From contig PAHW01000023.1 of assembly GCA_002705305.1 (NCBI GenBank), positions 6,251 to 56,884 on the forward strand: a DNA stretch of 50,634 nucleotides, in the 5' to 3' direction. The notes beneath the pieces were generated by a model, which was given only the letters and a program-made list of their open reading frames with translations, had not been told where the DNA came from and did no database searches. Position numbers and translations under genes: made by a program. Origin of the DNA: Acidimicrobiaceae bacterium (GTDB taxonomy: Bacteria; Actinomycetota; Acidimicrobiia; Acidimicrobiales; Poriferisodalaceae). Below are positions 1 through 50,634 of this stretch, piece after piece (position 1 is the first letter of the stretch; every line of letters begins with the position of its first letter).

Positions 1-632
1 GGCGGAAAAGAATCGTCTTCGAAAAAGGTCGTAAAAATCTTAGGGTCCATTTGTAGGACACCATCAGCCATGATCTGGAGTTGTTCATCCGATCTGACAT
101 CTCCGAAGGTGATGTCATCGCCAAGGGAGACTCTTGCAATCCTGGCAGCCATTTCCGAACCTTTTTCGTCGGCGGCTAGCGTCTTTCCCAGCTCCGCACC
201 GATGTTCTTCATGGCGCCAATAAAGGCGCTTCCTACGTGTCGCTTGTTGGCGGCGAAGTGTGGCGCAATGTCTTCTGAATACAGTCCTGCCACTAGTTGC
301 GGCTTCTTCCCTGCAGCGTAGAAGGCTTGAATTCCACCCTGTGAATGGCCCACTACAACGCTACGCCCACTCACTCTTTCCAGGAATTGGCAGGTGTCGG
401 AAACCTGCCCCACCCAGTTTGCATAGTCGCCGCTTCCAATATGAGAAGAACGGCCGTGTCCTCTGTGGTCCAGCAGGTATATCGGGCGGCTGGTTTCAAG
501 ACGCTCGAGAACGGGTTCCCAGGTTGCGGTGGTGGAAGTCACCCCGCCCATGAAAACAATTGGGACACCATCACCTTCTCTGTATTCGAAACCGAGCCTT
601 ACATCATCTAGTTGGAGCACACCTATACGCAC
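1..632 (-). CDS. alpha/beta hydrolase, C-terminus cut by the window edge
   Basis: This is an alpha/beta-hydrolase fold enzyme of unknown substrate, probably cytoplasmic. The gene runs off the left edge, so about 210 N-terminal residues are visible. The start is a GTG at 630-632, chosen because a strong Shine-Dalgarno AAGGAGG (638-644) lies five bases upstream. The protein shows an early strand and oxyanion loop (VFMGGVTSTTATW), a LLDHRGHGRS segment typical of the fold, and the nucleophile elbow GHSQGG at about residue 98. The catalytic Asp and His would lie beyond the edge or just inside it. It is the last gene on this strand after tRNA-Val and tRNA-Cys. Plus-strand ORFs across it have no family features and are shadows. 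The fold is certain; the substrate (ester, lactone, epoxide or C-C bond) cannot be told. Confidence 0.85.
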   Translation of the reverse strand, partial: MRIGVLQLDDVRLGFEYREGDGVPIVFMGGVTSTTATWEPVLERLETSRPIYLLDHRGHGRSSHIGSGDYANWVGQVSDTCQFLERVSGRSVVVGHSQGGIQAFYAAGKKPQLVAGLYSEDIAPHFAANKRHVGSAFIGAMKNIGAELGKTLAADEKGSEMAARIARVSLGDDITFGDVRSDEQLQIMADGVLQMDPKIFTTFFEDDSFP

Positions 633-662
633 GTCCGCCTCCTTGTTTCCCCAGGTCAGGAG

Positions 663-739
663 TGGTGGGCGATACAGGAGTTGAACCTGTGACCTCTTGC
701 GTGTCATGCAAGCGCGCTAACCAACTGCGCCAATCGCCC
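663..739 (-). tRNA. tRNA-Val (GAC)
   Basis: The reverse complement folds as a full cloverleaf. The seven-pair acceptor stem is GGGCGAT with ATCGCCC, the T-arm carries GGTTCAACTCC, and the anticodon stem CTTGC/GCAAG encloses a seven-base loop with GAC at positions 34-36. The discriminator is A and the CCA end is encoded (663-665). It lies 55 bases downstream of tRNA-Cys on the same strand, so the two are probably co-transcribed. Confidence 0.96.
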
Positions 740-794
740 TGAAGTCTCGTAACTTACCAGCCCAACTGAACCAACAGGTATCTGGGACTTTTTG

Positions 795-865
795 AGGCGG
801 GGACCGGAATCGAACCGGCGTACACGGCTTTGCAGGCCGCTGCCTAACCACTCGGCCACCCCGCC
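795..865 (-). tRNA. tRNA-Cys (GCA)
   Basis: The cloverleaf on the minus strand has acceptor stem GGCGGGG with CCCCGCC, T-loop GGTTCGATTCC and an anticodon loop CTGCAAA that gives GCA. The discriminator base is U, as expected for cysteine tRNA. CCA is not encoded, unlike in the tRNA-Val and tRNA-Gly genes of this window. It precedes tRNA-Val on the same strand. Confidence 0.96.
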
Positions 866-983
866 GTACCAGAAGATTGAGGGTAGCGAAACGCAGTGCT
901 CGATCCGCGGTTTCAAGTACACCATTTGACGAACACCCTCAAGGGAACTCAAGCTGCTCTTGGAGAATCACTGAGGGGATTTC

Positions 984-1688
984 ATGTCAGAGCCATCTAA
1001 TGACGAGGAACCGCCGCCGACGCCGCTGGAGCAGTTGCGAACCATGGCTGCTGTGGAAACGATGCTGACTGATGATTTACGGCATATCGAGGTGTACACG
1101 ATGGACGGGCTTTTGAGTCTGTTCTGGCATGGCCCGGCCGAAGCTCACAACGTTGTTTTGGCTTGCGGAGGCGCAATGGGTGGCGTTCTTGGCCCCGCCG
1201 ATGCGTTGTACCAAGACTTAGGAGTGGAGCTGGCTCAATCGGAGATCGGCACCATCCGAGTCGGGTATCGGGTGCCCAACGACACCGCAAAATGTGTCCA
1301 TGACCTTGTTGCTGCTGCGGATTTGGCTACTCGTAGCGGAGCGAGACGTTTCATCACGATGGGTCATTCATTTGGTGGCGCGCCCGCTTTGCAAGCCGCG
1401 GTGATTCTTGAGGAACATTGTGCGGGTGTGGTCACGTTGGCAACACAATCGGCGGGCTGTGAACCGGCTGAAGATCTTGCCACTCGCGTTCCCATGATCT
1501 TGTTTCATGGCGACAAAGACGAAATTTTGCCTCTGCAAGCGAGTGAGCTGGTGCGCATGGTGGTGGGTGGAGGGGAGTTCGTGCCACTTCCCGGGGTAGG
1601 TCACCTTTTAACTGAAGCCGGATCTGAGCTAAGGGACCGTCTCGGCAAGTGGATCCCTGAAAAGTTCACTGAACACGCTGAACGATGA
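984..1688 (+). CDS. alpha/beta hydrolase, dienelactone-hydrolase-like
   Basis: This is a 234-residue soluble alpha/beta hydrolase. The nucleophile elbow GHSFGG places Ser129. HGDKDEILP supplies the acid (Asp177 or Asp179) and GVGHLL the His207, so the triad is complete and in the usual order. The first 30 residues are proline- and acid-rich and look disordered. The ATG at 984 is preceded by a purine-rich GAGGGGAT. The stop overlaps the next gene's start by four bases (ATGA), so translation is probably coupled to the kinase-like gene. Substrate unknown. The small core without a large lid resembles dienelactone-hydrolase or serine aminopeptidase-like families more than haloalkane dehalogenases. 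Confidence 0.85.
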   Translation: MSEPSNDEEPPPTPLEQLRTMAAVETMLTDDLRHIEVYTMDGLLSLFWHGPAEAHNVVLACGGAMGGVLGPADALYQDLGVELAQSEIGTIRVGYRVPNDTAKCVHDLVAAADLATRSGARRFITMGHSFGGAPALQAAVILEEHCAGVVTLATQSAGCEPAEDLATRVPMILFHGDKDEILPLQASELVRMVVGGGEFVPLPGVGHLLTEAGSELRDRLGKWIPEKFTEHAER

Positions 1689-2776
1689 TCGATCATTTAC
1701 CTGATGACCCGACACAACTGACTGCTGAGTCTCTTACTTCGCTTTTTCGCGATGGCGGTTTGGCGCCGTCTAATCCTGGCGTTGAGGTCGTTTCGGTGAC
1801 TGCGGAGCCCCTCGCTGAGGGGAGCGCCTTTTTGGGGAGCCTCGCCAGGCTTAACATCACCTGGGCTGACCCCGACACCGTTCTTCCGAATCGTTTCGTC
1901 GCCAAATTCCCCACTCGCGATCCGGGCGGCCGCACCGTTGGGAAAATGTTGAATGTTTGGGCTCGCGAAGCCCAGTTTTATGCCCACCTCGCCCCGCTAG
2001 TGCCCACCCCGGTACCGGCTTGTCGAGCGAATTTCATCAGCGGCGATCGGGCGGTTTTGCTGTTAGATGACATGTATCCAGCATCTCCAGGCGACCAGTT
2101 GGTCGGCGCGTCGGCAGATCAAGCACATGCTGCGGTTGAAGCGTTGGCTCAGCTACATGCCCCATTTTGGGGTTCGTCACGTACCTCAGCTGTGGAGTGG
2201 GTTCCGGGTCTGGACGCCCCAGGAACGTCGGAGGCTCTTGGAACGGCTATCGCTGCCTCACTCCCCCGATTCGTTGAGCGCTTCGGGGATCTGTTGCCTG
2301 ATCGCGGCTTGGGGTGGTTACACGCGTTTGTGCCTGAGTTGGGCCGATGGCGAGATGACGTGTTGTCGAAGCCGCTCACAATTGCGCATGCTGATTATCG
2401 GCTAGAGAACATGCTTTTCGGGTCCGACGGAGACATCACTGTCATTGATTGGCAAACTGCTATGTTCACCGGCGGTGCGACGGATGTCTCCTTTTTTTTG
2501 GCAACCAATCTTGAAGTTGACCTCCGGCGTTCTATGGAATCAGAACTTGTTTCCGCATACGTCGACACGCTCGTGGGACACGGCGTTGATGTGTCCGCGA
2601 CCCACCACATCCGCGATGATTACGAATACGCGCATTTGTGGTGGATGGGGATGTTGGCGAACAACCTTTCCAGCATCGAAACCCCCGACGAGCGCAGCAA
2701 AAACCTTTTCGAGACGATGTTGACACGGTTGTATAGCGCGGCCGTCGACGTTGACAGTGGACGCTTTTGTCGGTGA
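1685..2776 (+). CDS. APH / ecdysteroid-kinase-like phosphotransferase
   Basis: This 363-residue protein belongs to the aminoglycoside phosphotransferase / CHK kinase-like fold. The catalytic loop HADYRLENM (235-243) contains the Asp and Asn of the kinase Brenner motif, and the metal-binding segment VIDWQ (Asp255) follows. Lys74 in FVAKFP with Glu95 fits the N-lobe ATP-anchoring pair, and LLLDDM (126-130) fits the hinge. Members phosphorylate small hydroxylated molecules such as choline, sugars, steroids or antibiotics. This subgroup is common and uncharacterised in actinobacteria with lipid metabolism. The start overlaps the upstream hydrolase stop, so the two probably act in sequence on one compound. 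It converges with the dehydrogenase gene after 19 bases. Confidence 0.85.
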   Translation: MIDHLPDDPTQLTAESLTSLFRDGGLAPSNPGVEVVSVTAEPLAEGSAFLGSLARLNITWADPDTVLPNRFVAKFPTRDPGGRTVGKMLNVWAREAQFYAHLAPLVPTPVPACRANFISGDRAVLLLDDMYPASPGDQLVGASADQAHAAVEALAQLHAPFWGSSRTSAVEWVPGLDAPGTSEALGTAIAASLPRFVERFGDLLPDRGLGWLHAFVPELGRWRDDVLSKPLTIAHADYRLENMLFGSDGDITVIDWQTAMFTGGATDVSFFLATNLEVDLRRSMESELVSAYVDTLVGHGVDVSATHHIRDDYEYAHLWWMGMLANNLSSIETPDERSKNLFETMLTRLYSAAVDVDSGRFCR

Positions 2777-2795
2777 ATTCTTTCCAACCCGTGGT

Positions 2796-3755
2796 TTATT
2801 CGGCTGGTTCGCGCTTTCCAAACCCTTTGAAAGTGTCGCCGATAGAGGTGGTAACTGAAGCGAGGTTGCTCCGTCCGTCAAGCAGCGCCGGGGCTTTTGA
2901 TTGAAGGTCCCCTACCGTCCAGCGTCCATCGGTTGCCAAAATATCTTCTTCGGCTAAGGACCAGCCGCCGTAGAGCCCTACTTCGTTGCCTCCGATATGA
3001 AATACCCCACCGGTAAATGGGCACCCTTCGGTTGCGAGGTAGCCCACCAGTGGGCTGATATTGGCGGGGTCATACAGGTCAAAATCTGATGGGTCCTCGG
3101 GAGCGGCGACTACCTCTTCTAAACCCGGGGTTTGCAGGGTCATACGAGTTCGAGCGATCGGAGCTAGGCAGTTCACTCTCACCCCGTATCTGGCCAGTTC
3201 CCCTGCTGCTACCAAAGTCATCGCCGCGATACCCGCTTTCGCGCCGGAGTAATTTAATTGACCAAGGTTTCCTAGCATTGCGCCCGACGCGGTGTTGACT
3301 ACGGCTGCGTCGACTTCGACCCCAGCTTTGGTTTGTTCTCGCCAATAAGCGGCGGCCCAACGCGTGGGACAAAAGTGTCCTTTCATGTGCACGTCAACGA
3401 CGGCATCCCATTCGCCTTCTGTCATGTTGACTACAACTCGGTCTCGAAGAATGCCGGCGTTGTTGACGAGAACGTGGAGATCTCCGAACGCTTCCACTGC
3501 AGCGTTCACCATTCGTTGCGCGCCTTCCCAATCGGTGACGGAGTCGTTGTTGGCTGTGGCTTCACCGCCCATATCGCGGATCTCTTGGGCAGTTTCCTCT
3601 GCGGGTCCTGTGTCTTGGCCTGAACCGTCGACGCCTCCACCAAGATCGTTCACCACAATCTTGGCCCCTTCGGAGGCCATCAGCAGCGCATGTTCACGTC
3701 CGATACCACGTCCCGCGCCTGTAATCAGCACCACTCGTCCGTCGAGTAAACCCAT
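2796..3755 (-). CDS. SDR-family 3-hydroxyacyl-CoA dehydrogenase-like oxidoreductase
   Basis: This is a 319-residue short-chain dehydrogenase. The Rossmann motif TGAGRGIG is at 12-19, NNAG at 98-101, Ser157, and YSGAK at 169-173 gives the catalytic Tyr and Lys. The VNDLGGGVDGSG segment after strand 2 is typical of the (3R)-hydroxyacyl-CoA dehydrogenase domain of peroxisomal multifunctional enzyme type 2 and its bacterial relatives, so a role in acyl-CoA or steroid side-chain oxidation is likely. The ATG at 3755 was chosen because AAGGAG lies six bases upstream (3762-3767) and the MGLLDGRVVLITG opening matches family N-termini. The frame stays open 39 codons further, but that stretch looks non-coding. 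It follows the desaturase on the same strand. Confidence 0.9.
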   Translation of the reverse strand: MGLLDGRVVLITGAGRGIGREHALLMASEGAKIVVNDLGGGVDGSGQDTGPAEETAQEIRDMGGEATANNDSVTDWEGAQRMVNAAVEAFGDLHVLVNNAGILRDRVVVNMTEGEWDAVVDVHMKGHFCPTRWAAAYWREQTKAGVEVDAAVVNTASGAMLGNLGQLNYSGAKAGIAAMTLVAAGELARYGVRVNCLAPIARTRMTLQTPGLEEVVAAPEDPSDFDLYDPANISPLVGYLATEGCPFTGGVFHIGGNEVGLYGGWSLAEEDILATDGRWTVGDLQSKAPALLDGRSNLASVTTSIGDTFKGFGKREPAE

Positions 3756-3840
3756 CGAGATCTCCTTATCGATCGAATAACTCAACTCTTTCACAGGGCC
3801 GAGGCAGATCGCACATCGAAAGGGCTCAATTGTTGGTGAC

Positions 3841-4782
3841 TCAGGTTGTCCACCGAGAAGGCTTCGAACCAAGCCACAATCGCCCTGGCACTAGGTGAAG
3901 GTCGCTAGCAAGCCCGAGACGCGCCAGTGTTCTAATCACCAGATGTGTGAAGTCGACTTGACTCGGTTTGAAACCGTGCCGAGAGCTGCCTGGGAAACTG
4001 TGATGGTTGTTATGCCAGCCTTCGCCCAGTGCCATAATTCCGATCAACCAATTGTTGCGGCTGTCGTCGGTTGTGTCGTGGTGTCTTTTGCCCCAACGGT
4101 GACATACCGAGTTCACAGCGAAGGTCACATGCCAGAGCAGCACCGTATTGATAAAGAAAGCCCATATAACGAGTTGCGGGCCATTTGTTCCCGTCCATGG
4201 GGCGAGGCGGCCGATAGCTATTCCAGCGAACAACAGGCCGAACGCCGTCGACAAGATCGGTATCCACGCGTTTCGGTCAAGCCAACGCAACTCCGGATAA
4301 CACGCCAAATCTTCAACTTCTTTGATGCGCGTCTCGTCGGCATTGGAGCGTGCCAACCACCCATGATGAGCGATTCCGAAGCCTTCAATCATCGGAGAAT
4401 GAAGATCTCCTTCTTGGTCGGAGACGTGATGATGACGGCGATGGTGGGCAACCCACCACAACGGGCCTCCCTGTGCAGCGCTTGCCCCTAACCATGCACC
4501 GACAAACTGGACCACTCGTCCGGTCTTAAAGGCATGATGGCTGAATTTCCGATGATAGAAGCCGGTGATGCCTATCCCCCGCGCGAGGTACACCAAGACT
4601 GACACCGCGAGAGCAAACCAGCTAAACCCTACGGTCAGCACAAACAGGCAAGAAAGATGTACAGCGACGTATGGAAATGTGAACTTTAGGAATCGTTTTA
4701 CTGTGAGTCCGCTGTGATCCGCCGAAGCAGTGGCGACCAATGGATCTCCTCTGGGTCCGTCTCGGGTTAATCCCGGGAACAT
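3841..4782 (-). CDS. acyl-CoA (delta-9-type) fatty acid desaturase
   Basis: This integral membrane di-iron desaturase inserts a double bond in an acyl chain. Three histidine boxes are present: HRKFSHH (77-83), HHRRHHH (113-119) and HNNHH (257-261), with an extra His at NSVCH. Hydrophobic spans flank them in the usual two-plus-two arrangement. About 313 residues is the normal size for bacterial stearoyl-CoA-type desaturases. The start is uncertain. A -10-like TAGTGT (4788-4793) precedes the ATG at 4782 by five bases. A TTG at 4740 has an excellent AGAGGAG site five bases upstream and may be the real start on a short leader. The frame also contains a GTG at 4791, inside the putative -10. It follows the tRNA-Gly terminator. 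Confidence 0.92.
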   Translation of the reverse strand: MFPGLTRDGPRGDPLVATASADHSGLTVKRFLKFTFPYVAVHLSCLFVLTVGFSWFALAVSVLVYLARGIGITGFYHRKFSHHAFKTGRVVQFVGAWLGASAAQGGPLWWVAHHRRHHHVSDQEGDLHSPMIEGFGIAHHGWLARSNADETRIKEVEDLACYPELRWLDRNAWIPILSTAFGLLFAGIAIGRLAPWTGTNGPQLVIWAFFINTVLLWHVTFAVNSVCHRWGKRHHDTTDDSRNNWLIGIMALGEGWHNNHHSFPGSSRHGFKPSQVDFTHLVIRTLARLGLASDLHLVPGRLWLGSKPSRWTT

Positions 4783-4838
4783 CGACGACACTACAGGCTG
4801 AACTGTGTCTTTCCAGATTCTCCAGAGGCCACAAAGTG

Positions 4839-4872
4839 AATTGCCCCCAAACCTGTCAGGCTGGGGGCAATT
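4839..4872 (-). terminator. hairpin terminator after tRNA-Gly
   Basis: A perfect ten-base inverted repeat (AATTGCCCCC at 4839-4848, GGGGGCAATT at 4863-4872) encloses a 14-base loop. It begins five bases after the tRNA-Gly CCA end. The run of T after the stem is weak, so termination may be partial and could feed the desaturase gene. Confidence 0.65.
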
Positions 4873-4876
4873 GTTG

Positions 4877-4953
4877 TGGAGCGGATGACCGGGTTCGAAC
4901 CGGCGACCTCAACCTTGGCAAGGTTGCGCTCTAGCCAACTGAGCTACATCCGC
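4877..4953 (-). tRNA. tRNA-Gly (GCC)
   Basis: The minus-strand cloverleaf has acceptor stem GCGGATG/CATCCGC and a T-arm GGTTCGAACCC. The anticodon stem CAACC/GGTTG has loop TTGCCAA, giving GCC. The discriminator is U, as in bacterial glycine tRNAs, and CCA is encoded (4877-4879). In other actinobacteria this isoacceptor usually sits directly beside tRNA-Cys and tRNA-Val; here they lie about 4 kb away on the same strand. Confidence 0.96.
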
Positions 4954-5005
4954 GGGAATGCGTCACTGTACCAAGCCGGAGGTGGTGCTCAACAGCCTGC
5001 ATTCG

Positions 5006-5239
5006 TTAGCCACCAGAATCAGAGTTTTGGCGGAGGTTGATCGTCAAGGTAAGGATTCCGTCATCGAGCGCGACTGAGGCGTCGGCAATGATGGCGAAGT
5101 CCATGAAATCTCGTTCCGCTTGTTCGATAAATAAGCGTCGTTCCTCGCCTCCTACGGCGGGAAGATTACGTTTTTTGACTGCATCGGCTCGTTCGCGGAA
5201 GCGGTCAATCATTTCTTGGGGGTTGAATCCATCGGCCAT
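5006..5239 (-). CDS. small conserved-looking protein of unknown function
   Basis: The 77-residue product is soluble, charged and predicted mostly helical. A helix rich in Arg, Glu and Ala (MIDRFRERADAVKKR) is followed by a proline turn (LPAVGGEERR), a second amphipathic helix, and a final strand pair (VALDDGILTLTINL). No family is recognised and no cysteines or catalytic motif are seen. The ATG at 5239 is supported by TAGGTT six bases upstream (5246-5251), the leaderless-promoter pattern common in this window. The first 35 bases overlap the end of the upstream membrane-protein gene. It may bind a partner or nucleic acid, but this is a guess. Confidence 0.6.
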   Translation of the reverse strand: MADGFNPQEMIDRFRERADAVKKRNLPAVGGEERRLFIEQAERDFMDFAIIADASVALDDGILTLTINLRQNSDSGG

Positions 5240-5498
5240 GACCTGAACCTAGCCCGGGTTCAGGGTCTCTCGTTTCGTTCTCTTCCTGAGTTTCGTCAAT
5301 AACATCAACAGATTTTGGTATATCCGGTGGAACATATGGTTGGCGGGCCGGGGGCCGAGTCTTTCGCCACATCTTGACGAAGGCTCCAAGGAAACACAAA
5401 GAAATGAGGAACAGCCCAGCGACGAGCAACCACCACTTCTGGGCTCCAGTGCCCACAGCACTTTGCGACTGCTGAGAGAGCAGTTGGATATGTAACAC
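5205..5498 (-). CDS. small single-pass membrane protein
   Basis: The 97-residue product has one clear transmembrane segment (WWLLVAGLFLISLCFLGAFV, residues 22-41). It is followed by a basic KMWRKTR stop-transfer signal and a long proline-rich then acidic tail, probably in the cytoplasm. No family is recognised. The GTG at 5498 is supported by TACGCT exactly six bases upstream (5505-5510). The frame is also open from a CTG near the end of the glycosylase gene. A competing frame starting at 5521 gives a Cys/Ser/Arg-rich product and was rejected. The end overlaps the 77-residue gene, and the glycosylase gene ends 23 bases upstream. Confidence 0.6.
   Translation of the reverse strand: MLHIQLLSQQSQSAVGTGAQKWWLLVAGLFLISLCFLGAFVKMWRKTRPPARQPYVPPDIPKSVDVIDETQEENETRDPEPGLGSGHGRWIQPPRND
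5246..5251 (-). promoter_or_regulatory. TANNNT -10 of the 77-residue gene
   Basis: TAGGTT on the minus strand, then six bases, then the ATG at 5239. Confidence 0.4.
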
Positions 5499-5504
5499 AA
5501 GAGC

Positions 5505-5510
5505 AGCGTA
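5505..5510 (-). promoter_or_regulatory. TANNNT -10 of the small membrane-protein gene
   Basis: TACGCT on the minus strand, six bases, then the GTG at 5498. It decides this start over the frame at 5521. Confidence 0.4.
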
Positions 5511-5521
5511 GCTATCCTCAT

Positions 5522-6301
5522 TCAGCGCTGGTGTTCAGGACACCACCATGTTGTTCGACCTCCTAGCGTGCTCCGTTGAAGTTCCGTTCCGTCTTTCGGG
5601 CAGATACCTGCCTGACGGCGCTGGTCTTGGATATCGCCCATGTGAGAACCGCCGCGCTGAGTGAGTTCCTTGATTGTGCCGCTGATGGCTGCATCGAGTT
5701 CGTCGATGTCAGTCACTTCTAACGAATGTGAGGGTCGATGGGGATCGAGCCCTGCCCTCCATAGGATTTCGTCGCACAACAGGTTCCCCAGCCCGGCGAC
5801 CTTTCGCTGGTTAAGTAAAAGCGCTTTGAGTGCGGTTTTACTGTTGTGGAGCATTGCACCCAGTTCTTCGCGCGAAATCTTGTCAGCATCGGGTCCCAAT
5901 ATTGTTTCGTTGGGTTGCACTTCGACGCTTCCAAAACGTCTCGGATCGACTATTGCCAACTCGCCGCCTTGTTCGAAACTCATCACGAATGGAAGGTGAT
6001 CAGCTTCAACTTTTGGAGTTGTGTAAAGCAATCGTTCGATGGCGGTTTCTCCGTCCACGATGAGGCGGCCTGTCATTCCGAAACGCAACCCCACCGAATT
6101 CTTACCTATGTCGAGTATTAGCAGCTTGCCGATTCGTCTCACCCGTTTCAGGGTCTGGGCCCGGGTCGCCGTGCGGAGCGCTTCTAGGTTTGTGCCTTTT
6201 CTTAGGTATTGGGGACGGGGCAGAAGTACCGTGGAAACGGTCCGTCCGACGGTACGCGCAGCCAATTTCCGGTACAGCTCGACTTCTATTAACTCGGGCA
6301 C
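5522..6301 (-). CDS. Fpg/Nei-family DNA glycosylase/AP lyase
   Basis: This 259-residue base-excision repair enzyme removes oxidised bases and cuts the abasic strand. After Met removal the N-terminal Pro2 and Glu3 (PELIEVE) form the catalytic pair. Lys59 in RRIGK, DPRRFG (119-124) and the helix-two-turn-helix Asn173 (GLGNLLCDE) fit the fold. The terminal zinc finger is altered: the expected four cysteines read Cys234-x2-Asp237 and Cys254-x2-His257, with the hairpin GGRTTW and its Arg kept. The GTG at 6301 has TACCTT six bases upstream. It is divergent from the aldo/keto reductase with only 38 bases between starts. Whether it prefers 8-oxoguanine (Fpg) or oxidised pyrimidines (Nei) cannot be decided. 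Confidence 0.9.
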   Translation of the reverse strand: MPELIEVELYRKLAARTVGRTVSTVLLPRPQYLRKGTNLEALRTATRAQTLKRVRRIGKLLILDIGKNSVGLRFGMTGRLIVDGETAIERLLYTTPKVEADHLPFVMSFEQGGELAIVDPRRFGSVEVQPNETILGPDADKISREELGAMLHNSKTALKALLLNQRKVAGLGNLLCDEILWRAGLDPHRPSHSLEVTDIDELDAAISGTIKELTQRGGSHMGDIQDQRRQAGICPKDGTELQRSTLGGRTTWWCPEHQR

Positions 6302-6339
6302 GTCATGAAGGTAGTGGCAGACGCTCCTATGATCCGATC
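6302..6339. promoter_or_regulatory. 38-base divergent promoter region, two leaderless promoters back to back
   Basis: On the minus strand TACCTT (6308-6313) lies six bases before the glycosylase GTG. On the plus strand TATGAT (6328-6333) lies six bases before the reductase GTG. Only 14 bases separate the two -10 elements, so each promoter's -35 region must lie over or beyond the other's -10 element. Simultaneous RNA polymerase binding should be impossible. Confidence 0.5.
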
Positions 6340-7278
6340 GTGGAATATCGGCGTATCGGCGAACTCGAGGTGTCTGAGGTCGGTCTCGGTTGCAATAACT
6401 TTGGCACCCGAATCGATCAAGAACGTACCGATGAAGTTTTTGCCGCTTGCCTAGATACGGGTATCAACTTTTTCGACACCGCCGACGTGTACGGCTCAGG
6501 AGCCTCCGAAGAGATGCTCGGGCACGCCATAAAGGGGCACAGAGACCAGGTGATTGTTGCGACAAAGTTCGGTTTGCGTGACGTGGATCCTGGCTTGACT
6601 GGCGGAAACCCTGAATGGGTGAAACGTTCCGTTGATCGGAGCTTGCGAAGACTTGATACGGATTGGATCGATTTATTTCAAATCCACACCCCGGATAGCG
6701 AAGTACCCGAAAGGGAGACTCTCGAAGCTCTTCATGAGTTGGTGACCGCCGGAAAGGTCCGAGAAATCGGGTGCTCAAACTACGATGCGGACCAGCTCGA
6801 TTCCGCCGCCGATGTTGCGACACAGCAGTCTTTAACTCCATATAGAACCGTGCAGAACCGCTACTCGCTTCTTCATCGAGAACCCGAGTCAGAAGTATTC
6901 GAAGTATGCAACGCCCACAACATAAGGTTTTTGCCTTTCTTCCCCCTTGAGTCAGGACTTTTAACAGGCAAAGTGGGTCCTGACGGTCCACAGCCCAACA
7001 CTCGGCTTGCCGACTGGCCGCAGCAACGTCTCGACTTATTCCTCAACGACCACAATTTGTTGGTTGTTGAAAGACTGACTGAATGGTTGAAACACAGGAA
7101 CCGAACCTTGCTCGAACTAGCATTTTCTTGGCTCCTCACACGGCCCGAAATACCGAGCGTCATCGCAGGCGCTACCAGTGCCGATCAGGTGTTAGCCAAC
7201 TCTGTGGCGTCGGGTTGGCAATTGACCGCTGTTGAACTCGCTGAAGTTGATGACATCTTGTCTAACTCTCAGGCATAA
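6340..7278 (+). CDS. aldo/keto reductase
   Basis: This is a 312-residue NADPH-type aldo/keto reductase with a TIM-barrel fold. The tetrad is complete: Asp46 (FDTADVY), Tyr51, Lys76 (VATKFG) and His116 (QIHTPD). GLGCNNFG at the N-terminus and the ENRYSLL-like VQNRYSLL segment match the potassium-channel-beta/YdhF-like branch that reduces small aldehydes and ketones. The GTG at 6340 was chosen because TATGAT sits six bases upstream and the family starts with EYRRIG. Upstream in-frame codons would run into the glycosylase gene. Divergent pairing with a DNA glycosylase could mean shared response to oxidative damage, which is inference only. Confidence 0.9.
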   Translation: MEYRRIGELEVSEVGLGCNNFGTRIDQERTDEVFAACLDTGINFFDTADVYGSGASEEMLGHAIKGHRDQVIVATKFGLRDVDPGLTGGNPEWVKRSVDRSLRRLDTDWIDLFQIHTPDSEVPERETLEALHELVTAGKVREIGCSNYDADQLDSAADVATQQSLTPYRTVQNRYSLLHREPESEVFEVCNAHNIRFLPFFPLESGLLTGKVGPDGPQPNTRLADWPQQRLDLFLNDHNLLVVERLTEWLKHRNRTLLELAFSWLLTRPEIPSVIAGATSADQVLANSVASGWQLTAVELAEVDDILSNSQA

Positions 7279-7307
7279 CCGCTCGCGCGGTGACGTCATC
7301 GCTGAAC

Positions 7308-8510
7308 TTAAGCGATTGAACCTTTAGCTATCTTTTCGATGAAGTCACCCATTGGCGGGCCGGTCTGTTCGGGTTCGGTGAGGAATCCGTCATGACCGTT
7401 GTCACTATCAATGTCGATGTGCTCGACAGGGACTCGACCGCGCAAGGCGTCAACGATTCGCATCTGCTGATGTCTGGGATATAAAAAATCAGTGCGAACA
7501 CTCATAAGGAGACTGGGACAGGTGATTCTCTGTAACGCCTGCTCTATGCCTCCACGTCCTCTACCGATGTCGTGGAGATCCATCATTTTGTTGAGGACGA
7601 GATAGGTGTTTGCGTCAAACCTCCACTGTATTTTCTCGCCTTGGTAGTCAAGGTAACTTTCGATGTCGAAACGGTGTTCGAGGCGGAACGGTTCGACGGG
7701 GTCATTGCTGTGGCGGTCGAATCGGCGATCAAACTCTTCGCCACTTCGATAGTGAATCATCGCTATTCGCCGTGCGTTTGCCAGTCCCCTATGTGGGCCT
7801 TCTCCGGGTTTTGAGTCGTAGTAGTGGCCACCTCTAAATGCCGGATCATCGAGAATCGCGTGGCGGCCTACTTGGCTCCATGCGATTTGTTGCGCTGAAG
7901 CAGCGGCGGTGGACGCGACAATGACTAGTGAACCGCATCGGTTCGGATAGCTCGCTGCCCATTCAAGTGCCTGCATGCCTCCCATCGATCCACCAACGAC
8001 CGCCATCCACCTTTGTATTCCGAGATGTTGAGCTAAGGCTCTTTGTGACCGAACAACGTCTCGCACGGTCACAACTGGGAAGTCGCCGCCCCATCGTCGG
8101 CCAGTAGCTGGATTAATCGATGCTGGTCCAGTGGTTCCCTGACAGGCGCCAAGAACATTGGCGCAAACAACAAAGTACCGGTCGGTGTCGAGCGGCCGGC
8201 CGGGACCAATAAAATCGTTCCACCAGCCGGGGGTCGGCTGACCCGGGCCTGCATCGCCATACGCGTGGGCGTCGCCGGTGAGCGCGTGGCACACCAGTAC
8301 TGCGTTGCCAGCCGCAGCGTCGAGATTGCCCCATGTTTCGTATGCAATTTGTGGGGCCAGAAGTTCGCCTCCACCCTCGAGCACGTACGCTCGGTGCGGA
8401 GATAGTTCGAAGAATTCGCGGTCCCCTGAAGGCATAGTTTCGAACCACGCTCCGGACGCGGGGGGAGGATCCGTGAAAGAGGTTTGGCGGCTATCGGGCA
8501 CTTCAGACAC
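7308..8510 (-). CDS. metX: homoserine O-acyltransferase (MetX type)
   Basis: This 400-residue alpha/beta-hydrolase-fold enzyme transfers an acyl group, normally acetyl from acetyl-CoA, to L-homoserine in methionine synthesis. The nucleophile Ser175 lies in GGSMGGMQALEW. Asp341 (VRTDFLYP) and His373 (DNGHDGFL) complete the triad. VCHALTGDAHA and the GACQGTTGP loop are characteristic of the family. The GTG at 8510 is preceded by AGGAG at five bases. No sulfhydrylase (metY/metZ) is adjacent. Acetyl versus succinyl preference cannot be settled by eye, so the acetyl assignment is by family majority. It converges with the aldo/keto reductase gene. Confidence 0.93.
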   Translation of the reverse strand: MSEVPDSRQTSFTDPPPASGAWFETMPSGDREFFELSPHRAYVLEGGGELLAPQIAYETWGNLDAAAGNAVLVCHALTGDAHAYGDAGPGQPTPGWWNDFIGPGRPLDTDRYFVVCANVLGACQGTTGPASINPATGRRWGGDFPVVTVRDVVRSQRALAQHLGIQRWMAVVGGSMGGMQALEWAASYPNRCGSLVIVASTAAASAQQIAWSQVGRHAILDDPAFRGGHYYDSKPGEGPHRGLANARRIAMIHYRSGEEFDRRFDRHSNDPVEPFRLEHRFDIESYLDYQGEKIQWRFDANTYLVLNKMMDLHDIGRGRGGIEQALQRITCPSLLMSVRTDFLYPRHQQMRIVDALRGRVPVEHIDIDSDNGHDGFLTEPEQTGPPMGDFIEKIAKGSIA

Positions 8511-8560
8511 GTCGGCTCCTGGGCTGATCTAAAAGGCTACCGGAGCAGCTACCCACGGGG

Positions 8561-10204
8561 TCAAGGGCGTTTTTTTTGAATTCGGTCCATCCACCAAGTG
8601 AGAAGCTCCTCTGAGGCCGTCATATATGCCGTATTCATTGCTTCGCCGAACTGCATAATTGTGTTTCGATCTCTATCGCCCGATTGAATCCGCCGTGCCA
8701 AATCTGCGCCTTCGTCCCAACGTGTTGACGGTGCGGGTAGTGGTAATTCAGCGAGAAGCGATGCCCGTAAACGCACCGTTTCTCGGCTTAATCCCGTACC
8801 CGCGGCCGCCGCGACGGCCCAAGCTGACGCGGCGGGTGAAGCTATTGCCGCCATCAAATGCCATAGGCGTTTGTCTTGGCGGGGGGTGACAGTAATCAAC
8901 GGCGTCGACGGGAGGGTTTCGCCTAATTCGTCCGCGAAGCATTCGATTACGCGGGTTTGGCTTGCTATGAGGAGCTTCGGATTTGATCGACGTTGAAGCC
9001 AACTTCGAAACGCTTGTGGGGGTTCGTCTTCGATTTGAATAACGGGTCTCCAAAACCTCTTTTTGGCGAATCTGGTCTCGACATCGCCGTGCATATATGC
9101 GAACGGGTCGATGAGTCCGACGGTGGCGAGTCGAGGACGGGGGTCCGCGACTTCTCCTTCTGTGACTCTCTCAGCCAACCAATAGTAGGCGTCACGAAAA
9201 TCTGCGGAGACTTCCGCCGTGTCACCCAGGGTGCTTCGGCCCGCGAGTCGCACTTGAGGTGTGCCGTTTGCCGCCGCGAGAAGCGCAGCCCATTGGCCGA
9301 TGGGTGGCCGCTCAAACTGGAGCGTTTTGTCAGATCCGCGTTGAAGCACTTCGCATTGCTCGCCCCTCGAATCCCCAAGTATTGCCGCCGATACATCGAC
9401 ATTGGCGGTATCGAATATGGATCGGCCGCCGAGCCAGAGGGCCTGTATCGGCAACGTCCGGTCGATCCATTCTCTTGCATGCCGGCTCGATTCGGATCCG
9501 AGAACGGAGGTTGGCACGATTAGAGCAGTTCGAGTGTTTTTGTGACCAAGTTCGACTGCAAGTACGACAAAAAGCATGCTTTCGTCGATGTAGCCGCTAT
9601 ATCCGTGAGCGAAGCGTTCCTTGAGAGCTCTAGATCGATGTTTGTCGCGTGCTGTGTCGGCTTTGAACTGCCCAAGGAACGGCGGATTTCCTATTACTAC
9701 GTCGCAGTTTCCGTACCATTCGCGTGGCGCTTCTAAGAGACTGTCTCCTTCCACGATGGAATCCATGGGTGGCCAGTGGTTCCCTCGCCACGCTGCCCAT
9801 AGCTGCAGGGTGGACCGTGCGACGGCCACGCTTATCGGATCGATATCAATGCCTCGGAGGTTTCCCATGATCGAAGGGACGGATTCTCCTCGGTGAAACT
9901 TTCGTTCGGCCGCTGCCAACAGAAAAATGCCGGGTCCGACCGAAGGGTCGCAGACAGTTTCGGTGGGTTCAATCGCTAGCCGTTGCACGAGTTCTTCCGC
10001 CACCACGTACGGTGTGAAAACGGCGCCCCTGGATCGGTGATCTGTGAGCTCTTGTTCTCGGATTCGACCGAGAGCTGCTAGTTGATCAAGTACTTCTTCG
10101 CCAGCGTCACCTCGCTCTAGGCGTTGAGCGATCGCGCTCGCGGCTGTTGCTACGGGCGCTGGAAGACCCGACGGGTCAAATTTCAACCCTGCTGCCGTAC
10201 CCAC
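8561..10204 (-). CDS. N6-adenine DNA methylase, Eco57I-like, no nuclease partner seen
   Basis: This 547-residue S-adenosylmethionine-dependent methyltransferase should methylate adenine N6 in DNA. RGAVFTP (59-65) is the motif X region. DPSVGPG (86-92) is motif I for AdoMet, GIDIDPIS is motif II, and NPPFLGQF (173-180) is the catalytic motif IV of the N/D-PPY/F class. The remainder resembles the target-recognition part of Eco57I-type enzymes. No restriction endonuclease, specificity subunit or Vsr nuclease is nearby, so it looks like an orphan or housekeeping methylase, although a fused nuclease in the C-terminal half is not excluded. The GTG start at 10204 overlaps the helicase stop by 22 bases, implying co-transcription. 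Confidence 0.85.
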   Translation of the reverse strand: MGTAAGLKFDPSGLPAPVATAASAIAQRLERGDAGEEVLDQLAALGRIREQELTDHRSRGAVFTPYVVAEELVQRLAIEPTETVCDPSVGPGIFLLAAAERKFHRGESVPSIMGNLRGIDIDPISVAVARSTLQLWAAWRGNHWPPMDSIVEGDSLLEAPREWYGNCDVVIGNPPFLGQFKADTARDKHRSRALKERFAHGYSGYIDESMLFVVLAVELGHKNTRTALIVPTSVLGSESSRHAREWIDRTLPIQALWLGGRSIFDTANVDVSAAILGDSRGEQCEVLQRGSDKTLQFERPPIGQWAALLAAANGTPQVRLAGRSTLGDTAEVSADFRDAYYWLAERVTEGEVADPRPRLATVGLIDPFAYMHGDVETRFAKKRFWRPVIQIEDEPPQAFRSWLQRRSNPKLLIASQTRVIECFADELGETLPSTPLITVTPRQDKRLWHLMAAIASPAASAWAVAAAAGTGLSRETVRLRASLLAELPLPAPSTRWDEGADLARRIQSGDRDRNTIMQFGEAMNTAYMTASEELLTWWMDRIQKKRP

Positions 10205-11343
10205 GTTGGAAGGTCATCTAGTCGGGCGTCATTGGAGAAAATCTCGTGAAGCGGAAGTTTCAAGCCCAATCGCCGCTGAAGTTGACGCACTTGCAGCTCC
10301 TCATCCCATAAGAACATAGTGACCGCTGTTCCCGCGGCTCCAGCCCGAGCTGTTCGACCTGACCGATGCAAGTATGTCTTGTGGTCTTCGGGTGGGTTGT
10401 AGTGGATGACAACCCCGACGTCGTCGACGTGGAGGCCTCGAGCTGCAACGTCAGTAGCGACGAGAGCCTTGAGTTTTCCTTTGCTGAAGTCGCTCAATGC
10501 TTTTTCGCGCTGGGTCTGACGTAAATCGCCGTGGATGGCCGCCACTTGTACACCTTCGGACCGAAGTTCGCGTTCTAACTGGTCAGCTCCTCGTTTTGTG
10601 CGCGTAAAAAGGAGTGTTTTGGTCGATTGGTTAATAATGCGTGCGGCTACTTGTACCCGGTTCATCTTGTGTACGGCCACGAACAGGTGGCCCATCTCGC
10701 TTACGGTCACTTCCGCTTCGAACACCTCATGGAAGACAGGGTCTCTGAGGTGTCGTTTCACAACGGTGTCAACGGCTCCGTCTAGCGTCGCTGAGAAGAG
10801 CATGGTCTGGTGGTCGGTTCGGATGTGTCGAAGAATCCATTCCACCTGAGGAAGAAAACCCATATCGGCCATCCGGTCAGCCTCATCGACGACTACTCGT
10901 TGCACAAAGGCCACGTCCACTGCGCCTCTGTCAATCAAGTCAATTAACCGACCTGGCGTGGCGATGATGATGTCTATCCCCTTCGCGATGGTTTCCATTT
11001 GCTTGTCGATATTTGTACCGCCATATACCGCTATTGGCCGGAGTTGTCTCACTGTGGCCAGGGGTTTGACGACGCCGGCAATTTGGTTGGCCAGTTCGCG
11101 AGTGGGGGTAAGCACCAAGGTGGTGGGTTTGCCCTTTTCATGACGTTCCGTGTGTGCAATGGCAGGCAAACTGAACGCGAGTGTCTTGCCTGATCCGGTT
11201 TTCGCTTTACCGCAAACGTCTCGGCCATCCATTGCGTCGCCAATAGCAAGACTTTGTATTGCGAAGGGTGATTCGATTCCTTGCTCCGCGAGGGCGAATA
11301 TGAGGTCTTTGGGCACGCCGAGTTGGGCGAAGGTCGTTGTCAC
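10183..11343 (-). CDS. DEAD-box ATP-dependent RNA helicase
   Basis: This 386-residue superfamily 2 RNA helicase unwinds RNA duplexes using ATP. The motifs are in order: Q-motif region FAIQ (27-30), Walker A AKTGSGKT (47-54), PTRELA (80-85), GG, TPGR (129-132), DEAD (153-156), SAT (184-186), and HRSGRTARAG near residue 330. It is a minimal two-RecA-domain helicase without the basic or glycine-rich C-terminal tail of CsdA/DeaD or RhlE proteins, so it may rely on partners for specificity. The GTG start at 11343 has neither a clear ribosome site nor the TANNNT element. The gene ends inside the methylase gene, which suggests an operon. Confidence 0.93.
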   Translation of the reverse strand: MTTTFAQLGVPKDLIFALAEQGIESPFAIQSLAIGDAMDGRDVCGKAKTGSGKTLAFSLPAIAHTERHEKGKPTTLVLTPTRELANQIAGVVKPLATVRQLRPIAVYGGTNIDKQMETIAKGIDIIIATPGRLIDLIDRGAVDVAFVQRVVVDEADRMADMGFLPQVEWILRHIRTDHQTMLFSATLDGAVDTVVKRHLRDPVFHEVFEAEVTVSEMGHLFVAVHKMNRVQVAARIINQSTKTLLFTRTKRGADQLERELRSEGVQVAAIHGDLRQTQREKALSDFSKGKLKALVATDVAARGLHVDDVGVVIHYNPPEDHKTYLHRSGRTARAGAAGTAVTMFLWDEELQVRQLQRRLGLKLPLHEIFSNDARLDDLPTWVRQQG

Positions 11344-11391
11344 GTAGGCGAACTTTCAACTGCTTGACGCCGAGGGGTCAGCGCCTGGGGT

Positions 11392-11409
11392 GGTCGCCTA
11401 GTGGCGACC
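11392..11409. repeat. perfect inverted repeat upstream of the helicase gene
   Basis: GGTCGCC (11392-11398) and GGCGACC (11403-11409) form a seven-pair hairpin with a four-base loop, about 50-65 bases upstream of the helicase start. It could be a 5'-leader hairpin in the helicase mRNA, which would suit autoregulated RNA helicases, or an operator. There is no T-run. Confidence 0.4.
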
Positions 11410-11454
11410 GGTCGTCGCGTGGGGGACTGAAGTGAGAGTCCGCACCGCACTAAT

Positions 11455-11473
11455 TTGACAGGATACCTGTCAA
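11455..11473. promoter_or_regulatory. 19-base perfect palindrome, possible operator
   Basis: TTGACAGG (11455-11462), ATA, CCTGTCAA (11466-11473) form a perfect eight-base inverted repeat with a three-base centre. It lies 16 bases after the deacylase stop and about 112 bases upstream of the helicase start. It resembles a TetR- or GntR-type operator, and it contains TTGACA on both strands, which could act as a -35 element. A weak terminator for the deacylase gene is the alternative, but no T-run follows. Confidence 0.4.
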
Positions 11474-11489
11474 CTGGGCTTCGTCGGGT

Positions 11490-12953
11490 TTAGTGCTGCT
11501 GATAGTGCAACACGCGTCCAGCTCCCACTTGTGTGTGACGTCCGGTGTCAAAAGCGAGTTGGCCATTAACCCATACACGGTCAATGCCGACTGACTCTCT
11601 TTTGGGATCTTCGTAAGTTGCGATGTCTAATACCGTCGAAGGGTCAAAAAGCACTAAGTCAGCCCAGTTGCCAACTGCGACTCGGCCTCGATCTTGTAGA
11701 CCGTGAACATCGCACGACAAAGAGGTCATACGACGCACGGCGCTTTCAAGATCGATCACACCTTGTTCTCGAACGTAACGGCCGAGGACTCGAGGGAAGG
11801 TTCCGAAGAGTCGAGGGTGCGGCCTGCCCGTCAAGTCGGGAATTCCGTCGGACCCGATCATGACGCGATCGTGACGCAGGTTCGTAAGAATGTCACCTTC
11901 GTCCATGATGTGTTGGATACAGATTGTTCCTTTTCCGTCTGGAGCGGTGAGGATGTGTTGGACGGCCTCGGAAGCGGTTATCCCAAGCTCGTTCGCGATG
12001 TCGATGAGCATGCGACCTTCGTAATGTCGGAAGGCTGGGCAAGAGGCCAACTGAATTGCTTGGGCAAGTTCGGGATCAGGATTATTGAGGTCAAAGTATT
12101 GGATCATTGGACCGCTACCCGCGGTGTATGGGTACACATCGAGGGTTACTCGCGCCCCCCGCTCCACGGCATCATCTATTTTCGCCAATGAGTCGACCAC
12201 TTTTCCCCAATTTCGTGGACCGGCTGCTTTGTGATGGCTGATTTGGACTCCTACGCCCGCTTCTGCACCAATGTGTAGCGCTTCGTCGACCGAGTCCAAA
12301 AGGTGGTCGCTTTCGCTACGCATGTGTGTGGCGTAGATTCCGCCATAGGGAGCCACAGCTTTGGCGAGTTCGATCACCTCGTCAGTATCGGACCAACGTC
12401 CTGGTCGATAAACCAGTCCCGTAGAAAATCCGCATGCTCCTTGTTGCATAGCTAATTCGATGTGCCCTTGCATACGCGCGAGTTCGCCGTCGTTGGGCCG
12501 TCTTCGCTCGCCTTTCATTTCCAAGGCCCGGATCGTGTTATGTCCCACAAGCATCATCGCGTTGACCGCGGGATTCGATGCTTCTACTGCACTTCGGTAG
12601 CCGTTGAGGTCGTTCCAGCTGGCCTCAATCTCTGAGAGGTCGAGGGTGTTATCTCCTGTCACCGCTGGGATAGCTGAGAACCCACAGTTTCCGACAACGA
12701 CACTGGTGCATCCCTGCGAGATTTTAAAGGTCATGTCTGGGTGGTTAATTAATGCGCCATCGTCGTGGGTATGCACGTCGACAAACCCCGGGGCCAGGAC
12801 GAGGCCCGCAGCATCGATGTCAGTCGTGGTTGAGGCTGGCGATACGTCACCTATCTGGCTGATATGTCCGTCTTCGATTAATACGTCGCCGTCGAATCGT
12901 GGGGCCCCTGTACCGTCAATGATGGTCGCATTGCGGATGACAGTGTCGGTCAT
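11490..12953 (-). CDS. N-acyl-D-amino-acid deacylase-like amidohydrolase
   Basis: This 487-residue zinc amidohydrolase probably removes the acyl group from N-acyl-D-amino acids. The N-terminal beta-sandwich (IRNATIIDGTG) leads into APGFVDVHTHDD with His61 and His63 as metal ligands. GNCGFS provides Cys90, the bridging cysteine typical of D-aminoacylases. YATHMRSE, the QISHHKA segment and the distal GSDGIPD aspartate are the remaining metal and catalytic parts. Length fits the family (about 480-550). The ATG at 12953 has TAGGCT six bases upstream. It is divergent from the GMC oxidoreductase. The family is close to certain; substrate could also be an N-acyl-D-Asp/Glu or a dipeptide. Confidence 0.88.
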   Translation of the reverse strand: MTDTVIRNATIIDGTGAPRFDGDVLIEDGHISQIGDVSPASTTTDIDAAGLVLAPGFVDVHTHDDGALINHPDMTFKISQGCTSVVVGNCGFSAIPAVTGDNTLDLSEIEASWNDLNGYRSAVEASNPAVNAMMLVGHNTIRALEMKGERRRPNDGELARMQGHIELAMQQGACGFSTGLVYRPGRWSDTDEVIELAKAVAPYGGIYATHMRSESDHLLDSVDEALHIGAEAGVGVQISHHKAAGPRNWGKVVDSLAKIDDAVERGARVTLDVYPYTAGSGPMIQYFDLNNPDPELAQAIQLASCPAFRHYEGRMLIDIANELGITASEAVQHILTAPDGKGTICIQHIMDEGDILTNLRHDRVMIGSDGIPDLTGRPHPRLFGTFPRVLGRYVREQGVIDLESAVRRMTSLSCDVHGLQDRGRVAVGNWADLVLFDPSTVLDIATYEDPKRESVGIDRVWVNGQLAFDTGRHTQVGAGRVLHYQQH

Positions 12954-13016
12954 CTAAGAAGCCTAGGGCACACCATCGATCGGCCCTCGACGACTTCTGC
13001 TACTAGTTTCGGTTGA
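12954..13016. promoter_or_regulatory. divergent promoter region with two TANNNT elements
   Basis: TAGGCT (12960-12965, minus strand) lies six bases before the deacylase ATG. TAGTTT (13004-13009, plus strand) lies seven bases before the GMC oxidoreductase GTG. Both genes therefore appear to be transcribed from the start codon itself. Confidence 0.45.
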
Positions 13017-14561
13017 GTGAGCAGTGATGTTGGCTACGACGTAGTTGTCGTCGGCGCGGGCGCGTCTGGGGCCCCTCTCGCGTCGCGCGTCAGCGAGGAC
13101 CCGAATCGACACGTTTTGTTGGTCGAGGCGGGACCCGATTATTCGGCTATCGATGAAACACCTGATGACCTTCGCGACGGACACCACAACAGTGTCGTCG
13201 ACCACGATTGGGCCCTTGAATACTCTCCGACCGAGCAGCGTCCCGGGCAACCTCTTCCGCGGGGTCGAGTGACGGGTGGTTCAAGTGCCGTCAATACCTG
13301 CATTTTTTTGCGCGGGGTCCCTGAGGACTATGACGGCTGGGCGAGTCGAGGGAACCCGGAGTGGGGGTGGGACAACGTCTTGAAGACCTTCTGTCGGCTG
13401 GAACGAGATCTTGACTTTGGGAATGAGGAATATCACGGAGACGCTGGTCCAGTGAGTGTCCGTCGTTACCCTCACGATGAGCTCACCGAATTGCATCAAG
13501 CATTTCTCACGACTGCAGCTGAACTCGATTTCCCCGAATGTCCGGATCAGAACGATCCGTGGGGCTGGGGTGCTGGTCCTCAACCGATGAACAAACTTGG
13601 CCAACTTCGCATTTCGACTGCATCTGCGTACCTTGCTCCAGCTCGTTTGCGTCCCAATCTTGAAATTCGAAGTGGTTGCCACACGAACCGTTTGTTGATT
13701 CAGCGCGGCCGGGTAACAGGGATTGAAGTGGTTCGTTCGGATGGTTCCCTTGAGCAGATACGTGCCAATTTGGTGGTGCTCTGTGCAGGTGCGATTCATA
13801 CTCCGGGGATCCTTCTGCGTTCTGGCGTCGGCCCCAGCGAAGATTTGCATCGGATAGGCGTAAATGTCGTTGCCGATGTGCAGGGAGTGGGGCGAAACTT
13901 GTCGGATCATCCCGCTTTGGCCGCGCTGTGTCGACCGACCCATCTTGAGTTGGTCGCAGGCGACCAGCCTCTTATCCAAACCATTTTGCGGTACACGGCC
14001 TCGGGCAGTGACCAGCGAATGGATCTGCAGATTGAGCAGTTGACGTTTGCTGGGCGAGAGAGTCTTCCTTATTTCGGGGTTGCTGCCATTCTTGAGCAGG
14101 TGGAGGGGGTCGGAGACCTTATTTTTCCTACAGCGGACCCATTCGTCGCGCCTCGTATTCGTTCTCGGTTTTGTGAAGAGATTCGAGATGCGGAGCGTCT
14201 GGCGGATTGTTTTTTGGATGCGCTTCGGTTCACACAGTCGGGACCGTTGGGGGCGTTAACGGAAGAGGTTGTTTTTCCCGACATGCATCGGATATCAGGC
14301 CGAGACGACGTCGTGGGTTTGCTTCGCCGTTTCGCCGGATCTGGGTACCATCCGTGCGGAACCGCTCGCATGGGCCCCCGCGATGATCCCAGTGCAGTGG
14401 TCGATCAATACGGTCGTTGTCATGCAGTTGACGGCCTAGTGGTGGCTGACGCGTCGATCTTCCCTACGGTGCCGCGGGCGAACACCAACCCAACTTCAAT
14501 CATGGTCGGGGAAACTATTGGTGAGTGGTTGAGAACAGATCCCAGTCGTTACAGCCTGTGA
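13017..14561 (+). CDS. GMC-family FAD-dependent oxidoreductase
   Basis: This 514-residue flavoprotein of the glucose-methanol-choline family oxidises an alcohol to an aldehyde or ketone. The FAD motif GAGASG is at 13-18. PRGRVTGGSSAVN is the first GMC signature, GAIHTPGILLRSGVG the second, and the C-terminus carries catalytic His445 (YHPCGTARMG) and Asn491 (ANTNPTS). No signal peptide is seen. The GTG at 13017 is preceded by TAGTTT at seven bases. The last four bases overlap the proposed start of the HAD phosphatase gene, so the pair is probably co-transcribed. Substrate unknown; choline dehydrogenase-like alcohol oxidation is the usual automatic label. Confidence 0.9.
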   Translation: MSSDVGYDVVVVGAGASGAPLASRVSEDPNRHVLLVEAGPDYSAIDETPDDLRDGHHNSVVDHDWALEYSPTEQRPGQPLPRGRVTGGSSAVNTCIFLRGVPEDYDGWASRGNPEWGWDNVLKTFCRLERDLDFGNEEYHGDAGPVSVRRYPHDELTELHQAFLTTAAELDFPECPDQNDPWGWGAGPQPMNKLGQLRISTASAYLAPARLRPNLEIRSGCHTNRLLIQRGRVTGIEVVRSDGSLEQIRANLVVLCAGAIHTPGILLRSGVGPSEDLHRIGVNVVADVQGVGRNLSDHPALAALCRPTHLELVAGDQPLIQTILRYTASGSDQRMDLQIEQLTFAGRESLPYFGVAAILEQVEGVGDLIFPTADPFVAPRIRSRFCEEIRDAERLADCFLDALRFTQSGPLGALTEEVVFPDMHRISGRDDVVGLLRRFAGSGYHPCGTARMGPRDDPSAVVDQYGRCHAVDGLVVADASIFPTVPRANTNPTSIMVGETIGEWLRTDPSRYSL

Positions 14562-15367
14562 GATCCCGTCCCCTACTCCAAAATGTGGCGTTAGTAGCGA
14601 CTGATTTCGATGGAACCCTTTTGGGCGTTAACCGAGAGATCTCGGATGCGACAAGCGAAGTGCTCCGGCGTCTGGGCGACTTCGACGTCGAGTTTGTTGT
14701 GGTGACGGGCAGGCCGCCCAGGTATTGCCACTCGATACCTGACCAAACTGGGATTCCGACGACCTTGATATGCGCGAATGGTGCCGTGGCCTATGACTCT
14801 CTGACCGGAGTCACTACCCAGTTCGCGACGTTGGATTTGTCAGATGCCCGCGCGTTGTTGGAAGCGATTCGCAAGGCTCATCCCGATGCCGGGTTCTGCG
14901 CTGAAATGGGCGATAGTTTTCTGGCCGAACGCCGGTGGCTTGAGCAGGCTGGGCGACCAGTCGACGCCGATGTCACTGATTTGATTCCGTTGCTCGACGA
15001 ACGGGTCCATAAGCTGTTGGTCAACCTACCTGACCTGTCCCCGGACGAGACTATGGCCGTCGTCGATCCTTTGATCAGGGGGCGGGCCAATGTGATGCAC
15101 GCCGGGCTTCCGTTTGTGGAATTGATGCCTCCAGGGGTTGATAAGGCTTTCGGTCTCAAGAGGTTGTGTGAAGAACGGCGAATAGAACCACACCAAGTGG
15201 TGGCTTTCGGCGACATGCCCAACGACAACGCCATGCTCGAATTCGCTGGTTGGGGGGTGGCTGTCGGTAACGCGCATCCTGATACCCAAAACGCGGCCGA
15301 TGAGGTGACCTGGGCCAACGTTGAAGATGGTGTGGCACGCTTGCTCGCCGAAATGATGGGTGCCTAA
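14558..15367 (+). CDS. HAD-superfamily phosphatase, Cof type
   Basis: This 269-residue phosphatase of the Cof/YbiV branch (HAD IIB) probably acts on a sugar phosphate or similar metabolite. Motif I ATDFDGTLLG gives nucleophile Asp16 and acid/base Asp18. Motif II is VVTGRP (Thr50). A cap domain follows, then motif III Lys near DKAFGLK and motif IV AFGDMPNDNAML with two metal-binding aspartates. The GTG at 14558 overlaps the upstream stop as GTGA, which decides this start over an in-frame GTG 33 bases upstream. The 3' end overlaps the convergent dapE gene by four bases. Confidence 0.85.
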   Translation: MRSRPLLQNVALVATDFDGTLLGVNREISDATSEVLRRLGDFDVEFVVVTGRPPRYCHSIPDQTGIPTTLICANGAVAYDSLTGVTTQFATLDLSDARALLEAIRKAHPDAGFCAEMGDSFLAERRWLEQAGRPVDADVTDLIPLLDERVHKLLVNLPDLSPDETMAVVDPLIRGRANVMHAGLPFVELMPPGVDKAFGLKRLCEERRIEPHQVVAFGDMPNDNAMLEFAGWGVAVGNAHPDTQNAADEVTWANVEDGVARLLAEMMGA

Positions 15368-16419
15368 GCGGGCTCAGTGGTCAATAGGTTTACTAATACC
15401 GCGTGGACGAGCTCTATCTCGTGACGTTGTACGAATTCGTCTCGGGTGTGAGCTATTGAAGGGTCACCGGGTCCAAAGTTCGAGGCCGGGATGCCGTGCT
15501 CGGCGAACCGAGCCACGTCGGTCCAACCTAGTTTTGCCCGGACATCAAGTTCGTTGCGCGTGATCAAGGCTTGTAAGAGCGGGTGACCTAAAGAAGGTGC
15601 CGCCCCTTGGGCATGATCATCGACGACCATTTCATCAAACGATCCGAGTTGTTCGGTGATGTGGGCGAGCGCTTGTTCGGCAGTGCGGTCCGGCGCGTAC
15701 CGAAGGTTGACGGTCAGAAGTGCTTGGTCGGGCACGACATTGCCCGCGACACCGCCTTCTACATGTACTGCTTGTATTGCTTCGCGGTATTCGCAGCCGT
15801 CAACGATGGGACGCCGTCCTTCGTAATGGTTGAGAGATTCAAGCACGGCCCCCAGTCGATGGATCGCGTTGCGGCCTTTCCATGGTCGAGCAGTGTGAGC
15901 GCGCTCTCCCTTATAGGTTGCTTTGACTCGGAGCGTACCTTGGCATCCCGCTTCGATTGCAGCTGAGGTTGGTTCACCCAACAGCGCCACATCTCCTATA
16001 ACCAACTCTGGTCGAAGATCGAAAAGCTGTTTCAGCCCATTGTGTTCCGCCGCTACTTCCTCACAGGCATAGAAAACGTAGGTTGCATCTACTGCCAATT
16101 CGACGGCTTCAAGGGCCGTCGCTAATTGAGCGGCGAGGCCTCCCTTCATATCGCACGCGCCTAGGCCGTAGAGGCGGTCTCCTTCGATTCGGGCGTCTTG
16201 ATTGTTGTTGGCAGGGACAGTGTCTAGGTGTCCGGCAACCACTACCCGATGTGCGCAGCCATTTGTTGAACGCGCTACCACGTTGTCTCCGACACGGTGA
16301 ACGTCTAGGTGTGCCGCACCGCGAAGGCGTGACTCGAAAAGATCAGCCAGCGCAGATTCTTTGTGGCTTTCAGATGGAACGTCGACGAGTTCGGCCGCTA
16401 AGTCAAGGAGGTCGATCAC
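15364..16419 (-). CDS. dapE: succinyl-diaminopimelate desuccinylase
   Basis: This 351-residue M20 zinc peptidase hydrolyses N-succinyl-L,L-diaminopimelate to L,L-diaminopimelate in lysine and peptidoglycan synthesis. Metal ligands His64 and Asp66 (VAGHLDTVP), Asp90 (GLGACDMKGG) and catalytic Glu120-Glu121 (ACEEVAAEHNG) are all present, with a dimerisation lid between and a distal FGPGDPSIAHT region. The GTG at 16419 has TAGCCT seven bases upstream (16427-16432), so it may have its own leaderless promoter although dapC ends only 34 bases upstream. The presence of dapC and dapF nearby supports this assignment over acetylornithine deacetylase. Confidence 0.9.
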   Translation of the reverse strand: MIDLLDLAAELVDVPSESHKESALADLFESRLRGAAHLDVHRVGDNVVARSTNGCAHRVVVAGHLDTVPANNNQDARIEGDRLYGLGACDMKGGLAAQLATALEAVELAVDATYVFYACEEVAAEHNGLKQLFDLRPELVIGDVALLGEPTSAAIEAGCQGTLRVKATYKGERAHTARPWKGRNAIHRLGAVLESLNHYEGRRPIVDGCEYREAIQAVHVEGGVAGNVVPDQALLTVNLRYAPDRTAEQALAHITEQLGSFDEMVVDDHAQGAAPSLGHPLLQALITRNELDVRAKLGWTDVARFAEHGIPASNFGPGDPSIAHTRDEFVQRHEIELVHAVLVNLLTTEPA

Positions 16420-16426
16420 TTTTCCA

Positions 16427-16432
16427 AGGCTA
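16427..16432 (-). promoter_or_regulatory. TANNNT -10 of dapE
   Basis: TAGCCT on the minus strand, seven bases, then the GTG at 16419. It lies in the 34-base gap after dapC. Confidence 0.4.
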
Positions 16433-16453
16433 CGGTCTGATCTAGAGGAGCCG

Positions 16454-17575
16454 TCAGCTTGTTCCGAGTCGTTCCTCTAATAGTCCGATCTTGTCATCGG
16501 GTTGTACCGCGGCAATACGCACGTAGTCGGTAGCGGCTGAACCGTAGAACTCACCTGGTGAAGCTAGAAGACCTATTTGTTTCACGAGTTGCCGAGTAAA
16601 GCCCCAGGCATCACCACCGGGGGCGGGTAACCATAGATAGAAACCGCCTCGGGGAACGGTCGCTTTCACCCCCATCGTTTCCATCATTGTCGCTAGGCGC
16701 CGGAGTCGATCCAGATAGGTGTCTCGTTGTTTGTCCACATGCTCTTGGTCTAAAAGCGCGGCGATCGCTGCAGCTTGAGCGGGCCCCGGCACCATAAATC
16801 CCGCGTGCTTGCGAACTTCGCGCAGGTAGTCGACTAATTCGGGATCGCCGGCGTAGAAACCGACCCGAACCCCAGCCAAATTCGACCGTTTCGATAGTGA
16901 GTGCACTGCAACTACACCTTGAGTTCCGGCGGAAAGAATCGTGCGGGGAGGTCCTTCCCAGGTGAATTCGCAATAACACTCGTCACTGAACACCGGTATT
17001 TGGTGAGTTCGTCCCCAAGCTGCTGCGGCTTCGAGGTCGTCCAGCCCTCCGGCTGGGTTGCCGGGCGTGTTGACCCAGAGGAGAAGAGCTCGGGCACGGT
17101 CTTCGTCGGAGATTGCATCTAATCGAACTGACCAATCTTCATCCACCGGTACCGGAACGGCCCGACATCCGGCCAATATTGCTCCCATCTCGTAACTGGG
17201 ATAGCTAACAGCGGGGTACAGAACTGTGTCGCGGTCGGGTCGTCGTAACTTCATCCAATGCGGCAACCCAACCACGAATTCTTTGGTGCCTACAGCAGCT
17301 GCGATTTCGTCGTTTGGGTCGACTTCGCAACCCAATCGGCTCGCAATCCACCCCGATACTGTTTCTCTGAATTCAGGAGTTCCGATAGACGGCGGGTATC
17401 CGCGCTCGCTGTCAGACCCACCTAGGGCCGCCACAACTGCAGGAGGTGGCGCATCGATGGGTGTTCCGATCGAACAGTCGACAATGCCGCCTCGGTGGTG
17501 AGCGCCCAAAGGCTTGAGTTCATCAAGCCGGTCATAGGGATAGGGAGGTGGTTTGAAGCCCATTTGCTCTGTCAT
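16454..17575 (-). CDS. dapC: succinyldiaminopimelate aminotransferase
   Basis: This 373-residue fold type I PLP enzyme makes N-succinyl-L,L-diaminopimelate from the 6-keto compound using glutamate. The PLP lysine is Lys229 in HSLSKRSNLAG. VNTPGNPAGG carries the Asn and FSDECYCEF the Asp that binds the pyridine nitrogen. The opening PYPYDRLDELKPLG and the CSIGTPIDAPP segment are typical of actinobacterial DapC. It overlaps the end of hflX by four bases and is followed by dapE, so two successive lysine-pathway steps are neighbours and dapF is two genes upstream. Confidence 0.9.
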   Translation of the reverse strand: MTEQMGFKPPPYPYDRLDELKPLGAHHRGGIVDCSIGTPIDAPPPAVVAALGGSDSERGYPPSIGTPEFRETVSGWIASRLGCEVDPNDEIAAAVGTKEFVVGLPHWMKLRRPDRDTVLYPAVSYPSYEMGAILAGCRAVPVPVDEDWSVRLDAISDEDRARALLLWVNTPGNPAGGLDDLEAAAAWGRTHQIPVFSDECYCEFTWEGPPRTILSAGTQGVVAVHSLSKRSNLAGVRVGFYAGDPELVDYLREVRKHAGFMVPGPAQAAAIAALLDQEHVDKQRDTYLDRLRRLATMMETMGVKATVPRGGFYLWLPAPGGDAWGFTRQLVKQIGLLASPGEFYGSAATDYVRIAAVQPDDKIGLLEERLGTS

Positions 17576-18933
17576 TCAACGCTCCCTGAAACATCGTCAA
17601 CAACGAAGTCCGCCAGAAGTCGCTGAGATACTTCGTCGAAACGTGCCTGGATACGGGTTCCATGCTCTTCGTGTTGCTCGAGCAGGACCTCGCCTTCTCG
17701 GTGCGCCGCAGCCAATACATCGCCCCTGCTCCACGGAATCATTAACTCCACTATTTGGGTAAGGCTGCGTAAGCGGTCACCGATTGCGGCGAGGACACGG
17801 TCTAATCCTTCGCCGGTGCGGGCCGAAAACCCTACTGATCCTTCATGACGGTGTAGGAGGTGGTCGATACCGCCATCTTCGAGTTGGTCGATCTTGTTGA
17901 AAACGGTTAATTCTGGGATGTCACCGGCGCCGATCTCGCGTAGGACTGATCGCACTGCGTGCATGTGGGCTTCGGGATCAGGTCCGTAGCCGTCTACGAC
18001 GTGAAGTAGTAAGTCAGCTTCGGCGACTTCTTCAAGAGTGGATTTAAATGCCTCAATTAGGCCTGTCGGCAATTTCTGTATAAATCCGACGGTGTCGGTG
18101 ATCAATACTGTTTCCCCACCGGGGAGCGGTAATCGGCGTGTCGTTGCATCCAGAGTTGCGAAAAGCCGATCCTCAACTAGTGCTTCGGCCCCAGTTAGAC
18201 GATTCAGTAGGGTGGATTTACCAGCGTTGGTGTAGCCAACGATTGCGACGGTGTGAAAGCGGGAACGTCGACGAGACTTTCTTTGATTTTTTCTGGTTGT
18301 TCTCAACCCAGTCAGTTCTTTTTCCAATTTTGCTAATCGGCGTTGAATGCGACGACGGTCGACTTCGAGCTGTGTTTCACCGGGTCCTCGGGTTCCTATT
18401 CCGCCACCCTGCTGACTGAGTTGGTCCCCTCTTCGACGCAGTCGAGGTAAACGGTATTGAAGTTGAGCTAGCTCAACCTGCGCTTTGCCTTCCATGGTCG
18501 TCGCGTTCTGAGCGAAGATGTCCAAAATCACAGCGGTGCGGTCAAGCGCCGTCCGTTTGAGGATCTTTTCTAGGTTGAACTGTTGGGCTGGGCTGAGTTC
18601 ATCGTCAAAGACCACTGTGTCTGCATCGGATCCGTCCGAGGCTGCTTGGATTTCAGTTACTTTGCCCTTTCCGACATATGTGGCCGGATCTGGCGCGTCT
18701 CGCCTTTGAATCACCCGATCAACTGGGTCAGCGCCAGCGGTATCGACAAGCTGGGCGAGCTCGTCGAGGTTCGCATCAATTTGATCACTCGTTGATCCAG
18801 GAAACTGGACTGCCACCAACACGATTTGTTCCCGAAATGACCGATCGATGAGGCCGGTGGTCTCTCCCGCTAAGTCCCCGAAACCCCCTCGGTGCGACGA
18901 CTCACCATTTTGACGATCGGGAAGTTCATTCAT
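17572..18933 (-). CDS. hflX: ribosome-associated GTPase HflX
   Basis: This 453-residue GTPase binds the large ribosomal subunit and splits stalled ribosomes in stress. The N-terminal HflX domain contains the ATYVGKGKV-like segment, DDELSPAQQFNLEK and a GPGETQLE motif (184-191), followed by a long coiled basic helix. The G domain has G1 GYTNAGKS (233-240), DTVGF, and NKID for guanine specificity. The length is normal, with an extra C-terminal domain. Overlaps of four bases with dapF upstream and dapC downstream show translational coupling. MiaA and MiaB lie in the same strand block, as in many bacteria. Confidence 0.95.
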   Translation of the reverse strand: MNELPDRQNGESSHRGGFGDLAGETTGLIDRSFREQIVLVAVQFPGSTSDQIDANLDELAQLVDTAGADPVDRVIQRRDAPDPATYVGKGKVTEIQAASDGSDADTVVFDDELSPAQQFNLEKILKRTALDRTAVILDIFAQNATTMEGKAQVELAQLQYRLPRLRRRGDQLSQQGGGIGTRGPGETQLEVDRRRIQRRLAKLEKELTGLRTTRKNQRKSRRRSRFHTVAIVGYTNAGKSTLLNRLTGAEALVEDRLFATLDATTRRLPLPGGETVLITDTVGFIQKLPTGLIEAFKSTLEEVAEADLLLHVVDGYGPDPEAHMHAVRSVLREIGAGDIPELTVFNKIDQLEDGGIDHLLHRHEGSVGFSARTGEGLDRVLAAIGDRLRSLTQIVELMIPWSRGDVLAAAHREGEVLLEQHEEHGTRIQARFDEVSQRLLADFVVDDVSGSVE

Positions 18934-19718
18934 ATGGAAAGTTCGATACTTGCAACGTAAACCGTTGGGCCGATGAGAAGCGGTTGATCATTGCTTATCA
19001 CCTGAACTTCTCCTCCTGGCATGCGCACGTTCACGTGCTGGTCGGCCAATCCCCACTGGTGCGCCCGAACAGCGGCGGCTGTGGCCCCTGTTCCGCATGC
19101 TTGAGTTACTCCAACGCCACGCTCCCATACCAACATGTCGAGGTTCTTGGCGTCATCTGGGTGTATCTCGATGCACTCAACATTTATTCCCTGCGGGTAG
19201 AAAGCTTCGTATCGCGCACCCAATTCGGCCATGTCAATTGCCGTGAGATCCTCAACGACAACAACAAGGTGTGGGTTTCCTAGCTCAGCTGTATCTATAG
19301 GCGATTGTCCGGTTTCTCTCAAGATCTGGTCAGCCACGCCGGGCCCGGGACCTACCGATCCCATATTCACTGTGGCCTCTGCGCAGATGCCGTCGCTGTC
19401 AATGTCGACCCTTCGGCGCCCGCCCGCGGTATCGATTTCCAACGACGTAGGTCCGGTCAGGTGGGCCATAGCGTGGGCTTGGGCCAGACATCGAATCCCG
19501 TTGCCACTCATTTCTGCAGCTGAGCCGTCGGCGTTGTGGAGAAGCATCGTCAGGTCAGCACCGCTATTACCGGGAAGACCAAACACAAGACCGTCTGCCC
19601 CTATTCCCGTGTGGCGGTCGCAGACGCGTTGAGCGAGCGATTGCGGATCGTCGGGGACTTGATTTACTAACCCGACGAGAAAATCGTTGCCTAAACCGTG
19701 ATGTTTGGTTAGTCGCAT
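18930..19718 (-). CDS. dapF: diaminopimelate epimerase
   Basis: This 262-residue cofactor-independent epimerase converts L,L- to meso-diaminopimelate for lysine and the cell wall. The two catalytic cysteines are Cys77 (GNGIRCLAQ) and Cys208 (QACGTGATA). The N-terminal KHHGLGNDFL and RHTGIGADG segments are diagnostic. The ATG at 19718 has AGGAG a few bases upstream, so it starts on a leadered mRNA or from read-through of miaA. The stop overlaps the hflX start. Together with dapE and dapC it indicates the succinylase route and meso-DAP-type peptidoglycan. Confidence 0.95.
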   Translation of the reverse strand: MRLTKHHGLGNDFLVGLVNQVPDDPQSLAQRVCDRHTGIGADGLVFGLPGNSGADLTMLLHNADGSAAEMSGNGIRCLAQAHAMAHLTGPTSLEIDTAGGRRRVDIDSDGICAEATVNMGSVGPGPGVADQILRETGQSPIDTAELGNPHLVVVVEDLTAIDMAELGARYEAFYPQGINVECIEIHPDDAKNLDMLVWERGVGVTQACGTGATAAAVRAHQWGLADQHVNVRMPGGEVQVISNDQPLLIGPTVYVASIELSI

Positions 19719-19756
19719 AAAAAGCTCCTAGTCCATTCTCACAGTTCTGCGTTCAA

Positions 19757-20647
19757 TTACTGCGACGAAATTTCATTAATCAAGCCACCGATCTCGTCGC
19801 GCCGCATCCATTCCACTCGGGGGTCTCGTCGAAACCATCGTTGCTGACGTCGGGCAAACCGTTTTGTTCGTTGCACGGCAACTTCTAAGGCTTCATCAAG
19901 CGAGGTTTCTCCTCGCAAGTGGCACAACAATTCTTTGTAACCCAAGGCCTGAGCAGCGGTGTGCGACAACTCGTAGTCCGACAACGTTCGAACCTCGTCG
20001 AGAAAGCCGTCTTCCATTTGTTGTAGGTAACGGTTCCGGATACGTCGGTCTAGGTCCTCACGACTGATATCGATCCCGATAATGCGATAAGGAACTTTCG
20101 GGTAGTTATCTAGTCCGGGTCCGAAGGAGGAAAACGGCTTTCCGGTTCCTAACGTCACTTCTAGCGCGCGAACGATGCGACGTCGGTTGCTGGCCTCCAT
20201 ACGCGCCGCCCCGACGGGATCAAGTTCTTGGAGCCGCTTATGGAGACTTTCTGTGTCTCCGTCGCTCTCTAGTTCCACGGCGATGTCGTTAAAACGCGGT
20301 GGCGGGGTCAGCTCATCGATTATCGCCCGCAGATATAGACCGGTCCCTCCTACGAGGAGCGGTACCGAGTCGCGCTTTCGGATCTCTAATTGGGCCGCAG
20401 CGTACGCAGTCTGGTAGTCCACAAGTGAGAACGGCACGTCAGGCTCAACCAAATCAATTAGGTGGTGCGGAATTTCCTCCTGCTCCTGCGCGCTGGGTTT
20501 CGCAGTACCGATGTCCATTCGCCGGTAAACCTGCATTGAGTCAACAGAAACCAATTCAAGTCCGGGAACTCGCCGGGCAATTTCAAGCGCATACGCGGAC
20601 TTTCCGGATGCAGTGGGACCTACCAGCACGACGGGTCGCTCACGCAA
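19757..20647 (-). CDS. miaA: tRNA dimethylallyltransferase
   Basis: This 296-residue enzyme adds a dimethylallyl group to A37 of tRNAs that read UNN codons. The P-loop GPTASGKS is at 10-17, with DSMQVYRRMDIGTAK, PHHLIDLVEP and GGTGLYLRA following in the normal order. The start is probably TTG at 20647, 14 bases after the miaB stop. A GTG six codons later is possible. It produces the substrate that MiaB thiomethylates, so the two adjacent genes cover consecutive steps of ms2i6A formation. Confidence 0.95.
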   Translation of the reverse strand: MRERPVVLVGPTASGKSAYALEIARRVPGLELVSVDSMQVYRRMDIGTAKPSAQEQEEIPHHLIDLVEPDVPFSLVDYQTAYAAAQLEIRKRDSVPLLVGGTGLYLRAIIDELTPPPRFNDIAVELESDGDTESLHKRLQELDPVGAARMEASNRRRIVRALEVTLGTGKPFSSFGPGLDNYPKVPYRIIGIDISREDLDRRIRNRYLQQMEDGFLDEVRTLSDYELSHTAAQALGYKELLCHLRGETSLDEALEVAVQRTKRFARRQQRWFRRDPRVEWMRRDEIGGLINEISSQ

Positions 20648-20661
20648 CTGTTGCCAGGTAG

Positions 20662-22107
20662 TCAGGAGGCGACCACCGGTATTCGCGTTCGATGTTTTGG
20701 CGCCGACGTTATCTCAACCAACTCCCCCAAAAGATTGAAGGTGCGTGCCGCGGTGACCTCTACCTGAGCGTAGGAACCGCTGCGAATTGGTTGATTGGCG
20801 GGGAAATGAACCAGCCGGTTGTGTCGAGTTCGACCGGTCAACATGTTCGGGTCGCGTTTTGAACTTCCCTCGACGATGATCTCTTCGCGCCGACCGACTC
20901 TGGATTCGTTGCCTAGTCGGCTGGAACGTTCGATGACCTTGCGTAAACGATCCATCCGAGCTGAGGCAACTGAAGCAGGCACGTATTCGTCGATCAATTC
21001 TGCGGCTTCAGTTCCGGGGCGCGGTGAATAAACAAAGGTATATGCGTTGTCGAAACGGGCTTCGGCCGCGACCTCTAATGTCTGCTCGAAGTCAACTTCG
21101 CGCTCCCCTGGAAAGCCGACGATGATATCGGTGCTTAGAGCTAAATCATCGATTTGGTCTCGCGCTCTCTTCACTTTCTCCAAATAACGGTCCGCTGTAT
21201 AGCCGCGGTGCATCGCTGCCAGCACTTCGTCGCTGCCGGACTGGAGGGGTAGGTGCAGATGCTCACATAGTTCGGCAATTTCGGACATCGCACTGATGGT
21301 TTCGGGCCGCAAGTCTTTGGGATGTGGGCTGGTGTACCGAACTCGGCGGATGCCATCTACGGCTGCAACTGAGCGAAGTAGATCCGAGAACAGAGGTCGA
21401 CTTCTTCGGCTTCCGGCAACCCAAGCTTTGCCTGCGAGATCTTCTGCGTTTGGCGGCAGTTCGTCACCCCGAAGTTTGAGAGTCAGGTCTCGACCGTAGC
21501 TATTCACGTTTTGTCCCAAGAGAGTGATCTCGGTGATGCCTGCAGCGGCGAGCCCTTCGACTTCGCCTACGAGTTCTTTGTAGGGGCGAGATATTTCCCG
21601 GCCGCGGACAGCGGGAACGATACAGAATGCGCATGAATTGTCGCATCCGATTTGGATAGTGACCCAGGCGGCGTGGCTGAGGTTTCGTTTGACGGGAAGC
21701 GCCGAGGGAAAAGCTTCTGACTCTTCAATTATTTCGGTTATAGGGCCGTTATCGCGGGCCTCAGCTAACAGCCCGGTCGCTCGTCCTACGTTGTGGGTAC
21801 CGAAAACAACGTCAACGTGCGGGGCCTTGTCTCTGATGATTTCTCGGTCTTTTTGAGCCAGGCATCCCCCGACTGCGATCTGTAAGTCTGGTCGTTGTTC
21901 CTTGAGCTTCTTCAAATTTCCTAATTGACCGTAAAGTTTGTTATCCGCATTTTCTCGAATACAGCACGTGTTTAGAACGATGACATCGGCTTCCTCGAAC
22001 AATTCTGTTTGTTGTAAACCATCCATCTCAAGCAAACCGGCGATGCGTTCAGTGTCGTGCTCGTTCATCTGGCACCCATAGGTCCGAATCGCATACTTTC
22101 GAATCAC
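20662..22107 (-). CDS. miaB: tRNA-2-methylthio-N6-dimethylallyladenosine synthase
   Basis: This 481-residue radical SAM methylthiotransferase completes ms2i6A37 on tRNA. The N-terminal UPF0004 domain supplies Cys12 (TYGCQMNEHD), Cys48 and Cys82 for the auxiliary cluster. The radical SAM cluster is Cys155, Cys159 and Cys162 (GCDNSCAFCIVP), and a TRAM domain ends the protein. The GTG at 22107 (VIRKYAIRTYG) is preferred because TACCCT lies seven bases upstream (22115-22120). An ATG at 22128 would add seven residues upstream of that. RecX, which often lies upstream in actinobacteria, is replaced by a thioesterase and a monooxygenase gene. Confidence 0.95.
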   Translation of the reverse strand: MIRKYAIRTYGCQMNEHDTERIAGLLEMDGLQQTELFEEADVIVLNTCCIRENADNKLYGQLGNLKKLKEQRPDLQIAVGGCLAQKDREIIRDKAPHVDVVFGTHNVGRATGLLAEARDNGPITEIIEESEAFPSALPVKRNLSHAAWVTIQIGCDNSCAFCIVPAVRGREISRPYKELVGEVEGLAAAGITEITLLGQNVNSYGRDLTLKLRGDELPPNAEDLAGKAWVAGSRRSRPLFSDLLRSVAAVDGIRRVRYTSPHPKDLRPETISAMSEIAELCEHLHLPLQSGSDEVLAAMHRGYTADRYLEKVKRARDQIDDLALSTDIIVGFPGEREVDFEQTLEVAAEARFDNAYTFVYSPRPGTEAAELIDEYVPASVASARMDRLRKVIERSSRLGNESRVGRREEIIVEGSSKRDPNMLTGRTRHNRLVHFPANQPIRSGSYAQVEVTAARTFNLLGELVEITSAPKHRTRIPVVAS

Positions 22108-22114
22108 AGCCCAT

Positions 22115-22120
22115 AGGGTA
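22115..22120 (-). promoter_or_regulatory. TANNNT -10 of miaB
   Basis: TACCCT on the minus strand, seven bases, then the GTG at 22107. It argues for the shorter MiaB. Confidence 0.4.
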
Positions 22121-22158
22121 TTGGGCATCGACCGCTGTGATCGACTTGAATCTTCGCT

Positions 22159-22605
22159 GTGACAAATTCAAGTGATGGGCGACGGCCATGGACCGAAGAC
22201 GTTCCTGAGGGACGTCTCATTAACCGAGGGCATCCGGCGGGCGACCTTCTTGAGGCTTACGACTGGACAGTGCTGCACCGAGGCGTCGGCGAACTTTTGG
22301 TTGAGTGTCACCTTCCAGATAGCTGCCTAAATCCTAAAGGACAGCTGTTCGGCGGATTTACAGGCGCGTACGTCGATCTGGTTGCCCTTTACACGTCCCG
22401 GTCCGACACGAATCCTCCGACTGGGTTTCAATCGACCGTCAACATGCGTGTCGATTATTTTGAGCCTATTTCTGTTGGCGTCTTCAACATCGAGGGTCGA
22501 GTGTTGCATCGGCGAGGAAAGAACCGTCTTATTTCAGTTCAATTCCGCCAGCATGAAACCACTGCTGTCTACGGTTTGGTCACAATGCGCGACACGGGTG
22601 AATGA
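22159..22605 (+). CDS. PaaI-type hotdog thioesterase
   Basis: This 148-residue single hotdog domain probably hydrolyses a short or aromatic acyl-CoA. The segment LNPKGQLFGGFTGAYVDL (about 56-73) matches the family's hotdog helix, where the usual HGG reads FGG and the acidic residue (Asp72) is retained. NMRVDYFEPISVG continues the central sheet strands. The GTG at 22159 gives the best N-terminus; no clear ribosome site is seen. It is divergent from miaB and convergent with the monooxygenase gene, lying alone between two conserved housekeeping blocks. The His-to-Phe change in the HGG motif may alter the oxyanion hole. Confidence 0.78.
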   Translation: MTNSSDGRRPWTEDVPEGRLINRGHPAGDLLEAYDWTVLHRGVGELLVECHLPDSCLNPKGQLFGGFTGAYVDLVALYTSRSDTNPPTGFQSTVNMRVDYFEPISVGVFNIEGRVLHRRGKNRLISVQFRQHETTAVYGLVTMRDTGE

Positions 22606-22655
22606 TGGCAGTTCACCAGCCCGTTGTCAGAAATGATTTGGAGAGAATTCGTTAA

Positions 22656-24437
22656 CTACCGCTGGGTGAACTCGAAGTGATCCGTCATGTTGTCTCTAAT
22701 GTGCGACATGTGCCCGAGGTACTGCTTCATTGTCCCGTTGTAGTTGCCGTCTTGACGCCGGTTTTCGGCTCCTTCAAAGTTGTAGTAGCCCGGCGTGCAG
22801 TCGCGGTTTCGACTGGTTTTACCGCGGTGAGATATCACTTCTTGAACCCACCATTCTTCTGCTTCGGCGGTGCAGTCAAGGGTGTGAATATCGTTTTGGC
22901 GGGCGAAGTCGATGCACTCGGCAATGTGTTCACCCTGGCTATTGAGAACGTCTGTCAAGTTGAACGCGAAGAAAGCTTGGTATCCGCCCATGATGAATAG
23001 ATTTGGGTAGCCCTGTGAGTGAATGCCTACCAAGGTCCGAATTCCATCAAGGTATTTCTCATTGAGGTCCAAGCCACGCTCACCCAAAATTCGGTTATAG
23101 ATGCCGGTTTGCTGGACTTCGAACCCGGTGGCGTAAATAAGGACATCTACCTCGTATTGGGTGCCCTCAAATATTGGGCCTGCCTCTGTAATTTCGGTAA
23201 TGCCTTTGCCCTTGGTGTCGACCAGGGTGACGTTTGGCCGGTTAAAAGTTGGCAAATACTCGTTGTGGAAGCATGGACGCTTACACATCAGCATGTACCA
23301 GGGCTTCAACGATTCAGCGGTTTCAGGATCGTCGACTAGTTCATCGATTCTTTTGTGAATTCGCATCATGGCGTCGATGTTGGCGTTTTCCTGGCGCTGA
23401 ATCTTTTCCTCGCGAGACATCGCTGCTCGACGCGCTTTGACCGCGTCCGGGAGTTGAGGTCCTTCGATTGCTCGGGCGCGTCGCTCGGATTGCCAGCCTG
23501 GTTCCAATGTGGCAGCCCATTCAGGATCGGTTTCCCAATCGTCTCTCACGTCGATCGACGACGGTGTTCGCTGGAAGACAAACAACTCCTTCGCGGTTTT
23601 ACCAAGTTCTGGTATCGCCTGGACGGCGCTTGCGCCGGTTCCAATGATCGCGACTCGTTTGCCTTTTAAGTTTTCCAATTCGGAACCCGTGTACTCATAG
23701 TCCCAACGCGATGTGTGGAACGAGTAACCCGAAAATCGGTCAATGCCATCGATCTTCGCGAGTTTTGGTTTAGAGAGAGTGCCATTTGCACAAACGACGA
23801 ACTGTGCCTGAATTGTGTCACCGCGGTCAGTGCCCACTTGCCACATTTCTGTCGACTCGTCCCAAACTGTTGAGGTAACCGTTGTTCCGAATACAGCCAG
23901 GTCATAGAGATCGAAACGTTCGGCGATCTGTTTGCAGTATTCGTAGATCTCTTGTCCTCCCGCATAGTGACGGCTGGGAACGTACCCTGTTTCGTCCAGA
24001 AGGGGCAGATAGTCGTAGGCGACGACGTCACACGCAACGCCGGGGTAACGATTCCAGTACCAGGTGCCTCCAACGTCGGCTCCGCGCTCAACAATGCGAA
24101 TGCTTTGGACGCCTTTTTCTCTGAGTCGCGCCGAGGTGAGTAGGGCCGAAAACCCTCCACCGATGAAGAGAACTTCGACTGAGTCGTTGAGGATCTCTCG
24201 TTCAGGAATCTCATCTCCGTGGGGATCCACCGCGTATTTAGCTAGATCGCCACTCAAATCTGAGGTGTAAATATCTGTTCCTGGTGGTCGATATCCAAGC
24301 CTCAAATCGCGTTCGTTCGCAAACTTTGTTTTGATGTCGTCGTAGTAGTCCTGAGGCGGACGTCCTTGCACTTCGCGCGTGTAATCGAAATTGAAGACGT
24401 TCTGCGGCTTTTTTTGCTTCTCGGCCATCACACTCAT
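22656..24437 (-). CDS. Baeyer-Villiger-type flavin monooxygenase 1
   Basis: This 593-residue FAD/NADPH monooxygenase should insert oxygen beside a ketone carbonyl to give an ester or lactone. The FAD motif GGGFSA is at 93-98. GGTWYWNRYPG, the Baeyer-Villiger fingerprint FSGYSFHTSRWD (235-246) and the NADPH motif GTGASA (267-272) are in the right order. The fingerprint has Asp rather than Pro after Trp, a known variant. About 80 residues precede the Rossmann fold, as in larger cyclohexanone or phenylacetone monooxygenase relatives. Start ATG at 24437; ATG 24428 is the alternative. A 23-base palindrome lies 11 bases upstream. It sits between recA and miaB on the same strand. Confidence 0.9.
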   Translation of the reverse strand: MSVMAEKQKKPQNVFNFDYTREVQGRPPQDYYDDIKTKFANERDLRLGYRPPGTDIYTSDLSGDLAKYAVDPHGDEIPEREILNDSVEVLFIGGGFSALLTSARLREKGVQSIRIVERGADVGGTWYWNRYPGVACDVVAYDYLPLLDETGYVPSRHYAGGQEIYEYCKQIAERFDLYDLAVFGTTVTSTVWDESTEMWQVGTDRGDTIQAQFVVCANGTLSKPKLAKIDGIDRFSGYSFHTSRWDYEYTGSELENLKGKRVAIIGTGASAVQAIPELGKTAKELFVFQRTPSSIDVRDDWETDPEWAATLEPGWQSERRARAIEGPQLPDAVKARRAAMSREEKIQRQENANIDAMMRIHKRIDELVDDPETAESLKPWYMLMCKRPCFHNEYLPTFNRPNVTLVDTKGKGITEITEAGPIFEGTQYEVDVLIYATGFEVQQTGIYNRILGERGLDLNEKYLDGIRTLVGIHSQGYPNLFIMGGYQAFFAFNLTDVLNSQGEHIAECIDFARQNDIHTLDCTAEAEEWWVQEVISHRGKTSRNRDCTPGYYNFEGAENRRQDGNYNGTMKQYLGHMSHIRDNMTDHFEFTQR

Positions 24438-24447
24438 TCTTGAATTA

Positions 24448-24470
24448 AGTTTTGGAACACGTCCAAAACT
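24448..24470. promoter_or_regulatory. 23-base palindrome before monooxygenase gene 1, probable operator
   Basis: AGTTTTGGA (24448-24456) and TCCAAAACT (24462-24470) are perfect inverted arms around a five-base centre, ending 11 bases upstream of the monooxygenase ATG. The position over the expected promoter suggests a dimeric regulator such as TetR. It could also act as a weak recA terminator, but the stem is AT-rich and no good T-run follows. Confidence 0.5.
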
Positions 24471-24522
24471 ACAGTGCGAGGGGCTTTAGTTGCGGTGGCG
24501 ACGCCGAAAAGGTTGCCGTTTG

Positions 24523-25614
24523 CTAGTCGTCGATGACTTCTACGGCTTCGTTTTCATCGTCGCTCGTCTGATCATCGGCTGATGAATCGTTCATCCCAAG
24601 TTGTGACCTTATTCGACCGTCGATTTCAACCATGACTTCAGGGTTTTCTGTCAGGAATTGTTTCGCGTTCTCTCTACCTTGGCCAAGCTGTTCACCTTCG
24701 TAGGTGTACCAGGCACCGGATTTTTTGACGATGCCTTGCTCCACCCCGACATCTATGAGCGATCCTTCGCGGCTGATTCCTTTGCCGTACATGATGTCAA
24801 ATTCGGCCTGTCTGAATGGGGGCGCAACCTTGTTTTTGACAACTTTGATGCGGGTACGGCCACCCGTGATTTCACCATCGGACTTGATTGCTTCTATTCG
24901 ACGAATATCTATACGAACCGTGGAATAGAACTTCAAAGCTCGACCACCAGGAGTTGTCTCGGGGCTACCGAACATGACTCCAATCTTTTCTCGTAACTGG
25001 TTGATGAAGATGCAGATGGTTTTGGTTTTATTGAGATTGGCAGTGATTTTGCGTAGTGCTTGGGACATCAGCCGGGCTTGTAAACCGACGTGGGTATCAC
25101 CCATTTCGCCTTCGATTTCAGCTCGTGGGGTGAGTGCTGCTACTGAGTCAATGACCACAACATCGATAGCTCCTGAACGAATCAGCATGTCAGTAATTTC
25201 AAGAGCTTGCTCACCAGTGTCGGGCTGGGAAATGAGCAGTTCGTCGACATCAACGCCGATGTTTTTGGCGTAGTCCGGATCCATGGCGTGTTCTGCATCT
25301 ACATAGGCACAGATTCCACCATTGCGTTGGGCTTCTGCCACAACATGCATAGCGAGTGTGGACTTTCCCGATGCTTCGGGACCGTACACCTCAACGACTC
25401 GTCCTCGCGGGAGACCTCCGATGCCAAGGGCAACGTCGATTGCCAAGCTGCCTGATGAAACGGCTTCTACTTTCATTTGGCCGCGTTCTCCCATTTTCAT
25501 GACAGAACCTTCGCCAAATTGACGCTCAATCTGCGCCAATGCCATATCGAGTGCCTTTTCTCGTTCCACGCTGCTGTCCTCCTCAGACGTATCTTCGACT
25601 TCAAGTGAAGTCAC
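24523..25614 (-). CDS. recA: recombinase RecA
   Basis: This 363-residue RecA catalyses strand exchange and activates LexA self-cleavage. Walker [10 protein letters not shown] is at 78-86, with [17 protein letters not shown], the L1 region ([12 protein letters not shown]) and the L2 region ([16 protein letters not shown]) intact. No intein is present. The acidic C-terminal tail ([14 protein letters not shown]) is normal. The GTG at 25614 lies about 74 bases downstream of a TAATAAT-like -10 and two GAAC-N4-GTTC SOS boxes, so it should be LexA-repressed. The usual recX partner is not found downstream. Confidence 0.97.
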
Positions 25615-25687
25615 TTCAGTGATTGAGATGCTTTACCTCGTTGGTGGAAACCGTACGAACAGGGTCGGACCCTGAAATCAAATGGAC

Positions 25688-25694
25688 ATTATTA
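25688..25694 (-). promoter_or_regulatory. recA: putative recA -10 element
   Basis: On the minus strand the bases read TAATAAT, close to a consensus -10. A 17-base spacer places the -35 region at 25711-25716, inside the first SOS box. Transcription would start about 65-70 bases upstream of the recA GTG. Confidence 0.45.
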
Positions 25695-25702
25695 AGGTAC
25701 AT

Positions 25703-25718
25703 CCGAACGTTTGTTCGG
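25703..25718. promoter_or_regulatory. SOS (LexA) box 1
   Basis: CCGAAC-GTTT-GTTCGG is a perfect 6+6 palindrome with the GAAC-N4-GTTC core used by LexA in actinobacteria and Bacillus. It overlaps the proposed recA -35 region, the classical place for repression. Confidence 0.75.
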
Positions 25719-25727
25719 GCAAGTACC

Positions 25728-25739
25728 GAACAAATGTTC
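25728..25739. promoter_or_regulatory. SOS (LexA) box 2
   Basis: GAAC-AAAT-GTTC, with a preceding C, agrees with the CGAACRNRYGTTC-type consensus. It is centred 23 bases from box 1, about two helix turns, so two LexA dimers could bind the same face. It lies 54 bases before the crotonase start and may also control that gene. Confidence 0.72.
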
Positions 25740-25792
25740 TATTGGGACACTTCGAAGCGGCACAAACTAAGAGAAACCGCGAGAATCTCAGA

Positions 25793-26644
25793 ATGACCAA
25801 TCACCTAGCCGACGAAGATTTTGAGCTCCTCCATATTGATCGCACCGATGGGGTGGCTTTTGTAACGATCGACGCTCCACCTATCAACGTGATGACACCC
25901 GCGTTATTTCGCGAACTGGCCAAGTTTGGAGCCCAGGTTGCCGAAGACGAGTCCGTTCGAGTGGTCGTGCTGCGAAGCGACGATCCAGACTTTTTCATTG
26001 CCCACTTCGACGTTTCTGCAATTCTCGGATTTCCAACTGAGGGTCCCGCCGAACGACCGGAGCAAATCGGTGGTTTTCACTTAATGTGCGAAACCTACAG
26101 GACGATGCCAAAAGCGACGATTGTTGAGATTGGAGGTCGCGTCGGCGGCGGAGGTAGCGAGCTTTCCATGTCGTGTGACATGCGATTTGGGGCGATGGGT
26201 AAAACCATTGTCAATCAAATGGAAGTGCCGCTCGGGATCCTTCCTGGTGGTACTGGGACACAGCGGCTACCGCGTCTCGTCGGGCGGGGTCGCGCTATGG
26301 AAATTGTTCTGGGTGGCGTCGATATTGATGCTGAGACAGCCGAAGCTTGGGGGTATCTGAATAGAGCGCTGCCTCCCGAAGATCTGCGAGCGTTCGTAAC
26401 CGATCTCGCCTTTCGAATTTCAGCTTTCCCTCCCCAAGCGGTCGCGTTGGCAAAGGAGGCAGTGAACAATGCTGACACTTTGCCGTTGAGAGAGGGCTTG
26501 CTGGAGGAGCAGTATCTCTTCCAACAACTGTTACGCACCCCGGACGCAGCGCCAGCAATGCAGAGTTTTTTGGATATCGGCGGACAAACCCGCGAGGGAG
26601 AAACTCGAATGGGACAGCTAGCTGGAGAAATTGGTCGCTCCTGA
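25793..26644 (+). CDS. enoyl-CoA hydratase/isomerase (crotonase family)
   Basis: This 283-residue crotonase-fold enzyme probably hydrates or isomerises an enoyl-CoA. The oxyanion-hole strands are FIAHFDV (68-74) and RVGGGGSEL (116-124). Both glutamates of hydratases are retained: Glu123 in GGGSEL and Glu144 in MEVPLGILPGGTGTQRLPR. The AHFD in place of the common AGAD or AGGD suggests a divergent subfamily. The ATG at 25793 was chosen because the frame upstream, open for another 37 codons, contains the two SOS boxes. It is divergent from recA and may share LexA control, which would be unusual for a lipid enzyme. Confidence 0.88.
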   Translation: MTNHLADEDFELLHIDRTDGVAFVTIDAPPINVMTPALFRELAKFGAQVAEDESVRVVVLRSDDPDFFIAHFDVSAILGFPTEGPAERPEQIGGFHLMCETYRTMPKATIVEIGGRVGGGGSELSMSCDMRFGAMGKTIVNQMEVPLGILPGGTGTQRLPRLVGRGRAMEIVLGGVDIDAETAEAWGYLNRALPPEDLRAFVTDLAFRISAFPPQAVALAKEAVNNADTLPLREGLLEEQYLFQQLLRTPDAAPAMQSFLDIGGQTREGETRMGQLAGEIGRS

Positions 26645-26703
26645 ACTCGGAAACGGCTGCCTGCGAATGGCGTTGCGAATTGTCTATGCCTGATCTCGAC
26701 GCG

Positions 26704-27606
26704 CTATCGAAATTCCGGCGCGACCTGTTCAATGAAAAGATCCATTGATTCTTTCTTGCGTTCCATGGGCCCGAACGTAAAGTCCGGGACAATTAATTCA
26801 TCGAGTCCGACTTGGCTGTACTGACCAACGATGTCGATCACCTCCGCGGGTGTTCCAACGATGGTCGCCCGCCCAAAGTCTTGATCTCGAAACCGAGAAA
26901 GTCTCTCTTCGTCTTCAGATATGAACATGAGAGCGCAAGCAGATCGTTGGATGTCGCTTGGGTCACGTTCAACGTCTTCGCAATGCGCGTCTAAGACACC
27001 GCACAACTCTTCTATATCGCTCGGCATCCCCCAGTAATTCCATTCATCTGCGAATTTTGCAGCTGTCCGTAGAGTCCGCTTGCGACCGCCACCGCCGATT
27101 AGGAGCGGCAGTTTGGATTGCACTGGCTTCGGATCGAGAGGAGCATCTGTTAACGCGTAGTGCGTTCCCTGGTACTCAGTGCGTTCGTTGGCGAGAAGTG
27201 AGGTGATGATCTCCACTGCTTCATCGAGTCGATCGAGTCGACCCTTAAGGGTCGAGAATTCGAAACCATATTTCTCGTGTTCATTCTCTTGCCATCCAGC
27301 CCCGATTCCCAGGACAACTCGACCGCCAGATATGTGGTCGATCGTCGTCGCGATCTTGGCGGTAAGGGCTGGACTTCGGTAGGTATTTCCTGCGACGAGG
27401 GGACCTATTCGGACTCGCGGTACTGAGACCGCAATCGCAGCTAGCACGGACCACGCTTCGTGAATTGGTTGGTCGATGTTTTCTTCATTGGGCATGAAGT
27501 GGTCGGCGTACCAGATGCCATCCCATCCAGTGGCCTCGGCGTGACGACATCCTTCAAGGGTGTCATCCCATGACTGTCCATTACCTGTCCAGAAGCTGAA
27601 GCGCAT
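26704..27606 (-). CDS. luciferase-like (LLM) probable F420-dependent oxidoreductase
   Basis: This 300-residue TIM-barrel oxidoreductase belongs to the bacterial luciferase-like superfamily. GWDGIWYADHFMPN near the N-terminus, the RVRIGPLVAGNTYRSPA strand and the DHISGGRVVLGIGAGW motif (about 89-104) are characteristic of actinobacterial F420-dependent members. The terminal GPMERKKESMDLF helix completes the barrel. A pocket for F420H2 is inferred from family, not seen directly; FMN is the alternative. No F420 biosynthesis gene is in the window. It converges with the crotonase gene and follows thpR on the same strand with a gap of 42 bases. Confidence 0.88.
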   Translation of the reverse strand: MRFSFWTGNGQSWDDTLEGCRHAEATGWDGIWYADHFMPNEENIDQPIHEAWSVLAAIAVSVPRVRIGPLVAGNTYRSPALTAKIATTIDHISGGRVVLGIGAGWQENEHEKYGFEFSTLKGRLDRLDEAVEIITSLLANERTEYQGTHYALTDAPLDPKPVQSKLPLLIGGGGRKRTLRTAAKFADEWNYWGMPSDIEELCGVLDAHCEDVERDPSDIQRSACALMFISEDEERLSRFRDQDFGRATIVGTPAEVIDIVGQYSQVGLDELIVPDFTFGPMERKKESMDLFIEQVAPEFR

Positions 27607-27648
27607 GCGAACAGCTTCTCAGAAGTACGGGTGATTCGCTCAGCGGAA

Positions 27649-28143
27649 CTAGGACGGGAGTAGCAAGCGTCGAACTGTCTTGTGGGTGGGGGCACTCGAA
27701 CCAAGAAAACTCTGGACTAGTTCCAGTTCGTTGACGTTGAACGAACCTTCTATGCGCGCGTTCTCTATTTCCGCTTGAGTCACTCCCTTGAGTCGGCCGA
27801 GGGTGAGATGACCTACGAAAGGGAATTGATTTTCCTCTGAGTTGTGTGGGTGGATCGCTTGTTGCACCTGGCGGGCCATATTCGATAACCCCTTAACGGG
27901 TATGACCAAATTGTTCTGGCCGAGAACGCGAACCCGTGGGCCGAACACCGCAGATACTGGGTTCGCCTTGATCTGAGAGAAACGCTTCCCAACTTCTTCT
28001 ATGTCGCAGCGTTCGAAGAAGCAAAGCGTTACGTGCCATTGGCTGAGATCAGTCCATCTAATCCCTTTTTGTGTACGTTTCAAGCGTCGAATGTGCGCGA
28101 CGGCTTCCGATGGAACGGGTACCGAGATAAACGCTCTCGCCAC
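27649..28143 (-). CDS. thpR: RNA 2',3'-cyclic phosphodiesterase
   Basis: This 164-residue 2H phosphoesterase opens 2',3'-cyclic phosphates on RNA ends. The two HxT motifs are His37-Val-Thr39 (WHVTLCFF) and His112-Leu-Thr114 (GHLTLGRLKG), spaced as in the LigT/ThpR family, and RAFISVPVP starts the first strand. It begins with GTG five bases after the cinA stop, so it is co-transcribed with it. The cinA-thpR-recA neighbourhood is common in several phyla and supports the assignment. Confidence 0.9.
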   Translation of the reverse strand: MARAFISVPVPSEAVAHIRRLKRTQKGIRWTDLSQWHVTLCFFERCDIEEVGKRFSQIKANPVSAVFGPRVRVLGQNNLVIPVKGLSNMARQVQQAIHPHNSEENQFPFVGHLTLGRLKGVTQAEIENARIEGSFNVNELELVQSFLGSSAPTHKTVRRLLLPS

Positions 28144-28148
28144 TGCGT

Positions 28149-29405
28149 CTAGCGCCGCCCCTCGAGGTGCAGCCTCAATAGATTCAGCAGTGAGATGGCA
28201 CTGAATTGCCGAATTCGTTCTAAGTCACCGGGAAGCTTCACTTGCTCAACCGTTTCGAATCCCTCCATAGATACTGCCAACCAGGCTGTACCAAACGGCT
28301 GATCTTCTGTCCCCTGAGAGGGATCTTCTATCGCTGTGGTGGCTAGACCTACATCGGAAACGAGGATTCCCCGTGCTACTCGAGCCAGCTGCAGGGCGGC
28401 TTCCTCAGGTTGCACCGCCGCGGGATCTCCCCGGAGAAGATAAGACAAAATACCTGGACCTCGAGCCGTTACTCCCCCAGAAAAAGCCTGAGTCCCGCTT
28501 GGAGCGGTCCCTAAGCGGTGGGTAATGAAGCCCGCTGTCGTCGTCTCGATGACCCCCAACCGCAGTCCTCTTTCGGCCAATATCCCAAGAACTGTTGATT
28601 CCATGTTGTGTTCATCGACGGCGAACACCAAGTCACCTAGTAGCTGTCGTAAATGTTCTTCTTCGGAGTCAAGGATCAGAGCCACTTCGGACGAAGTAGC
28701 GGCTTTGGCGGTGATGCGGACCTTTATCCCTTCGACTCCGCTGGCTAAAAATGCGAGGGTTGGGTTGCCTGACGTTTCCAACTCGTTGATGCGCGTACCG
28801 AGCAGTTCCGCTAGTCCGGATTCACTTTGCCCCCAAGTTCGCAACACTCTGCTCTCAATGACTGAGCTAAGTCCCGCTCGTTGTTGAAGGTCGGGAATCA
28901 CCGTTCCCGACATCATCTCTTTCATCTCATATGGGACGCCTGGAACCGCATAGATGACCTTTTGTTGGCCGCTGTCTGAGGACACGGGCACGATCAGTCC
29001 TGGTGCGGTCCCAGGTTGTTGGGGAATGGGACGCGCGCCTTCGGGAACCATTGCTTGTCGAAGATTATTCTCTGGCATATCTCGTCCTCGACTTTTGAAC
29101 ATCGCTCGAATACGTTGAGCGATCGTTTCGTCAAGCACGAGTTCTGATCCGACCACGCTGGCGATCACGTCCCTAGTTATGTCGTCTTGAGTCGGACCAA
29201 GACCGCCGCACATGATCAGTGCGTCGCTACGTTCTAACCCTTGACGGACGGCTTCTTCGATCCGGCTCCAGTTGTCACCAACTTTGGTCTGATAGTGACT
29301 ATCGATACCCGCGAGAGCTAATTGTTCTCCGATCCAAGACGAATTCGTATCCACAATCTGGCCGAGCAACAACTCAGTCCCAACAGCAATGACTTCGCAG
29401 TTCAT
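28149..29405 (-). CDS. cinA: CinA-family protein, deamidase site degenerate
   Basis: This 418-residue protein has an N-terminal molybdopterin-binding-like (COG1058) domain with GTELLLGQIVDTNS (9-22), GGLGPTQDDITRD (67-79) and AVPGVPYEMKEM. This domain hydrolyses ADP-ribose-type pyrophosphates in characterised CinA. The C-terminal nicotinamide-mononucleotide deamidase domain (about 272-418) is changed: the usual AESCTGG reads IETTTAG (286-292), replacing the catalytic Ser by Thr, and the YSN-x2-K segment reads TARGPG, so Tyr and Lys are absent. The domain is full length, which argues against simple decay. The ATG at 29405 has TAGGGT six bases upstream. It lies between pgsA and thpR. Confidence 0.9.
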   Translation of the reverse strand: MNCEVIAVGTELLLGQIVDTNSSWIGEQLALAGIDSHYQTKVGDNWSRIEEAVRQGLERSDALIMCGGLGPTQDDITRDVIASVVGSELVLDETIAQRIRAMFKSRGRDMPENNLRQAMVPEGARPIPQQPGTAPGLIVPVSSDSGQQKVIYAVPGVPYEMKEMMSGTVIPDLQQRAGLSSVIESRVLRTWGQSESGLAELLGTRINELETSGNPTLAFLASGVEGIKVRITAKAATSSEVALILDSEEEHLRQLLGDLVFAVDEHNMESTVLGILAERGLRLGVIETTTAGFITHRLGTAPSGTQAFSGGVTARGPGILSYLLRGDPAAVQPEEAALQLARVARGILVSDVGLATTAIEDPSQGTEDQPFGTAWLAVSMEGFETVEQVKLPGDLERIRQFSAISLLNLLRLHLEGRR

Positions 29406-29411
29406 GTCATG

Positions 29412-29417
29412 ACCCTA
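29412..29417 (-). promoter_or_regulatory. TANNNT -10 of cinA
   Basis: TAGGGT on the minus strand, six bases, then the ATG at 29405, in the 74-base gap after pgsA. Confidence 0.42.
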
Positions 29418-29479
29418 TTGCGCCTCGGCACATGTTGTATGAGGTTCCATTCTCCGGAGCTAGTTGAGAAGGAGAACTG

Positions 29480-30070
29480 TCAAAGATCTCCGTGTAGTTG
29501 TGCCCGCGACACCTTTCGCGCTGCCAAAAGATACGCTCCGCCGCTCTGAAGAGTAAGCACCAGAGCCAACCACAATGTGGCTGTCGCGACCCAATGCGCT
29601 GATCGCGCGATTGGAGGGATGACAGCAAAGCCAATTGCCCATAATTGAACGAACGTTTTCCATTTTGCGATCCGCGTTGCGGGAACGGTGATTCCTTTGC
29701 GTCCCGCGTACGACCTGTAGGCGCTAATCGTGAACTCTCGGACCGCGATTAATCCAACCGGAGCCCAGTGAAATTGCCCGTTAGCGACAAGAGCGAACAT
29801 CCCGCCAAGGGCGAGGACTTTGTCGGCTAAGGGATCGAGAAATGCTCCGGATCGAGTAGCTCCTTGGCGGCGAGCCAACCAGCCGTCAGCGAAATCCGAC
29901 ATGCCAATGATGAAACCAACGCCAAAGGTAATCCAAGCTGGATCTCGCGTCGCGACAAGCAGCACGAACACAGGTGTTGCGAGAATACGAAATGCGGTTA
30001 CGAAATTGGCCGGGGTTGCAAGCGCGGTAGGTCCGTAAGTCGGGATGTCGTTATCGCCGGGTTCCGTCAT
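29480..30070 (-). CDS. pgsA: CDP-diacylglycerol-glycerol-3-phosphate 3-phosphatidyltransferase
   Basis: This 196-residue integral membrane enzyme makes phosphatidylglycerophosphate. The CDP-alcohol phosphotransferase motif is complete: Asp59, Asp62-Gly63, Ala66-Arg67, Gly75, Asp79 and Asp83 within SDFADGWLARR and GAFLDPLADK. ANFVTAFRILATP at the N-terminus is the usual first helix, and four or five further hydrophobic segments follow. It starts two bases after the rimO stop and lies upstream of cinA, the normal rimO-pgsA-cinA order. Confidence 0.93.
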   Translation of the reverse strand: MTEPGDNDIPTYGPTALATPANFVTAFRILATPVFVLLVATRDPAWITFGVGFIIGMSDFADGWLARRQGATRSGAFLDPLADKVLALGGMFALVANGQFHWAPVGLIAVREFTISAYRSYAGRKGITVPATRIAKWKTFVQLWAIGFAVIPPIARSAHWVATATLWLALVLTLQSGGAYLLAARKVSRAQLHGDL

Positions 30071-30072
30071 TG

Positions 30073-31350
30073 TCAGACTTCCGTCAACTCAGCTTCAAGA
30101 TCCGGGCCATCGGACCGAGTCACAAGCACATTATAAATACTGCCCGGTTCTAGGGATGGGGGGACCTTTATGACGCCGTCAATCTCGGGAGCTTCTCGAT
30201 GGGATCGCCCTACACCGGGTACATCAACCAACACTTCTATGACCGACCCGACGAGTTGATCGCGTCGTGTTGCGGTAATGGTGTCTTGTAAGTCGCTCAA
30301 TTCGACGTGACGTTCAATCATCAACTCACGGGGCACTTGGTGGGGCAGATTTGCTGCGTAGGTGGCATCTTCGAGGGAGTAGGTGAACAGACCGCACCAA
30401 TCAAGTTGAGCCTCTTGCATCCATTCGAGGAGTTCCGCCTGATCGTTTTCAGTTTCTCCGGGGTAGCCAACGATGAAGTTTGATCTGAATGTCGCATCCG
30501 GCGATGCCCGTCGAATTCCGGCAATGCGATCTAAGAATCTCTCGCCATCGCCCCACCGTCGCATTCTCCGGAGGTGCGCTTTGGCCACGTGTTGTAACGA
30601 CAGATCGAAATATGGCACGCCAGTCGACAACACGGCCTCCACCAGTTCGTCGGTCAGATCAGACGGATACAGATACAGCAGTCGAACTCGGTCAACGCGT
30701 TTGGCGACTGCATTTACGAGCGAGACGATTGATCCCCGATGACCACGATCGGCACCGTAGCTAGCAAGATCTTGGGCGACTAAAACGATTTCGCGAGCTT
30801 CAAGCTCGTCAACTTCGCGCAGTATTGAGTCCACTTCGCGACTGTTTTGGGGGCCTCGGAAAGACGGGATCGAGCAGAAGCCGCAGCTACGGTCACATCC
30901 CTCCGCGATTTTTACGTACGCCCAAGGAAGATCCGATGCCGGGCGTCTCAGATTCAGCAGATCAAACTTGGGTAGCGGCGCTTCTGTCGCAACGCTAAGG
31001 CCTGGCGGTCTGCGGGTGAGGTTAACCGGAACTCCGAACCCGGCAACGTGGTCAACTTCGGGGAGGGCGTCCGCCAATTCAGCGCCATAGCGTTCAGCCA
31101 TGCATCCGGTAACCACAATTCGCGCGTCGGGTCTTCTGGCCTGCTCCAACGCGATGATGGCATTAATGGACTCTTCTCGGGCCTCTTCAATAAACGCGCA
31201 CGTGTTTACGACCACAAGGTCGGCCGAAGAAACGTCGTCAGTTGGGATCAAACCATCATCAAGGAGGGTCCCTGCGATCTTGTCTGAGTCGACCTGATTC
31301 TTGGGACAGCCCAACGTATGTAGATGAAAGTGTTGCTGGGGCTCCGACAT
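30073..31350 (-). CDS. rimO: ribosomal protein uS12 methylthiotransferase
   Basis: This 425-residue radical SAM enzyme thiomethylates the conserved aspartate of ribosomal protein S12. The auxiliary-cluster cysteines are Cys15 (HTLGCPKNQVDSD), Cys51 (NTCAFIEEAREES) and Cys83. The radical SAM cysteines are 152, 156 and 159 (GCDRSCGFCSIPSFRG). TLGCPKNxVDSE and FIxxAxEES are diagnostic for RimO rather than MiaB. A TRAM domain ends the protein. TACCCT at 31360-31365 suggests transcription starting just before the second ATG (31350), so this start is preferred over 31356. It is divergent from the copper ATPase gene. FtsK, often upstream, is absent. Confidence 0.94.
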   Translation of the reverse strand: MSEPQQHFHLHTLGCPKNQVDSDKIAGTLLDDGLIPTDDVSSADLVVVNTCAFIEEAREESINAIIALEQARRPDARIVVTGCMAERYGAELADALPEVDHVAGFGVPVNLTRRPPGLSVATEAPLPKFDLLNLRRPASDLPWAYVKIAEGCDRSCGFCSIPSFRGPQNSREVDSILREVDELEAREIVLVAQDLASYGADRGHRGSIVSLVNAVAKRVDRVRLLYLYPSDLTDELVEAVLSTGVPYFDLSLQHVAKAHLRRMRRWGDGERFLDRIAGIRRASPDATFRSNFIVGYPGETENDQAELLEWMQEAQLDWCGLFTYSLEDATYAANLPHQVPRELMIERHVELSDLQDTITATRRDQLVGSVIEVLVDVPGVGRSHREAPEIDGVIKVPPSLEPGSIYNVLVTRSDGPDLEAELTEV

Positions 31351-31403
31351 CGCCATCCCAGGGTACGGGCGTGAGCGCCGCTCGGCGATCGCGAATGCGC
31401 CAG

Positions 31404-31409
31404 TATCAT
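31404..31409 (+). promoter_or_regulatory. TANNNT -10 of the copper ATPase gene
   Basis: TATCAT, six bases, then the ATG at 31416. Close to the consensus TATAAT. Confidence 0.48.
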
Positions 31410-31415
31410 TGCCTC

Positions 31416-33551
31416 ATGGCTGTCGGCGCTTCTGCGGTGAATCAGGACTCTGCCGCGGAACGCACTCAATTCATTATTGAAGGCATGACCTGCACCGCGT
31501 GCGCGGCTCGTATTGAATCTTCTCTCGCGCAGTTAAGCGGTGTCCGCGACGCTCGAGTGAACTTCGCTACAGCGACGTCGCTCGTTTGGCATGACGAATC
31601 AGTGGATCGGGCCACAATGCGTGCCCTGGTCGCGAGCCTCGGCTTCCGAGCTTCCGAAGATGGCAATCGTGCCGAAATTCAAGCCGCCACAGAAGCAACT
31701 CTCGCTCGACGCGCTATCCCGGCTCTCTGCATCGCAGTTGCGGCTTTAGTCATGATGTTCGTCGAATTCCCGAGCAGCGACTGGGTAACAGCGGCTTTGG
31801 CGACTATCAGCGTCTGGTGGGCGGGCTGGACTTTTCATCACTCCGCTCGCCTTCAGATCCGTCAGGGCTCCTTGGCAATGGACACCCTGGTCTCACTTGG
31901 AACGCTCACAGCCTGGTCATGGTCAGTCATCGTGTTGGTGTCGAGAACGGATCGAACTCTTCACTTTGAGGGTGCCACCGCGATCGTAGCTTTCGTGTTG
32001 CTCGGCAAATGGTGGGAGGCCAGGGCGATGCGGACTTCAGGTGATTCGTTGCGCGCGCTTGCAGATATCGCTCCGAGCACGGTTCATTTACGGGACGGCC
32101 GAGAACTTCACATTGAAGAGCTGCAAGTGGGGATGCAATTTATCGTCGCCCCCGGAGAGCGCGTTGCCACCGATGGTCGAGTCGTTGACGGGACTTCCGA
32201 GGTAGATGCTTCTCAAACAACCGGTGAGTCAACTGCGGTGGAGGTCACGCCCGACGCGATGGTCGCGGGCGGCGTGCTCAACGGCGCTGGCTCTTTGGTC
32301 GTTGAGGCCACCGCTGTGGGTGAAGACACAGAGATTGCCCGAGTCGCGAGGCTGGTTGAAGACGCTCAAGCTGGCAAGGCTCCGATACAACGTCTCGCTG
32401 ACCGTGTAGCAGCGACGTTCGTACCTATCGTGATAGCTCTGGCGGTTGGCACACTGGGGGTTCGACTACTCCTGGGCCACGAACTGGGTGACACGTTCAC
32501 GGCCGCTATTGCAGTGCTCATCGTCTCTTGCCCGTGCGCTCTCGGTTTGGCAACGCCCCTTGCGGTGCTCGTCGGAACCGGTCGCGCCGCCCAGTTGGGA
32601 GTCATCGTCGCTGGAGCTCACGTTTTGGACTCCACCCGTGTTGTCGACACGGTGGTTTTCGACAAGACAGGCACCCTTACTAAAGGGCAGCCAACCGTAA
32701 GCGAGGTCATCGCTCCGGACAACAATCGCTCACTTCTTTTGTCGCTAGCCGGGTCTCTGGAATCAAGGTCGGAGCACCCTTTAGCGCGGGCATTCGCGCC
32801 GTTCTACGACGAAGCTGCGTCGGTCAGCAGCTTCGTAAATCACCCCGGCGAAGGCGTGACCGGCACTGTCGATGAACAGGAAATGAGAGTGGGTAAGAGG
32901 GCGTTATTTGAACACGTTCCTTCCAATCTCATAGACCCAACCATTTCAGGGACGACGATTTTTCTGGGTCGAGGGCCCACGGCTGAGGCGGCCGTTTTCA
33001 TTCGAGACGAGCTTCGACCAACAAGTGCAGCTGCCATTTCTGCGCTCCGCGATCTCGACCTCGAAGTCGTTCTGCTCTCCGGGGATAGCCGCGAAGTTGC
33101 TGACGCTGTCGCACAAGACGTCTGCATTGACAAAGTCATTGCAGAGGTGTTGCCCGAGGAAAAGCGGGATCATATACAGGCCCTGCAGGCCGAGGGTCAA
33201 TGCGTAGCAATGGTAGGTGACGGGATTAATGACACGCCTGCGTTGGCGATCGCCGATCTCGGTATCGCCATGCAATCAGGAACTGACGCCGCGAGGAATA
33301 CCGCAGATCTAACCATCATGACTAACGACCCTCGCGCGGTTGCTGACGGCATAGCTTTGTCACGCAAAACTCTTCGGGTGATAAAGGTCAACCTTGTTTG
33401 GGCGTTCTCCTACAACGCAGTTGCTCTGCCGCTCGCCATAACTGGTTCTCTAGCGCCGACTCAGGCAGCAATCGCAATGGCCTTGTCATCGTTTCTCGTT
33501 GTCACAAATAGCCTCCGCCTTCGCCGGTTCCGCAGCCTCTACTCCAATTGA
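31416..33551 (+). CDS. copA: copper-exporting P1B-type ATPase
   Basis: This 711-residue heavy-metal P-type ATPase probably exports Cu(I). One N-terminal metal-binding domain has GMTCTACAARI (Cys26, Cys29). The actuator has TTGES (about 268-272), membrane helix 6 has Cys372-Pro-Cys374 (SCPCALGLATP), the phosphorylated residue is Asp416 (FDKTGTLT), and GDGINDTPAL closes the P-domain. The HMA loop and CPC fit the Cu/Ag subgroup. The ATG at 31416 has TATCAT six bases upstream; the open frame extends to 31242, but that part lies antisense in rimO. No copper chaperone or CsoR repressor is adjacent. Confidence 0.93.
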   Translation: MAVGASAVNQDSAAERTQFIIEGMTCTACAARIESSLAQLSGVRDARVNFATATSLVWHDESVDRATMRALVASLGFRASEDGNRAEIQAATEATLARRAIPALCIAVAALVMMFVEFPSSDWVTAALATISVWWAGWTFHHSARLQIRQGSLAMDTLVSLGTLTAWSWSVIVLVSRTDRTLHFEGATAIVAFVLLGKWWEARAMRTSGDSLRALADIAPSTVHLRDGRELHIEELQVGMQFIVAPGERVATDGRVVDGTSEVDASQTTGESTAVEVTPDAMVAGGVLNGAGSLVVEATAVGEDTEIARVARLVEDAQAGKAPIQRLADRVAATFVPIVIALAVGTLGVRLLLGHELGDTFTAAIAVLIVSCPCALGLATPLAVLVGTGRAAQLGVIVAGAHVLDSTRVVDTVVFDKTGTLTKGQPTVSEVIAPDNNRSLLLSLAGSLESRSEHPLARAFAPFYDEAASVSSFVNHPGEGVTGTVDEQEMRVGKRALFEHVPSNLIDPTISGTTIFLGRGPTAEAAVFIRDELRPTSAAAISALRDLDLEVVLLSGDSREVADAVAQDVCIDKVIAEVLPEEKRDHIQALQAEGQCVAMVGDGINDTPALAIADLGIAMQSGTDAARNTADLTIMTNDPRAVADGIALSRKTLRVIKVNLVWAFSYNAVALPLAITGSLAPTQAAIAMALSSFLVVTNSLRLRRFRSLYSN

Positions 33552-33625
33552 TCCCATCATCGCTTTCTGATTGACACAGACACTGGTGACTGCTTCCTAC
33601 TTGGTGTTGCTCACCTTGAAGGTCA

Positions 33626-34666
33626 ATGAGCCGTAGTCTCAAGTCCGTGACAGGCTCTACTCGTCGAGTCCTTACTGAATCAGAGGTCCTTTCTCGGCTG
33701 AGGAGCAAACGTGGCGCGCCCGGCTACAGGGCAATGTTCAGCTCCTGGATTGGAGGAGTAGTCACTGATCCCGCCTTGATGCAGATTCCTTTGGATGATC
33801 ATCTTGTGCACAGAGGCCACGGAGTGTTCGACACATGCACCCTCGCGTCTGGCCGGCTGTACCGATTAGGCGTTCATATGGACCGCCTTTTGCGGAGCGC
33901 TACGTTGGCGCGAATTGAACATCCGTGGAGCAAAGAAGAGCTGATCGAGATGGTTATCGACACTGCGAGTGCGGCTGGTATTCGAGACGGAGCGGTTCGG
34001 TACTGGATGAGCGTAGGGCCCGGCGGTTTTTCTCCGAGCCCTCAGGAGTGTGCCGAGAGTTGCTTTTATTGCGTCATTTTCGATCCGACCCCATTAGGGG
34101 GTGAGGGACCAGACCCTATGCGCACAGGAGTTCCAGAGGTGACCGTCCTGGACACACCCATGAAGCCGCCTCTATTGGCGACCATTAAGTCGAACAATTA
34201 TTTGCTGAACGTGCTCACCCACATGGAAGCAGTCGATCGTGGCGGCACCTTCGGCGTTCTCGTCGATAACGACGGTTATATCGCCGAGTCGTGCGTCTTG
34301 AACGCCGCTTTCATCACCAGCGATCGGGTTTTTCGTACCCCTCCCTTCGACGGAATTCTCAGTGGCACCACGATTCGCCGAGTAATGGACCTTGCTGCTG
34401 CAGAACTCACCGAGGAGGGACTGATTTCTTCTGTATCGCAGGCCCCGGTGCCGGCATCTGAGGTCAGGGGCGATTTGATCTCAGAGATGTTTCTTTGCGG
34501 CGGAGACACTCATCTGTACCCGGTGACATCTTGGGACGGTGTTTCCGTCGGTTCGGGCGACGTAGGTCCTGTAGCTAAGCGCCTTATCGAGTTGCTCGAA
34601 AGTGAGGCTTTCGGCGCCGGTGCCGGCGATGAAAGTGATTTCATCGATGTTCCCTATAGCGACTGA
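33626..34666 (+). CDS. class IV aminotransferase, resembling plant D-amino-acid transaminase
   Basis: This 346-residue fold type IV PLP enzyme has Lys188 (ATIKSNNYLLN) as the Schiff-base residue, Glu221 (IAESCVLN) for the pyridine nitrogen, and the phosphate-binding ILSGTTIRR near 244-252. The segment GGVVTDPALMQIPLDDH and VHRGHGVFDT strongly recall, from memory, the plant DAT1 D-amino-acid transaminase group rather than IlvE or PabC. It should therefore act on D- or branched-chain amino acids. About 35 N-terminal residues precede the fold and may be over-called. The ATG follows an AAGGTCA sequence. The next gene, a class I aminotransferase, begins eight bases after its stop. Confidence 0.85.
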   Translation: MSRSLKSVTGSTRRVLTESEVLSRLRSKRGAPGYRAMFSSWIGGVVTDPALMQIPLDDHLVHRGHGVFDTCTLASGRLYRLGVHMDRLLRSATLARIEHPWSKEELIEMVIDTASAAGIRDGAVRYWMSVGPGGFSPSPQECAESCFYCVIFDPTPLGGEGPDPMRTGVPEVTVLDTPMKPPLLATIKSNNYLLNVLTHMEAVDRGGTFGVLVDNDGYIAESCVLNAAFITSDRVFRTPPFDGILSGTTIRRVMDLAAAELTEEGLISSVSQAPVPASEVRGDLISEMFLCGGDTHLYPVTSWDGVSVGSGDVGPVAKRLIELLESEAFGAGAGDESDFIDVPYSD

Positions 34667-34674
34667 GCAGGTGG

Positions 34675-35838
34675 ATGCGGCCGATGCGATTCAGTGAAAG
34701 GGTCGTGGATTTGGTCCACTCACCTATTGGAGCCGCGCACGCGCTTGTTGGACTCAGAACTAATTCCCGAGATCTCCTCGATCTGTCTCAGGCTGCCCCT
34801 TCTTTTCCCGCAGCTGATGTAGTGATTGAACGCATCGCAGAAGCGGCGCACGAACCCGATGTGGGTCGTTATCCCCCACAACCGGGTTTACCGACATTGC
34901 GGACTGCATTCGCGAACGATCTAAGCCACGAATATGGGGCCGATATCAGTGCCGATTCGGTTCTTATTACCGCCGGATGCAACCAAGCGTTCTGCATTGC
35001 GGCAAGCGCCCTGACGTCGCCCGGCGACGAAGCTCTTCTCGTTTCTCCCTTCTATTTCAACCACGACATGTGGCTTCGCCTGGAAGGGATCCATGTTCGG
35101 CATTTAGAGCCTGGACCCGATTTAATTCCCGATCCTGAGCATGCAGAGCATCTACTTACAGATAAGACACGACTAATCACCTTGGTCAGCCCCGGCAATC
35201 CGACAGGCGTAACCATCCCCAAGGATGTCATCCATCGCTTCGCTGATCTGGCTCGTCGCCACAACATCGCTCTTATCGTTGATGAGACTTATCGGTCATT
35301 TCGCGACCAGCAGAGCGGCACTCACCAACTCTTCGAAAACGACGATTGGACCGACCACGTAATCAGCCTTCACAGTTTCTCCAAAGATTTTGCCATTCCG
35401 GGGTATCGATGTGGGGCGGTAGTGGGCGGTAGCGGGATCATTACCCAGTCATTGAAAATCTTGGATTGTGTGGCAATTAGTGCACCTCGGATAGGGCAGG
35501 AGGCAGCTTTAGCGGGATTGCTTCATGCGCAGGAGTGGCGGCTCGAACAGGTCGCCCGGGTACGGGAATTGGAAGACAGGTTTCTCACCGTAATGGCCAA
35601 CAAACCGGGCGGCTTCGAAGTGGTCGCATCGGGCGCATATTTCGGGTGGGTTCGCCAACCAAGCTCCGATCTCACGACTGCCGAGGTGGTACGGAGACTG
35701 GTTCTCGAACACGATGTTCTCGTAATACCGGGCACCGCCTTCACTCCAGACGACGAAGCGATGCTCAGAATGAGTTTTGCGAATCTCAGTCCAGCGGAAA
35801 TAAACGAGTTAAAGCTGCGACTTGCTGAATTTGCATAA
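34675..35838 (+). CDS. class I/II aminotransferase 1
   Basis: This 387-residue fold type I PLP enzyme shows Asn175 (SPGNPTG), Asp203 (IVDETYRSF), Lys237 (HSFSKDFAIPG) and the C-terminal substrate-binding Arg in LRMSFAN. RYPPQPGLPTLR is the usual N-terminal segment of the aspartate/aromatic family. It probably transfers an amino group between an L-amino acid and a keto acid; the substrate is unclear. Eight bases separate it from the upstream class IV aminotransferase, so the two enzymes with opposite fold types are probably expressed together. ATG 34684 is an alternative start. Confidence 0.87.
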   Translation: MRPMRFSERVVDLVHSPIGAAHALVGLRTNSRDLLDLSQAAPSFPAADVVIERIAEAAHEPDVGRYPPQPGLPTLRTAFANDLSHEYGADISADSVLITAGCNQAFCIAASALTSPGDEALLVSPFYFNHDMWLRLEGIHVRHLEPGPDLIPDPEHAEHLLTDKTRLITLVSPGNPTGVTIPKDVIHRFADLARRHNIALIVDETYRSFRDQQSGTHQLFENDDWTDHVISLHSFSKDFAIPGYRCGAVVGGSGIITQSLKILDCVAISAPRIGQEAALAGLLHAQEWRLEQVARVRELEDRFLTVMANKPGGFEVVASGAYFGWVRQPSSDLTTAEVVRRLVLEHDVLVIPGTAFTPDDEAMLRMSFANLSPAEINELKLRLAEFA

Positions 35839-35848
35839 TTTCCAGATC

Positions 35849-35854
35849 TAGTGT
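35849..35854 (+). promoter_or_regulatory. TANNNT -10 of the DNA polymerase gene
   Basis: TAGTGT, six bases, then the GTG at 35861, 10 bases after the aminotransferase stop. Confidence 0.42.
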
Positions 35855-35860
35855 CGTGCT

Positions 35861-38281
35861 GTGGCTATTCCCGTCGATCCCCGACCCCAGCCATCAAAAA
35901 CGGTTGCCGACGTCCCCATCACTTTCGTTGACGACTCCTCGTTAGAAGATTTCACGTCGGCGCTACGTCAATCGGTGATGAGAGCTGTCGACACAGAGAC
36001 GGTCTATGACCCCGGAGCGTTCAGGGGACCTAACAGCAGCCCTGGAAGTCTCCGAGTTATTTCTGCTGCCACTCGCGACGAAGACGGGTCGGAAAACGCC
36101 TGGGTTCTTGACGTACGTCAATTGGACTCTTCAGCTGTTGCCGCCGCGCTGAATGGAATCACCGCGGATGCTTGGAACGCCGATTTTGACGCTCGCGTAA
36201 TTGATCGGGACCTCTTCGCGCCTACACGCGAAAGTGATGCGTCTCTGGGTTCCATGATGTGGTGGGATGCTCAGCTAGCGGATGCTTTGCTGCATCAGGG
36301 TCGCACCGGATTTGGTTTCTACCATGGACTTGCCTGGGCCGTTGAGTGGTACCTCGGACTACGCGTCGAAGGTAAAGGGAGTACGCAACTCTCGTACACC
36401 AAAGACAACCCCTTAAGCGTCGAACAGGTGACCTACGCGGCGGCAGACGCGGTAGAGACATTGTGGGTCGCCGAAGAAATCAGGTCCCGAATCGCGACAT
36501 CGGGTCTGACGGAGGTGTGTCGACTCGAACAACATGCGCGTCCATTTCTAGACCACATGGAGAGGGTCGGACTTCCTTTTGATTGGGTGGCCTGGGAACA
36601 GCGACTTGCCGGCATGGACCAGCAACGAATCCATGTGTCTGGACGTTTGGCCGAATTAACTGGAGGCGGGCAAGGCACCTTGTTCGACGGAGCGTTGGAG
36701 CCGTCGTGGAATCCTGGAAGTGAACGTCAGGCGAAGGAAGCTCTCAACGAATGGGGCACTGAAGAGGTTCTCGCGTGGTCTTCGAACGCGTTCGGCGAGA
36801 AGCGTTTGTTGCTTCCGACCGACCCGCTCACTGCAACTGTGCTCTCCGAAATCGGTGGGGATATTTGCCAAGCGTTGTTGGAGTATCGGGATCTGACCAA
36901 AGTCCTTTCCACCTATGGAGATTCGATTCGTGAACACATAGATAGCGAAGGTCGGATGCATTCGGAGTACTTACAGGTCGTGGGGACAAACACCGGAAGA
37001 CTGGCAAGTAGAAGGCCAAATGCGCAGAACTTCTCTCCGAAAATGAAACAGCACATTAGACCGGCCGATTCCGACAGAGTCTTCGTTTACTCAGACTTGA
37101 GCCAAGCGGAGTTAAGATTCGCCACCCAGGTAGCGGGCGACACCAACCTGCGTGACGCGTTCAGAGCAGGCACCGATATCCACTCCGCGACCGCTGAACG
37201 CATGTTCAACGTTGACATGCAAGCCTTGGCCGCATCCGAACCGGGGAAACATACCGAATTCCGCGATAAAGCTAAGCGAATCAATTTCGGAATTGTTTAT
37301 GGTCAACGAGGCGCCGGGTTGGCACGGAGTCTCTCTCAGGCCGGAGTTGAGACAAGTACCGACGAAGGTCAACGACTCCTTGAGCAATATCTCGCTGCCT
37401 ATCCCCAAATTTCGGCTTGGGTCAACCGTCGCGATCGGTTCGTTGAAGGGTTAGCTTCGTCGCCTCACAACATCGACTGGCAACTCACTCTTCGACTACA
37501 CACCATTTGGCCTCAAATACGTCAGGCGGTCCGCCAACATCGCGATGAGTACCGCAATTGGCCATCTGCTGAAGAGGTGTTTACCCGTCTGGGTTCACCC
37601 TGGACGATCGACGAAATTGCTTGGACCCTGTCGTTTGAGGCGCCGGTGGTCCTCACCGAAGATCTTGAAGCTTTCGGATTTCAGTCCTTTACTGAATCCG
37701 GCCGTCGACAACAGTTCACATTTCACACCGAGGGTGTTTTGGGACAAGCAGCCAAAACCATTGTCAGTTCGTTGAAAGAGGGACCAGAACGAGTACGCCG
37801 GACCGTGTCCGAGAGTCGCAATGTGAACTTCGAAAGTGCTGGCCGGCTTATGTCGTCAGCGGAGATCACAAAATTGCTAGAGGACCGGCCGCTGCGGCGA
37901 GTCATTGTCGATGAGGTCGAGACAAGCATGGGGCTCGAAGCAATGCTTCTTCTTCTAAATAAGTCTCTGGCTTCGCGCGTGTCACAGATGGCCAACGCTT
38001 ACAGAAATGCTCCTATTCAAGGGGGTGTCGCGGATGTGATGTTGGAGGCCTATGGGCTTCTCCACGAACGGCTATCTCAATTTGATCGAGCAGTCGGAGT
38101 TCAAACGGTTCACGACAGCGTCGTGGTGGAGTGCGATCGCGTTGATGCTGTCAGGGTGGCGCACATGGTGAAGGACACCATGGAAGAAGCCATGCAAATT
38201 TGGTGCCCCGATGTTGCAGCCAAGGCCGACACTGATATCCGGGCCAGTCTCTCTGACCGTGACGTTATTGAGAGCATCTAA
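35861..38281 (+). CDS. family A DNA polymerase with 3'-5' exonuclease and large insertions
   Basis: This 806-residue protein joins a proofreading domain to a Pol I-type polymerase, without the 5' nuclease. The exonuclease motifs are intact: Asp44-Thr-Glu46 (VDTET), Asn106-x2-Phe-Asp110, and Tyr192-x3-Asp196. The polymerase has motif A Asp412 (SDLSQAELR), motif B Arg468, Lys472, Tyr480 (DKAKRINFGIVYG) and motif C His751-Asp752 with Glu757. Between motif B and NAPIQG (716-721) lie about 236 residues against about 80 in Taq polymerase. The GRR turn sits at 614-616, so roughly 75 extra residues occur on each side of it. The GTG at 35861 has TAGTGT six bases upstream. It is likely active; its job (repair, lesion bypass or other) is unknown. 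Confidence 0.9.
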   Translation: MAIPVDPRPQPSKTVADVPITFVDDSSLEDFTSALRQSVMRAVDTETVYDPGAFRGPNSSPGSLRVISAATRDEDGSENAWVLDVRQLDSSAVAAALNGITADAWNADFDARVIDRDLFAPTRESDASLGSMMWWDAQLADALLHQGRTGFGFYHGLAWAVEWYLGLRVEGKGSTQLSYTKDNPLSVEQVTYAAADAVETLWVAEEIRSRIATSGLTEVCRLEQHARPFLDHMERVGLPFDWVAWEQRLAGMDQQRIHVSGRLAELTGGGQGTLFDGALEPSWNPGSERQAKEALNEWGTEEVLAWSSNAFGEKRLLLPTDPLTATVLSEIGGDICQALLEYRDLTKVLSTYGDSIREHIDSEGRMHSEYLQVVGTNTGRLASRRPNAQNFSPKMKQHIRPADSDRVFVYSDLSQAELRFATQVAGDTNLRDAFRAGTDIHSATAERMFNVDMQALAASEPGKHTEFRDKAKRINFGIVYGQRGAGLARSLSQAGVETSTDEGQRLLEQYLAAYPQISAWVNRRDRFVEGLASSPHNIDWQLTLRLHTIWPQIRQAVRQHRDEYRNWPSAEEVFTRLGSPWTIDEIAWTLSFEAPVVLTEDLEAFGFQSFTESGRRQQFTFHTEGVLGQAAKTIVSSLKEGPERVRRTVSESRNVNFESAGRLMSSAEITKLLEDRPLRRVIVDEVETSMGLEAMLLLLNKSLASRVSQMANAYRNAPIQGGVADVMLEAYGLLHERLSQFDRAVGVQTVHDSVVVECDRVDAVRVAHMVKDTMEEAMQIWCPDVAAKADTDIRASLSDRDVIESI

Positions 38282-38333
38282 GGCCGCATAACCCAAGCTT
38301 GGTGTTTCGGGCCACGCGCAACCAAGGCGGGTC

Positions 38334-38339
38334 TAACAT
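38334..38339 (+). promoter_or_regulatory. TANNNT -10 of the SnoaL-like gene
   Basis: TAACAT, six bases, then the ATG at 38346. Confidence 0.45.
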
Positions 38340-38345
38340 CACGAT

Positions 38346-38762
38346 ATGACCATTGATGTTGCCGACCGTTTAGAACTTCACGAACTTCCAGGGCGCTATG
38401 GCGATGCCATCGACGACAGAAACTGGGACCGTTTACGTCAGGTCTTCACCGAAGATGCGGTCTTCGATCTGACCGGCGTCGGATTTCGCCGCCTCGAGGG
38501 CATCGACGACATCGTTCATTTCATGAACGTGGAGGCCCAACATCCCAAGACTCACATGATGACCAACATCTACGTTGAAGACGAAGATGGAGCAGTCAAC
38601 ATGAATTTTCGGATTGTCGCGCTACTCGGCAAAGGGCTAGTCGGAACAGCCTCTTATTACGACGAGGTGGTCAAAACGCCCCAGGGGTGGCGAGTGAAGC
38701 ACCGCGAATGCATGTTGCGTCGCCGAGACAAACGTGATGCGCCTTGCGACAACCCTTCTTAA
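38346..38762 (+). CDS. SnoaL-like (NTF2-fold) protein
   Basis: This 138-residue cone-fold protein has the typical opening ELHELPGRYGDAIDDRNWD, then LRQVFTEDAVFDLTG, a variable middle and the YYDEVVKTPQGWRVKHRE strands. Members of this group are small isomerases, hydratases or binding proteins for polyketide-, steroid- or aromatic-like ligands. No catalytic pair can be assigned with confidence; the Asp and His residues in the pocket (Asp24, His54 region) are candidates. The ATG at 38346 has TAACAT six bases upstream. It is a single gene between the polymerase and a convergent aminotransferase. Confidence 0.8.
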   Translation: MTIDVADRLELHELPGRYGDAIDDRNWDRLRQVFTEDAVFDLTGVGFRRLEGIDDIVHFMNVEAQHPKTHMMTNIYVEDEDGAVNMNFRIVALLGKGLVGTASYYDEVVKTPQGWRVKHRECMLRRRDKRDAPCDNPS

Positions 38763-38802
38763 CGACCATTCTTTTGCGCCGCCACTGACATCAAGAACGG
38801 AT

Positions 38803-39969
38803 TCAACTATGCGTGAATTCGACAATCCGACGGCAAGCTTCGCCGAGTTGGATATCGTCGACTCCGTATGAAATGCGGATCCAGCCACGCGCTGTCGAAC
38901 CGAACGCTCCAGCATCAAGCACCGAGACTCCCGTCGAGCGGTAGAGATCCCATGCGAACAAATTCGCGTCCGAATTGTGGAACGTCACGTCCGCCATCAG
39001 AAACATTCCTGCCTCCGGGATGAGTGTGGGGAGGTTGCGGGCTTCGGCAAGAATTTCCAACGCAAGGTCGCGTCGACGGCGGTATGTCTCTCTAGCGCGC
39101 GCTACCTCTACTGAACCTTCGCGTATGGCCATAGTTGCTGCCTCCATCACAAAGCCGGGCAAGCCGTACAACGTGATCAAGGCCATGCGTCGAAGGTGAT
39201 CCATCAATGCCGGAGGACCTACTGCCCAGCCGCAGCGCCAACCTGTCATGGCATAAGACTTCGAGACGCTACTCACGGTGACTGTCCGCTCAAGCATTCC
39301 GGGCAGACCGGCAATCGATTGATACACCCCATCAAACACCAGATCGCTGTACACCTCATCGACGACGACCCACAAGTTGTGTTCGATGGCGAGGTCGGCT
39401 ATCGCCGTGAGCTCATCGCTACTAAGGGTGACTCCAGTGGGATTGGAGGGATTTGAAAAAACTATCCCTCGGGTTGCCGAGGTGATTGAACCAGCAAGTT
39501 CATCGATGTCAGGCCTGAAACCTGATTCGGCAGGTTGTTGCACGCGAACTTCGGTAGCTCCGGTCGACGCGATCCCAGCTTCATAGGTCACATAGGCCGG
39601 ATCCAAAACAAGGACCTCGTCACCTTGTCCAAATAAACATCGACACACCGCATAAAAGGCGTTCTGGGTTCCGGCAAGGACTGTCACCCGGTCGGGTCCA
39701 ATTTCGACTCCGGCGGTCATCGACATTTTGTCGGCGACAGCAGATCGGAGGTCAAGGCGTCCCTCAAGTTCTGTGTAATGCGTATCTCCCGAACGTAAGG
39801 CTCTAATTGCCGCGTCAACGACGAAGGTCGGTGTCTCGAAATCAGGATCTCCGATGCTGAGAATGATGACATCCTCACCGCGCGCTTGCGCGGCACGAGA
39901 CTCTGTCAAAATTGCCCAAGCTTCAGCTCCATGTCCACCTAACAGTCCAACGAATGGCGCGAACTTCAT
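38803..39969 (-). CDS. class I/II aminotransferase 2
   Basis: This 388-residue fold type I PLP enzyme has Asn177 (SNPSNPTGV), Asp204 (VVDEVYSDLV), Lys237 (SSVSKSYAMTGWRCGW) and the terminal RISYG arginine. It resembles the aspartate/arginine-pyruvate-type aminotransferases (the GGHGAEAW start is common in those). The ATG at 39969 is preferred because TACTCT lies six bases upstream and the family begins near here. The frame also has an ATG at 40023 that would add 18 residues. It is followed, convergently, by the SnoaL-like gene, and the dioxygenase gene ends 85 bases upstream on the same strand. Confidence 0.87.
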   Translation of the reverse strand: MKFAPFVGLLGGHGAEAWAILTESRAAQARGEDVIILSIGDPDFETPTFVVDAAIRALRSGDTHYTELEGRLDLRSAVADKMSMTAGVEIGPDRVTVLAGTQNAFYAVCRCLFGQGDEVLVLDPAYVTYEAGIASTGATEVRVQQPAESGFRPDIDELAGSITSATRGIVFSNPSNPTGVTLSSDELTAIADLAIEHNLWVVVDEVYSDLVFDGVYQSIAGLPGMLERTVTVSSVSKSYAMTGWRCGWAVGPPALMDHLRRMALITLYGLPGFVMEAATMAIREGSVEVARARETYRRRRDLALEILAEARNLPTLIPEAGMFLMADVTFHNSDANLFAWDLYRSTGVSVLDAGAFGSTARGWIRISYGVDDIQLGEACRRIVEFTHS

Positions 39970-39975
39970 CGGCGA

Positions 39976-39981
39976 AGAGTA
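39976..39981 (-). promoter_or_regulatory. TANNNT -10 of aminotransferase 2
   Basis: TACTCT on the minus strand, six bases, then the ATG at 39969; supports the shorter protein. Confidence 0.42.
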
Positions 39982-40054
39982 GCGGGACTTAACGCGGGTC
40001 AGTCCGCTAACTGTGTTCTTCATCGATGATTAATTTAGGATCTCGATATTGGTG

Positions 40055-40900
40055 CTAGAAGGGCCGCTCACCGGCGAGAGTTACGCGTTCCATACGACGG
40101 CGATGGCCGCCATGATCGGGCACTGCATAATGCTGGGTGACACGATTGTCCCACTGCGCCATGCTGCCTGCCTGCCAGCGAAAACGTACTTGCAACTCTG
40201 GGAGGGTGGCCTGTTCAAACAATTGTCGACGCAATGGTCTGCTCTCATCGGGAGTCATTCCGTCAATCGTGAGGGTGAACACTCGATTAATAAACAATCC
40301 CTTTTTTCCCGTGACAGGGTGGGTTCGCACGATTGGGTGTTTTTGTTCGGGGAATTGTTCCAACGCCTTCGATCGTTGTTCGTCACTCATCGTCCTACCA
40401 AATGCCTTCACGTAAGAATGGATGGCGTAGCGACCCTCGATGAGTTCTTTGACGTCGTCGGGAAGGCGCTCATAAGCAAGTTCCATGTTCGCCCACACAG
40501 TGTCGCCTCCCCATTGGGGCACGATGCGCGCAAGCAGTATTGATCCATTTGGCGGGCGTTCCCGAAATGTCACATCGCTATGCCAACTCTCAGCTGCTTG
40601 GAATTTTTCTGGCGTCGACTCAAGAACGAGGATTTCCGGATATCCATCCGCTTGAGGGCTGAAGGGGTGAATTTCGAGTTCACCAAACGACTTGCCATAG
40701 GCGACGTGTTGAGCGTGGGTGAGTTCCTGATTGCGGAAAAACAACACTTTGTGGTTCATCCACGCGTCATGTAGCTCCGTAATTATTTCGTCATCGATTT
40801 CGCGCAGATCGACGTTCTCCACCTCAGCGCCAATCGATCCGGTAACGGGTGTGACGGAAATGCGGTTATAGGAGGCAACGTCAGTTGCTGTGACTCGCAT
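40055..40900 (-). CDS. TauD/TfdA-family Fe(II)/2-oxoglutarate dioxygenase
   Basis: This 281-residue non-haem iron enzyme couples oxidative decarboxylation of 2-oxoglutarate to hydroxylation of a substrate. The iron facial triad is His107-x-Asp109 (ESWHSDVTF) and His257 (TQHYA). Arg268 or Arg272 near HGGHRRRMERVTL would bind the 2-oxoglutarate carboxylate. Possible substrates are sulfonates, phenoxyacids or other small acids; taurine cannot be claimed. The ATG at 40900 follows a purine-rich AAGGGGGG site, and a TAATCT -10 (40932-40937) predicts a leader of about 25 bases. Confidence 0.88.
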   Translation of the reverse strand: MRVTATDVASYNRISVTPVTGSIGAEVENVDLREIDDEIITELHDAWMNHKVLFFRNQELTHAQHVAYGKSFGELEIHPFSPQADGYPEILVLESTPEKFQAAESWHSDVTFRERPPNGSILLARIVPQWGGDTVWANMELAYERLPDDVKELIEGRYAIHSYVKAFGRTMSDEQRSKALEQFPEQKHPIVRTHPVTGKKGLFINRVFTLTIDGMTPDESRPLRRQLFEQATLPELQVRFRWQAGSMAQWDNRVTQHYAVPDHGGHRRRMERVTLAGERPF

Positions 40901-40931
40901 GTCCCCCCTTACGTTGAGTTCGACCGCCTCT

Positions 40932-40937
40932 AGATTA
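40932..40937 (-). promoter_or_regulatory. -10 of the TauD-like gene, leadered
   Basis: TAATCT on the minus strand lies 31 bases before the ATG at 40900, leaving room for a leader with the AAGGGGGG ribosome site. Confidence 0.4.
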
Positions 40938-41026
40938 TCCAGTTACATTGAGCGTCGCGGTCGCATGAGACGACCAAATGACGTAACCGGCGCAGCAACC
41001 ATCGAGGTGTTCTGTGTTCGGAAGCG

Positions 41027-42268
41027 TTATCCGGGATCCGCCGCGAGCGACCGGGAAATAGTTGCACCATAAATTGCGACGGCTACAAAGGTCGCAAGAC
41101 CCATGGCAACGATTGTGGCTCGAAGGCCGATCACCTCCGCCAACGCGCCTAGAGGGGCCGCGGCAATCCCAAATCCAGCGAACGCCAACTGCATCAGTGA
41201 TTGAACGCGCCCATGATGTGAGGGTTCGGAGATAGCCAAAGAACGGCTACTGGTCAACACCATAAATCCGTTGGTGGCGAGGCCCAAGACTACGACTACG
41301 AGCAACGCCAGCAAATAGTTCGGTGCTAAGCCAAAAAGTACGACGAATACGCCAAATGCGAGGCCGCATACGACCAGCAGACGATCGGCGCCCGGTCCAT
41401 CAGCTCGCGAAGCGACAAACGCCGTCATTGCGACAGCGCCCAGGGCGGAGGCGGTAGTCAAAAAGCCGACGTGGCTTTCCGAGAGGCCCATTTGGCCTTC
41501 TACTAGGGCGGGCATAAAAGCCACGTAGTTGAATCCGATCGTGATTGCCACGATGGTGGTCACAATTAGTCGGCGAAGTTCCGGTTTCCCTCGAACGTAA
41601 TTGAGTCCGTCGAGGATCTCCGTCAGCGGGTTCCGCGCCGAAGGGTTCACGGGTTCTAGTTTGGGTAATCGCGCCGTGAGAATCGTTGAAACAGCGGAGA
41701 ACACAGCTGCCGCCAAATAGGCCCCACCAATACCCACCGTCGCGACACCGGCCAAAACTCCCGCTCCTGCAGGGGCGAAGATTCTCGTCAGACTCATCGA
41801 CATCGATGTCAAGCTGATCGCGTTCCCCAAATGTTCCTGTCCCACCAACTCAGCGGATGTCGACACTCGGGCTGGGCCGATCAGACCGAACATCGCACCT
41901 TGGAAAAGACTCGTCAAAAGCAACATCCAATAGCGCGCGTTGCCAGAGACGGCCGCCACTCCCATAAAGGCAGCTACCGCCGCGATCGTCCCCTGTCCCA
42001 CGACAAGCAAAGTGCGTTTCGCCCAGCGGTCAGCGAGCACACCGCCTATTGGTGTGAAAACGAGAAGCCCTACCCCAAACGCTAGATACACAACTCCGAG
42101 ACCGCTTTCGCGTTCAGTCAAATCCCACGCAAGCAAGCCTCGAAGAAGGAACTGCATTTGAATGCCGAGGTACGAAAAAACCCCGCTCCACCAGAACAGT
42201 CGAAACGTCGGAACTTGCAAAGAAACGAATGTCGCGGACCTCATTGTCCTGGATCCGGGGAGGGGCAC
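41027..42268 (-). CDS. MFS transporter, exporter-like
   Basis: This 413-residue major facilitator protein has about twelve hydrophobic spans. FWWSGVFSYLGIQMQ opens helix 1, and the conserved loop GGVLADRWAKR (between helices 2 and 3) is the MFS motif A variant. A second copy is degenerate. It resembles the EntS-like MFS_3 group of exporters of siderophores or drugs. GTG at 42268 is preferred because TACCTT lies exactly six bases upstream (42275-42280); the internal ATG at 42244 is the alternative. It is divergent from the thiolase gene across about 108 bases. Substrate unknown. Confidence 0.85.
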   Translation of the reverse strand: MPLPGSRTMRSATFVSLQVPTFRLFWWSGVFSYLGIQMQFLLRGLLAWDLTERESGLGVVYLAFGVGLLVFTPIGGVLADRWAKRTLLVVGQGTIAAVAAFMGVAAVSGNARYWMLLLTSLFQGAMFGLIGPARVSTSAELVGQEHLGNAISLTSMSMSLTRIFAPAGAGVLAGVATVGIGGAYLAAAVFSAVSTILTARLPKLEPVNPSARNPLTEILDGLNYVRGKPELRRLIVTTIVAITIGFNYVAFMPALVEGQMGLSESHVGFLTTASALGAVAMTAFVASRADGPGADRLLVVCGLAFGVFVVLFGLAPNYLLALLVVVVLGLATNGFMVLTSSRSLAISEPSHHGRVQSLMQLAFAGFGIAAAPLGALAEVIGLRATIVAMGLATFVAVAIYGATISRSLAADPG

Positions 42269-42274
42269 CGTTGC

Positions 42275-42280
42275 AAGGTA
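42275..42280 (-). promoter_or_regulatory. TANNNT -10 of the MFS gene
   Basis: TACCTT on the minus strand, six bases, then the GTG at 42268; the same hexamer and spacing as the glycosylase promoter. Confidence 0.42.
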
Positions 42281-42376
42281 CCGTGATCAGTTGGCTCACG
42301 CGCCTATTTGCGACCTACGATTCGCAGGCAAGGTTTGGTGCATCATCCCGAACGTGCCCCGATTAGGAGTTGAGCT

Positions 42377-43546
42377 ATGACAGAAGCAGTGATCGTCGAT
42401 GCGGTAAGGACACCAGGAGGCAAGCGTAACGGCAAGCTTCAGGACTGGCATGCTGTCGATTTAGCAGCCCACGTGCTGAAGGCAATTGAGGAACGCACCG
42501 GTATAGATCCGGCCATTGTTGACGACGTCATCATGGGATGCGTAATGCAAGTCGGGGAGCAGTCATTGAATATCGGTCGCAATGCCGTTCTAGCTGCCGG
42601 TTGGCCCGAATCGGTACCTGCTACCACGGTCGATCGTCAATGCGGATCGAGTCAGCAGGCGCTGCACTTCGCTGCTCAGGGCGTTATCGCTGGAGCTTAC
42701 GACGTCGCTATTGCAGCGGGTGTCGAAGTGATGACTCGGACGCCTATGGGCGCAAGCGTGGTGAAGGGAATGGGTTTTCCCTTTAGCGAAACCATGCAAA
42801 ATCGCTATGAGGAAACCGGGCTGCCACCACAAGGAATCGGCGCAGAAATGATTGCCGACGAATACGGACTCAGTCGCGAAGACCTCGATACCTTCGGCGC
42901 TGAAAGCCAACGCAGGGCATCGGTGGCCACGGCAGAAGGACGTTTCGAAAACGAAATAGTTCCCGTACCAGTCGACATCGATGGCAAGACCGAAATGATG
43001 ACTGCTGACGAAGGCATACGCGAAGGCACAACCGCTGAATCACTCTCCAAACTCAACCCCGCATTTCGCGAGGATGGCAAAGTCACGGCCGGTAACTCAA
43101 GCCAAATCACTGACGGCGCGTCGGCCGTTCTGGTGATGAGCGCCGAAAAGGCCGCCGAGTTGGGTTTGCGGGCCCGAGCCAGGTTCCACAGCTTCGCCCT
43201 AGCCGGTGCTGATCCAGTGACGATGTTGAAAGGGCCTATTCCTGCTACCGAAAAAGTCATGGAGCGTTCCGGTCTCGGGCTTAGCGAAATTGACTTATTC
43301 GAAGTAAACGAAGCGTTCGCTTCGGTCGTGTTGGCCTGGCAGAAGGAACATGGCACAGACCTCAGCAAAACCAACGTAAACGGAGGCGCTATTGCTCTTG
43401 GTCACCCTCTGGGATGTTCGGGCACCAAATTAATGGCGACGCTACTCAATGAGCTTGAGCGCACAGGGGGTCGATATGGACTTCAGACCATGTGCGAGGG
43501 TGGCGGGATGGCCAATGCGACGATCATCGAAAGGATTGGTGCTTAA
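42377..43546 (+). CDS. acetyl-CoA acetyltransferase (thiolase)
   Basis: This 389-residue thiolase forms or cleaves 3-ketoacyl-CoA. The nucleophile is Cys89 (DRQCGSSQQA). NEAFA supports the fold, His343 lies in GHPLGCSG and Cys373 in MCEGGGMA, so the active site is complete. A degradative role is likely because the dehydrogenase gene begins inside its stop codon (TAATG). The ATG at 42377 has TAGGAG nine bases upstream. Chain length is unknown; the AACT-like sequence is typical for steroid- or fatty-acid-degrading actinobacteria. Confidence 0.93.
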   Translation: MTEAVIVDAVRTPGGKRNGKLQDWHAVDLAAHVLKAIEERTGIDPAIVDDVIMGCVMQVGEQSLNIGRNAVLAAGWPESVPATTVDRQCGSSQQALHFAAQGVIAGAYDVAIAAGVEVMTRTPMGASVVKGMGFPFSETMQNRYEETGLPPQGIGAEMIADEYGLSREDLDTFGAESQRRASVATAEGRFENEIVPVPVDIDGKTEMMTADEGIREGTTAESLSKLNPAFREDGKVTAGNSSQITDGASAVLVMSAEKAAELGLRARARFHSFALAGADPVTMLKGPIPATEKVMERSGLGLSEIDLFEVNEAFASVVLAWQKEHGTDLSKTNVNGGAIALGHPLGCSGTKLMATLLNELERTGGRYGLQTMCEGGGMANATIIERIGA

Positions 43547-44325
43547 TGCCTCGAATGAACCTCCAAGGAGCTTCGTGTATCGTCACCGGAGGCGCATCCG
43601 GCATTGGGGAAGCTGCTGCGCATCAACTCGCTGATGCGGGTTCTCGGGTAGTTATCGCGGATTTACAAGAAGACAAGGGCCAGTCTGTCGCATCCGAATT
43701 AGGCGGGTTGTTCGTTAAATGCGACGTCTCCAGCGTCGAGGACGCTCAAGCAGCCGTGGCCGCTGCCTCCGAAATGGGGCCGCTACGGGCGCTTGTTAAC
43801 TCAGCTGGGTTGGGACGTGCTGCGCGAACTATTGATCGCAACAATGTGCCCGCGGACCTCGGACAATTCGAGTTTGTCTTGAAGGTCAACCTGATTGGCA
43901 CCTACAACATGTTGGCGCAAGCAGCATCGGCTATGGCTCAAACCGAACCCTTAGACGAGGACGGTTCGCGGGGATCGATTGTGAACATGGCTTCGGCTGC
44001 GGCATTCGACGGCCAAATTGGTCAAGCGGCGTACTCAGCTTCAAAGGGCGGTGTCGTCGGAATGACATTACCTATCGCCCGTGATCTCTCTGCGACCGGA
44101 ATTCGAGTGAACACCATTGCCCCAGGTCTTATCGACACTCCCATATATGGGGAAGGTGAGCAGTCGGATCAGTTCAAAGCGCATCTTGGGCAAAGTGTTT
44201 TGTTCCCAAAGCGGTTGGGCTCCGGCGAGGAACTTGCGTTCATGGTCATGGAGTGCATTACGAACCCCTATATGAACGGAGAAACCATCCGTTGCGACGG
44301 TGGCATTCGAATGCCACCTCGGTAG
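43546..44325 (+). CDS. SDR-family 3-hydroxyacyl-CoA dehydrogenase
   Basis: This 259-residue short-chain dehydrogenase resembles the type II (HSD17B10-like) 3-hydroxyacyl-CoA dehydrogenases. TGGASGIG is at 14-21, NSAG at 85-88, Ser150, Tyr163 and Lys167 (YSASK). The PGLIDTPIYG and ETIRCDGGIRM tail match the group. The ATG overlaps the thiolase stop by one base, so the pair would catalyse successive oxidation and thiolysis steps of a beta-oxidation-like path. An in-frame ATG 54 bases upstream lies inside the thiolase gene and was rejected. Confidence 0.92.
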   Translation: MPRMNLQGASCIVTGGASGIGEAAAHQLADAGSRVVIADLQEDKGQSVASELGGLFVKCDVSSVEDAQAAVAAASEMGPLRALVNSAGLGRAARTIDRNNVPADLGQFEFVLKVNLIGTYNMLAQAASAMAQTEPLDEDGSRGSIVNMASAAAFDGQIGQAAYSASKGGVVGMTLPIARDLSATGIRVNTIAPGLIDTPIYGEGEQSDQFKAHLGQSVLFPKRLGSGEELAFMVMECITNPYMNGETIRCDGGIRMPPR

Positions 44326-44349
44326 GCGCAACACAGATAGTTCGGTCGG

Positions 44350-45141
44350 CTAAGCAAGCGATTGAGCGAATTCGGAAACTTTGTTGTTAAAGGCTTCTGG
44401 TCGTTCTTGGTTTGCTAGGTGGCCGGCGTCTTTGACGTGTGCCAGGGTCGCGTTCGGGATCCCCTCCTGAAGTTCCGCCGACAATTTAGGGGGTGTTACG
44501 CGATCCTCCTCGCCACATATGACCAACGTCGGCACGCTGATAGAGCTCAGTGAGTCTCGATGATCTGTGTCTGCCATCGAATTGCAGGCCCACTGGTACG
44601 ACGGCATTCGAACAGACGAAGCAAAATATTGTTCGACGTCGGCCACTATTGAAGGCGATGTGTTCTCTGCAACAAGGAGAGGCGATCGCTGCTGGGCAAA
44701 CACGGCGGCGCCGAGCTCGGTGAGACTTGAAGCTCGGTTTCGCATAGCTTCCGCCTGTTTGACATTTGTCCCCGACCCGACACTGGAGTCAGCGAGTACC
44801 AGTGCTCTGACTAGATCGGGGTTGCGAAGAGTGAGACGGGTTGCAATGACGCCACCCCACGAAACGCCGAGAACGGTTGCAGTTTGGTAGCCAAGCATTC
44901 GGATTAGAGCCGACGCTGCGTCCGCCCATCCGTCGATCCCGGGGTCCTCGGGGGGGTCTGCTGAATATCTGTAACCGGGCGCGTCCCAGGCAACTAGCCG
45001 ATAGCCAAGGTCGTCGGCCAGATCTCGTTGCGATAAGAACGCGTCCGCGCATGAGCCGATGCCGTGCATGCAAAATAAAAGAGGGGCGCTTTCGTGCCCG
45101 TGGGACCAATAAAACGGTGTGTCTCGCATGTCTTTGACCAT
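44350..45141 (-). CDS. alpha/beta hydrolase, ester- or lactone-hydrolase-like
   Basis: This 263-residue alpha/beta hydrolase shows oxyanion HGIGSCADAF (26-35), DAPGYRYSAD, nucleophile Ser94 (GVSWGG), acid Asp near 217 (VICGEEDRVTPP) and His near 240 (DAGHLAN). The triad is complete. Start ATG 45141 is chosen because the upstream 49 codons of the open frame lie in the SMP-30 gene; the gap to that gene is 25 bases. Placed directly after a monooxygenase and an SMP-30-like gene, it could open the ester or lactone made by the monooxygenase. The family is sure; the substrate is inferred from context. Confidence 0.86.
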   Translation of the reverse strand: MVKDMRDTPFYWSHGHESAPLLFCMHGIGSCADAFLSQRDLADDLGYRLVAWDAPGYRYSADPPEDPGIDGWADAASALIRMLGYQTATVLGVSWGGVIATRLTLRNPDLVRALVLADSSVGSGTNVKQAEAMRNRASSLTELGAAVFAQQRSPLLVAENTSPSIVADVEQYFASSVRMPSYQWACNSMADTDHRDSLSSISVPTLVICGEEDRVTPPKLSAELQEGIPNATLAHVKDAGHLANQERPEAFNNKVSEFAQSLA

Positions 45142-45166
45142 AGGACTAGTCCAACTTGCTCCCGGC

Positions 45167-45988
45167 TTAAATTGTGGCTTTGGCGACGGGCACTCCTGCC
45201 ACATCGACTCTCGTCCGGTAGATGCATCCGCCGCGGGAGGTTTGACCACCTGTAACGACGTAAAGATCCTGCATGTCCGCGCCGCCAAAACAAACGCTTG
45301 TGACCATCGGGTCCGGGATCCCTACTTGAGCGTCTTCCTCTCCGTCAGGGGTATATCGCTGTACCTTGCCCCCGTTTGGTTGAGCTACCCAAACGCCGCC
45401 TTCAACGTCAACAGCCAAACCGTCTGTTGCATTGACGCGATCTTCCACAAAGACCCTCTTGCCGCTAACTACGTCGCCTTCTACATCGGACACCCAAACC
45501 CTGCCTGGAACGCTGTCCGCGTGGTAAAGGAGTAGCCCATCGGGGGAAAAGCCGATTCCGTTGGTGATCAACACTCCGTCGTAGATTTCGATCGGTTCTT
45601 GATCTGAAGCAAGCCGCCACAACTCGCCGCCCGGGTTGACGGCGTTCTCGTCAAACGGGTCCACCTTGATTGAGCCTACGTAGACGCGCCCTAGGGCGTC
45701 AGTATGGAGGTCGTTGAAACCCGGAAATCCGGGGTCGAAAAGCACTCGGGTCTCGCCATCGACAACATGCTGAACGTTGCGACCTCCAACGACTAGTCCC
45801 CCATCGCGGTGAAAGACCATCCCGCCTACCCCACGCCTCTTGGGAATCACGGTTTCGATCTCACCATCAGGAAAACGTTTGTAAACGCCCCCATTTGGGA
45901 CGTCAGAAAAATGCAGACAGTCATCGTCGTCGACGCGGGGGGCCTCGATCAGACCCCATCCCTCACTGAGAAGTTCAAGTTCTTTCAT
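45167..45988 (-). CDS. SMP-30/gluconolactonase-like lactonase
   Basis: This 273-residue six-bladed beta-propeller belongs to the SMP-30/gluconolactonase group. Glu15 (GLIEAPRVD), Asn in TNGIGFSPDG and Asp in YHADSVPG are the expected calcium ligands. Such enzymes hydrolyse sugar lactones or other lactones. The ATG at 45988 overlaps the monooxygenase stop as ATGA, which fixes the start and shows coupled translation. It sits between the monooxygenase and the alpha/beta hydrolase. Either could take the lactone product, or one acts on a linear ester. Confidence 0.88.
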   Translation of the reverse strand: MKELELLSEGWGLIEAPRVDDDDCLHFSDVPNGGVYKRFPDGEIETVIPKRRGVGGMVFHRDGGLVVGGRNVQHVVDGETRVLFDPGFPGFNDLHTDALGRVYVGSIKVDPFDENAVNPGGELWRLASDQEPIEIYDGVLITNGIGFSPDGLLLYHADSVPGRVWVSDVEGDVVSGKRVFVEDRVNATDGLAVDVEGGVWVAQPNGGKVQRYTPDGEEDAQVGIPDPMVTSVCFGGADMQDLYVVTGGQTSRGGCIYRTRVDVAGVPVAKATI

Positions 45989-47628
45989 TGGATGACAAAC
46001 CCTTCGTAGTTGTTTTCGGCGACTTGGTCGCAACGACGTACGTAACCCGGAAATCCTAGAAGTGGCATAAATACTCGCGTCTTCCCAGGGACGTTCGCTC
46101 CGAGATACCACGAGTTGCAACTTGGAAACAGAGTCCTGTCGGCTTTGGTGTTCACGTGATCAACCCAGTTCTCCTCAGCCTCAGATGTCGCTTCAATAGT
46201 CACGTACTGGCGCTCGTCGAGCCACGCGATGCAGTCGCTAATCCATTCCACATGTTGCTCTATAGAAATGATCATGTTGGTAAGCACAGACGGACTTCCC
46301 GGCCCAGATACCGTAAACATATTGGGGAATCCAGGCACACTAAGTCCGAGATAGGTACGCGGTCCCTCTGACCACTTCTCTTGGATGGCCAACCCGTCAC
46401 GGCCAGTTATGTCGACACGCAATATGGAGCCCGTCATTGCGTCGAAACCGGTCGCAAAAACCAAGACGTCGAATTCGAACTCTTTCGACAGCGTCGACAA
46501 CCCAGATTCGGTTATTCGTTGAATCGGATCGCTTCCTACATCAACTAGGTGCACATTTGATCGGTTAAAAGTCTCAAAATAGTCGGTGTCGATCACTAAT
46601 CGCTTACAACCAATAATGTGTTCCGGCGTGAGTTTCGACGCTGTTTTCGGGTCCTGCACGATCTCGGCGATCTTTTCTCGCACGAAATCTTGTGCATAGA
46701 CATTTGCAGACTCGTCGAGAAGTAAATCGCCGAACGAGGCGAGAAAAAGAGTTCCACCGCGGTCCCAAGCCCCTTCGAGCCTTTTGCGGCGCTGTTCGTC
46801 CGATGCGTCGTGTACGGAATCGTTGTAGTTCGGAATTTCAGATCCCAACGCCTGTGGCATCGCAAAATTGGCCTCTCGAAACTCTTCGTATCGACTTTTC
46901 ACATCTAGCTGACGATCATCTGTTAGTGGCGCGTTACGCGCTGGAATCGAGTATTGCGGCGTGCGTTGAAAAACAATTAACTCGTCGCATTGTTCAGCGA
47001 TCACCGGGATGGCTTGAACTCCCGAAGACCCAGTTCCTATAACTGCTACGCGCTTGCCTTTTAGATCGACACCTTCCTGAGGCCATCGTCCAGTGTGGAC
47101 CACAGCCCCCGTAAATTTCTCTCGACCAGATATTTCCGGAGTGGCCGCTGAGGAAAGACATCCAGTGGCCATGACAAAAAAACGTCCGACTGTCTGTGCC
47201 CCATCGCTCGTCCGAACAACCCATAGATTCTTCTTTTCGTCAAAAGCGGCTGCATCTACCCGCGTTCCGAAGCGGATATCTCGACGAAGGTCAAATCGGT
47301 CGGCGACATGGTTCGCATAGGCAAGGATCTCAGGCTGGCTTGAATAGCGCTCAGTCCATTCCCACTCCTGTTGGAGTTCCTCATCGAAGCTGTAGCAGTA
47401 TTCGAGACTTTCAACATCGCATCGGGCGCCTGGGTACCGGTTCCAATACCAGGTCCCCCCCACATCCGTGCCTCCTTCAAAGACCTGGACTGAATAACCC
47501 AACTCTCGAAGTCGATGAAGCATGTACATGCCAGCAAACCCAGCACCCACCACCACCACATCCACGTCCCAAGATTCCTCAGGGGCTAACGAAGCGTCAA
47601 AATCTACGTCCGGTGACTTGGCTGACAT
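45985..47628 (-). CDS. Baeyer-Villiger-type flavin monooxygenase 2
   Basis: This 547-residue FAD/NADPH monooxygenase has the FAD motif GAGFAG (28-33), GGTWYWNRYPGARCD, the Baeyer-Villiger fingerprint FTGAVVHTGRWP (172-183) ending in the canonical WP, and the NADPH motif GTGSSG (198-203). It resembles cyclohexanone-type monooxygenases and lacks the long N-terminal extension of the homologue at 22.7-24.4 kb. The ATG at 47628 is preferred because TAATCT lies seven bases upstream; an in-frame TTG at 47634 is less likely. It is followed by the lactonase and hydrolase genes and would start their mRNA, so the module probably breaks down a cyclic or branched ketone. Confidence 0.92.
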   Translation of the reverse strand: MSAKSPDVDFDASLAPEESWDVDVVVVGAGFAGMYMLHRLRELGYSVQVFEGGTDVGGTWYWNRYPGARCDVESLEYCYSFDEELQQEWEWTERYSSQPEILAYANHVADRFDLRRDIRFGTRVDAAAFDEKKNLWVVRTSDGAQTVGRFFVMATGCLSSAATPEISGREKFTGAVVHTGRWPQEGVDLKGKRVAVIGTGSSGVQAIPVIAEQCDELIVFQRTPQYSIPARNAPLTDDRQLDVKSRYEEFREANFAMPQALGSEIPNYNDSVHDASDEQRRKRLEGAWDRGGTLFLASFGDLLLDESANVYAQDFVREKIAEIVQDPKTASKLTPEHIIGCKRLVIDTDYFETFNRSNVHLVDVGSDPIQRITESGLSTLSKEFEFDVLVFATGFDAMTGSILRVDITGRDGLAIQEKWSEGPRTYLGLSVPGFPNMFTVSGPGSPSVLTNMIISIEQHVEWISDCIAWLDERQYVTIEATSEAEENWVDHVNTKADRTLFPSCNSWYLGANVPGKTRVFMPLLGFPGYVRRCDQVAENNYEGFVIQ

Positions 47629-47635
47629 GTGCAAC

Positions 47636-47641
47636 AGATTA
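47636..47641 (-). promoter_or_regulatory. TANNNT -10 of the monooxygenase-lactonase-hydrolase module
   Basis: TAATCT on the minus strand, seven bases, then the ATG at 47628. Confidence 0.45.
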
Positions 47642-47655
47642 TTGGGGGAACGAGT

Positions 47656-48252
47656 TCATGACCTGATTAACAGGGGTCGACCTATTCGAGAGAAAAGATC
47701 GACCAACATGCGCAGTGTCAGTCCCCAAATCACTCGGTCCCCTTCGATCGCGATGCCAGGCCATAAATTCGATCCCAATGCCGGGTAGGGATATTCGACG
47801 TATCTCTCCTCATCAGCGAGTTGCTCCACTGGAACCCATACCGCGGCGGCTACTTCATGGTTAGGGGTGATGACTGGGCGTTCGCCACTTATCCAAAATA
47901 GGTGCGGCGTCACGCGCAGTCGTTGACGGGTTCCCCGAGGCCCGCCCTCAAGGTCGGATAATCGACCGAGCAGCAACGCGTCTGACAGGTCAACACCTAA
48001 CTCTTCTTTCGTTTCCCGAATGGCGGTCGCTGCGCTGCTGGCATCTGTTGGTGAAGTACGCCCGCCAGGGAACGCCATTTGTCCTGACCAAGGGTCTCCC
48101 TCCGTGGCTGATCTCTCAATGAAAAGCATCTCCGCGCCGCGCTTGTCATTGCGAATCGCGGCAGCGACGGCCGCCGAAGGCCCGCCATATGGACCTGCTA
48201 CGCCTTGCAGCAGCACATCTGGCAACCGATTCGAAGAGAATGTGTCTTCCAC
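47656..48252 (-). CDS. Nudix hydrolase, CoA-pyrophosphatase type
   Basis: This 198-residue Nudix protein probably cleaves coenzyme A or acyl-CoA to phosphopantetheine and 3',5'-ADP. The UPF0035 signature MLFIERS...GQMAFPGG (42-64) precedes the Nudix box GGRTSPTD...REtKEELG (63-86), where the central RExxEE is intact. This pairing is specific to the CoA group of the family. The GTG at 48252 lies eight bases after TAAAGT (48261-48266). It ends 27 bases before the proposed start of monooxygenase 2. A housekeeping role in CoA turnover fits the surrounding acyl-CoA genes. Confidence 0.87.
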   Translation of the reverse strand: MEDTFSSNRLPDVLLQGVAGPYGGPSAAVAAAIRNDKRGAEMLFIERSATEGDPWSGQMAFPGGRTSPTDASSAATAIRETKEELGVDLSDALLLGRLSDLEGGPRGTRQRLRVTPHLFWISGERPVITPNHEVAAAVWVPVEQLADEERYVEYPYPALGSNLWPGIAIEGDRVIWGLTLRMLVDLFSRIGRPLLIRS

Positions 48253-48288
48253 AATGAACGACTTTACGCAGCGATCTAGGGTCAGAGT

Positions 48289-48417
48289 ATGAGCCGATTC
48301 GCAGGATTAGGTGAAGAAACTTTTTCAGGAGAATCTGATCGGTCGTCGATTGACTGCAGTTCGCGTCGCAAATTACGCGGACCGAACAACCGAAATGATG
48401 ACGGAGCGCATAGCTAA
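48289..48417 (+). CDS. candidate 42-codon leaderless ORF
   Basis: An ATG at 48289 lies exactly six bases after TAGGGT (48277-48282), the leaderless arrangement seen at larger genes in this window. The 42-residue product (MSRFAGLGEETFSG...) is hydrophilic, with one cysteine and no known motif. It ends 80 bases before the alkylsulfatase ATG and could be a leader ORF on its mRNA. No homologue is recognised, so it may be chance. Confidence 0.28.
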   Translation: MSRFAGLGEETFSGESDRSSIDCSSRRKLRGPNNRNDDGAHS

Positions 48418-48497
48418 GTCTCCGCCAGTTAGATACCAGTCAACACCAACAACTTCTGAGGCAAGCTAAATTCACCGAGTCTCAATAAGGAGGCATC

Positions 48498-50420
48498 ATG
48501 TCCGACACACCGACCGCTCCGAAGGACGCGTCGAAAATTACCGTCGCCGCCAACGCCAACGCTTCGGCGATGGTTTCTTTCGACGATGATGGCGACTTTC
48601 GCAGGGCTCAACAAGGTTTATTGGCAACTCTTCCCGACGCGATGATTTCTCTTGACGATCAGATTGTCTGGGATTGCTCTCGCTACGATTTTCTCCGAAA
48701 CGACGAAAAGTCGCCCGACACCGTTCATCAAGGGCTCTGGCGTCAAGGACGACTCAACGCCATCCACGGACTGTTCGAGGTAAGGGATCGAGTCTGGCAG
48801 ATACGCGGATATGACATATCGAACCTCACGCTGATTGCTGGCCGTACCGGTTGGATTTTGGTTGATGTATTAACCACGGCTGCAACCGCGGCCGCGTGTC
48901 TGAAACTCGCCAATGATCAACTGGGGGAAAGACCTGTCAAGGCGATCATTTATACCCATTCTCACGCCGATCACTTCGGCGGAGTCTTGGGCGTAACTAG
49001 CGCTGCCGAAGTTGAGCGAGGAGAGGTGCGGATCATTGCTCCGGAGGGATTCTTGGAAGAAGTTGTCAATGAGAACGTGATTGCCGGAACTGCAATGGCG
49101 CGAAGAGCGATGTATCAGTTCGGTCTCTTCCTACCTCCCGGCCCTAAGGGACACATCGATAACGGGTTGGGAAAGGCATTGCCGTTGAGCGCCTCAGGCC
49201 TCCTTGCACCGACCGAAATCATTGATCGAACGGGAACCGAACTTGAGGTAGACGGAGTTCGGATCATCTTTCAAAACACTCCGGACGCCGAGGCGCCTGC
49301 AGAAATGAACTTCTGGTTTCCGGAATTTCGGTTGTTATGTATGGCAGAAAATTGCACCCACAACATGCACAACCTCTATCCCATTCGGGGGGCACAAACC
49401 CGCGACGCGCTTGCTTGGTCCAAATACATCAACGAAGCCTTGGACCTGTGGGGAGACCAGTCCGACGTAATGCTCGCTACACATCATTGGCCTCGTTTCG
49501 GCACAGTTGATTTGAAGCAATTTCTCGTGAAGCAGCGAGATGTTTATCGTTGGATGCACGACCAAACCATGCGCCTCGCGAACCTCGGATGGACAGCGAA
49601 CGACATAGCGGAGGAGCTCTCGCTCCCTACGTGCTTTTCCACTGAGTCACATGTGCAGGGTTACTACGGCACCGTGAGCCACAATGTGAAGTCCGTGTAC
49701 AACAAGTATCTGGGCTGGTATGACGCCAATCCAGCCAACCTCAATCCTCATCCACCAGTTGAAAGCAGCAAGAAATATGTTGAGTTTATGGGCGGTCCCG
49801 AGGAGGTTCTGCGGCGAGCAAAGGCCTCGTTCGAAGATGGTGACTACCGATGGGTGGCCCAGGTCGTGAACCACGTCGTATATGCCGACCCATCGTTCAG
49901 CGAAGCCAGAGAGTTGCAAGCGGATGCTTTGGAGCAACTCGGCTACCAGTCAGAATCGGGAACTTGGCGAAACGCGTATCTGCTTGGTGCTCAAGAACTT
50001 CGTAATGGGTCGCCTGATTTCCCGGCAGGAAGAGGACGTCAGTTGGCGCATGCGATGACTGCTGAGCAGCTTTTTGACTCTATAGGGGTCCGACTGGATT
50101 CAGAATTCATCGCTGAACTCAGCCTCAAGATCAACTGGGCTTTCACCGATCTCGGGGAAAGCCACGTTATGGGTATCGACAACTGTGCGATACATCACCT
50201 TGCTGATCGCCACGTTGACGATGCCGTAGCGACGGTTACGCTCACCCGTCACGCCCTCGCTGAAACGTTGGGTGGAGTTATCTCTTTCGCGGACGCTACC
50301 CAAAGCGGAGAAATTGTGGTTGACGGCGACGAGTCTCTGGTAGCCCACCTTTTTGAATCCCTGACCGAGTTTCGAATGTTTCCGATTATTGAGCCCTTGG
50401 CCGAGAGGGTGCGGAGATGA
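48498..50420 (+). CDS. alkylsulfatase of the SdsA/BDS1 type
   Basis: This 640-residue metallo-beta-lactamase-fold sulfatase should hydrolyse alkyl sulfates to alcohol and sulfate. The binuclear zinc site is THSHADH (153-159) with Glu284 (MAENCTHNMHNL) and a later ATHHWPRF histidine. The dimerisation helices (NAYLLGAQELRNG) and a C-terminal sterol-carrier-like domain (about 520-640) follow. The ATG at 48498 has AAGGAGG four bases upstream. No signal peptide is seen, so it appears cytoplasmic, unlike several described periplasmic alkylsulfatases. The 3' end overlaps the convergent transporter gene by 35 bases. Confidence 0.92.
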   Translation: MSDTPTAPKDASKITVAANANASAMVSFDDDGDFRRAQQGLLATLPDAMISLDDQIVWDCSRYDFLRNDEKSPDTVHQGLWRQGRLNAIHGLFEVRDRVWQIRGYDISNLTLIAGRTGWILVDVLTTAATAAACLKLANDQLGERPVKAIIYTHSHADHFGGVLGVTSAAEVERGEVRIIAPEGFLEEVVNENVIAGTAMARRAMYQFGLFLPPGPKGHIDNGLGKALPLSASGLLAPTEIIDRTGTELEVDGVRIIFQNTPDAEAPAEMNFWFPEFRLLCMAENCTHNMHNLYPIRGAQTRDALAWSKYINEALDLWGDQSDVMLATHHWPRFGTVDLKQFLVKQRDVYRWMHDQTMRLANLGWTANDIAEELSLPTCFSTESHVQGYYGTVSHNVKSVYNKYLGWYDANPANLNPHPPVESSKKYVEFMGGPEEVLRRAKASFEDGDYRWVAQVVNHVVYADPSFSEARELQADALEQLGYQSESGTWRNAYLLGAQELRNGSPDFPAGRGRQLAHAMTAEQLFDSIGVRLDSEFIAELSLKINWAFTDLGESHVMGIDNCAIHHLADRHVDDAVATVTLTRHALAETLGGVISFADATQSGEIVVDGDESLVAHLFESLTEFRMFPIIEPLAERVRR

Positions 50421-50634
50421 CGAGAGCTACCGAACCGAGTAGGACGACGCCCCCGAAAGCCTGAGTTGCAGTGATGGGTTCATCGTGCAATGGCCAGGCG
50501 AGTCCGACGGCGACGAGGTGCATCGCGAGGTTGTAGAGCGACGAGCGAGCTACTTCCATATGTCCGTGAACCCAAGTCATTAACACGTGTCCGAAGATGC
50601 CGGTAACGAACGCGATGATCAGAATCCACAGCCA
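50386..50634 (-). CDS. EamA/DMT-type transporter, N-terminal part beyond the window
   Basis: The last 82 residues of a drug/metabolite transporter are visible; the gene enters from the right edge. The visible frame reads WLWIIIAF-like helix, GIFGHVLMTWVHGHME, a helix over SLYNLAMHLVAVGLAWPL, then HDEPITATQAFGGVVLLGSVALVI, the typical end of the second EamA repeat. It ends in a short basic tail. The convergent overlap of 35 bases with the alkylsulfatase gene is within normal range. Substrate unknown. Confidence 0.72.
   Translation of the reverse strand, partial: WLWILIIAFVTGIFGHVLMTWVHGHMEVARSSLYNLAMHLVAVGLAWPLHDEPITATQAFGGVVLLGSVALVISAPSRPRAQ

Follow-up and report, generated by a model that had tools for sequence, protein, structure and literature searches.

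The locus and the encoded protein

The window, that is, the whole stretch of 50,634 nucleotides analysed here, lies in a 2.54-Mb Acidimicrobiia genome (G000:C30). At 35861-38281 on the forward strand it carries an open, intact reading frame of 806 amino acids that encodes a family A DNA polymerase with a 3′-5′ exonuclease (Table 1). Its GTG start at 35861 is common to the near relatives. The protein and its orthologues are referred to below as the insert clade, after two additional segments in the polymerase domain.

Table 1. Features of the polymerase gene, with residue numbers of the 806-aa protein and positions in the window
Feature	Residues	Window position	Strand	Basis or remark
Complete gene, insert-clade family A DNA polymerase, 806 aa		35861..38281	+	ORF, Pfam, orthologues
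3′-5′ exonuclease domain	20-213	35918..36499	+	DEDDy residues D44/E46, D110, Y192/D196 invariant in 43 rows
QGTLF, candidate sliding-clamp-binding motif in thumb-base loop	271-275	36671..36685	+	Conservation; consensus QxxLF (PMC12309361)
Motif A, SDLSQAELR	411-419	37091..37117	+	Ala where PolA1 mostly has Ile
Motif B / O helix, RDKAKRINFGIVYG	468-481	37262..37303	+	Alignment
Insert 1; helices 540-564, 570-577, 583-590	534-603	37460..37669	+	Weak sigma-70 region 3 similarity
Ordinary Pol I beta-hairpin with GRR turn	604-621	37670..37723	+	Model, alignment
Insert 2; helices 623-636, 640-653, 666-672, 676-690, 692-708	622-706	37724..37978	+	Conserved LExRxLRR
Q helix with RNAPIQGG	711-738	37991..38074	+	Asn712 at the Klenow R841 position
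Motif C, VHDSVV	750-755	38108..38125	+	Ser where PolA1 has Glu

Pfam recognises DNA_pol_A (PF00476) in two stretches of the protein (2.8e-54) and DNA_pol_A_exo1 (2.5e-9). Neither Pfam nor NCBIfam matched a 5′ nuclease in the 806 residues, the N-terminus starting directly at the 3′-5′ exonuclease, as the first-pass annotation had proposed. The top NCBIfam match is PRK14975.1-3 (NF011539) with 9.6e-63 and 212 bits vs. a cut-off of 640, while the APEX model NF011538 reaches 58.6 bits vs. a cut-off of 389. The protein belongs to family A: D412, K472, Y480, and D752 are conserved, motifs A, B, and C are present, and the fold matches. An AlphaFold2 model built with 43 sequences has a mean pLDDT of 90 and a pTM of 0.87. 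In Foldseek, the core of the whole model matches the Bst, Klenow, and apPol structures with target TM of 0.72-0.82; for the PolA1 enzymes, E is about 1e-24 and the target TM is 0.76 on Bst and 0.74 on Klenow.

An added domain in the fingers

The distance from the motif B Tyr480 to Asn716 of NAPIQG is exactly 236 residues. The nine aligned PolA1 proteins all have a spacing of 79 between these two points. PRK14975.1-3 and.1-3-like enzymes range from 73 to 79, phage and cyanobacterial-plasmid enzymes from 69 to 85, and the APEX and APEX-like group from 67 to 100. Seventy extra residues precede the GRR hairpin, vs. 0-1 in the other family A proteins aligned, and about 75 follow it (84 here vs. 9 in PolA1), so that both the unusual spacing and the roughly equal excess on the two sides of the turn, read from the sequence in the first pass, hold true. 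None of the aligned PolA1, APEX, APEX-like, PRK14975.1-3, cyanobacterial plasmid, and phage enzymes has residues corresponding to 534-603 or to about 75 of those in 622-706; the refuting case named in the first-pass annotation, an alignment of the extra residues with ordinary Pol I segments, does not apply. Altogether the added domain in the fingers comprises about 155 residues.

The insert is found in each of the 43 aligned orthologues, which come from separate genomes, and none of them has lost it. Their spacing runs from 209 to 280, the value of 209 belonging to a truncated, divergent row. A frameshift or misassembly is ruled out by this shared architecture and by the pN/pS of the inserts (0.05-0.44). 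Between close relatives, pN/pS is 0.05-0.30 for insert 1 and 0.17-0.44 for insert 2, vs. 0.11-0.18 for the rest of the protein, which indicates that both inserts are under purifying selection at the sequence level, weakest on insert 2. Conservation is lowest in insert 2, with a mean column identity of 0.47, and its rate of evolution exceeds that of the core. Four insert residues, W540, R561, R676, and R679, are invariant in the 43 rows. The inserts had been described as rich in Trp and Arg, which does not apply generally: insert 1 here contains 7% Trp and 8.6% R+K, insert 2 contains no Trp, and across the family Trp makes up 2.5% of the inserts vs. 2.2% overall. The inserts carry a net charge close to zero or slightly below it.

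When the region 524-712 was predicted alone, it reached a pLDDT of 92.7 and a pTM of 0.86, which suggests that the insert is probably an autonomous, compact helical domain. In the model, three helices are followed by the ordinary GRR hairpin and then by five helices ending at the Q helix. The predicted structure supports a location in the fingers, between the P helix and the Q helix, in agreement with the first-pass placement. By topology, we infer that the insert lies adjacent to downstream DNA.

For the window's own insert, searches of Pfam, PHROG, and PDB sequences returned no convincing match. Among 42 insert sequences, Pfam Sigma70_r3 (PF04539) reached 11, all of them relatives of the window's protein; these rows are related to one another, and their number is not independent evidence, while 20 other families reached one sequence each. 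The best PF04539 match has an E of 7.3e-5 and 23.2 bits vs. the Pfam cut-off of 25.3, and all matches align in a single register across the first two to three helices of the insert. A home-built model of sigma region 3 hits the same place in several orthologues and finds nothing in insert-free polymerases or reversed sequences. A profile-profile comparison of the insert with sigma region 3 (hhalign) gave P 0.0032, a value passed by 1 of 60 insert shuffles. The top Foldseek matches of the insert are almost all sigma factors, with non-significant values (E 0.03-0.5, TM about 0.25), and a PDB profile search with the insert yielded no sigma factor. Insert 1 shares with sigma-70 region 3 a long helix plus two short helices and an xPTxEE motif; it differs in that its best score remains below the Pfam cut-off and its structural match stands at E 0.03 and TM 0.25. 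These data are suggestive of a weak resemblance to the region 3 helix-turn-helix.

Catalytic residues and a candidate clamp-binding motif

The five exonuclease residues D44, E46, D110, Y192, and D196 occur in 43/43 rows. The polymerase site is partly non-standard. Motif C reads HDS instead of HDE in 42 of the 43 orthologues, and the Ile position of motif A is occupied by Ala in all 43. The latter corresponds to E. coli I709, a base-selection residue whose changes have been used to make error-prone Pol I (PMC6518619). Residues S769, F771, and R841 of E. coli Pol I act in strand displacement, the downstream DNA lying on the fingers (PMC6846080). With Klenow numbers assigned to columns from the family A alignment and known motif positions, the S769 position here is R or G, the F771 position is mostly A or G, and the R841 position is Asn in 41/43 and otherwise Pro. 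Since the aromatic wedge at the F771 position is also absent from the other non-PolA1 groups sampled, its loss is, judging from the alignment, not specific to the insert clade. The earlier statement that all polymerase and exonuclease residues are present therefore stands for the exonuclease and has to be qualified for the polymerase (HDS, the motif A Ala, and Asn or Pro at the R841 position).

The first-pass annotation overlooked a QxxLF sequence at residues 271-275, at the base of the thumb. Its Q is found in 42/43 orthologues, and L and F in 43/43, with the two middle positions variable. QL[S/D]LF or QxxLF is a common sliding-clamp-binding consensus (PMC12309361), and from this we infer that the loop may bind the beta sliding clamp. 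A five-residue motif alone proves nothing. The loop is modelled as a low-confidence hairpin (pLDDT about 69), and it is from this hairpin that its exposure is predicted. Calibration of the motif on DnaE1 and Pol IV gave no strict QxxLF in the DnaE1 of the same genome; QLDLF or QLSLL was seen in Pol IV-type proteins from two other genomes of the order. PolA2/APEX uses a QxxLF clamp motif (120-QSSLF-124) in a loop of its vestigial exonuclease (PMC12926913), and all six APEX rows aligned have QxxLF at this N-terminal, exonuclease site.

Several variants were observed in passing. In one orthologue (L071) the Gln of the motif is replaced by His (GGGHGTLF); another (L095), either divergent or truncated, shows a changed motif C. 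The PolA of the Allocoleopsis franciscana plasmid pMIC7113.01 (L141) contains QLPLF at residue 259, in the same thumb-base loop, another possible clamp motif. A group of APEX-like polymerases (L119-L123; Acidimicrobiia f7, family f91), forming a sister clade to APEX, lacks the QxxLF of true APEX.

Distribution and phylogenetic position

A scan of the genome_contigs collection (84,980 species) found 64 loci, almost all of them assigned by label to Acidimicrobiia or Actinomycetota; the scan consisted of two short peptide patterns, which remote relatives could escape. Two of the loci bear other titles, Pleurocapsa (L096) and Acidobacteria (L035), yet code for the insert polymerase of Acidimicrobiia; these titles are probably binning or naming errors in public records. 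Of 347 genomes of the order, 29 have the insert domain; they belong to families f1, f17, f18, f25, and f114, and the domain always sits in a polymerase-sized frame. In family f1, a full or near-full copy is present in 35 of 37 genomes, one of the remaining genomes having a 67-residue fragment and one having none. Across the phylum, a single genome out of 296 sampled contains the domain, namely the window's own. Two scans of viral contigs and tblastn searches of phage and plasmid records revealed no insert-clade member. By sequence, the clade is restricted to Acidimicrobiia in every collection searched. The carriers are uncultured, mostly aquatic relatives of actinobacteria.

A tree of 48 rows was built from the polymerase core, with the inserts left out. 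The insert-clade proteins are monophyletic (100/100) on a long stem of 1.6 changes per column. A branch with support 97/99 separates PolA1 and three actinophage-type enzymes from the insert clade, APEX, PRK14975, and others. The insert clade thus shares its side of the tree with PRK14975 proteins, among them enzymes of cyanobacterial plasmids and the polymerase of mycobacteriophage Maco6. It may group with the APEX, APEX-like, and PRK1-3like rows (support 88/87); the insert clade and APEX are each monophyletic and separate. In terms of sequence, the insert clade represents its own lineage among the bacterial family A DNA polymerases and occurs beside ordinary PolA1.

A 2026 survey divides the bacterial family A enzymes into PolA1, PolA2, PolA3, and a minor PolA1-like group (PMC12926913). 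The survey covers complete genomes only, so lineages represented almost entirely by metagenomes lie beyond its reach. A description of the insert clade was not found in the literature, and the clade is distinct and, as far as the searches reach, undescribed. It shares with PolA1 (E. coli Pol I, Klenow, Bst) the fold and catalytic framework, but it possesses the insert, its motifs A and C are altered, and the N-terminal 5′-3′ exonuclease/FEN domain, i.e., the 5′ nuclease, is absent, which places the 806-aa protein outside PolA1. PolA2/APEX (e.g., S. coelicolor CAD55317; PMC12926913) is likewise a second PolA confined to Actinobacteria, devoid of the 5′ nuclease and equipped with QxxLF. However, the APEX exonuclease is inactive, its clamp motif is located in an exonuclease loop, and it has no insert, whereas in the insert clade the exonuclease is intact (residues in 43/43) and the motif is at the thumb base (271-275); as the two also form separate clades, the protein does not belong to PolA2/APEX. 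The PRK14975.1-3 proteins (NF011539) also combine exonuclease and polymerase without a 5′ nuclease; unlike the insert clade, they have a spacing of 73-79, an HDE motif C, and no QxxLF in the actinobacterial members.

Other polymerases and genomic context

A normal polA, which the first-pass annotation had proposed to look for, was found in the same genome. This one other family A polymerase (C5:20507-21628, 912-aa frame; L001:1489-4089, minus strand) is a PolA1 of the ordinary type: it has a 5′ nuclease and the usual spacing, but the exonuclease acidic residues are absent. The insert polymerase may therefore be the cell's sole proofreading enzyme of family A. The genome also encodes two DnaE-type polymerases (including DnaE2), a Pol IV-type match, and a weak ImuB-type match near the second DnaE. 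Replacement of other polymerases by the insert enzyme was considered and ruled out, Y-family matches being present in 60 of 61 relatives and DnaE-type matches in all. An APEX-type gene occurs in 3 of the 61, and no genome of this set has both an APEX-type and an insert polymerase; three are too few to speak of exclusion.

The polymerase gene follows two aminotransferase genes (gaps of 8 and 22 bases) and precedes a SnoaL-like gene. Close relatives have the same arrangement; distant ones do not. Since the neighbours are metabolic and vary between lineages, the gene neighbourhood says nothing on the pathway. No operon partner emerges either, as the neighbours differ in distant lineages. There are no phage genes beside the polymerase gene, and among close relatives the chromosomal context is stable.

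No consistent LexA-type box (GAACN4GTTC) was found in the 350 bases upstream of 31 orthologues, and there is none before the window's polymerase. The recA gene of the same window (24523-25614, minus strand) has two perfect GAACN4GTTC boxes upstream, at 25705-25716 and 25728-25739, which serve to calibrate the LexA site for this lineage. The polymerase gene itself contains one perfect palindrome of LexA type, GAACGCATGTTC (37196-37207 of the window), probably by chance.

Proposed role and alternative explanations

The reading we favour, at about even chances, is that of a proofreading, clamp-tethered gap-filling polymerase whose added domain would contact downstream DNA and which would fill gaps to a ligatable nick, complementing PolA1. 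The clamp, through the QxxLF loop, would bring the polymerase to gaps. The added domain would sit where the downstream DNA leaves the fingers and would hold or read that DNA. With weak strand displacement, a gap would be filled with proofreading up to the next 5′ end, and a nick would be left for the ligase; filling would stop there because the enzyme has no 5′ nuclease and lacks, at the F771 and R841 positions, the residues that canonically separate the strands. The enzyme could in this way complement a PolA1 with a degraded exonuclease. In E. coli, the clamp slows nick translation by Pol I and speeds ligation (PMC6010275), an effect that, by analogy, fits gap filling. A point against it is the pair of motif changes: Ala in place of I709 and Ser in place of the motif C Glu may point to altered fidelity or rate, which sits poorly with high-fidelity gap filling. 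A more ambitious version, in which a captured sigma region-3-like helix-turn-helix in the fingers holds the downstream duplex and the clamp-tethered proofreading enzyme represents a further PolA functional class, appears rather doubtful.

The first-pass annotation suggested a specialised repair or bypass polymerase. A specialised second polymerase is indeed well supported by the separate polA and the distinct conserved clade, and repair is plausible; bypass found no support. A lesion-bypass or end-joining enzyme would use the inserts to grip a damaged or poorly paired primer-template, as Pol theta and the plant organellar polymerases do. Both of these are family A polymerases that have gained insertions in the polymerase domain, and the plant enzymes, which unite exonuclease and polymerase, owe bypass and microhomology joining to them with the exonuclease active (PMC7699545). 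The Ala at the I709 base-selection position in 43/43 orthologues, where changes make Pol I error-prone (PMC6518619), points in the same direction. However, these eukaryotic polymerases have three insertions each, at other sites that differ between the two and are unrelated in sequence (PMC7699545), and no homology to the insert was found. Bypass becomes less plausible because the exonuclease residues are invariant, DnaE2 and the ImuB-type and Pol IV-type matches are already in the genome, and there is no SOS box upstream of the gene; we regard it as unlikely.

We consider it similarly improbable that the enzyme is a domesticated phage or plasmid replication polymerase of the PolA3 kind, with no special repair role and with the insert as a docking platform for a lost or unknown replisome partner. 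An intact 3′-5′ exonuclease and the absence of a 5′ nuclease are shared with PolA3 (PMC12926913), and the side of the tree is shared with PRK14975, cyanobacterial plasmid enzymes, and the Maco6 polymerase. But PolA3, compared here by description, is scattered across lineages, with close phage homologues and a prophage location, whereas the insert clade is limited to Acidimicrobiia, is near-universal in family f1, has a stable chromosomal context free of phage genes among close relatives, and was not encountered in the viral contigs, phage, or plasmid records searched. The insert might also be a structural or stabilising elaboration off the DNA, the enzyme being a redundant proofreading Pol I. 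The low conservation of insert 2 (0.47), its evolution faster than the core, and a net charge that does not favour a DNA-binding surface would agree with this; the four invariant residues W540, R561, R676, and R679, the compact fold never lost among orthologues, and its position between structural elements near the downstream DNA make it very unlikely.

Implications

The insert clade lies outside the reported features of PolA1 and PolA2 and fits only part of those of PolA3. If the QxxLF loop does bind the clamp, family A would contain two lineages with a probable clamp motif, located at different sites, and clamp tethering would seem to have arisen at least twice within PolA. The fingers can accommodate a complete additional domain at the P-Q junction, and this offers a way to probe how they handle downstream DNA.
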